Below are positions 1 to 35,301 of a DNA stretch of 35,301 nt, piece after piece. The position numbers and the translations under genes were made by a program. A model generated the notes under the pieces. It saw nothing but the letters and a program-made list of their open reading frames with translations. It made no database searches and was not told where the DNA came from. Source of the DNA: Candidatus Fermentibacterota bacterium (GTDB taxonomy: Bacteria; JAFGKV01); the NCBI GenBank assembly GCA_030620115.1, contig JAUXFG010000026.1, positions 1 through 35,301 on the forward strand, written 5' to 3'. Numbering within the stretch: position 1 is the first letter of the stretch; each line of letters starts with the position of its first letter.

Positions 1-152
1 CAGGAAGCGAAGAATCTCGCCTTGCTTCTTGCTCCATCATCTCAACGCTGCACGCTCAACGCTCAACGCTCTCCTCTTCCCATTCCCCCATTCCCCCATT
101 CCCCCAATCTCCTCTCCCAATCTGTGTAATCTGTGGTTCCCCCCACCGGCCC

Positions 153-253
153 AGATTCCTCGGTCGCGCTGCTCCCTCAGAATGACACATGGCAACACAT
201 CCTTCTGCGCATTACCCCTGTCATTCTGAGCGCCTGAAGGAAGCGAAAAATCT
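153..253. repeat. Inverted pair of 35-nt dispersed repeats
   Basis: Two 35-nt units (153-187 and 219-253) face each other across about 31 nt. The second begins TGTCATTCTGAG and the first ends CTCAGAATGACA. A third, better conserved unit is at 18961-18995 and a truncated one is at 2-17. The units are imperfect inverted copies and yield the spurious peptide CVILREQ that recurs in uncultured-bacteria annotations. The rest of 1-400 holds only simple repeats (CATTCCCC, ACGCTCA runs) and no gene that I can support. Confidence 0.7.
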
Positions 254-400
254 CTCTTCATTCTTTCCGTCTTTGCGCCTTTGCCTGAGGCCTATCCTAA
301 ATCCCATTCTTCCAGATTGACAGATTATAGATTCCAGATTCTACATTCTTTTTCCCCCATCCAGTGCCCCAAATGCGCAGCGAAGCGCATCCAAAGGGGG

Positions 401-2197
401 CTAATCCTCATCCGTCTTGAGAACCGCCACGAACGCGCTCTGAGGAATGACCACATTCCCTACTACTTTCATCCGTTTCTTTCCCTTCTTCTGCTTCTCT
501 AAGAGCTTGCGCTTCCGGCTTATGTCACCACCGTAGCACTTGGCCGTGACATCCTTGCGAAACGGTCGAATCGTGGAGCGCGCGATAATCTTGCCGCCAA
601 TGGCTCCCTGTATGGCAATACGAAACTGATGACGCGGAATTTCTTTCTCGAGCCGCTCGCAAGCATGAAGCGCCCGCTCCCTGGCGCGATCCCGGTGAAC
701 GATCAACGAAAGCGCATCAACCTTCTCCCCATTGATGAGAATATCAACCTTCACCACATCACTGTCGCGATACCCTATCACCTCGTAGTCAAACGATCCA
801 TAGCCCTGGGTGATACTCTTCAGTCGGTCATAGAAATCGAACAGCATCTCCGCCAACGGCATCTCCGCCGTCAATTCGATTCGCCCCGGAGAAGGATAGG
901 TGAACGTAGTATCCATCGCACGACGATCGAGGCAGAGCTTCATCACCACCCCGAGATAGCGCTCAGGAAGAAGAAGCGACGCACGAATGTACGGCTCCTT
1001 GGTTCCGAGAATATCGATAGGATCGGGGAAATGGGCGGGATTATCTACTGCAATGGATCGCCCGTCCTTCAGTGTAAAATGGTACTCAACGCTGGGAACG
1101 GTCATGATAATGGATTGGCCGAACTCACGCTCAAGGCGTTCCTGTACGATTTCCAAGTGAAGGAGCCCCAAGAAACCGCAGCGGAACCCCTGACCGAGTG
1201 CAGTGGAGGAATCCTTCTCATAGGTCAGGGAAGCATCATTGAGCACGTACTTCTCCAAGGAATCTGCCAGGGATCGGTAGTCATCGGAGGTGATGGGATA
1301 GAGCGACGAGAAGACCATGGGCTTCGCCACCTCGAAGCCGGGGAGGGCCTCGGACGCGGGAGAGGAGTCTAATGTAATGGTATCACCGATCCTAGTGTCA
1401 CCCACGGTTTTGATCCCGGCAAAAAGATAGCCGACTTCGCCTGCGGAAAGCGCCTTCCGGGGTTGCTTCGGAAGCTGGTAGACCCCAACCTCTTCCACCC
1501 GGTGGGTCAGGCCATTCGACAAGGTTCGGATCACATCACCGGGCCTCACCACGCCATCATAGAGCCGTATACTGACCACGGTGCCCCTGAAAGAGTCGTA
1601 CTGCGCATCAAAAATAAGCCCTGACAACGGGGCCTTAGGACTGCCCGTAGGGGGAGGAATGCAGCGTACCACTGCTTCCAGAACATCCTCGATCCCGGTA
1701 CCGACCTTTGCGGAACAGAGTACGACCTCTGAAGTATCGAGCCCCAGCTCTGATTCGATCTCCTTCTTGGTCATCTCAATGTCTGCGGAAGGGAGGTCGA
1801 TCTTGTTGATCACCGGGATAATCACAAGATCATGCTCCATGGCGGCGTATAGATTCGCCACGGTCTGCGCCTCAACGCCCTGTGCGGCATCCACGAGCAA
1901 TAGTACGCCTTCACACGAGGCCAATGCGCGAGACACTTCATACGAGAAATCCACGTGCCCCGGGGTATCGATGAGATTGAGGGAATAGGTCAGGCCTGAA
2001 TGAGCGGTGTATGGAAGCGTCACTGTCTGGCTCTTGATGGTAATGCCACGCTCCCGCTCAATATCCATAGAATCCAGAATCTGCTCTCGAAAATCCCGAT
2101 CCGCCACGAGCCCGGCATGCTGAATCAATCGATCAGCCAGGGTCGATTTCCCATGATCTATATGCGCAATAATACTAAAATTCCTGATTCGATTCAT
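401..2197 (-). CDS. lepA: Elongation factor 4 (LepA GTPase)
   Basis: EF4 is a ribosome-associated translational GTPase that resembles EF-G and is thought to act on stalled or mistranslocated ribosomes and in 30S biogenesis. At 598 aa it has the usual length. Visible GTPase motifs are G1 AHIDHGKST (residues 11-19), switch I RERGITIK (48-55), G3 DTPGHVD (77-83) and G4 NKIDLP (131-136). The C-terminal LepA-specific tail is present, including TAKCYGGDISRKRKLLEKQK. The ATG at 2197 gives the family-typical N-terminus MNRIRNFSIIAHIDHGK; the upstream Shine-Dalgarno is weak. It stands alone: lepB, its frequent partner, is not next to it, and repeat DNA lies on both sides. No terminator was recognised downstream (below 401). 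Identity is certain. Confidence 0.98.
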   Translation of the reverse strand: MNRIRNFSIIAHIDHGKSTLADRLIQHAGLVADRDFREQILDSMDIERERGITIKSQTVTLPYTAHSGLTYSLNLIDTPGHVDFSYEVSRALASCEGVLLLVDAAQGVEAQTVANLYAAMEHDLVIIPVINKIDLPSADIEMTKKEIESELGLDTSEVVLCSAKVGTGIEDVLEAVVRCIPPPTGSPKAPLSGLIFDAQYDSFRGTVVSIRLYDGVVRPGDVIRTLSNGLTHRVEEVGVYQLPKQPRKALSAGEVGYLFAGIKTVGDTRIGDTITLDSSPASEALPGFEVAKPMVFSSLYPITSDDYRSLADSLEKYVLNDASLTYEKDSSTALGQGFRCGFLGLLHLEIVQERLEREFGQSIIMTVPSVEYHFTLKDGRSIAVDNPAHFPDPIDILGTKEPYIRASLLLPERYLGVVMKLCLDRRAMDTTFTYPSPGRIELTAEMPLAEMLFDFYDRLKSITQGYGSFDYEVIGYRDSDVVKVDILINGEKVDALSLIVHRDRARERALHACERLEKEIPRHQFRIAIQGAIGGKIIARSTIRPFRKDVTAKCYGGDISRKRKLLEKQKKGKKRMKVVGNVVIPQSAFVAVLKTDED

Positions 2198-2343
2198 AGG
2201 GGTTCAGCTTCTATCTAAGGGTTCGCTCAGGGCCATGAGGTCAGTCGCCAAAACGAGGGCCGCAAGCTTACCTCCCCGCGCAACGCGCGTCAACAATGGG
2301 TCTATTGCATCACCAGCAATAGCGATTCCGTCTCTCACAGACA

Positions 2344-2377
2344 ATGTAGGTCGGGTTAGCCCCGCGTAACCCGACAT
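2344..2377 (+). repeat. REP sequence, copy 1 (forward)
   Basis: A 34-nt REP with core GTCGGGTTA...TAACCCGAC, giving a 9-bp stem and a GC-rich loop. It starts ATGTAGGTCGGGTTAG. It pairs with an inverted copy at 2617-2650; a second pair lies at 3667-3700 and 3907-3940. Sequences of this type are mobilised by REP-associated tyrosine transposases (RAYTs), and a RAYT remnant lies inside the second pair. Confidence 0.85.
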
Positions 2378-2530
2378 CTCCGCTCCGTCCCAAACTTCGT
2401 CTCGAACTTTGCTTGCCACGCCGACTCGTCACGGCGTATCCACCAGGAGAAGACGGAAGCCATCCGACGAAGGCGGGTCTCGAACTCTATCCTGATTCTC
2501 ACCCAGTGCGGGAAAAGCCACAGGCAGGGG

Positions 2531-2563
2531 AAGATCGCAGGCAGGGACGCCTGCGCCACTGAC
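2531..2563. repeat. Dispersed repeat (AQASLPAIF family)
   Basis: A 33-nt unit beginning AAGATCGCAGGCAGGGACGC lies between REP copies 1 and 2. Nearly the same sequence recurs at 5440-5472, where its last 13 nt are tandemly repeated. One minus-strand frame reads VAQASLPAIFP, a spurious peptide. This is non-coding repeat DNA in the 450-bp spacer upstream of lepA, which otherwise holds no recognisable gene. Confidence 0.7.
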
Positions 2564-2573
2564 ATGCGCCACT

Positions 2574-2613
2574 TGCCGCTTTGTCTTCTGCTATGGGAGA
2601 AGACAAAGCGGCA
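2574..2613. other. Perfect 16-bp hairpin inside REP pair
   Basis: TGCCGCTTTGTCTTCT (2574-2589) is exactly inverted at 2598-2613, with an 8-nt loop. No T-run follows on either strand, so a simple intrinsic terminator is unlikely. It lies immediately beside the REP at 2617, downstream of the minus-strand gene that ends at 2650, and could stabilise or end that transcript. Confidence 0.7.
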
Positions 2614-2616
2614 AAA

Positions 2617-2650
2617 ATGTCGGGTTACGCTGGGCTAACCCGACCTACGT
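2617..2650 (-). repeat. REP sequence, copy 2 (inverted)
   Basis: Inverted 34-nt REP, starting ATGTCGGGTTACGC on the plus strand. Its last base overlaps the TAA stop of the minus-strand gene ending at 2650, so this gene ends on a REP element that forms the 3' end of its transcript. Confidence 0.85.
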
Positions 2651-3612
2651 TACTTCGTCCCAAATTCTAGCGGGTGCCTGGGCTTCTCCACCAATACGCT
2701 TTTCTCCAGGGGAATGTCGGCCGTTGGGAATCTGGCCAAGGCTTCCCTTGTCTCCTGTGTCACAGGAATCCTGAACATCTCCATGAAGGGGAGCAGGTTC
2801 TCTCCCACAGCCTCTGAGAGAAACCGGACCAACACGGAATTGGCTTGAAGTGAATCTGCTTCAGGGAAAGTCAACTCCCCCTCTTGAATTGCCCGATATG
2901 TTGCTTGGAAAAGAGGCCATCCGTACTCAGCCCAAAGGCTTTGAAGCAAGACGTGGCAGACCGCTCCCGGGTCGTATTTCTCTCCTTCGAGATATCTATC
3001 AGTATGCTTAAGGGCTCCTTGGTACTCACGCACCTGCTCTACGGGCCAACCGCAGTCCACCATGGCATGCTGGCGCAGGAATCCCGCGTGACCCTCAGCA
3101 GCAAACCACCATGGCGCATGAGTGCCTTTTCCCTGATAGTCCACGTACACATTAGCCCAACCATTGGCCAGTTCGTGCCAGATGATTGAAAGCGTTGGAT
3201 CCCCCCTCTCGATCTCTTCGAGTTCCAGCCCGGGGAGAAGCGTGGCGGTAACCTGGGTATTGTTCCACGAGGTGAGTCCACCAGCCCATCCCTTACGCCA
3301 CATGTCCTCGGGCTGGTAGAACATGAAATAGTAGCGCGGATGGTGCACATCCGGGTTGTCCTGAATCCAATTCATCAAGTCATTCAAAGCATAGCCCGTG
3401 TAGGTCCGGTAGATGTGGTATCCTTCTTCCAGATACTCCTCAACCATGGGCCGGTACGAAGCGTATTGTTCCGCAATCTCCACATCAAAGTGCTCCGTGC
3501 TGAAAACAACCAAAGTATCATCTCGGGATTCCGCGCCGCTGCAATCAAAGACCCCCGGACTCAGTAACAACGTCAGGATGAATGAGAGAAGCCTGTTCTT
3601 CGAAACGTTCAT
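2650..3612 (-). CDS. Secreted metallopeptidase-like protein with degenerate zinc motif
   Basis: No named family recognised. The ORF track begins at 3660, but the ATG at 3612 is preceded by a strong AAGGAGG site and gives a signal peptide (MNVSKNRLLSFILTLLLSPG), so a 320-aa exported protein is predicted. Around residues 145-175 it reads WHELANGWANVY followed by WWFAAEGHAGFLR. This is the layout of gluzincin-type zinc peptidases (HExxH, then an E in a W-F-x-E-G stretch), but the second histidine is Asn (HELAN). The rest is helical and acidic without further motifs. It may be an inactive or altered peptidase; a lipoprotein is also possible but the Cys context (VFDC) is a poor lipobox. The gene is bracketed by REP pairs on both sides. 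The protein call is solid, the function is not. Confidence 0.75.
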   Translation of the reverse strand: MNVSKNRLLSFILTLLLSPGVFDCSGAESRDDTLVVFSTEHFDVEIAEQYASYRPMVEEYLEEGYHIYRTYTGYALNDLMNWIQDNPDVHHPRYYFMFYQPEDMWRKGWAGGLTSWNNTQVTATLLPGLELEEIERGDPTLSIIWHELANGWANVYVDYQGKGTHAPWWFAAEGHAGFLRQHAMVDCGWPVEQVREYQGALKHTDRYLEGEKYDPGAVCHVLLQSLWAEYGWPLFQATYRAIQEGELTFPEADSLQANSVLVRFLSEAVGENLLPFMEMFRIPVTQETREALARFPTADIPLEKSVLVEKPRHPLEFGTK

Positions 3613-3666
3613 CGAATCCTCCTTGTTGATCAGAACAACCTTCCTTGAACCCTGCACCAATAGACA

Positions 3667-3700
3667 ATGTAGGTCGGGTTAGCCCGGCGTAACCCGACAT
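3667..3700 (+). repeat. REP sequence, copy 3 (forward)
   Basis: 34-nt REP nearly identical to copy 1, with the loop reading GCCCGGCG. It lies just downstream of the RAYT stub (on the minus strand) and about 55 bp upstream of the metallopeptidase-like gene start, so it sits in that gene's promoter or leader region. Confidence 0.85.
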
Positions 3701-3707
3701 TTCTCCA

Positions 3708-3890
3708 TCATTCGTTTCCCACATCCTCCGGCAACGTCATCGCCACCGTGCCCCAATCCTCCGAGTACACACCTGCATCCACGTATCGCCGCATGCTCGA
3801 GTAGGGCCAATCGATCGGTCGATAGACATACGCATGTTTGACCGGGTTGTAGTGGATATGATCTACAACGAATGCGCGTCGGTATTCCAT
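3708..3890 (-). pseudogene. REP-associated tyrosine transposase, C-terminal stub
   Basis: Sixty residues match the C-terminal end of RAYT / IS200-like Y1 transposases: HIHYNPVKHAYVYRPIDWPY then a RRYVDAGVYSEDWG-type ending. The catalytic HUH and tyrosine parts are absent; upstream (minus strand) the sequence runs directly into REP copy 4. It is a dead remnant, but its position between two inverted REPs is what a once-active RAYT locus looks like. The exact 5' limit is arbitrary. Confidence 0.8.
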
Positions 3891-3906
3891 GTCTACTCCG
3901 GTCGGA

Positions 3907-3940
3907 ATGTCGGGTTACGCTGCGCTAACCCGACCTACGT
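3907..3940 (-). repeat. REP sequence, copy 4 (inverted)
   Basis: Inverted 34-nt REP with loop GCTGCGC-type sequence, closing the second REP pair around the RAYT stub. It is followed within 15 nt by the TGAACCC tandem array. Confidence 0.85.
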
Positions 3941-3953
3941 TACTCCGTTACTC

Positions 3954-3988
3954 TGAACCCTGAACCCTGAACCCTGAACCCTGAACCC
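3954..3988. repeat. Tandem heptamer TGAACCC x5
   Basis: Five perfect tandem copies of TGAACCC end two bases before the TGA stop (minus strand) of the GNAT-like gene. This is a slippage-prone simple repeat in a 3' flank. No function can be inferred. Confidence 0.9.
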
Positions 3989-3989
3989 C

Positions 3990-5204
3990 TCAACCAATAG
4001 CCTTCTGGAAGATGGTGTAGGTCTTGGAAAGCCTACTTCCCATCATCTCAATGAGGCGGATGGCCATGACATTGTCCTCGAGAACCCACCCCATGTCGCC
4101 ATACTCATAGCCGGCAGCTTGGGTGTAGCATTTCTGCTTCCAGAGCATTACGCCATCCAGACCAAGACGCCGATACTTCTTCTTGACGCCAAGATAGCCC
4201 ACTCTGAACCCCTTGATCTGTCTTCTGGTGAGAAGCATCTTCGCGGCACGCAGTAGTTCGCACCTTCGACACCATGGAATAGGCTTCAGCCGTTCGAGGA
4301 TATTTGGAATTCCTCCGAAAAACGCCACTGGTTCATCTTCGATATACAAAAAGACAAACAGCTTCTTGTCGAATATCAGCATCATATCTTTGATTATAGA
4401 AGCGAATTCATCATATTCAAATGGTACGAATCCATAATTATCGCTCCATTCCTCATTATAGATTCCGAACATCTCATTGATGCGTTCCTCAAGACTGCGC
4501 TGGTCCCATGACTCGATCGTGATACCATAGCGCTCAACGACCTTGCGTGCGACTCGTTCAAGCTTCTCTTCCATTGGGTTCATCACGGGGACTTCCCACG
4601 AGAACACACGTTTGATGGGCTCGAATCCGGCCTCGCCGGCCAACCGCGGGTAGTATGGTTTGGTATAGGCATAGTAGATCACGGGGCGCGAATCGAATCC
4701 GTCGGTCATGAAGCCGGGAGTTGCTTCATTGACGGGCAGATCTTGTGGTCCCCGCATGGTATCCATACCCTGTTCGCCGAGCCAACGCTCCGTGCTGTCC
4801 CACAATGCCTTGGCTACCTCGATGTCATCAGTGGATTCGAATTGACCGAAAAAGCCGACCTTGTCGTTCCAGTGCCGGTTATGGTTGTGATTTACAAACG
4901 CAGTACATCGGCCGACGATCTCATCACCTTTGAATGCCAGGAGCCATCTCATGTCGGCATGCCGAAAAAAAAGATTGCCGGGTTCGAAAAATCCCTTTAT
5001 GCCTATCGCCTTGAAGCCAAGATACTCGTAGTCGAGAAGCGGAATATGCAGTGCATCATCCCGGTAATGGTCCCAATGAAACCCCACAAACCTCTTCAAT
5101 AACTTCCTGTCATTGCTCGATCTATTCGAGAATGTGACAATCCGTACTGTTTGTCGGACCGGATCGTGAGAATCCATCCCTTCCTTGCGTGATGCTTTCT
5201 CCAT
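3990..5204 (-). CDS. GNAT-fold N-acyltransferase-like protein
   Basis: A protein of about 404 aa resembling the YghO-type family of large GNAT-fold proteins. Recognisable parts are HWDHYRDDALHIPLL near the N-terminus, LAFKGDEIVGRCTAFVNHNH with VGFFGQFESTDD (first acyltransferase half), MRGPQDLPVNEATPGFMTDG, and a C-terminal GNAT-like half with GYLGVKKKYRRLGLDGVM, where acetyl-CoA pyrophosphate binding would lie. Substrate unknown; family members are described only as putative acyltransferases. The start is uncertain: 5258 opens the frame, the ATG at 5204 has AGGAAGG eight bases upstream (chosen), and the ATG at 5177 abuts AAGGAAGGG. No signal peptide, so cytoplasmic. Monocistronic between repeat-rich spacers. 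Confidence 0.8.
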   Translation of the reverse strand: MEKASRKEGMDSHDPVRQTVRIVTFSNRSSNDRKLLKRFVGFHWDHYRDDALHIPLLDYEYLGFKAIGIKGFFEPGNLFFRHADMRWLLAFKGDEIVGRCTAFVNHNHNRHWNDKVGFFGQFESTDDIEVAKALWDSTERWLGEQGMDTMRGPQDLPVNEATPGFMTDGFDSRPVIYYAYTKPYYPRLAGEAGFEPIKRVFSWEVPVMNPMEEKLERVARKVVERYGITIESWDQRSLEERINEMFGIYNEEWSDNYGFVPFEYDEFASIIKDMMLIFDKKLFVFLYIEDEPVAFFGGIPNILERLKPIPWCRRCELLRAAKMLLTRRQIKGFRVGYLGVKKKYRRLGLDGVMLWKQKCYTQAAGYEYGDMGWVLEDNVMAIRLIEMMGSRLSKTYTIFQKAIG

Positions 5205-5439
5205 TCTTCCCGCCTTCCTGCAATTCAAACGCATTCTGCCGCCATATCGCCACGCCATTGCGGGTTCACCCCGAGCACGCAGCTCTTAGGGTTCGCAGCC
5301 TGAACCCATACGTCAAGTCGGTTCCGATATAGGATCAATGAATAAGCGTGGAGGTTCGGGGAATGACAAATGAGCTGGTGAGCTATTGAGCTGGTAAGCT
5401 GATGAGTTGGAGGGTGAGAGGCTCGGATCGCAGGCAGGG

Positions 5440-5498
5440 AAGATCGCAGGCAGGGACGCCTGCGCCACTAACCTGCGCCGCTGACCTGCGCCACTGAC
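5440..5498. repeat. Dispersed repeat with 13-nt tandem extension
   Basis: Second copy of the AAGATCGCAGGCAGGGACGC repeat seen at 2531. Its last 13 nt are present three times in tandem (CTGCGCCACTAAC, CTGCGCCGCTGAC, CTGCGCCACTGAC). It occupies the spacer between the GNAT-like gene and the FIST gene; the remainder of 5259-5570 shows no gene. Confidence 0.75.
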
Positions 5499-5571
5499 CC
5501 TGTGGCGAACTGGGGCTCGCGAGAAATGCGGGCTGGATCCCCGCCGACTCAAATCGGAAGTGGCAGTATAC

Positions 5572-5599
5572 TTGCTATGAGCCATAATTGTAGTATATT
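5572..5599 (+). promoter_or_regulatory. Candidate sigma70 promoter for FIST-kinase operon
   Basis: TTGCTA, 16 nt, TATATT in an AT-rich patch 120 bp upstream of the FIST gene, in the correct direction. Inferred from consensus similarity only. Confidence 0.45.
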
Positions 5600-5720
5600 C
5601 TGTTTGCCGTGACAGCCAATGGAGCGCCCGATCCTGGCTCATTGCGGTTCATCAGTGCGAGCATCTGGGATCTCGCAATCCTCTCGCCCGATTACTCATG
5701 CATGAAAGGGGGCCGGTTAC

Positions 5721-6941
5721 ATGGTAGGCATTGGAATCGGCCGGGACTTGAATGCGACGGCAGCAGTCTCACAGGCCACACAAACCGCACTCCACCAACT
5801 CCCGGACACGGCCCGACCAGCGTGGGCTCTGGTCTTCTGCGGAGGTCGCCATTCCAAGGAAGACGTTTTGCAGGGTCTTCGATCTGAGTTGGGAGACCTC
5901 CCGGTAGTTGGAGGAACCTCCATAGGAATCATTGCCGGGGATACGGTTGGCTATGTAGGCTACGATTGTGCAGTAGCAGTCTTCCCGGATTCAATCGGGA
6001 AACCGAGAATCGTATCTGTCTGTGATATGGAAAAGAAGGGAGAGTTCGAGACAGGGCAGGAGCTGGGCCGCAAACTTGATGAGAGTATCCAGGATGGGGA
6101 TGTTGTCCTCATCCTCTATGACGCCATCCGGTCTTCGCTTCCGCCAAAACTGAATGTTGGCAGTCTTTTGCTCGACGGTCTGTACGAAGTCCTGGGACAG
6201 CGACACTTCCACATGATAGGTGCGGGTGTGACGGGAGACCCGGCTCTTTCGACGGGCTACGTTATCGACGGTCAAAAGATCAGGAAAAACGCGGTGGTAG
6301 CCGCCGTATTCCCTTCCCAGATTCGCGCCCGGACCACGATTATGCACGCATGCGTCCCCGTGAGTTCCTTTCTCGAGATCACCAAGATCGAGGGCCAGAA
6401 GCTCTATGAATTAGACGGACGACCGGCCCTTGAGGTAATCTACGAAAAACTTGGCCTCGACGATTCCAAGAACAGCCTCCCCAATCTCTCTCTGAATACG
6501 ACCCTGGGAGAGAAGCACGGCGATCTCTTTGCGACGTATGATGAATCAGCCTACGTGAATCAACTCATCATTGACATCGATCAAACAGAGGGCTCGGTGA
6601 GTCTTTTCGAGGCGGACTTCGAGCAGGGGACGAAGATCCAGATCATGTCACGCGATAACAAGCTCATGCTGCAATCTGTCGGCCAAAGAACGCGCGAGCT
6701 CCTGGAGGCGACCAAAGATTGGGATCCTTTCTTCGCACTCTATATCGATTGTGGCGGGCGTACAAGCGCTTTCAGCGGCTCAGAACGGGAAGAGGCCTCT
6801 GCCTTGCAGGAGGCACTTCCCAAGGAAATCCCGCTGATGGGCTTCTATTCTGCCTTGGAGATTGCACCGGTTCTGGGGAGAAGCCGGCCTCTCAATTGGA
6901 CAGGCGTTCTCACGCTTTTCGGCATGCAAGATAGTACATGA
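5721..6941 (+). CDS. FIST-domain sensory protein
   Basis: 406 aa, with a FIST N domain (about residues 30-215, including LPVVGGTSIGIIAGDTVGY and VILIYDAIRSS-type strands) followed by a FIST_C domain (about 225-390, ending GFYSALEIAPVLGRSRPLNW and VLTLFGM). FIST domains are soluble ligand-binding input modules, often suggested to bind amino acids or other small molecules, and are found fused to or beside histidine kinases and GGDEF proteins. Here it is stand-alone, with no signal peptide or membrane segment. Its TGA overlaps the ATG of the histidine kinase (ATGA), so the two are translationally coupled and probably form one sensory unit. ATG 5721 is preceded by AAAGGGGG. Confidence 0.93.
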   Translation: MVGIGIGRDLNATAAVSQATQTALHQLPDTARPAWALVFCGGRHSKEDVLQGLRSELGDLPVVGGTSIGIIAGDTVGYVGYDCAVAVFPDSIGKPRIVSVCDMEKKGEFETGQELGRKLDESIQDGDVVLILYDAIRSSLPPKLNVGSLLLDGLYEVLGQRHFHMIGAGVTGDPALSTGYVIDGQKIRKNAVVAAVFPSQIRARTTIMHACVPVSSFLEITKIEGQKLYELDGRPALEVIYEKLGLDDSKNSLPNLSLNTTLGEKHGDLFATYDESAYVNQLIIDIDQTEGSVSLFEADFEQGTKIQIMSRDNKLMLQSVGQRTRELLEATKDWDPFFALYIDCGGRTSAFSGSEREEASALQEALPKEIPLMGFYSALEIAPVLGRSRPLNWTGVLTLFGMQDST

Positions 6942-8659
6942 ACTCGTCGAACAAGGAACTCGACTTCTACCGCCGACAGACCGATGAATTGGGTGCACAC
7001 GTGCTCCGCCTTCAGGAAGAACTCACCAGGGTTCGCAGAGAGGAACACCGAAGCCGAGTTGCTGCGGAACTGATTCGCGAGGGCTACCTTCTCGTGAATG
7101 CGCATGCAAGCGAGTCCGGGATAGCAACCCGGCTCCTTGAGATAACAATGCCGATTTTCAACGCGCAACGCGCCGCCATTTTCCGCTACCTGCCGGGCGA
7201 GGAAACCATGACGTTCCGTTATGGTCTCGGATTTGACGAGAGCGTCTCAGAATCTTTCACTGTTTCTCCGCCGATTCCCGACTTTGCTTTCAAGAGTTCT
7301 TCCTCTTCGTCAACTCCCTTTGCACGCGCCCTCGAAGAGCAACTTGCAACGCCTTTCTTCTTATGGGCCAATGACGAGCGAACGAATACCGGGTTATTCA
7401 TCGGCAGCACTCTTGATGACCGTCGTGTGCAATTGCCCTTCCGAATACAGGATCGAGACGTGGTGGAAGGTGCGTTGGGCGTGTTCGTGGAAGTCTTGGA
7501 GCGGAGGCGACTCGAGGATGAGATACTCAAGGCAAGCAAGCTGGAGACAGTAGGCTTGCTGGCCGGTGGGATTGCCCACGACTTCAATAATCTGCTCACC
7601 GCCACCTTGGGGAACCTGACTCTAGCGCGCATCTATGGGGCTGAAAATGAACGGATCAGCATGAGACTCACCGAAGCCGAGAAGGCCATCGATCGTGCGA
7701 GGGCTCTCACTTCCCAGCTGCTCACCTTTTCCAAGGGCGGCGCGCCAATAAGGAAGGCAATGTCAATCAATCAGCTCCTTCGGGAATGGGCGGCATTCGC
7801 ACTGCACGGATCCAATGTCCGCTGCCGGTATGGAATTGCTGAAGATCTCTGGTCAGTCGAAATCGACAGCGGACAGATCGGTCAGGTCATGCACAATCTC
7901 GTCATCAATGCCGACCAAGCCATGCCTGAGGGGGGCAAACTCTCCATCGAAGCGAAAAATTATGTAGTGGGGCCTGAAGACAAGATGCCACTCGAGAATG
8001 GCCGCTATGTCCACATCACGACTCGTGACCATGGCGTAGGCATCCCCCAGCATCTCCTGAGCAAGATCTTTGACCCCTTCTTTACCACGAAACAGAAAGG
8101 AAGCGGTCTGGGACTCACGATGTCCTATGCCATCATAAAAAACCACGAAGGCCTCCTTTCCGTGGAATCGGAGATGGGAAAAGGAACCGTATTCCACATA
8201 TACCTCCCGGCTTCCTCCATTACCAAGCCCGAAAAACGCGGCAAGAGAGAGCAGCTCATTTCCGGGAAAGGCCGAGTTCTCATAATGGACGACGAGGAGA
8301 CCGTGCGAGCCGTGGCCAAAGACATGCTTGAGTTCCTGGGCTACCATGCTGTGCTTTCCAGCAGCGGAGAAGAAGCCATTGAGAAGTTCGTCAAGGCAAA
8401 GGCGCTTGGCGAACCATATGACGCCCTGATTCTCGATCTCACCGTGCCGGGCGAGATGGGTGGGAAGGAGGTAATCGCCAAGCTTCGCGAGATCGACCCA
8501 CACGTGAGAGCCGTGGTGTCAAGCGGCTATTCCGCCGATCCGGTGATGGCGGAATACCAGCGATACGGCTTTGCCGCCGTGATCCCCAAGCCCTACCAGC
8601 TCAGCACCCTCAGCCACGTAATGGACAAGGTGGTACGCCATCGGGAACCCATAGAATAG
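6938..8659 (+). CDS. Soluble hybrid histidine kinase (GAF-like, HisKA, HATPase, REC)
   Basis: 573 aa. A short coiled coil (about 6-40), a GAF-like region (about 41-185, MPIFNAQRAAIFRYLPGEE), an H-box with AGGIAHDFNN (phosphoacceptor His214), an N-box HNLVINADQAMP (Asn320), G-boxes DHGVGIP and GSGLGLTMSYAI, and a receiver domain from about 445 with acidic pocket MDDEE, phosphoacceptor Asp500 (LILDLTVPG) and Lys551 (IPKPY). No membrane segment, so it likely reads a cytoplasmic signal, presumably through the coupled FIST protein. The H-box and trailing REC are typical of hybrid kinases. No separate output regulator with a DNA-binding domain lies nearby; the partner must be elsewhere. Confidence 0.95.
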   Translation: MNSSNKELDFYRRQTDELGAHVLRLQEELTRVRREEHRSRVAAELIREGYLLVNAHASESGIATRLLEITMPIFNAQRAAIFRYLPGEETMTFRYGLGFDESVSESFTVSPPIPDFAFKSSSSSSTPFARALEEQLATPFFLWANDERTNTGLFIGSTLDDRRVQLPFRIQDRDVVEGALGVFVEVLERRRLEDEILKASKLETVGLLAGGIAHDFNNLLTATLGNLTLARIYGAENERISMRLTEAEKAIDRARALTSQLLTFSKGGAPIRKAMSINQLLREWAAFALHGSNVRCRYGIAEDLWSVEIDSGQIGQVMHNLVINADQAMPEGGKLSIEAKNYVVGPEDKMPLENGRYVHITTRDHGVGIPQHLLSKIFDPFFTTKQKGSGLGLTMSYAIIKNHEGLLSVESEMGKGTVFHIYLPASSITKPEKRGKREQLISGKGRVLIMDDEETVRAVAKDMLEFLGYHAVLSSSGEEAIEKFVKAKALGEPYDALILDLTVPGEMGGKEVIAKLREIDPHVRAVVSSGYSADPVMAEYQRYGFAAVIPKPYQLSTLSHVMDKVVRHREPIE

Positions 8660-8789
8660 AGGTAACCGTCGCGAAACGGAGAAGATGGTTGAGGCTGCGA
8701 GGCTTGCGACCGAGGACGACGCAGGCGTATTCTCTGCGATACGCCGAGGAGGAGAAGGAAGCGTAACGAAGCAGGCGCTTCCAGATGCG

Positions 8790-8840
8790 GCGTTGCAGTC
8801 CCGCGTCGGACGCGGGATTGGTGAGGAGTTCGGGGTAGGA
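8790..8840. repeat. Palindromic repeat TCCCGCGTCNGACGCGGGA, copy 1
   Basis: The core palindrome is at 8799-8817 (TCCCGCGTCGGACGCGGGA), followed by the family tail ATTGGTGAGGAGTTCGGG. Further cores lie at 10343, 15611, 15678, 19060 and 19321. It lies in the leader just upstream of the radical SAM gene, so it is probably transcribed with it if that gene shares the kinase transcript. The 190-bp spacer 8660-8850 contains no gene. Confidence 0.85.
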
Positions 8841-8850
8841 CTGAGGAAAC

Positions 8851-10302
8851 ATGCAGGCACGAGTCGCCTATATCCATCCCAGCCCCCATGGAGGGGTCCC
8901 AGGTTCACACATCCCACTGGATGCGTTTCAGAATCAGCCCGCCGGCATTGTGGGCGCCCTGAACCTCATGCGCAAACAAGGCGTGGACCTCTGCGGAGTG
9001 AATGAGGCCGTGGAGCGGAGAATCGACTCCGGCTTCTCGCTGGAAAAATGGCTCTCCGATCATAGACCCAACATGGTTCTCATCGAGCTGCACTGGTACG
9101 TCCACACCCACGGTGCATTGGCCGCGGCGAGAACCGCCAAGGAGATGCTTCCGGATAGCCTTGTGGTCCTCGGGGGCCTCACCGCCAGCTCATTCCCTCA
9201 AGAGATTCTCAGCCGATTTCCTCACGTGGATACGATCATCGCAGGAGAGGCCGAATATCCGCTTCAGTTATTGGCAACACGTCTAGTGACCGGAGCCGGG
9301 GATCTGGCTCGTTTTCCGAATCTCTGGACGCGGGGGCCAGACGACGAATTGCGCCCTCCAACCCTAAGATGGGTCGCAAATTCGCTTGATGAGATAGATG
9401 AGGTAGAGATGTCTTGGTTGGAGAACCTCACAGAATTCGAAAAATCAGACTTCCCCTATCGTAATCGTTGGCTTCTTGTGGGGCGTGGTTGTGCCAATGC
9501 CTGTTTCTTCTGTGGGGGCTCAGCCCCATCGTTGGCCAAGATCTGGGGGCGAGAGCATGTGCTCGTGCGGTCTCCCGAGAAGGTTGCCGCCGACGTGATT
9601 CGTCTCGCTCGTTCAGGAGTTCAGGCGGTTCATCTCACCCACGACCTTCTTTCACTGGGAAGGGGCTTCTGGGCGCCCTTCTTCCGGAAGATCACCGAAT
9701 CCGGCGTCAGTGTGGGATTGGGAAACGAGTCATGGGGTCCACTGCCGGACCGCGAGTTCCTCGACGCATGGGCTTCAACGTTTGACGTCAGCACGTCATA
9801 CATCGCGCTCTCCACGACCTCGGCCTGGTCAGGGTTGCGGAAGTTCGCCTCACGGGGCAAAGACGACGAACGTCTGCTTGCCGTACTCGCCGACCTCGCC
9901 GCGCGTGGATTCCCCTTGCACATGTTCTTTCTTCTCAACATCCCGGGCGAGACCGCTGAAACGCTCCAACGAACTATAGATCTGGCGTGGGCGGTGGTGG
10001 ACAGCTACCCCAAAAACCTTCTACGCATTGAAGCACAAACCGCGTCAATCGACCCTTTCAGCCCTGCGGCTCTGGGACGGACTCCACAGGTCCGCTTTGC
10101 TCGACCATCGTTCGACGACTACCTTGCCGTTTCCCACGGCGCCCATGTACCCGCGTTGAACTGGCCCATCCACACCGGAGAAATCGATCCTGGTTGCGCC
10201 ATCCCAGTGCCCAGAGCACACCCAAAAGACGTGATGGCCCTCGGCAGCAGATGCCCATCCCTCATTCACCGCTGGAAGGAGCTCCTGAAACCTTCTGAAT
10301 AA
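8851..10302 (+). CDS. B12-binding-domain radical SAM protein
   Basis: 483 aa. The N-terminal ~150 residues look like a cobalamin-binding (Rossmann-type) domain with ELHWYVHTHGAL and VVLGGLTASSFPQEI, then TIIAGEAEYPL. The radical SAM core carries the 4Fe-4S motif as GRGCANACFFCGG (Cys214, Cys218, Cys221, CX3CX2C). The C-terminal part, with FPLHMFFLLNIPGETAETL, matches the usual SAM-barrel glycine-rich strand region of this class. Such proteins catalyse methylations, rearrangements or methylthiolations; the substrate cannot be read from sequence. The ATG at 8851 follows CTGAGGAAAC. The neighbours give no pathway context. Confidence 0.9.
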   Translation: MQARVAYIHPSPHGGVPGSHIPLDAFQNQPAGIVGALNLMRKQGVDLCGVNEAVERRIDSGFSLEKWLSDHRPNMVLIELHWYVHTHGALAAARTAKEMLPDSLVVLGGLTASSFPQEILSRFPHVDTIIAGEAEYPLQLLATRLVTGAGDLARFPNLWTRGPDDELRPPTLRWVANSLDEIDEVEMSWLENLTEFEKSDFPYRNRWLLVGRGCANACFFCGGSAPSLAKIWGREHVLVRSPEKVAADVIRLARSGVQAVHLTHDLLSLGRGFWAPFFRKITESGVSVGLGNESWGPLPDREFLDAWASTFDVSTSYIALSTTSAWSGLRKFASRGKDDERLLAVLADLAARGFPLHMFFLLNIPGETAETLQRTIDLAWAVVDSYPKNLLRIEAQTASIDPFSPAALGRTPQVRFARPSFDDYLAVSHGAHVPALNWPIHTGEIDPGCAIPVPRAHPKDVMALGSRCPSLIHRWKELLKPSE

Positions 10303-10342
10303 CCCACATATTTCAGAAGCTTCCCAAGAACTTCGTCCCGAA

Positions 10343-10361
10343 TCCCGCGGCGGACGCGGGA
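10343..10361. repeat. Palindromic repeat, copy 2
   Basis: TCCCGCGGCGGACGCGGGA core followed by TGAGAAATACGGGCTA, the same tail as other family members. It separates the radical SAM gene from the TetR operon and could serve as a transcript-end hairpin. Confidence 0.85.
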
Positions 10362-10417
10362 TGAGAAATACGGGCTAGAACGCTTGCATCCGAATAGGCC
10401 ATATTCCCGATTCGCCC

Positions 10418-10446
10418 TTGACTCAGGGTACAAGATTGATTATCTT
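10418..10446 (+). promoter_or_regulatory. Sigma70 promoter of the TetR-RND operon
   Basis: TTGACT, exactly 17 nt, TATCTT, directly abutting the palindromic operator at 10447. The spacing and position 28 bp upstream of the TetR start codon fit an autoregulated promoter. Confidence 0.7.
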
Positions 10447-10462
10447 GTGAATAGTTATTCAC
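10447..10462. promoter_or_regulatory. TetR operator O1 (GTGAATA-GT-TATTCAC)
   Basis: A perfect 7-bp inverted repeat with a 2-bp centre, lying at the expected transcription start and just before the GGAGG of the TetR gene. A second site with the same GTGAA-N6-TTCAC geometry precedes the transporter gene at 11097. Probable binding site of the adjacent TetR protein; inferred, not tested. Confidence 0.7.
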
Positions 10463-10474
10463 TTGGAGGCCAAG

Positions 10475-11074
10475 ATGGCAACTCAAAGAATGCATACCGA
10501 GGCGCGGCGGGAGCAGATCGCCCGAGCAGCCCTCGATCTTTTGATTTCGCGTGGTATCGAGGAATTCAATATCACCGACCTCGGAGAGAGTGTCGGATTG
10601 GTTCCTTCGGCGATCTACCGCCATTTCCGTGGGAAGGAGGAAGTCCTCAACGCGGCGTTGGATGTCTTCCGGGATAAGCTCTTTGGCCTGGTGGAAGTCG
10701 CGCGCGACGAGGCCGACAACCCTCTCGAAACCCTCGAGGTCTTGCTCTCTCATCACGCCAAGCTGATTGCAAAGGGAAAGTTTATGCCGCATGTCATGTT
10801 GTCTTCAGATATGGCGAGCGACCAGACGTCCCGGCGCGCAAAGATCCTGCGTATTCTCGCGGGTTACCTGCGAAAAATCGAGGCAATCGTGCGAGAAGGC
10901 CAGAAGGAGGGTGTCATTCGGCAGGATGCTGATCCGCAAACGATTGCGCTTCTGTTCATAGGCATGATTCAGCCGGCCGCTCTCCTTCGTCATGCCGAGG
11001 GCGTGAACCTGGATATCAGCGCGCATGTGGCCAGGGTCTGGAAGCTTTTCAACAAGGCTATAGCAAGTGAATAG
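10475..11074 (+). CDS. TetR/AcrR-family transcriptional regulator
   Basis: 199 aa from the ATG at 10475, which has GGAGG five bases upstream; the ORF-track start at 10463 is a TTG inside that ribosome-binding site. The N-terminal TetR helix-turn-helix is clear: RREQIARAALDLLISRGIEE then ITDLGESVGLVPSAIYRHFRGKEEVL (about residues 11-55). The C-terminal ligand domain is divergent, as usual. It heads a co-directional cluster with an RND transporter, a LolA-like protein and an outer-membrane protein, and palindromic GTGAA/TTCAC sites flank it. It therefore most likely represses its own operon and is released by a lipid-like or hydrophobic ligand. The ligand is inferred from the neighbours only. 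Confidence 0.95.
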   Translation: MATQRMHTEARREQIARAALDLLISRGIEEFNITDLGESVGLVPSAIYRHFRGKEEVLNAALDVFRDKLFGLVEVARDEADNPLETLEVLLSHHAKLIAKGKFMPHVMLSSDMASDQTSRRAKILRILAGYLRKIEAIVREGQKEGVIRQDADPQTIALLFIGMIQPAALLRHAEGVNLDISAHVARVWKLFNKAIASE

Positions 11075-11112
11075 ATCGCATTTTTTTCACAACAAAGTGA
11101 ATTGGCTTTCAC
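11067..11112. promoter_or_regulatory. Second TetR operator region (O2)
   Basis: GTGAATTGGCTTTCAC at 11097-11112 repeats the 16-bp GTGAA-N6-TTCAC geometry of O1. A GTGAATAG half-site at 11067 (overlapping the TetR stop) and a lone TTCAC at 11086 extend the cluster, with 11-bp steps from 11086 onward. It ends two bases before the AAGGAG of the transporter gene, so a bound regulator here could block elongation or translation of the downstream genes separately from TetR itself. Confidence 0.6.
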
Positions 11113-11124
11113 AAAGGAGATAAG

Positions 11125-13458
11125 ATGCAGAGATTATTGACCGCCATGTCGACTCGTCCCTGGATCGTGTTTGCGCTCGTCTTCCTTATTTCCATTGCTT
11201 CGCTGATCGCCATCAGGGGTGACATACGGCTCGAAACGGACTTGGATGAGTATATGCCGAAGGACCACCCGGCCTTCGTCTACAGCGACCAGGCCGAGGA
11301 ATGGTTCGATATCAAGGATGGCATCATCGTTGCCATCGAGAATCCCGAGGGGATTTACAATTCCAGGACTTTGCGCAAGATCAAGGATCTGAGTCGTGAA
11401 CTGCAGAAGCACGACCTCATCGAACGCAGCGACGTGACCTCTCTCTACTCGGCCGATAACATCAGCGGTTCCGAAGATGGATTGGATGTTCGGCCTTTCT
11501 ACCGTAAGGTCCCTGAAACGATTGGCGATCTCGAGGCCCTCCGATTGAAAGTCCACCGCAACGGGATGGTGAACGGCAGGCTCGTTTCCGAAGATGAGAC
11601 TGTTGCTCTGGTTATCGCGAGGCTCGCTGACGGCGTTTTTACGCAGACCTTCTATCACGAGATCAAGGAACTCGTTGCCTCTTACGAAGGTCCTGAAAAA
11701 CTCCATGTGGCGGGCAGACCCATCGTTGAGGGTACTATGGCCTATCTCGCCCCCAAGGACATGAAGCGTATGGTTCCCCTCGTCCTGCTCATCATCATCG
11801 TGGTTCTGATGCTGGTGCTTCGAAGCTTCAGGAGCACCATCTTCACGCTGTTGGTCGTGGTTCTCAGTACACTCTGGACTTTTGGATTGATGGCGACCTT
11901 GCGTATACCGGTCTACGCCGTCACGACCATGATCCCGGTCATGCTGATCGCGATTGGAGTCGCCGACGGAATCCATCTCTATAGTCACCTGAAACTCTAT
12001 CGCCAAGCCACCCCTTTGACCGACACCCGCGATGCCGTCTCCGATTTGATTCGTAGCATGTGGAAGCCCGTGGTTATGACCTCAGTGACGACGGCGATCG
12101 GTTTTGTCTCGCTTCTGACTTCCGAGGTCTACCCGATCAAGTATTTTGGGCTTTTCACCGCTTTCGGCGTATTGACCGCCATGCTCCTCTCCCTCGTCTT
12201 GGTACCTGCCGGCATCGTGGCCTTTGGGGAGTCGAAGAAAAAGGCTACGCGGCGCGGGGATGGGTCCGGCGATTCCCTTGCCCGGTTCTCTCTATTCGTG
12301 TTGTCACATCGCCGCCCGGTCATCCTGGCCACGGTGATTCTGATCGCCATATCCACAGTCGGCGCCAGCAAGGTTTGGATCAACTCCAGCTTCCTCGAGA
12401 AGTTCGAGCAAAACAGTGACATCGTGCTCACCGACAAGTTCATCAACGAGCACTTCGGCGGCACCTCAACGCTGAATGTCATTTTAGAGGCCGACCATGA
12501 TGGCGCCTTCAAGGATCCCGAAGTGCTGCGCACCATGGATGAAATGAAATCAGCCTGCGAAAACCTGGAGATCGTTGGCGATAGCTTCGGTCTCTCGGAT
12601 TACCTGCGACAGATCAACAAGGCGATGCACGCGGACGACGATGTTTTTGATGCTATCCCGGATTCTAGGGAATTGGTGGCGCAGTATCTTCTTCTCTACG
12701 AAATGTCGGGCGATCCCGAAACCCTGTGGGAAACCGTTGATTTCGATTTCGCAAGGTCGAACGTGACGCTACAGCTCAAAGGTGACGACTCGAAGACCAT
12801 CAATCGTGCCATAACAATCGTCGAGGGCTACAAACCGCTCTTCGAAAAGCAGGGTATCGAAGTCAATTACGCCGGCTCCGGCTACAAGAGCTTGATCTTC
12901 ACGGATCTGATTCTGAAAGGCCAGATCACCAGCCTGCTTCTGTCTCTTGGGATCATCATCCTCCTCTTGGCCTTGATGTTCAAACAGTTCTTGGTGGGGC
13001 TGATCGGCGTGATCCCCATCGCCGTCACCGCTGTCGTCAACTTCGGAATCATGGGTCTCCTGGGGATTCCTCTCAGCACGACAACTGCTCTTATCTCGAG
13101 CATCGCCATCGGCGTCGGGATTGACTACGCAGTTCACTTCATTGAGCGTTATAGAATCTACGCCCGAGAAACCGGCGATATGAAAAAAACCATCCAGAAA
13201 ACCATGGCCCATTCTGGAAGGGCGATCATGTTCAACGCGGCTGTAGTGATCGCGGGGTTCCTCGTGCTTCTCTTCTCCGCCTTCCCTCCCAACCGAGCGC
13301 TGGGGGCCCTCGTCTCTTTCAACATGTTCATGAGTTTCCTGGGCACGATCACCATCATGCTCGTGGTCATGACCATGACGAGAATCCACTTCAGAAATCG
13401 ATACTCAGGCCAAATCCTTGATCAAATCTTGGGATTTGCAGAAGAAAAGGAAGATTGA
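11125..13458 (+). CDS. RND/MMPL-family transporter
   Basis: 777 aa, two-fold repeated RND topology: TM1 (about 12-31), a periplasmic loop, a TM2-6 bundle (about 215-365), TM7 (about 395-415), a second periplasmic loop and TM8-12 (about 600-770). The MMPL-type signatures GVADGIHLYSHLKLYR and GVGIDYAVHFIERYR fall in the TM4/TM10 regions, as in the COG1033 lipid-exporter-like RND proteins (relatives of HpnN and MmpL). Proton-motive-force-driven movement of a hydrophobic substrate across or out of the inner membrane is the family role. Followed after one base by a LolA-like gene and then an outer-membrane protein, so it probably hands substrate to the outer membrane. SD AAGGAG is five bases from the ATG. 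Confidence 0.94.
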   Translation: MQRLLTAMSTRPWIVFALVFLISIASLIAIRGDIRLETDLDEYMPKDHPAFVYSDQAEEWFDIKDGIIVAIENPEGIYNSRTLRKIKDLSRELQKHDLIERSDVTSLYSADNISGSEDGLDVRPFYRKVPETIGDLEALRLKVHRNGMVNGRLVSEDETVALVIARLADGVFTQTFYHEIKELVASYEGPEKLHVAGRPIVEGTMAYLAPKDMKRMVPLVLLIIIVVLMLVLRSFRSTIFTLLVVVLSTLWTFGLMATLRIPVYAVTTMIPVMLIAIGVADGIHLYSHLKLYRQATPLTDTRDAVSDLIRSMWKPVVMTSVTTAIGFVSLLTSEVYPIKYFGLFTAFGVLTAMLLSLVLVPAGIVAFGESKKKATRRGDGSGDSLARFSLFVLSHRRPVILATVILIAISTVGASKVWINSSFLEKFEQNSDIVLTDKFINEHFGGTSTLNVILEADHDGAFKDPEVLRTMDEMKSACENLEIVGDSFGLSDYLRQINKAMHADDDVFDAIPDSRELVAQYLLLYEMSGDPETLWETVDFDFARSNVTLQLKGDDSKTINRAITIVEGYKPLFEKQGIEVNYAGSGYKSLIFTDLILKGQITSLLLSLGIIILLLALMFKQFLVGLIGVIPIAVTAVVNFGIMGLLGIPLSTTTALISSIAIGVGIDYAVHFIERYRIYARETGDMKKTIQKTMAHSGRAIMFNAAVVIAGFLVLLFSAFPPNRALGALVSFNMFMSFLGTITIMLVVMTMTRIHFRNRYSGQILDQILGFAEEKED

Positions 13459-13459
13459 A

Positions 13460-14239
13460 ATGAACAAGCACCTTGTAATCTTTGCCGTACTCCTGGTCCT
13501 TCTTGCCATCCCGCTCCTGGCCGCGGAACCCACGGGGCTCGAGTTGGTCGAGAATGTTTATGACAGGCCCGAAGGCGAGGGCATGCAGTCCAACCTTAAA
13601 ATGATCCTCATCAACTCCAGAGGCAGCCAGCGCATCCGCGAGATTCGCCAGTTCCGCAAGACCTTCGAAAACCTGGAGAAGAAGGTCATGTACTTCCGCT
13701 CCCCCGCGGACGTCCGAAACACGTCTTTCATGAGCTGGGACTATGACGAAGCCGGCAGGAACGACGACCAGTGGATCTATCTTCCCGCGCTGAATAAAGT
13801 GAAGAGAATCTCCAGCGACAGCAAGGGAGACTACTTCATGGGATCTGACTTCACCTACGATGACCTGGGCGATCGGCATCCGGGCAGTGATGTCCACAAG
13901 GTAATCGGCCAAGAAGAGCTGAGCGGAGAGCTCTGTTTCGTAGTCGAGAGCCTTCCAAGGGAAGATGATTACATCTATTCCAGGACGGTCAGCTGGATCG
14001 TCGAGGGAAAGTGGTTTGCGCTGAAAAAGGATTTTTACGATGAAGATGGCGAGCTATTAAAAACCCTCAGCGTCGAGAATTATGAAAACATCGATGGCTA
14101 CTGGATCGTGACAGGATCGACAATGTTCAACCTGCAAAGAGACCACAAAACCATCATGACCCTTGACGAAGTAGAACTAGATCAAGACATATCGAGCAGC
14201 ATGTTCTCCGAAAGGATGATGGCAAGGGGTCTCAAATGA
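13460..14239 (+). CDS. LolA-like outer-membrane lipoprotein-sorting protein
   Basis: 259 aa from the ATG at 13460 (one base after the transporter stop, with AAGGAAG upstream); the track start at 13418 lies inside the transporter gene. It begins with a cleavable signal peptide (MNKHLVIFAVLLVLLAIPLLA). The body has the LolA/LolB-like fold pattern of the COG-type 'outer membrane lipoprotein-sorting protein' family, including MYFRSPADVRNTSFM, WIYLPALNKVKRISS and MGSDFTYDDL. It would act in the periplasm, carrying or binding a hydrophobic cargo. It shares a 4-base ATGA overlap with the next gene. The combination RND + LolA-like + DUF1302-like barrel recurs in Gram-negative bacteria, supporting a joint trafficking role. 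Confidence 0.9.
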   Translation: MNKHLVIFAVLLVLLAIPLLAAEPTGLELVENVYDRPEGEGMQSNLKMILINSRGSQRIREIRQFRKTFENLEKKVMYFRSPADVRNTSFMSWDYDEAGRNDDQWIYLPALNKVKRISSDSKGDYFMGSDFTYDDLGDRHPGSDVHKVIGQEELSGELCFVVESLPREDDYIYSRTVSWIVEGKWFALKKDFYDEDGELLKTLSVENYENIDGYWIVTGSTMFNLQRDHKTIMTLDEVELDQDISSSMFSERMMARGLK

Positions 14240-15471
14240 GACGTCTAATCCTCCTTCTTGCATTGATTTCGGTGAATCTCGTAGCGCTTCCAGCGCTTGC
14301 CAAAGCGCCGCGGATCGGTGGTTATCTCCGTCAACACACTTCGGTACTGCTGGAAAGTGGCGATTTCGCGTTGATCCAGAACACGTTCAACATCAACGTA
14401 GAGCATTCTCTGGAAGAAGCCGCTTTTCAGGTCGATCCCTACGTCTACCAGACCCCGGGCGAGGACCTCGAGTGGGGGCTTCGCCGGGCCTATATCGACC
14501 TGTACTGGAGCAGTATCGATCTTCGAATCGGCAGGCAACAAATCGTATGGGGCAAAGCCGACGGAATGTTCATCACCGACCTGGTCTCCCCCAAGGATCT
14601 GCGTCGGTTCTTGCTGCCGGATTTCGAGGAAATCAGGATAGGGGTCGATGCCGTAAGACTGAACTACTACAGGGCCACCTCTACCCTGGAGCTCGTGTGG
14701 ATTCCAGTATTCACCCCGACTCGTTTCCCTGAGAGCGGTTCCATCTGGGAAAAAACCCACACATTTCCGGTTCCCTCAGCTTTCGACCTTTCATCCAAGG
14801 AGATCGACGAGTCCCTGGAGAACAGCGAGGTTTTCGGAAAATATTCGCTGCTGTCCTCGACAATCGATCTCGAGCTGATGGCGGGCTATGCCTGGAACGA
14901 CGACCCCACGCTTCACCTCGACACCCAGCTCGATCAGGAGACAGAGGAGCTGGATTCCCTGATCGTCCGTCCGGAGCATCATCGCCTCACGGTCGCGGGT
15001 GGGAGTTTCAGCACTCAGTTCGGTGGGTTCGTTCTTCGCGGAGAGGGAGCCTACTACCGGGGAAAACGTTTCGGCACTGAGGATCCCCTGCCGGGAGACG
15101 GCGTGCTGAAGCACGACTCCGTCCACTATCTCTTCGGCATCGATCGTTCTCTTCTTGGACTGAGGATGAGCGCTCAATTCTCCCGGGAGACGATTCTTGA
15201 CTATGTCGATCGCCTGGCAGCGGACCGAAACACTGACGTGATGACATATCTCGTGAGTGACGACTACCTAAACGAGACTCTGCACATCGAGCTATTCTCA
15301 TACATTGGATTGGCCCACGGCGACGCGCTGGTCCGCTCGAAGATCAGCTATGATATGGCGGATGGCTTCGAGGTTCTGTTCGGTGCTGATCTATTCAGTG
15401 GGAAGGACGGCATGTTCGGCGTCTTTCACGAGAACGACTTGGTCTACGCCAAAATCAAGTACAGCTTCTGA
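14236..15471 (+). CDS. DUF1302-like outer-membrane beta-barrel protein
   Basis: 411 aa with signal peptide (MRRLILLLALISVNLVALPALA). Alternating hydrophobic/polar strands run throughout. The characteristic stretch RIGRQQIVWGKADGMF followed by DLVSPKDLRRFLLPDFEEIR resembles DUF1302/porin-like outer-membrane proteins. The last residues (DLVYAKIKYSF) end in Phe, typical of Bam-folded barrels. It is the outer-membrane component of the TetR-RND-LolA-like operon and overlaps the LolA-like stop codon. It could be a channel, a lipid acceptor or a structural partner; the sequence cannot decide. Terminator-like hairpins follow. Confidence 0.85.
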   Translation: MRRLILLLALISVNLVALPALAKAPRIGGYLRQHTSVLLESGDFALIQNTFNINVEHSLEEAAFQVDPYVYQTPGEDLEWGLRRAYIDLYWSSIDLRIGRQQIVWGKADGMFITDLVSPKDLRRFLLPDFEEIRIGVDAVRLNYYRATSTLELVWIPVFTPTRFPESGSIWEKTHTFPVPSAFDLSSKEIDESLENSEVFGKYSLLSSTIDLELMAGYAWNDDPTLHLDTQLDQETEELDSLIVRPEHHRLTVAGGSFSTQFGGFVLRGEGAYYRGKRFGTEDPLPGDGVLKHDSVHYLFGIDRSLLGLRMSAQFSRETILDYVDRLAADRNTDVMTYLVSDDYLNETLHIELFSYIGLAHGDALVRSKISYDMADGFEVLFGADLFSGKDGMFGVFHENDLVYAKIKYSF

Positions 15472-15509
15472 TTCCTATCCCTCGATCCGAGGGAGTTCAT
15501 ACTAGAAGA

Positions 15510-15537
15510 CGAGCCACGCTTGGCGTAGCCCGTTTTT
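15510..15537 (+). terminator. Intrinsic terminator of the TetR-RND operon
   Basis: Imperfect stem CGaGCcACGC / GCGTaGCcCG with a TTG loop (15510-15532) followed by TTTTTCTT, 39 nt after the stop codon of the barrel gene. A smaller hairpin (TCCCTCG-ATC-CGAGGGA, 15478-15494) precedes it without a T-run. Confidence 0.65.
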
Positions 15538-15589
15538 CTTCACTCACTTGTCACTCGACCCCTCTGGCCGAGCAAGACCCATCGGTAGG

Positions 15590-15700
15590 TCAGCCCGAAC
15601 TCCTCACCAATCCCGCGTCGGCCGCGGGACTTCGTTACGCCCCGTCAGCCTCCAAATACTTCGCTCACGCTCACCAATCCCGCGTCTGACGCGGGACAGA
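15590..15700. repeat. Palindromic repeat, copies 3 and 4
   Basis: Two cores, 15611-15629 (TCCCGCGTCGGCCGCGGGA) and 15678-15696 (TCCCGCGTCTGACGCGGGA), each preceded by CTCACCAA or CACCAA, in direct orientation 67 bp apart. They fill the gap between convergent genes. Confidence 0.85.
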
Positions 15701-15721
15701 GGATACGCCTGCGGCGTCGAG

Positions 15722-17470
15722 CTACCGCACCAGCACCATCTTCTGCACTGACACCCTATCGCTGGAACGAACCTCGTAGAAGTAGACACCCGCCGCCACA
15801 TCGTTGTCCCCGCCATCCTTCCCGTTCCACACGATCTCTTGATATCCCGCTTGCAGGACGCCGTCCAGAAGCGTGGCGATCTTCCGGCCCATCAGGTCAT
15901 AAACAATCACTGTGACCTGGCCATCCGCAGGCTGCGCGAACCGGATCGTCGTCAGAGAGCTGAACGGATTGGGATAGTTGGCATCAACCTTGAAGGTATC
16001 TGGGACAGGGGCGCCGTCCTCCACGGCCACCGGTGGCGTGCCCTTGGCAATAACCCCCATGACATCCCCCTCCCGGCCTGCCGAGAAATCCTCATAGGTG
16101 AAGGCGACCATGAATTCATTCCGAGCGGCGCTGTGGGCAATACCCATCATGCTCCCCTCGTAGTTCTCCGTCGTAAAGACCGGAGTGTTTTCTGTCTCGT
16201 TGACCACATTCACGCGATCATCATCCAGCCAAATCATGTCCTGGGTCTGCGCCATATCCACGTAGAGACGTTGGTAGTACAAATCGTGTCCATTTACATC
16301 TTCGTTTCTCGGATCACCCCAGCTGACCAGGAACTCATTGTCTGCAACGCTGAAATCGATTTCTGGAGGGCCACACCAACCGTCTTGAATGCTGATGGCA
16401 TGGTTCGAGACCTCGGCGGTGATATCCCCGTTGACATCCACATACTGGGCTTCCCAGTTCTCCATATCCCCAAGGAATCCGATTCTCTGACCCCACACAT
16501 CATTGTCTTCCAATTCCGGGTCTTTCCCCTTCCAAACGACTTCACATTCTATCCACCCTTCAACTGTATCCAACAGCTCGCTATTCGCCTTGACCCTGGC
16601 TTGAAGGCAGTCGGGACCATTCTGGAACTGCTTGGAGACGACAATCGCCGAATTGGTCCAGCCGGTGTCCGGCACTGCAGAGCCGTCGGGGTTGATGAGC
16701 GCACCCAGGCCGTTCACTCGTTGGCCGTGGACATAGCCGGTATTTGTTCCGTAGACGACAAACCACTCATGCGTTCCCATGCAGAAGGTAACATCGGCCA
16801 CACTCTCAAAGATTTCCGGATCTTCGGCAATGGCGAAGTTGGTCGTAGGATCCGCGGGCGTCGGTGGGGGAAGCAGCCTTCCATCGGAATCGACGATCTG
16901 TCCAAAAACATCCGCACCCGTATAACTCGACCCTGTGGGATCGTTTCGATAGTCGCCCCATACAACAAGATACCGCCTGGTATCAAGGTTATATGCCACG
17001 GAACAGGTATAGATTTTCGCTGGATTCGAACAGATAGCGAATGTATGATCCTCGCCGGATGTAGGCGCATCTACAAAGCTCCCATCGCTTGCGATGAAGA
17101 CGCCACATATGTCGCCGTTTGCGGGGTCCCTCCAATCCTCGAACACGATCAGGAATTGATCCAGTTGGGGATCAAAATCCAGCCGCGGCCAGTACTGTTC
17201 CCCTGCTGCCAGGCAGATCGGGAAATCCGTGTCCTTGAGCGTTCCATCCCCATTCAGGAACTGCCCATAGATGTCGGAACCATCATTCCGATAGTCTTCC
17301 CAGACCACGAGATATTCATCCGCATTCGAGTTGTAGCATGCCTGGGGCCAGCCCTCCATGTGGGGATCCACACTGATGTCGAACATGGGACCGTGGCCCT
17401 GAGCAACCACATTCGTGACAAGAAAGGTCATAATGGTAAGAACGATGCAGCAAACCATCATCTTTTTCAT
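15722..17470 (-). CDS. Exported repeat protein with FlgD-Ig / sorting-type C-terminus
   Basis: 582 aa from the ATG at 17470, which has GGAGG five bases upstream; the track start (17524) precedes this SD. Signal peptide MMVCCIVLTIMTFLVTNVVAQ. The mature part has several divergent ~65-aa repeats of the form yLVVWeDyRnd...diyGqf...dG (for example YLVVWEDYRNDGSDIYGQF), a pattern of surface proteins with beta-rich folds. The last ~85 residues (YPNPFSSLTTIRF, VYDLMGRKIATLLDG, GVYFYEVRSSD, KMVLVR) form a FlgD-Ig / type-IX-secretion-like domain, indicating outer-surface sorting or attachment. Ligand unknown. A 613-aa antisense ORF over it is a shadow. Confidence 0.88.
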   Translation of the reverse strand: MKKMMVCCIVLTIMTFLVTNVVAQGHGPMFDISVDPHMEGWPQACYNSNADEYLVVWEDYRNDGSDIYGQFLNGDGTLKDTDFPICLAAGEQYWPRLDFDPQLDQFLIVFEDWRDPANGDICGVFIASDGSFVDAPTSGEDHTFAICSNPAKIYTCSVAYNLDTRRYLVVWGDYRNDPTGSSYTGADVFGQIVDSDGRLLPPPTPADPTTNFAIAEDPEIFESVADVTFCMGTHEWFVVYGTNTGYVHGQRVNGLGALINPDGSAVPDTGWTNSAIVVSKQFQNGPDCLQARVKANSELLDTVEGWIECEVVWKGKDPELEDNDVWGQRIGFLGDMENWEAQYVDVNGDITAEVSNHAISIQDGWCGPPEIDFSVADNEFLVSWGDPRNEDVNGHDLYYQRLYVDMAQTQDMIWLDDDRVNVVNETENTPVFTTENYEGSMMGIAHSAARNEFMVAFTYEDFSAGREGDVMGVIAKGTPPVAVEDGAPVPDTFKVDANYPNPFSSLTTIRFAQPADGQVTVIVYDLMGRKIATLLDGVLQAGYQEIVWNGKDGGDNDVAAGVYFYEVRSSDRVSVQKMVLVR

Positions 17471-17520
17471 GACGTCCTCCATATGCAGGAAAGTTCCAAA
17501 GGCGCCGCCGAGACTCAAGC

Positions 17521-18711
17521 TCACGCCGCCACGACGAGGGCAAGCCCTCCTTCAAGATCCTCGATGATGTCTGTGGGGGCTTCTATGCCGATAGACAAGC
17601 GGACGAGCCCGTCAGCGATGCCGGCACGCTCGCGCAGATCCCGCGACATGCCTGCATGGGTCATACTCGCCGGATGTTGAATGAGGGTCTCCACTCCACC
17701 CAAGCTGACGGCCAACTGAGCCAGGTGAACGCTCCCCATGAGCGTGCGCCCCGCCTCGAGACCCCCCTTTAGCTCGAAGCTGATCACCCCTCCATGGCCA
17801 GAGGTCTGTCTCTTGGAAAGCTCATAATGGGGGTGGCTTGGCAACCCCGGGTAGCGCACCCAGGCTACCTTGTCGTGCTTCTCCAAGTACTCGGCTACCT
17901 CTTGCGCATTCTCGCAATGGCGCGCCATGCGAAGCGCCAGCGTCTTGATTCCTCGGTGCACCAGGAAGGCATTGAATGGATCTATGGTGCCGCCTGCCAG
18001 GTTCAGCGCCTGACGCAGACGGTGGTAGTCTTCTTCTGTCTTGGGGATGATGATACCGCCCACCACATCGGCGTGCCCATTGAGAAACTTGGTCAGGCTG
18101 TGCACCACGATATCCGCACCCAGTTCCAAGGGGCGCTGGAGGATCGGACTCAAGAACGTATTGTCCACCATCATCTTCGCGCCATTCTCCTTGGCAATCT
18201 CAGCAATGGCGGCAAGGTCGGAGACCACAAGGGTCGGGTTGCCCGGTGTCTCGATGTGGATCATTCTTGTATTGGGCCGCACAGCGTCTCGCACGGCGCT
18301 CAGGTCTGAACTGTCCACAAAGCTGGTCTGAATGCCAAAGCGTGAGAAAAAACCGCCAAGCAGGCTGGTCACCGGCCCATAGACGGATTCACTAGAGATG
18401 ACATGATCCCCAGTATCAAGGAATGTGGCCAACGCCGTGTGGATGGCGGCCATGCCGCTGGCACAGCCCAATCCCAAAAAACCGCCTTCCAGCGAAGCCA
18501 AGGCCTCTTCCAGGGCGGCTACCGTAGGATTCCCAAGACGGGTATAGATGTAACCCTTCTGTTTGCCGGCAAAAAGATCGGCGCCGTGCTGGGCATCCTT
18601 GAACTTGAAGGTTGATGTCTGATAAATGGGCGGCACCACCGCCCCGTGTACATCATCTCCGACACCGGCATGCACACACCGGGAGTCCATAAGAAGGTTC
18701 TTGTGTGTCAT
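17521..18711 (-). CDS. Cys/Met-metabolism PLP enzyme, methionine gamma-lyase-like
   Basis: 396 aa, full length for the Cys/Met PLP family. The PLP lysine is in SLTKFLNGHADVVGG (Lys208, with Ser206 two before), Asp183 is in MVDNTFLSPI, the phosphate-binding pair is YIYTRLGNPT (Tyr56, Arg58), and Tyr111 stacks on PLP (ESVYGPVTSLL). The YTRLGNPT and YGPVTSL details resemble methionine gamma-lyase (L-Met to methanethiol, 2-oxobutyrate and ammonia) more than cystathionine lyase or O-acetylhomoserine sulfhydrylase, but subfamilies overlap, so substrate specificity is not certain. Cytoplasmic. The SD GAGG lies seven bases before the ATG. The exported-protein gene follows 51 bp downstream on the same strand, without functional link. 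Confidence 0.9.
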   Translation of the reverse strand: MTHKNLLMDSRCVHAGVGDDVHGAVVPPIYQTSTFKFKDAQHGADLFAGKQKGYIYTRLGNPTVAALEEALASLEGGFLGLGCASGMAAIHTALATFLDTGDHVISSESVYGPVTSLLGGFFSRFGIQTSFVDSSDLSAVRDAVRPNTRMIHIETPGNPTLVVSDLAAIAEIAKENGAKMMVDNTFLSPILQRPLELGADIVVHSLTKFLNGHADVVGGIIIPKTEEDYHRLRQALNLAGGTIDPFNAFLVHRGIKTLALRMARHCENAQEVAEYLEKHDKVAWVRYPGLPSHPHYELSKRQTSGHGGVISFELKGGLEAGRTLMGSVHLAQLAVSLGGVETLIQHPASMTHAGMSRDLRERAGIADGLVRLSIGIEAPTDIIEDLEGGLALVVAA

Positions 18712-18893
18712 TCAGTAACCTCGCTGCCTCTTTCTCTTCATTTAGATCAACAATCTCTCACTGGGTGTCAAAGCTCTCAGGAGTGCTAATGCTGGTGACC
18801 TGGTGAGACCTTCGAATCCGCAAACTCGAGCACTCGGCAATGACCGCGGCAAAGCTACCACTGTGCGCGGCTTTTTCAAGTACGCCGCACTGA

Positions 18894-18995
18894 ACGTAGC
18901 TTCGCTTCGCTCCCGTGGGTCGCCTGGAATGACAGGGATACTATTGGACGTGGCGACACGTGTCATTCTGAGGGAGCAAAGCGACCGAAGAATCT
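18894..18995. repeat. Inverted dispersed repeats (VIPGDPRERSEA / CVILREQ types)
   Basis: A TGTCATTCTGAGGGAGC-type unit (18961-18995, the same family as 153-253) faces a degenerate inverted partner ending GGAATGACA (about 18894-18934). Non-coding. No gene is supported in 18712-19550; the ORFs listed there are frames across repeats. Confidence 0.65.
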
Positions 18996-19059
18996 ATAAT
19001 CTGGGAGCGGGGATTGCGGGTATGGGGGAATGAACATCCCCTCGCCTCTGCTCGGGCAA

Positions 19060-19078
19060 TCCCGCGCAGTACGCGGGA
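19060..19078. repeat. Palindromic repeat, copy 5
   Basis: TCCCGCGCAGTACGCGGGA, a core with a diverged centre and intact arms. Arms are conserved while the loop changes, as expected for selection or amplification based on the hairpin. Confidence 0.8.
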
Positions 19079-19145
19079 CTACGCAAGAAGCGTAGATGTG
19101 GGGAGGAGTTCGGGACAAAGTTCGAGACGAGGTTTATGGGAAAGA

Positions 19146-19294
19146 TGGAGGGCCATCCGCCGGTTGTCGGATCTTCGATGCTTGGTCATGGCCGCCGTTT
19201 GAGCTGATACCGCAGACGCGACGAAGCGCGTCCCTCCACAGACTGATACCTACATATCCCCCTCTGGAGGGCCATGGTCTCTCATGGCCGCCGT
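19146..19294. repeat. GGAGGGCCAT...CATGGCCGCC dispersed repeats
   Basis: Two members: 19146-19220 (GGAGGGCCATCCGCCGGTTG onward to CGCAGACGCG) and a shorter one at 19263-19294. Related copies lie at 25940-25993 and 34968-35042. No reading frame is conserved among them. Confidence 0.7.
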
Positions 19295-19320
19295 CGGTGC
19301 TAACCCGAATTTCTCACCAA

Positions 19321-19385
19321 TCCCGCGTCCGACGCGGGACTACAACAACTGATCCGGCACTCCCTGCTTTCCGCCAGCTGGCGGA
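19321..19385. repeat. Palindromic repeat copy 6 plus 16-bp palindrome
   Basis: The core at 19321-19339 (TCCCGCGTCCGACGCGGGA) is preceded by TTCTCACCAA. At 19370-19385 is a separate perfect palindrome, TCCGCCAGCTGGCGGA, found again at 25889-25904. A partial tail GGTGAGAAGTCCGGGCTA follows at about 19454. Confidence 0.8.
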
Positions 19386-19550
19386 CTCGGTCGACCGGCC
19401 TTGGTCACAGGCCTTGCAGGCAATACCATCTCAGCCGTTTCGCGACGAAGGCCGGTGAGAAGTCCGGGCTAATCCCGCCCCTTCATATTTCGATATTCGG
19501 ATTTGACGCGTCCACAATCCTCAATTATCCCCAAGATGTGACGTAGGTCC

Positions 19551-19579
19551 TTGACAGCTTGCTTTTGATATATTATTGT
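19551..19579 (+). promoter_or_regulatory. Candidate promoter for the 19.7-22.3 kb gene pair
   Basis: Consensus TTGACA, 17 nt, TATTGT, 90 bp upstream of the TTG start at 19669 in an AT-rich stretch. Confidence 0.55.
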
Positions 19580-19668
19580 TGAGAGTGTGCAGGCGTATTG
19601 TCCAAGGGTTAAAGAGAATGGATATGGATCAAACGCTGCTGGGGAAAGGAAACAAAGGGAGGTGAACA

Positions 19669-20238
19669 TTGAAACAGCCTATGCTGATCGTCTCAATGGG
19701 ATTTGCGTTGCTGGTAGCGAGTGGTTTTCAGAATCACGCCGATGCCGAACACGTCTTCTGGGATGTCATTGCAGCAGGAGGGACAATAGAGTCGAGCTCG
19801 AGTGGGTACCGGATATCGGCGTCAGTGGGGCAGATCGGCGTTGGTCTGCTGGAAGGTTCGACCCACCGGGTGTATTCGGGCTTCTGGAATCCCGGGCTTT
19901 TTCCGGCCGTTGGCGTTCAAGATCAATATGGCTTCGGGCTGCCGGCCACCTACCAGTTGAGCCAGAATTACCCCAACCCCTTTAGTTCCCAAACGACTGT
20001 CCCGTTCGCTCTGCCCAAGCCGAGCCATGTCTCGGTGGAAATCTACAATCTTCGAGGGCAGATGATGCGACAAATCGTTCATGAGGCCAAGGAATCGGGC
20101 TACCATGTCGTCAACTGGGATGGGAGAGACGACTCCGGCCGGCGAGCCGGTAACGGAGTCTACGTATGTCGGATGATCGCAAGGCCGTCAGACGGCAAAG
20201 CTTTCGTCAAAAGCAGAAGGATAGTGCTTGTAAAGTAG
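19669..20238 (+). CDS. Exported FlgD-Ig / sorting-domain protein, TTG start
   Basis: 189 aa. The start is TTG at 19669: AGGGAGGTGA lies six bases upstream (from GGAGG), whereas the next ATG (19681) would be 18 bases away. Signal peptide (MLIVSMGFALLVASGF). A short module WDVIAAGGTIESSSSGYRIS...VGQIGVG...YSGFWNPG, common in FCB-group surface proteins, is followed by a FlgD-Ig/type-IX-like C-terminal domain (QNYPNPFSSQTTVPFALP, VEIYNLRGQMMRQIV, GNGVYVCRM, RRIVLVK). It probably acts at the cell surface as a small attachment or carrier protein. It is followed 28 bp later by the 663-aa repeat protein, likely one transcript, so the two may form a surface pair. Confidence 0.87.
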   Translation: MKQPMLIVSMGFALLVASGFQNHADAEHVFWDVIAAGGTIESSSSGYRISASVGQIGVGLLEGSTHRVYSGFWNPGLFPAVGVQDQYGFGLPATYQLSQNYPNPFSSQTTVPFALPKPSHVSVEIYNLRGQMMRQIVHEAKESGYHVVNWDGRDDSGRRAGNGVYVCRMIARPSDGKAFVKSRRIVLVK

Positions 20239-20266
20239 TATTTGTGAACCAGAAGGAGAGAAAACC

Positions 20267-22258
20267 ATGAAGAATTCAATCATCTTCCAGATTGCAGTCT
20301 TCGGTCTTGCGATCTTTGTTGCCCACGGAGCAATCCCGCAGGCCATCACCTACCAAGGATGGCTGACTGACGACACCGGCTCGCCGGTGGCAGACGGCAA
20401 CTACAGTCTGACATTCAAGATCTACGACGCGGCGAGCGGCGGAACGAGTCTATGGTCCGAGACGCATCCGAGCGTAGCCGTTGCGGGCGGGCTGTTCAAG
20501 GTACAGTTGGGCAGCGTCACCCCTATCACGCCGGCATTTGACGCCCCGTACTGGCTCGAGGTCCAGGTGGGAAGCGGTTCACCCCAGACGCCGCGCATCG
20601 AACTAAGCACCGTCCCGTACAGCTTCATGGCGATGGATGCCGATCACGTGGACGGATTCGATGCGAGCGCCACACCAACAGCCAATACACTGCTGCCGCT
20701 GGATGCCACCGGGAAGTTCCCCGAGAGCGCCATCCCATCCGTACCGGCCGGCGGAACCGCAGGTGGAGACCTGACGGGGACGTATCCCAACCCCACTATA
20801 GCCGCCAACGCCGTGAACAGCGCCAAGATCCAGGACGGCCAGGTCCGGACGGCGGATATTCAAAACGACGCCGTGACGGTGGCCAAGATCGCGCCAAACA
20901 TAGTCTCCAGTGTTGACGGGGTTAACAACGACGGCGGCGACATCGACCTGGTTGCCGGCGCAAATGTCACCATCACGCCCAACGACGGCGCCAACACGAT
21001 TACGATTGCTGCCAGTGGGGGCACCGGGGGCGACATCACAGGTGTAGGCGCCGGTCAGGGCTTGACAGGCGGAGGCACGTCTGGAGATGTCTCGTTGGAC
21101 GTGGGCGCCGGCACCGGCATAGCGGTCAGCACTGACGCTGTGGGGCTGACGTCGGCCTACGCCAACGGAGGCGCCTACGACAGCCGATTCGTCAATGAGG
21201 GGCAGAGCAACTCCGTTACCAGCGACATGATCGTGGACGGGACGATCCAGCAGGGGGATCTGGGCTTCTCTGCCGGAGACGTGACGGCGGTGTGGTCGGG
21301 AGAAGGACTCGACGGGGGCGGTGACCAGGGCGACCTTACCCTGGCCGTAGCCAATCCCCTGGAACTGACGGGGAGCTCGAACGGAGTGATCCAAGGCACC
21401 CACACAGACGGCAACTACGGCCTCCTTGGTGACGGCGCCCGGGGAGTCCTCGGCCACGGGGCAAGCGGCAACTGGGGCTACCTCGGCGGCGAGAGCGCCC
21501 GTGGCGCATACGGATGGCACGCCAACGGCCACTCGGGAGGTCTCGGCACGGCCAACTACGGCGTGGAGGGCAAGAACACCAACGGCAACTGGGGCACGCT
21601 CGGCAACAACAATAACGGCGCGTATGGGGAGTACGCCGCCAACGGCAACTACGGGTACCTCGGCAGCGTGAGCCAGGGTGCCACCGGGGTCAACGACAAT
21701 GGCAAGTATGGGGCCCTGGGCAGGGCCAGTTACGGCGTGTACTACTCCGGAGGGCTCGGAGGCACCGGAACAAAGAGTTGTATCGTGAAGACTTCACAGG
21801 GCCCCACGGCTCTCTACTGCCAGGAAAGCCCCGAGGCGTGGTTCGAGGACTTCGGCGAGGGAGCGCTGGTGAACGGCCGGGCCCACATCGAGCTCGACCC
21901 CCTGTTCCTGGAGACGGTCACCATAGATGCAAGCAACCCGATGAAGGTCTTTGTGGAGCTCGGTGGTGACTGCAATGGGGTGTATGTGGCGAAGGGCGCA
22001 ACGGGCTTCGACGTCGTTGAGCTGCAGGGCGGCGCCTCGTCGGCACCGTTCGACTATCGGGTTGTGGCCAAGCGGGCGGATTTCGAAGAGCAGAGGCTGG
22101 AAGTCTGCGAGGAGGCCAGGGACGATCCCTACCTCTATCCGGAGTTGAGAGAGAAGCAGATCCGCGAGCGAGAGCGAATGAAGGCGGCAAGGGAAGAGGA
22201 GGCACGCTTGGAGCGAGAGCACCCTGAGACCGCCGGGAGACTGAGCCCCAAAGGATAG
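20267..22258 (+). CDS. Large exported glycine-rich, tail-fibre-like repeat protein
   Basis: 663 aa, signal peptide MKNSIIFQIAVFGLAIFVAHG, SD AAGGAG. The N-terminal Ig-like region (AITYQGWLTDDTGSPVADGN... LSTVPYSFMAMDADHVDGFD) resembles that of many surface and tail-fibre-like proteins. The middle has short repeats of the kind GNYGYLG / GNWGTLGN / GAYGEYAANGNYG (about residues 385-500), probably an extended beta-helix-like shaft. The C-terminal part (FEDFGEGALVNGRAHIELDP, VVELQGG, FDYRVVAKR) recurs in hypothetical surface proteins and is followed by a charged helix (REKQIRERERMKAAREEEA). Overall it looks like a trimeric fibre or adhesin; no enzyme motif is seen. Probably co-transcribed with the preceding sorting-domain protein. 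Confidence 0.8.
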   Translation: MKNSIIFQIAVFGLAIFVAHGAIPQAITYQGWLTDDTGSPVADGNYSLTFKIYDAASGGTSLWSETHPSVAVAGGLFKVQLGSVTPITPAFDAPYWLEVQVGSGSPQTPRIELSTVPYSFMAMDADHVDGFDASATPTANTLLPLDATGKFPESAIPSVPAGGTAGGDLTGTYPNPTIAANAVNSAKIQDGQVRTADIQNDAVTVAKIAPNIVSSVDGVNNDGGDIDLVAGANVTITPNDGANTITIAASGGTGGDITGVGAGQGLTGGGTSGDVSLDVGAGTGIAVSTDAVGLTSAYANGGAYDSRFVNEGQSNSVTSDMIVDGTIQQGDLGFSAGDVTAVWSGEGLDGGGDQGDLTLAVANPLELTGSSNGVIQGTHTDGNYGLLGDGARGVLGHGASGNWGYLGGESARGAYGWHANGHSGGLGTANYGVEGKNTNGNWGTLGNNNNGAYGEYAANGNYGYLGSVSQGATGVNDNGKYGALGRASYGVYYSGGLGGTGTKSCIVKTSQGPTALYCQESPEAWFEDFGEGALVNGRAHIELDPLFLETVTIDASNPMKVFVELGGDCNGVYVAKGATGFDVVELQGGASSAPFDYRVVAKRADFEEQRLEVCEEARDDPYLYPELREKQIRERERMKAAREEEARLEREHPETAGRLSPKG

Positions 22259-22443
22259 CGCGCCGTTCCCGGCCTTTCCACAACGAGCGCCGTGAGGAGG
22301 AGATGCGGGATTTTTTCCTCTTCTCCTCCTCACAAACCTCATCTGGAGCTTCATCAGGAGTCTCATCGAATCCCTCGATCCCTCTTTCTCCCATCCCCGC
22401 CCCAGTTCCCCAATTCGATCCCATATTCCCCATTCCCCTCTGT

Positions 22444-22497
22444 TAGCCCGGACTTCTCACCGGCTTCGCTTCGAAAGCCGGTGAGAAGTCCGGGCTA
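22444..22497. repeat. Perfect 23-bp inverted repeat (hairpin)
   Basis: Arms 22444-22466 (starting TAGCCCGGACTTCTCACCGG) and 22475-22497 are exact complements around an 8-nt loop. Its arm sequence resembles the tail of the TCCCGCG palindrome family (TNGCCCGNANTTCTCACC), seen near 19454, 15594 and 8820. It could end the 663-aa gene's transcript as a hairpin, but no T-run follows. The rest of 22259-22569 holds no gene. Confidence 0.85.
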
Positions 22498-22569
22498 TAC
22501 TGCGAAGCCTAGTGGAACCAACGTGCCACGGAAAACGTCATCCAAAGGGCCGTCATGACCATCATGATT

Positions 22570-22598
22570 TTGACACCGTTGCGGGTGTCGTGTAGTTT
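22570..22598 (+). promoter_or_regulatory. Weak candidate promoter for the PQQ-propeller gene
   Basis: TTGACA, 17 nt, TAGTTT about 80 bp upstream of the start codon. The -35 matches consensus, the -10 is poor. Confidence 0.35.
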
Positions 22599-22678
22599 TG
22601 TCAATGAAGACTGGCAGCCTTGGTTGTGTTGAGGATACGCAGGACATCCCTGCGGCCCCCCCGGGAAGGAGAAGATCG

Positions 22679-24076
22679 ATGAAGAGTGCAAGACTTGTCT
22701 TGATGTCCCTTCTTTGTGTTTTCGCGTTTGAGGCCTACGGCGACTGGCCGATGGTCAATGGCGGAATGCACCGCACATCGTGGGCGCACGAAGAAGGGGA
22801 GCTTCGACCACCGTTCGATGAGACATTTACCTACTCGTGTGACGGGCAAATGCTCGCGGTGAAGGGCGACACCTTGTACATCGGTCGATCCACCGGTCCC
22901 AATTCGGTGGTTGCCGTCGACTTGGAGAGCGGTCTGGAATTCTGGACCTTCGAGATCGAGGGTTCGGGTGCTTCCATGAACTCTGTTCCGGCAATCTCGG
23001 ACTCCTATGTTTTCTGTGGTGGTCAAGGAGGTCTTGGTCTTTTCGCGGTGGATCGTTTCACAGGTGAGGAGGTATGGCGGCAGGAAATCGGGTCGATGTA
23101 TTCCAGAAATCCTGTTACCGACGGTGATCGTGTATTCGTCGTGACGGATGAACTGTACTGCTTTGATGCGGAAACCGGGGCAACTCTTTGGACATTCCCT
23201 GCGAGCGAATCGCTGACGCCTGCGGTAGACGATTCATGTGTCTACGTCAACACGGGCCAGCTTTCCGCACTGGATAGAGTAACCGGCGCCGTGAAATGGT
23301 CTGTCCCGAGTTCAGGAGGGAATCAGACACTCACCATCCATGAAGGCATGCTGTTTCTCCAAGAAGGAGAGGCTATCGTTGCAAGGGATAAGTCGAATGG
23401 TGATCTCGTCTGGTCATACGAGCCTGAGGACGCCTACATTCCTTCTTTCAGCGTAGGAGCGCTGGCGGTGTCGGATCGAGTCCTCTGCTTCGACATCTGG
23501 GAAGATGCAGATCAACGAGCGCAACTTGTTGCGTTGGAGACCGCATCCGGAGAGCACCTCTGGCATGCATCATTCGACACCATCGGGGTCTACACGCCAA
23601 CCATCGCCAATGACGTTGTGTATGTCGTGGAATGGATTCCTCAGGTACTCTGGGGATTCGATATTGACTCGGGCGACGTGCTTCTCACCGATGCGTCCAC
23701 AAGCTATTACAATCAGCCTATCGCGGCTGCCCATTCGCTATTGATCCCAGGGTTTTCGACGGTGACGCGATTCCGGAATTCAGTTCCTACGGATGGAGAC
23801 GGCGATACTCGGATTCAGATACTCCTCCTTTCTGCACATCCCAATCCATGCATGAACAAGGCGAGTTTCTCCTTCTATGCTCCGTCTGGAGGTCCAGCAG
23901 AGCTGAGCGTCTTGGATATGGCGGGCCGCGGTGTTCTGACCATGGGCCTTCAAGTCGTATCTCCGGGGCGCCATGCTCTCTTGCTTCCGACCCTCGATCT
24001 CCCGGCCGGAACGTACACGTGTCGAATGAACGTGGGCGGATGTGTAGCATCTCACCGTCTCGTTGTGCTGCGATAG
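22679..24076 (+). CDS. Exported PQQ-type beta-propeller protein with sorting-type C-terminus
   Basis: 465 aa from the ATG at 22679 (AAGGAG nearby); the track start at 22598 is upstream of the SD. Signal peptide (MKSARLVLMSLLCVFAFEAYG). Five or more propeller blades of the PQQ / quinoprotein-like type are seen: VVAVDLESGLEFWTFEI, LFAVDRFTGEEVWRQEI, LYCFDAETGATLWTFP, LSALDRVTGAVKWSVPS, VALETASGEHLWHASF. Catalytic PQQ-enzyme residues are not evident, so this is a structural or binding propeller rather than a demonstrated dehydrogenase. The last ~80 residues (LSAHPNPCMNKASFSFYAPS... LPAGTYTCRMN... HRLVVLR) are a type-IX-like sorting domain, indicating a secreted or surface location. Convergent with the C25-like gene. 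Confidence 0.87.
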   Translation: MKSARLVLMSLLCVFAFEAYGDWPMVNGGMHRTSWAHEEGELRPPFDETFTYSCDGQMLAVKGDTLYIGRSTGPNSVVAVDLESGLEFWTFEIEGSGASMNSVPAISDSYVFCGGQGGLGLFAVDRFTGEEVWRQEIGSMYSRNPVTDGDRVFVVTDELYCFDAETGATLWTFPASESLTPAVDDSCVYVNTGQLSALDRVTGAVKWSVPSSGGNQTLTIHEGMLFLQEGEAIVARDKSNGDLVWSYEPEDAYIPSFSVGALAVSDRVLCFDIWEDADQRAQLVALETASGEHLWHASFDTIGVYTPTIANDVVYVVEWIPQVLWGFDIDSGDVLLTDASTSYYNQPIAAAHSLLIPGFSTVTRFRNSVPTDGDGDTRIQILLLSAHPNPCMNKASFSFYAPSGGPAELSVLDMAGRGVLTMGLQVVSPGRHALLLPTLDLPAGTYTCRMNVGGCVASHRLVVLR

Positions 24077-24078
24077 GA

Positions 24079-24103
24079 ATCCGCAGGGATTACGCTTGCG
24101 GAT
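24079..24103. terminator. Candidate terminator between convergent genes
   Basis: ATCCGCA...TGCGGAT stem with an 11-nt loop lies 3 bases after the PQQ-propeller stop and 13 bases before the end of the convergent gene. A weak T-rich stretch follows on the plus strand. Could serve both transcripts. Confidence 0.45.
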
Positions 24104-24116
24104 ATTCATTTCACCA

Positions 24117-25700
24117 TCACGGCCGGATTTCGATGCCAACGGCAGCTCCCCGGTTGCGCCATTCGGACTGCATGTAGCCCGTTGTCGCCAAGTCCACCTG
24201 TATGTGTAGGAATCTCTTGCCCCCATCCTCTTCGACCCCCCAGCCCTGCAAGCGATGACGTATGGTCTTGGGCCCGTTGGCCGCTCCGAGTACGCGTACC
24301 GTTGATGGAATCGGGTAGTTATCAGGCAGTTCAACGGATATCAAGGCCCGGTCATTGAACATGTTCTGTTTGAATGCGAGATAATCGTGGAATGTGTCGG
24401 TAAAGATGGCCTTGTACTCGGTATTATTCATGATGGCGCCGACTATCAGCACAGAACCCTTTGCTTCCGTCGTGATCTCCAGAGGAGGGGGCGCATCGAG
24501 GGGTGAGAGAACTCTCAATGACGGATCACCGAAAAGAACCCGCGATCCGGTACCCTTCAGCATGATTTCCGCAGGAGTCCACCGGGGCGCATGCATCCCG
24601 TCGGTGAGGATTTCGAACTCGGGTAACACTCCCCCGTTTCCCAATACGATGCCGTCATGGGTATACTTCATGACCTCGCCCAGGGACGCCCCACGCCAGG
24701 CCATATACTCCATCTCCTGATAGACCGGTATGCCGTGATCCGGGTGGAGGGCGGCGAGGTAGCCGACGACGTTATTGGCCAGCAGTTGAAGAGAGAAGGA
24801 CTCGACAGGATCGATCATCTTTTGGACGATCCTGCCTCCGGGATCAAACATGTCGTATGACCTGCCACACACCCCGGTGTAGCAGACCCCGCTGAAGACC
24901 ACGCAGGGATCCAGTTCCGCCTGGCCGACCTGCGATGCCGTCAGGCCGTCATCGATCCGGTCGGGATGACCGTGTCCGCCCAGGTGGACGATCCCGGCGC
25001 CTTTCATGGCGTCGAGCCACTCGCCCCTATAACCGCCGCTTCCATGCGAGATACCCTGGAGATCCATTGCACTGCCGAGCACTGGTACGAAGTAGGATCC
25101 GGGAAACACATTGAAGAGATCGGCTCCCGCCTGGGAATTGGGCCCCAAATTATCGATCATTCTTGCGGGCAGCGCCAATTCCCCGGAAACGGCCCGGGAT
25201 ATTCGATCGACGAAACGCGCTGCATCTTCGGCAGATGCCCCGGTAATGAAACCGGTTCTCGTATCAACGAAGGGATCACCGTCGACACGGGAAGTCATGG
25301 TCAACCACCGCCAGCCGAAGTTCACATCCAGCTCCTCGGGTATCATGAAGAGTTGAACATAATACGGCTCGTGTTTCTTGAGCAGTCTCTCGGCGGTTGA
25401 GAGATCATCCGGTGAGAACGTCTCTACAGGTGCCTCGGGATGGAGCGCCCGTGTTTCCGCGAGAGCATCGACATACGACGTGGAAGCCTTTTCAGTGACG
25501 AGAATCAGAAACGAATGGGACGTATCGAGCTCAACCTGCAGAACGCCATGTGACTTGCCCTTGACGGTGCTTCGGCACGATGACGTGAGGACGACGGACA
25601 GCGCAACAACCACGGAGATACAGCCGATGATCATTCCTAAGACCGCACCCGTCGGCAGCCTTGTTCTATTTGAAGACTTTGATTCGATTTGGTGAGACAT
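24117..25700 (-). CDS. Membrane-anchored C25 (gingipain)-like peptidase candidate
   Basis: 527 aa from the ATG at 25700, with AAAGGAG eight bases upstream; the track start at 25778 lacks such a site. An N-terminal membrane segment (AVLGMIIGCISVVVALSVVL, about 19-38) is followed by an exported domain. A clan-CD style pair is visible: HLGGHGHPD (His243) and FSGVCYTGVCGRSYD (Cys273), 30 residues apart, and near residue 410 VLFGDPSLRVLSP, a phrase typical of C25-type peptidase domains. Further Cys at 266 and 278 could form disulfides. A cysteine peptidase acting on surface proteins such as the neighbouring sorting-domain proteins is a plausible role, but no catalytic activity can be claimed and other caspase-fold families remain possible. 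It lacks the arginine- or lysine-gingipain C-terminal repeats. Confidence 0.65.
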   Translation of the reverse strand: MSHQIESKSSNRTRLPTGAVLGMIIGCISVVVALSVVLTSSCRSTVKGKSHGVLQVELDTSHSFLILVTEKASTSYVDALAETRALHPEAPVETFSPDDLSTAERLLKKHEPYYVQLFMIPEELDVNFGWRWLTMTSRVDGDPFVDTRTGFITGASAEDAARFVDRISRAVSGELALPARMIDNLGPNSQAGADLFNVFPGSYFVPVLGSAMDLQGISHGSGGYRGEWLDAMKGAGIVHLGGHGHPDRIDDGLTASQVGQAELDPCVVFSGVCYTGVCGRSYDMFDPGGRIVQKMIDPVESFSLQLLANNVVGYLAALHPDHGIPVYQEMEYMAWRGASLGEVMKYTHDGIVLGNGGVLPEFEILTDGMHAPRWTPAEIMLKGTGSRVLFGDPSLRVLSPLDAPPPLEITTEAKGSVLIVGAIMNNTEYKAIFTDTFHDYLAFKQNMFNDRALISVELPDNYPIPSTVRVLGAANGPKTIRHRLQGWGVEEDGGKRFLHIQVDLATTGYMQSEWRNRGAAVGIEIRP

Positions 25701-25888
25701 CACCGTTACTCCTTTCGCCCTTCCCATGCTCCGCCCTGGAGAAACACGACGAATCCGATCGTGTCTAATTCCTTGCAAATCGCCATTTCCATCTTCGCTT
25801 TACAATATAACTTCTTCAAATGAACCATCAATCCATCGGGTCATGGCTTGCCGAAGATCAGACGTTGGCGCCGATACCGCGGGCGTGA

Positions 25889-25993
25889 TCCGCCAGCTGG
25901 CGGACGTCCCCTCCATAGACAATACGTACACATTCCACGCTGGAGGGCCATGCTCTGTCATGGCCGCCGTTTGAGCCGATACTGCGGACGCAA
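25889..25993. repeat. Palindrome TCCGCCAGCTGGCGGA and GGAGGGCCAT repeat
   Basis: The 16-bp palindrome (25889-25904) is shared exactly with 19370-19385. The GGAGGGCCAT...CATGGCCGCC repeat follows (25940-25993). They occupy the spacer upstream of the peptidase candidate and belong to the same dispersed families as at 19.1-19.4 kb. Confidence 0.75.
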
Positions 25994-26372
25994 GCGTATT
26001 TGGGGGATGTTGTTACCGAAGTTACATGACGAAATGGACAGTCTATACACTTATACACGCTGACAGAAGAAGAGCAATGGATGCAACGGGCATTGATAGA
26101 AAAGGGCAAACTATAGCAGACCTAGGTACCGAAGTTACTCAACGGACGACTGAGCGGGGCGATATTGATTGTAAGCATGAAGAGGGAGGGGTCACTCACC
26201 GAGCTGTAGGCTCTACGAGCTGGAAGCCCATCGCGTTATAGGCTGATATCCCTTCGACTTCGCCCTTTGTCCATAAGGCCTCCCAGAGAAGCATCCGTGC
26301 CATACCATGTTCGATTATCTGTATCAGATCTTGAGGACTTGAGTCCCTTGAGCACCAGAATCGATATCTGAG
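25994..26372. other. Non-coding spacer with a short peptide-like stretch
   Basis: No gene supported. TACCGAAGTTAC occurs twice (about 26013 and 26128). Between them one frame reads YTLTEEEQWMQRALIEKGKL and stops (about 26041-26103), which looks protein-like, but the preceding stop and the lack of an SD make it at best a remnant. Otherwise unremarkable. Confidence 0.35.
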
Positions 26373-26408
26373 AATACTCTAGTAAATCCATGGATTTACT
26401 AGAGTATT
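26373..26408. repeat. 36-bp perfect palindrome
   Basis: AATACTCTAGTAAATCCA followed immediately by its exact reverse complement, without a central spacer, and a CCATGG centre. It lies 190 bp left of the insertion-sequence end. Strongly AT-rich for its surroundings. Role unknown: possible protein-binding site, cruciform or remnant of an inverted insertion. Confidence 0.95.
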
Positions 26409-26626
26409 ATGCTAATGCCAAAATGCCGGTGGTTTTGAGACGGAATGCAGGCCGTTGGTGCACTGTATCCCGCCGGCGATCGGATCTTTGATCGCGCCGG
26501 TTGTCGGACCTTTGGCATATCATCTTCAACGGAAGTTCCGGGACGCATTTCGCGAGAATGGTTGTGGCGTAAGGAGTTAGAGATTATTTGCGATCATATG
26601 TAGCCACTAAATCCCGACGAAAGGTC

Positions 26627-26655
26627 TTGACAAATAGCAAAGTGCATATTATAGT
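26627..26655 (+). promoter_or_regulatory. Strong transposase promoter
   Basis: TTGACA, 17 nt, TATAGT: a near-perfect sigma70 promoter. The -10 ends at 26655, so the transcription start would lie about 26661-26663 and the ATG at 26665 would be at or next to the 5' end of the mRNA (leaderless). The GTG at 26656 used in the ORF track is then upstream of the transcript. Confidence 0.75.
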
Positions 26656-26664
26656 GTGGCCACT

Positions 26665-28320
26665 ATGTATGTTGATTCATGCTCTACTAGCAGCAACGGA
26701 AGAACCTACACACGCCACCTCCTCAGGAAAAACTACCGTGCGGGGGGGAAGGTCAAACATCATACTATTGCCAATATCTCGGATTGCTCAGATGAAGAGA
26801 TAGCCGCTATCAAGCTTGCGCTGCGCTACAAGAAAGATCTCACCTGTCTGGGTACAGTGAAAGAAGATCTCAGCACCCACCAAGGAAGTTCAGTTGGAGG
26901 GGTGTGGCTTTTGCACTCTGTGAGCAAGAGGCTTGGAATCGTGAATGCGTTGGGGAACAGCCGAGAAGGCAAACTGGCATTGTGGCAAGTGTTGGCGCGA
27001 GTAATCGATCAGGGATCACGACTATCTGCAGTACGATTGGCAGGGCGGACAGCGGCGTGTGACGTTTTGGGATTGGACAGTTTCAACGAGGATCATCTGT
27101 ACAAGAATCTCGAATGGCTGTATGAGAAACAGGAGAAGATAGAAGATAGGTTGTATAGGTTCCGGCGGGGAGAGGAGAAGGGTGAGCTATTCTTATATGA
27201 TGTAACGAGCAGCTACTTGGAGGGGGATCATAACGAGTTGGGGGATTGGGGATACAACCGAGACAAGAAGAAGGGGAAGAAACAGATAGTAGCAGGGCTG
27301 TTATGCGACGAGGGAGGGGCGCCGGTATCGATACAGTTGTATAGGGGGAACACGCAAGATGTGACAACGTTTGGAGATCAGGTGAGGAAGATATCGGAGT
27401 GCTTCGGCGGGGGCACCGTAACGGTGGTAGGAGATCGAGGGATGATCAAGGGGCCGCAGATGGAGGAGCTGAGAGGCGCGGGGTTTCATTATATCACCGC
27501 GATAACGAAAGCGCAGATACGGAAATTACTGAAGGGAGGAGTGCTTCAGCTGGAACTGTTCGACGAGGAAGTGGGGGAAGTGGTAACGGAGGAAGAGGAG
27601 CGCTACATTTTTAGACGGAATCCAGCCAGGGCAGAGGAGATACAGAAGACGCGAGAAGAGAAGATGAGGTCGCTGGTCAAGAAAACAAGAGTCCAAAACG
27701 AATATCTGAAGGAGCATCCCCGAGCGAAAGAGTCGGTAGCTACGAGGAATCTGGAGGCATACGCAAAGAAGGTTAAGATATCGGGCTGGGCGAGGGTGAT
27801 TGGAACAGATCGAGTATTGCGGATTGAGATTGATGCGGAAGAATTGGAGAAGGAATCAGAGTTGGATGGTTGCTATGTTCTGAAGACAGATGTGAACAAA
27901 GAGACGCTGCCGAAGGAGAGAGCGCATGAGAGGTACAAAGATCTGAAACTGGTAGAGGACGCATTCCGGACGAGCAAGACGGAGGTACTGGAGATGCGCC
28001 CTTTGTATCTGCGCAATGAGATACGGACACGAGGGTTCGCAGTAGTAGTCATGCTGGGGTATTCCTTGGTCCGGGAGTTGAAGCGCTGTTGGGTGAACTT
28101 GGAATGCACGGTAAACGAAGGCATAAAGGAATTGCAGACATTGTGCACCACCGAGGTTCGACTTCGAGGCAAGCCGTTATTGCATGAGATCCCGGAAGCC
28201 AACGAGGGGAACAGAGCGTTGTTGGCAGCAGCGGGAGTTCACCTACCCGAGGCGTTGCCGAATCGAGGAGTAAAGGTAGCCACCAGAAAGAAGCTGAGCT
28301 TGAAGCGAATAAGGCGTTGA
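26665..28320 (+). CDS. IS1634-family DDE transposase
   Basis: 551 aa from the ATG at 26665 (the GTG at 26656 would fall upstream of the expected transcription start). N-terminus GRTYTRHLLRKNYRAGGKVKHHTIAN is typical of the IS1634 family of IS4-like transposases. DDE residues are visible: first Asp in LFLYDVTSSYLEGD, second in VVGDRGMIKG, and the Glu in ERYKDLKLVEDAFRTSK, with the family's Y-R/K-E-K spacing. The gene runs full length without frameshift and appears intact, so the element may still be active. It lies directly left of the inverted-repeat-flanked cassette; whether it mobilised that cassette is not shown. Passenger or downstream DNA contains a DUF6788-like remnant. Confidence 0.93.
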   Translation: MYVDSCSTSSNGRTYTRHLLRKNYRAGGKVKHHTIANISDCSDEEIAAIKLALRYKKDLTCLGTVKEDLSTHQGSSVGGVWLLHSVSKRLGIVNALGNSREGKLALWQVLARVIDQGSRLSAVRLAGRTAACDVLGLDSFNEDHLYKNLEWLYEKQEKIEDRLYRFRRGEEKGELFLYDVTSSYLEGDHNELGDWGYNRDKKKGKKQIVAGLLCDEGGAPVSIQLYRGNTQDVTTFGDQVRKISECFGGGTVTVVGDRGMIKGPQMEELRGAGFHYITAITKAQIRKLLKGGVLQLELFDEEVGEVVTEEEERYIFRRNPARAEEIQKTREEKMRSLVKKTRVQNEYLKEHPRAKESVATRNLEAYAKKVKISGWARVIGTDRVLRIEIDAEELEKESELDGCYVLKTDVNKETLPKERAHERYKDLKLVEDAFRTSKTEVLEMRPLYLRNEIRTRGFAVVVMLGYSLVRELKRCWVNLECTVNEGIKELQTLCTTEVRLRGKPLLHEIPEANEGNRALLAAAGVHLPEALPNRGVKVATRKKLSLKRIRR

Positions 28321-28352
28321 ATCACAAGGAGTTAGCCCTATTGTCGACTACC

Positions 28353-28664
28353 TACTTCCGCTGGAACTTCCGCTTCAAAGTAATCGACCGGAGGGGGATC
28401 TCTCTGGTTGACGCAGAACACGCCTGCTCTCCCCCCAGGAGGCGCAACTCTACAGGGAGTGGATCAACAACCGCCGTCAGCTTGTCGCCATCAAAGATGA
28501 CACGCTGGCTATTTCTGAAGCAGCCAGAAACTGCATCCTGAGCTCCGAAATCCCAAAGGACACAAGAAGAGCAAGGCGTCAAAGAAAAGGGCCACCTAAA
28601 CACGGGGATATTCACCCACACGGACGATATCCCAGGGCTTTCCACTACTTCCTTTCTCCTTGAC
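28353..28664 (+). pseudogene. DUF6788-like remnant downstream of transposase
   Basis: Frame 1 (from 28353) reads YFRWNFRFKVIDRRGISLVD, then after a shift at about 28430 a second frame reads QEAQLYREWINNRRQLVAIK and DDTLAISEAARN. This resembles the C-terminal half of small DUF6788-type proteins (Y-W-N-F-R-x-K ... YREWINNRRxLE) often found near transposons. At least one frameshift and no N-terminal half, so it is non-functional. The family match is from memory of its pattern and is moderate. Confidence 0.45.
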
Positions 28665-28743
28665 CAACCCAATCTCCTTGGATATCAGGGACTTACGCGT
28701 CGTTCCAAAGTAGCCACACCCGAAAGGAATAGCGTGTGCGGAT

Positions 28744-28917
28744 GGGAGAGGGGAACGAGACCGGACCGGCGTAGTAGAAAGAGTCGAGCGAAAGAAGAAG
28801 TCGTTTTTTCGCGCGGTGTCTCTTGACTTGCCCTCTTGTCTGAGACTCCTGTACTATCACGAGTCTCATTCACGAAGAATCCGGTGGCACGCCGGGGGCG
28901 GGGCTAATGGGTGACCC
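28744..28917 (+). repeat. Left inverted copy of a structured ~175-bp element
   Basis: Inverted counterpart of 34590-34774. In the inner 97 nt, 91 positions agree and all six differences are transitions; the outer part shares GGACCGGCGTAGT...GAAAGAGTCGAGCGAAAGAAGA and differs by an about 10-nt gap. Three hairpins: GAGCGAAAGA with TTTTTCGCGC (28786-28814), GAGACTC/GAGTCTC (28842-28867), CCGGTG-GCA-CGCCGG (28881-28895). The inner sequence points toward the A-B-C cassette. It begins 25 bp right of the IS end. Confidence 0.85.
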
Positions 28918-29053
28918 CGCAACCTCCAATCTCTCTTCCTGGCGAACCGGGCTTATCCCTGCAAATGCTTTGCACACTCTGCTCCTCAGGCCCGCGCAAC
29001 GGTATCGTTCTCGCGTTAACCATGCTGAGGCCACAACCTTGGGCAGATGTTCC

Positions 29054-29083
29054 TTGACACTCGCATGCCGTGGAGCTTATTGT
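29054..29083 (+). promoter_or_regulatory. Candidate promoter of the A-B-C cassette
   Basis: TTGACA, 18 nt, TATTGT, within the 300 bp between the left repeat and gene A, about 130 bp upstream of its ATG. It lies inside the repeat-bounded segment, so the cassette would carry its own promoter. Confidence 0.5.
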
Positions 29084-29213
29084 TGCATCTCTGCTGTCCC
29101 ATGTGAAAAACTGACCTGCCATGGGATGATGTTAAGATTATTCTTGTAGATTTACTGCAAGGATCATCTGCCCTAGTTGTGATACTTGCTGGTAACACGG
29201 ACACGAGAGGACC

Positions 29214-30203
29214 ATGGACTTCAACAAGGCACTGGAGCCCCTGCCTGAGCAAGATAGGAGCGCGGCGGGGGAGTGGTACAGCGCTCTGATTTCCAGACGG
29301 GACGAGGCGGTCCGGCCCGGTTCCCTCAAGATCAGCGGCGAGACCCCAATCCCCCAAGAGTATCAGTGCGCCGTGAACTGGTACAACGTCCATATCGAGT
29401 CACACCTCACGGATAGTGACCAGTCGACTTTCGCTGATTTCATCGCGAAGGGATGGCACAACACTCCAGATGAACCGCTCAAGTCCATACATTGGCGGAC
29501 TCTCATGGAGATTTGTTGTGAGCAAGAGTACCAAGATGCTCTTGCCGCTCACGGCGAACAAATCGACAATGCGGCCCTCGATGATGAGATCGGGGAGCAT
29601 CTCGTTTCTTTCATTTCGTCCGATAGCCTCAATCAGCGCGTGGATTCCGATGGCGATTCATTTGTTTGCTGGCCGCCTGATCCATCAGTTCCACTTGACG
29701 CGGCCAGGATCGTGCGTGATTTCTTCGAGAATCCGTCTCCGGTCGTCTGGTGCAGTTCGTGGAAACGAATCGAAGGCGACTTGAGCAAAACATGCCGCTT
29801 TGATGAGACTGGTCAAAAGCTCGGTCTGTCGCATGCGTCAACGACGGTCGATCCGCCCGGCGAAAGATTCTATGGAATTCGCTTCGCCACAGCCCTCTTG
29901 AAAAAGGAGTGCAGATTCCCTACAGTGGCGGACGCGCGGATGTTTCACGTTTTCGAGCCCTCTACAGACCGGATCGGACGCACCTTGGATCTCAGAAATG
30001 GAGGCACAGGCCTCCCGGAGGTCGTTCTGAAGAGAACGCATCTAAGCGAAAAGCATCAGCAGAACCCGAGCGTTGCCGATGTGGCGGTGTGTCACGCCCC
30101 TGGTGCTGATGCCCAACAACATACTTGGGTTCTTAGTCGTCCCATCGGATGTGAGCCCCAGCATATGCGCACTCGCCTTGCGCGTGTACGAAACGCACTG
30201 TAA
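29214..30203 (+). CDS. Cassette gene A: unknown cytoplasmic protein, possible 3' frameshift
   Basis: 329 aa, SD GAGAGG three bases from the ATG. No family recognised. The N-terminal half is acidic and mostly helical (EWYSALISRRDEAV, FADFIAKGWHNTPDEPL). The middle has DGDSFVCWPPDPSVPLDAAR and SPVVWCSSWKR. Near residues 241-275 is ARMFHVFEPSTDRIGRTLDL then RNGGTGLPEVVLKR, a beta-rich motif block. No signal peptide, membrane segment or nuclease/protease motif was seen. After about residue 277 the frame turns low in GC3 and polar, while the +1 frame becomes hydrophobic (LVLMPNNILGFLVVP) and GC3-rich and runs without a stop into gene B; an A4 run at 30049-30052 could hold an indel. The C-terminus may therefore be wrong or fused to B. 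It begins the cassette and probably supplies its specific component. Confidence 0.75.
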   Translation: MDFNKALEPLPEQDRSAAGEWYSALISRRDEAVRPGSLKISGETPIPQEYQCAVNWYNVHIESHLTDSDQSTFADFIAKGWHNTPDEPLKSIHWRTLMEICCEQEYQDALAAHGEQIDNAALDDEIGEHLVSFISSDSLNQRVDSDGDSFVCWPPDPSVPLDAARIVRDFFENPSPVVWCSSWKRIEGDLSKTCRFDETGQKLGLSHASTTVDPPGERFYGIRFATALLKKECRFPTVADARMFHVFEPSTDRIGRTLDLRNGGTGLPEVVLKRTHLSEKHQQNPSVADVAVCHAPGADAQQHTWVLSRPIGCEPQHMRTRLARVRNAL

Positions 30204-30219
30204 TTCGGAAAGAGAAAAC

Positions 30220-31290
30220 ATGTCCAAAGATCCGTATATGGCTCGTATTAAATGGCTCGCCACCCAGACTGAAGCACAATGCCTACAAGTGTTTCGTGAT
30301 CGTCTTGTGTACTCGGCCGACAAAGGTCTTCCCGTCGATGAGGCTCGTGGCGAGAGACCGGAGCAGTTTCTTGTCTGGGCATTTCAGCACAATGATGTCG
30401 CGTTCAGAAAGAAGTGCGGACGCTCGTTGATGCTCCTCATCAACGAGCTCTTGGAGCAGATCAGCAGCGGGCATGAGGACCGTGTCGCCGCACTGTCTGG
30501 GACGTTGCATGTGGCCGCCCAAGCGTACGTTATTCCTGCTGCTGAGCCACTTCAGAAATGGTTGATCGATAAAGGACATCTCTCCGACTTCGCAAGGATG
30601 GGTCTTCTCCGTTCGCGGGGGAGATACTCATGGGATGTGCTTCATCAGGCTCTCATGACCTTGTCCATCCTGGAGTCCATCATCCCGAACCCCTCGAAGC
30701 ATGTTCTCTCACCACCGTTCTGGGAGGACATGTTGATGAAAGACGATCCTGCGGGGTTCCGTGGCCTCGCCGTAAGAGGCCTGGGCTATCTCGATTGGCA
30801 ACGAGGCCTTCGGTGGCTACCGGCCTTCATTGATGAGGTTCTAGGTCCAACTTCGCCACGGCATTCAGACGACGCCGTGCTCAGCATCGCTGCGGCTATC
30901 AGGTTCTTCTTCGACCGTTCTGAGGCCGACAGATCTCTCATCACTGAAACCCGTCTGATCGAGAGGCCAGATCTCCTTTCCGAAGTCCTGCGCGCGGAGT
31001 ATCGGTTTGGGCCTGGCCTCCACGCCGTGCTTGACTTGATCCAGAAAGTCATCGGTTATCTCCTGGCGCGACAGGACGTATTCTCCGACCCGGCCGACAA
31101 AACCAAATGGGAGGAGTTTTCCAAGTACTTCACTGTGACAATCACGCAGCCCGTCCCCCTCAAGCTCGTGAGTTGGGAACAGGAGAAACAAGCGGAACAG
31201 GGCGCACAAGGCTCGTGGCTCACGTATGCGTATGATGATTGGAATGAAGCGCGGCATTTGAAACAGCACAGAGCTCTGGCTGCAATCTGA
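30220..31290 (+). CDS. Cassette gene B: alpha-helical unknown protein
   Basis: 356 aa from the ATG at 30220, 16 bases after the A stop, with GGAAAGAG upstream. The ORF track opens at 30073, inside A; that extension (MPMWRCVTPLVLMPNNILGF...) is more likely the displaced C-terminus of A. Sequence is almost entirely helical, with short amphipathic helices (EQFLVWAFQHNDVAFRKK, SLMLLINELLEQI, GLRWLPAFIDEVLG), possibly HEAT-like repeats, but without a confident match. No catalytic motif, signal peptide or membrane span. Its TGA overlaps the ATG of gene C by one base (TGATG), so A, B and C form a coupled operon. A regulatory adaptor between A and the NTPase is a reasonable guess, nothing more. Confidence 0.75.
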   Translation: MSKDPYMARIKWLATQTEAQCLQVFRDRLVYSADKGLPVDEARGERPEQFLVWAFQHNDVAFRKKCGRSLMLLINELLEQISSGHEDRVAALSGTLHVAAQAYVIPAAEPLQKWLIDKGHLSDFARMGLLRSRGRYSWDVLHQALMTLSILESIIPNPSKHVLSPPFWEDMLMKDDPAGFRGLAVRGLGYLDWQRGLRWLPAFIDEVLGPTSPRHSDDAVLSIAAAIRFFFDRSEADRSLITETRLIERPDLLSEVLRAEYRFGPGLHAVLDLIQKVIGYLLARQDVFSDPADKTKWEEFSKYFTVTITQPVPLKLVSWEQEKQAEQGAQGSWLTYAYDDWNEARHLKQHRALAAI

Positions 31291-34200
31291 TGAAGACGAT
31301 TACTTTCTTCTCATACAAGGGTGGTGTGGGCCGATCGATGCTCCTGGCCAATGTAGCCTGGCACATGGCCTCCCTCGGCAAGCGTGTGGCGATCATTGAC
31401 TTCGACCTGGAAGCTCCGGGATTATCCCTGGTCCCTGAGCTGAATCCCGGATGCCCACAGAGCCCTGACCGGTACGGGCTGACCGATTTGATGCAGGATA
31501 GAATTGATGCTTCGGATGGCAAGAAGCCAGTTCCGAAGGTGGAGAACTACGGCTCGTGGGTGGAAGGTCCCTCTGAGTTTGGAACGCACGGGAGCATTTT
31601 TTTCCTTCCCTGTGGATCCGTCCGATTGCCTCTTGGTCACAATGTCGCGAGTGCTCTCGAAGGCATTCAGACTGACATCAGCGAGATCCTTCACTGTGAG
31701 TACTTGTTCGTCGACTCACGGACTGGTCTGAGCGACGTGGCTGGGATCACAACCGTCTTCCTCCCCGATCTTGTGTTCGTCGTGCTGGGCCTAAATCGTC
31801 AAAACATCGAAGGGACGATGGAGGTGCTGACTCAGCTAAAGGAAACCGACTTGCCTCAGTATGTCTACCTCGTTCCTTCGCTGACCCCGCTTGGCAAGGA
31901 TCAGGAAGTGGCGCAGATCCATACGGCCCTCCGCCAGCGGCTGAAGGAGTTCGGTATTCCAGAGGACAGACTCCTCGCGGATTTCGCTTTGGATTACCAT
32001 CCTCAGTTGGCGATAAGTGACGCTCCTGTCATCGGCAAGGGCGTAGCGCTGGCCACCGAGAGACAATACAGGCGCCTCGCTAACAAGATCATTGCGCTTA
32101 ATGAAGATGATCCGATAACAAGGAAGGAAAGAGCGAAGAAGCTGATGGAAGAGAAGGACTACGTCCAGGCACTGCGCATCCTCGGTTCTGTTGTCAGGCG
32201 TCCCGAATTCGCCGAGGATGTCGAAGTCCTTCGAGCATATGGGCGCGTTTGTGTTGAGACAAAGAACCTGGCCGAAGCCGTGAATGTCTTGGCCAGGGCT
32301 CTGCGCATCGAACAGAAAGCGGGACGAGACGAGGAATCACGTACCATTAATACCGCACTTGTCTATGCTGACGCAATCCAGGACGAGCGAGACGTCCAAA
32401 GTGCTTTCCTTGAGGAGGCCCGCAAGTTTAGAGGTTCGAATGAAGAAAGACGGACCCTTTACCAACGACTATCCGATGCCTACGCAGCTTCGCCCATGGA
32501 CGTTCCTAATCTAATGCGCGCAAACGACGAAATAGCTCGGCTGGACCCGTCCGTCGCATGGATGTCCGCCCAGGGGCGAGCAAGGGTTTACATGCTGTGG
32601 CAAGACAAGAACGCGGCGAGACAGGTGTTTGAACGCGAGATCGATCGCTACCCCACCGGCGAAAAAGGACTGGCCGACTTGCTGATAGGGTATGGCCGGT
32701 TCTTGGAGGAGCTGAAGGAGTCGCAGTCCGCGATTGATCAATACCTCAAGGCCTTGAAAGCCAAACCTGAGGACCCCGTTTGGGTGTGGCTGAGGATCGC
32801 CAATATCCACTGGTTCCATATGCCAGAAGGCAAGAGGACTGCGATAGTCGAACTACGTCGGGCAATCGATTTAGTCGGTGAAGATGAGAGGCTTTGGGAA
32901 GACCTATCCGTGTGCTACGAGCTTGAGAATGATCTGCGGTCAGCGATGGAGTGCCGAAAGGCTCGCATAGCTATTGCACCTTGGGACCGTCTGAACGACA
33001 TATCCATAATCGCGAGATTGGGATCCAAGCTCGGTCTGGATACTCTCAAGGACCACGAGGAGGATCTTTTTGGGGAGATTAAGGCAAACCCGACTTGGCA
33101 CTACGCCTATGTCGCGCTTTCCGTGCTCTATAGCTTCAACTCCAGGTTCGAAGACGCTGCTCACGTCTGTCTGGATGGCGTAGAGGCATGCCGCACCATC
33201 GAAGCCAAAGACGGCTTTGCATCCACCTTGGGCAAACTGAGGGGCTCAGATGAGGCAATTGGCCCGGCGATCGAAGCCCTCAAAGCACCTGGTTTTCGGG
33301 ATGTGCCTCATGCCAGGCTTAATATCACCTACCTCGCAGTTCGGAAAAGGGATTGGGCTCTTGCGGTGGATCAGGCCCTGGAGTACGTGAGGATGGCCTC
33401 TCCGGCTGATGCCAGTGATGCCGCGGCGCGTGCCTCAGATCTCTTGGAACGTATAGGTCGGGTAGACGAAGCCATGGCCCTTCTTGGGGATGAACTCGCG
33501 TCAAGGCCTGAAGACACGCGGCTCTACATGAAACTAGCGGCCCTTCAGGACAGGTCGGGTAACTTCGTCGGGGCATTGAAGACGCTTGAGGAGTTTGAGC
33601 GGAAGACACACGGCTTCCACGCTGATGACATCCTGCCGATGCGAGTACATGTTATAGGAGAGCAGATGGGAGATGTCGAGGGGGCCCGGCGAGCAATCAG
33701 GGAGGCGATCAAGAAATACCCAGACGACCGAGCCCTGAGAAAGCAGGCCGCATATGCTTGGGACAGACTGGGTGATACCACGGAATCGAGGAGGATCTGG
33801 CGTGCTTTCATCGACTATGGTGAGGACAAGCACGTAATGGGGTGCCAGTCCTTACTTGGTCAGTCGTACCTAGAATCAGGAGACCCAACGAAGGCCTTGT
33901 CGGTATTTGAGAAGCTGATCGAGAGTCGTAACAGCAAGTCTCGACCGCTGCTCTTTCTCCGACTCGTTTGCCTTGAAGAACTGCGCAGTCCGGTAGATGA
34001 GGCAATCGATGAACTCAGGACTCTACATAGAGACACGGAATCGGCCAAGACAGATACACAAACTATGGGACGCGTGGTACGTTTGTCGCTTAGGAGTCGA
34101 CCCGACTTGGAGCGCGCGCGGCAGTTCTCTGAATGGATTGATGACTACGATGTTAACCAGGCTAACGCAAAGCTGCGAAGTACCGAGGCGCTCTACTGCT

Positions 34201-34403
34201 TCTGCACAGACCAAACCGAGCAGGGCTTTGCGGCGCTAAAACACGCACTCTCGCTCGGCTACTGTCACGAATGGCGACATGGGTTTCTTCACGATCTCAA
34301 ACTGTTCGCGGCTGAGCATCATCTCGAATCGATCATCGAGGAAATCAGCAGCGTGGTGTTGCATCGAAGGAGCAGTCCAAAATCACGCAAGCCCACCAAG
34401 TGA
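31290..34403 (+). CDS. Cassette gene C: KGGVGR-type ParA-like NTPase with TPR array
   Basis: 1037 aa. The N-terminus is a SIMIBI/ParA-MinD-class P-loop domain with deviant Walker A SYKGGVGRSMLLAN (Lys10 signature lysine kept, the usual Lys before Ser16 replaced by Arg15), IIDFDLEAPGLS (Asp37, Asp39), and a Walker-B-like LFVDSRTGLSDVAG (Asp142). KGGVGR/KGGTGR NTPases of this kind occur in predicted NTP-dependent conflict systems of bacteria, often with TPRs and an effector. From about residue 270 to 1000 the protein is a long array of degenerate TPR-like helices (for example DYVQALRILGSVVRRPEFAE, SQSAIDQYLKALKAKPEDPV, FVGALKTLEEFERKTHG), a protein-binding scaffold. No nuclease, TIR or protease domain is visible, so any effector must be A or unrecognised. 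Cytoplasmic. It is the last cassette gene; the right inverted repeat lies 187 bp downstream. Confidence 0.9.
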   Translation: MKTITFFSYKGGVGRSMLLANVAWHMASLGKRVAIIDFDLEAPGLSLVPELNPGCPQSPDRYGLTDLMQDRIDASDGKKPVPKVENYGSWVEGPSEFGTHGSIFFLPCGSVRLPLGHNVASALEGIQTDISEILHCEYLFVDSRTGLSDVAGITTVFLPDLVFVVLGLNRQNIEGTMEVLTQLKETDLPQYVYLVPSLTPLGKDQEVAQIHTALRQRLKEFGIPEDRLLADFALDYHPQLAISDAPVIGKGVALATERQYRRLANKIIALNEDDPITRKERAKKLMEEKDYVQALRILGSVVRRPEFAEDVEVLRAYGRVCVETKNLAEAVNVLARALRIEQKAGRDEESRTINTALVYADAIQDERDVQSAFLEEARKFRGSNEERRTLYQRLSDAYAASPMDVPNLMRANDEIARLDPSVAWMSAQGRARVYMLWQDKNAARQVFEREIDRYPTGEKGLADLLIGYGRFLEELKESQSAIDQYLKALKAKPEDPVWVWLRIANIHWFHMPEGKRTAIVELRRAIDLVGEDERLWEDLSVCYELENDLRSAMECRKARIAIAPWDRLNDISIIARLGSKLGLDTLKDHEEDLFGEIKANPTWHYAYVALSVLYSFNSRFEDAAHVCLDGVEACRTIEAKDGFASTLGKLRGSDEAIGPAIEALKAPGFRDVPHARLNITYLAVRKRDWALAVDQALEYVRMASPADASDAAARASDLLERIGRVDEAMALLGDELASRPEDTRLYMKLAALQDRSGNFVGALKTLEEFERKTHGFHADDILPMRVHVIGEQMGDVEGARRAIREAIKKYPDDRALRKQAAYAWDRLGDTTESRRIWRAFIDYGEDKHVMGCQSLLGQSYLESGDPTKALSVFEKLIESRNSKSRPLLFLRLVCLEELRSPVDEAIDELRTLHRDTESAKTDTQTMGRVVRLSLRSRPDLERARQFSEWIDDYDVNQANAKLRSTEALYCFCTDQTEQGFAALKHALSLGYCHEWRHGFLHDLKLFAAEHHLESIIEEISSVVLHRRSSPKSRKPTK

Positions 34404-34589
34404 GGACCATGGTGACTCGATGTCGCCGGTGGCGGTTAGTCCCTTCAAGTGCGCACGTGGTCCTCCGACTTATCGGCGAATGTCCTGAACACCTCCACAA
34501 GCTGATGAATGCTCTCGCTGCCACCAGCAATCACGCCTCCCGTTAGCCCAAGTTCACCTCTCTGAAAAGCGAATGGGGGGCAGAAATGA
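34404..34589. other. Spacer, no gene seen
   Basis: Between the end of gene C and the right inverted repeat. No ORF with an SD and no terminator-like hairpin with T-run was recognised. Confidence 0.5.
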
Positions 34590-34774
34590 GGGTCATTCAT
34601 TAGCCCTGCCCCCGGCGTGCCGCCGGATTCTTCGTGAATGAAACTCGTGATAGTACAGGAGTCTCAGACAAGAGGGTAAGTCAAGAGAAAAAGACACCCC
34701 TCCGAGCGAAAGAGCGCCCTCTTCTTTCGCTCGACTCTTTCCACTACGCCGGTCCGATGTCGTTCCCTTCTCCT
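34590..34774 (-). repeat. Right inverted copy of the structured element
   Basis: Reverse-complement partner of 28744-28917. On the minus strand it holds a perfect 10-bp stem GAGCGAAAGA/TCTTTCGCTC (34704-34713 with 34723-34732), GAGACTC/GAGTTTC with one G-U pair, and CCGGCG-GCA-CGCCGG with a perfect 6-bp stem. Compared with the left copy, a C/T change gives a G-U wobble in one hairpin here and in the other hairpin there. Both copies read inward, bounding 29-34.6 kb. Confidence 0.85.
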
Positions 34775-34851
34775 CTCTTCGCTCCCGTTACATCGCTTAA
34801 GTTGGGTTGCAATCAGTTCACACTGATCCGCGCCAGGGGGACGGGTTACTA

Positions 34852-34954
34852 GGGGACGTTGGTGCAGAGAGTGCGCAAGTCACCCGGGTACCAAAAACTC
34901 CTGGTATTGTGGCCTTCTCCAGACAGCCTCAGCACTTTCCGCACCAACGTCCCC
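34852..34954. mobile_element. 103-bp MITE-like element
   Basis: Terminal inverted repeats of 23 nt (34852-34874 and 34932-34954) starting GGGGACGTTGGTGC match at 21 of 23 positions; the ends carry extra G or C. The interior also pairs partly (TACCA...TGGTA). Too short to code. Short GGGGACGTT-ended elements of this type are seen near RAYT-type transposases in other bacteria; that association is recalled, not shown here. Confidence 0.7.
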
Positions 34955-34967
34955 CAAATACCATCCG

Positions 34968-35042
34968 CTGGAGCGCCATCCGCCGGTTGTCGGATCTTCG
35001 ATGCTCCATTATGGCCGCCATTTGTGGCGATACTTCGGACGC
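34968..35042. repeat. GGAGGGCCAT-type repeat, copy at the right edge
   Basis: Shares the stretch CCATCCGCCGGTTGTCGGAT and ATGGCCGCC...GATAC...GGACGC with 19146-19220. It directly follows the MITE-like element. Confidence 0.7.
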
Positions 35043-35050
35043 GGTTGATG

Positions 35051-35100
35051 AAAAAACCCAGCCCAGTAACTGATGGTCATTGGGGCAGGTACTGGGCTGG
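35051..35100 (-). terminator. Intrinsic terminator, minus strand
   Basis: CCAGCCCAGTA (35058-35068) and TACTGGGCTGG (35090-35100) form an 11-bp stem with a 21-nt loop; the minus strand continues into TTTTTT at 35056-35051. It would end a transcript arriving from the right, beyond the window. The remaining 35101-35301 shows no gene or repeat that I can support. Confidence 0.6.
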
Positions 35101-35301
35101 AGATCGCGCGCCTCGCGCATGAAGGCGGATAGGCGACGCCGAGGAACAAGTGGGCCTGTTCGAGTGATGATAAAGCACCGCTCTTGGGGTCAGGGTACCA
35201 GGAAGAAGTCAAGGGAAAAGCTTGAGCTCCGATTTTGACAATACTCCTCCGTTGCCGATCGATGTCGGTTTTCGAGAAACGAGTTGATCAGGACCAGACT
35301 G

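Follow-up and report, generated by a model that had tools for sequence, protein, structure and literature searches.

A short non-coding element occurs twice, in inverted orientation, in the 35,301-nucleotide stretch of Candidatus Fermentibacterota DNA analyzed here (the window), and we read it, at a probability of roughly 60%, as part of a Fermentibacteria mobile repeat that is modular, non-coding, non-autonomous and present in few copies; the element would be the fixed inner end of this repeat. Its copies are dispersed, have one fixed end and are modular in make-up, and in another genome the terminus borders a truncated pseudogene. Mobility itself is something we infer, because neither a terminal inverted repeat nor a transposase turned up. 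The copies share the order ...TTGACnnnCCCTCT, an optional 69-nt module and AATGGGTGACC, and differ in their reach on the other side. In the proposed arrangement, a transposase or recombinase working in trans would recognize the terminus, and the inward-facing left and right copies (WL and WR) would have arisen as the intervening operon was acquired or bracketed. If the hairpins have any role, it would be as structures at DNA ends, not in a transcript.

Copies in the window and across the genome

The two matching flanking copies of the original prediction were borne out as inverted copies at 28744-28917 (+) and 34590-34773 (-), with paired arms at 28745-28816/34702-34773 (88% identity) and 28819-28917/34590-34688 (94%). 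A direct comparison of the flanks returned a single BLAST alignment of 184 columns at 85% identity (E 2e-52). The repeat is thus real, but its predicted boundaries were too narrow, as WR aligns with another genomic copy, C17, out to 34836.

Table 1. Coordinates of the element, its parts and the enclosed operon in the window.
Feature	Position	Strand	Remark
WL (left copy)	28744..28917	+	family homology from ~28722; inner fixed end toward operon
Third hairpin in WL, CGAGCGAAAGA / TTTTTCGCGCG	28785..28815	+	
CCCTCT	28831..28836	+	conserved, left of 69-nt stretch
69-nt stretch	28837..28905	+	in all five own-genome copies; holds both flagged hairpins
Hairpin GAGACTC/GAGTCTC	28842..28867	+	
Hairpin CCGGTG/CGCCGG	28881..28895	+	
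WL fixed terminus AATGGGTGACC	28906..28916	+	shared by own-genome copies, those of the sister genus and two other-phylum genomes
Operon gene 1	29214..30203	+	329 aa; no Pfam, PADLOC or NCBIfam match
Operon gene 2	30073..31290	+	405 aa; no Pfam, PADLOC or NCBIfam match
Operon gene 3, KGGVGR-motif AAA ATPase with TPR repeats	31290..34403	+	1037 aa
WR (right copy)	34590..34836	-	outer side ~70 nt longer than WL; inner end toward operon
WR fixed terminus AATGAATGACCC	34590..34601	-	

The genome (4.1 Mb in 296 contigs) holds five elements at six BLAST places in unrelated contexts: WL, WR, C17, C291, which is cut by a contig end, and C239, which is split by another repeat. Pairwise identity over the inner part (88 nt) is 92-97% among the four full copies, and here C17 is the nearest relative of both WL and WR. 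In the long alignment, too, WR shares 90.7% identity with C17 (over 247 nt), against 85.9% with WL. Because each window copy is closest to C17, the pair does not derive from a recent local inversion-duplication. A coding reading was rejected on inspection, since frames across the element are broken by between-copy indels. No tRNA was found at the loci of the other copies.

The inner end, AATGGGTGACC(CC) with small variations, is found in nearly all copies, and the sequence past the terminus is unrelated from copy to copy. The outer end varies between copies, which could reflect decay instead of a mode of movement. A 9-bp direct repeat, ATGGRTGAC, flanks five units, preceding the outer module, and may bound the unit; judged by its near-identity in all five, this repeat may be part of the element instead of a target duplication. 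No terminal inverted repeats were found in the C17, G1_C340, G1_C79 and G2_C109 units, which excludes a classical MITE on that feature.

Several other repeats were observed. A frequent palindromic repeat, TTCTCACCGG...CCGGTGAGAAGTCCGGG, lies at 22444-22497 and 19429-19471 and many times in other contigs; one of its copies splits the C239 element. A perfect 36-nt palindrome, AATACTCTAGTAAATCCATGGATTTACTAGAGTATT, at 26373-26408 has close counterparts on this genome's contigs C17 and C291. A small inverted pair with a REPIN-like look, GGGGACGTTGGTGC...GCACCAACGTCCCC, occupies 34850-34953 just outside WR, and a repeat cluster, AATGTCGGGTTACGC..AACCCGAC, in direct and inverted orientation, spans 2339-3948.

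The terminus in related genomes and in other phyla

A first search of 60 genomes with WL as query matched no other genome. With the longer WR as query, the outer part was matched in both other genomes of the phylum that were searched. The diverged copies belong to a sister genus; one G001 contig comes from Candidatus Fermentibacteria MAG Zod_Metabat.355, a metagenome assembly, and all genomes compared are in many contigs. In four sister-genus copies the alignment covers the outer module (170 nt) and the terminus TTGACCCGCCCTCTAATGGGTGACCCC; they lack the 69-nt stretch, which is also absent between CCCTCT and AATGGGTGACC in G000:C79, where the terminus alone persists. The 69 nt therefore form a separable module and no necessary part of the repeat family. 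A covariance model of the outer module recovered one further copy in G001 and gave a weak match in G089, a genome of another phylum (E 1.6e-4 when computed for one genome, with 193 searched).

The terminus motif, allowed at most one mismatch across 386 genomes, was found outside the phylum only in G089, where it is exact, and G267, where one position differs; the reversed pattern, used as control, gave one match. In G267, to which the link rests on about 45 nt, the terminus joins an IS200-type tnpA fragment to a truncated, stop-containing epimerase-like frame; an inserted element can give such a junction at its end. The IS200-type tnpA, at L060:1490-1768 (-), is cut after ~73 residues and fused to AATGGGTGACC, beside a truncated epimerase-like pseudogene. 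The element and its motifs were also sought in phage records, in plasmids and, with five patterns, in viral contigs, where nothing convincing emerged, and scans of GTDB contigs returned the sister MAG as their sole result.

These distributions bear on whether the family is simply an old intergenic repeat, at present neither mobile nor functional. The few copies, the 86-91% identity over long alignments and the interruption of one copy by another repeat would all fit such a relic. Against it, the same terminus recurs in the sister-genus genomes and in two from other phyla, and conservation is far higher in the inner part than in the outer, which makes this explanation very improbable.

Pairing differences and the test for an RNA

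Over the inner 98 nt, WL and WR differ at exactly six positions (28830, 28865, 28885, 28900, 28910 and 28911), all of them transitions, confirming the six that had been counted over 97 nt. Two lie in stems: with the + strand of the left copy read, the changes at 28865 (GAGTYTC) and 28885 (CCGGYG) swap G-C for G-U pairs in two different hairpins, as had been proposed. On the opposite strand the same changes give A-C mismatches, and both stem changes keep their pairs only if the + strand of WL is the RNA strand. In the third hairpin, WL carries one mismatch and one wobble, as described, which are A-G and G-U; WR has 11 perfect pairs instead of the 10 reported earlier.

The original prediction took these differences as mainly preserving pairing, and hence as a sign of selection or copying at the RNA or hairpin level. 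The two flagged stems cover 26 of the 98 nt, and 1.6 hits in stems are expected from six changes. When six random transitions were simulated, no pair was broken with a probability of 0.47, or 0.26 given at least two stem hits. The pairing pattern is not beyond chance, and because it arises this often in simulation, these two copies alone give no usable signal. Extending the comparison to all five own-genome copies left the three hairpins at chance level, with 96.5% of cells paired, a value equalled or bettered in 292 of 500 shuffles. Each of the two flagged hairpins varies at one pair, on a single side; the third has one pair that appears as G-C, A-U and G-U and another that is mismatched in four of the five copies, and a two-sided change occurs at one pair only among the three. 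RNA-level selection, as judged from the WL/WR differences, is not supported.

A structured transcribed element under RNA-pairing selection, acting as a small RNA, a cis-regulatory leader or an operon-edge terminator, is more generally an unlikely account of the family. The proposed non-coding RNA found no match in Rfam at gathering scores across the window, and none up to E 5 within 28500-35301. Minimum free energy folding of the window copies was ordinary on both strands, with z-scores of -0.8 to -1.8 relative to shuffled sequence, and own-genome covariation stayed at the shuffle level. Within the element there are no promoter-like sites, and terminator-like sites are at background level. In the sister copies G2_C109 and G1_C216, unrelated filler takes the place of the third-hairpin region. 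Genes lie beside the copies in both orientations. On the side of an RNA, the terminus is often within ~300 nt of a gene.

Two further observations speak for an RNA. The sister copy G2_C179 folds with a z-score of about -4 on both strands, and a seven-copy alignment of the outer module, folded with RNAalifold, yielded 31 pairs, five of them with two-sided changes, with 97.4% of cells paired and a covariation of 0.224 against 0.153 in shuffled alignments (0 of 500 as high). The covariation check thus gave a divided answer, with own-genome copies at the shuffle level and the seven-copy outer module above it, the latter with a structure fitted to the same alignment, which is circular, and with rows that effectively amount to two clades. 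For these reasons we regard the modeled outer-module covariation as a lead and no proof. Its helices are mostly other than those first described, overlapping them in part of the third hairpin. The transposon end offered as another option in the original prediction fared better, through the dispersed copies, the invariant terminus and its position beside a truncated pseudogene in another genome, although classical terminal inverted repeats were looked for and not found.

The enclosed operon and known mobile repeats

WL and WR face inward around a three-gene ATPase/TPR operon. The ATPase of gene 3 matches NF047398 at 117.9 bits (cut-off 90), and PADLOC reports a partial PDC-M28B match over the ATPase part. 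The KGGVGR ATPase gene is present in a single copy here and is missing from both relatives. The available text of PMC7159879 describes ATP-dependent biological conflict systems in general, and a conflict role for the window operon is one that we infer.

The inward-facing pair raises the question of whether WL and WR bound a single cargo unit as its two ends, in the manner of a mobile insertion cassette or a TIME-type mosaic, with the 5.2-kb operon as cargo. Inverted copies do surround an operon whose ATPase gene the relatives lack, the chance of two of five copies falling within 6 kb, which also counts toward the preferred reading, is about 0.03, and pairs of small non-autonomous elements can move intervening DNA (PMC4133298). 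The geometry argues the other way: the fixed termini point inward and the outer ends are unequal, with homology stopping near 28722 on the left and WR reaching 34836, the opposite of a transposon cut at its outer ends. Moreover, C17 is closer to each of WL and WR than they are to each other, the contigs of C17 and C239 carry no second copy, and no target duplication was shown for the WL/WR unit. On balance, a single cargo unit is distinctly unlikely.

Next to other copies, toxin-antitoxin genes recur: MNT/HepT at C239, PIN at C291, HigA and MazF at G1_C340, and VapC at G089. The own genome encodes 22 PIN genes in 4.1 Mb. This recurrence is suggestive only and is not taken as proof, because it was noted post hoc and several families were counted. 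We consider it improbable that the element is a one-ended, cassette-like mobile repeat spread over at least three phyla, in which AATGGGTGACC would be a recombination point bringing toxin-antitoxin or conflict-system genes alongside.

Just left of WL, at 26656-28320 (+), lies an IS1634-family transposase (NF033559, 279.5 bits, cut-off 100), with a 17-nt near repeat (76%) at 26591 and 28701. It was rejected as a partner of the element, being absent among the listed neighbors of other copies. Y1/IS200 transposases were likewise discarded: the terminus is not near the Y1 transposase loci in three genomes, and among such transposases it occurs only at the tnpA fragment of G267. No transposase was linked to any copy, and no empty site was seen for any unit.

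The element, on the preferred reading a low-copy mobile repeat with one fixed end, can be set beside described systems. Like MITE- and TIME-type transposons (PMC4133298), the element is short, non-coding and dispersed, with five copies in its own genome and others in two related genomes, and a pair can bracket foreign genes. Unlike them, it has one fixed and one variable end, and no terminal inverted repeats or target duplication were found. It shares with REPIN/RAYT palindromic repeats and IS200/IS605-derived palindromic elements, as far as the available text of PMC3116915 and PMC6006769 describes them, hairpins near the ends, an absence of coding capacity and the occurrence of Y1 transposases in the same genomes. 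REP/REPIN sequences with RAYT, however, have a high copy number, a GTAG-tagged palindrome and a linked Y1 transposase with matching ends, whereas the element has only five copies and no paired palindromes. The GTAG tag is present in the own-genome copies and reads GGAG in the sister genus, and no Y1 locus carries the terminus. Mobile insertion cassettes resemble the window arrangement in that related sequences in inverted orientation enclose an operon that lacks a transposase of its own; here, in contrast, the fixed ends face the cargo and the flanking copies are not mutually closest.

The comparison of WL with WR cautions that RNA covariation should not be read from two copies. The element is a dispersed repeat, so far uncatalogued, from a phylum that has received little study. 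Should its fixed terminus turn out to be a site of recombination, it would offer a route for shuffling toxin-antitoxin and conflict genes with no obvious transposase involved.
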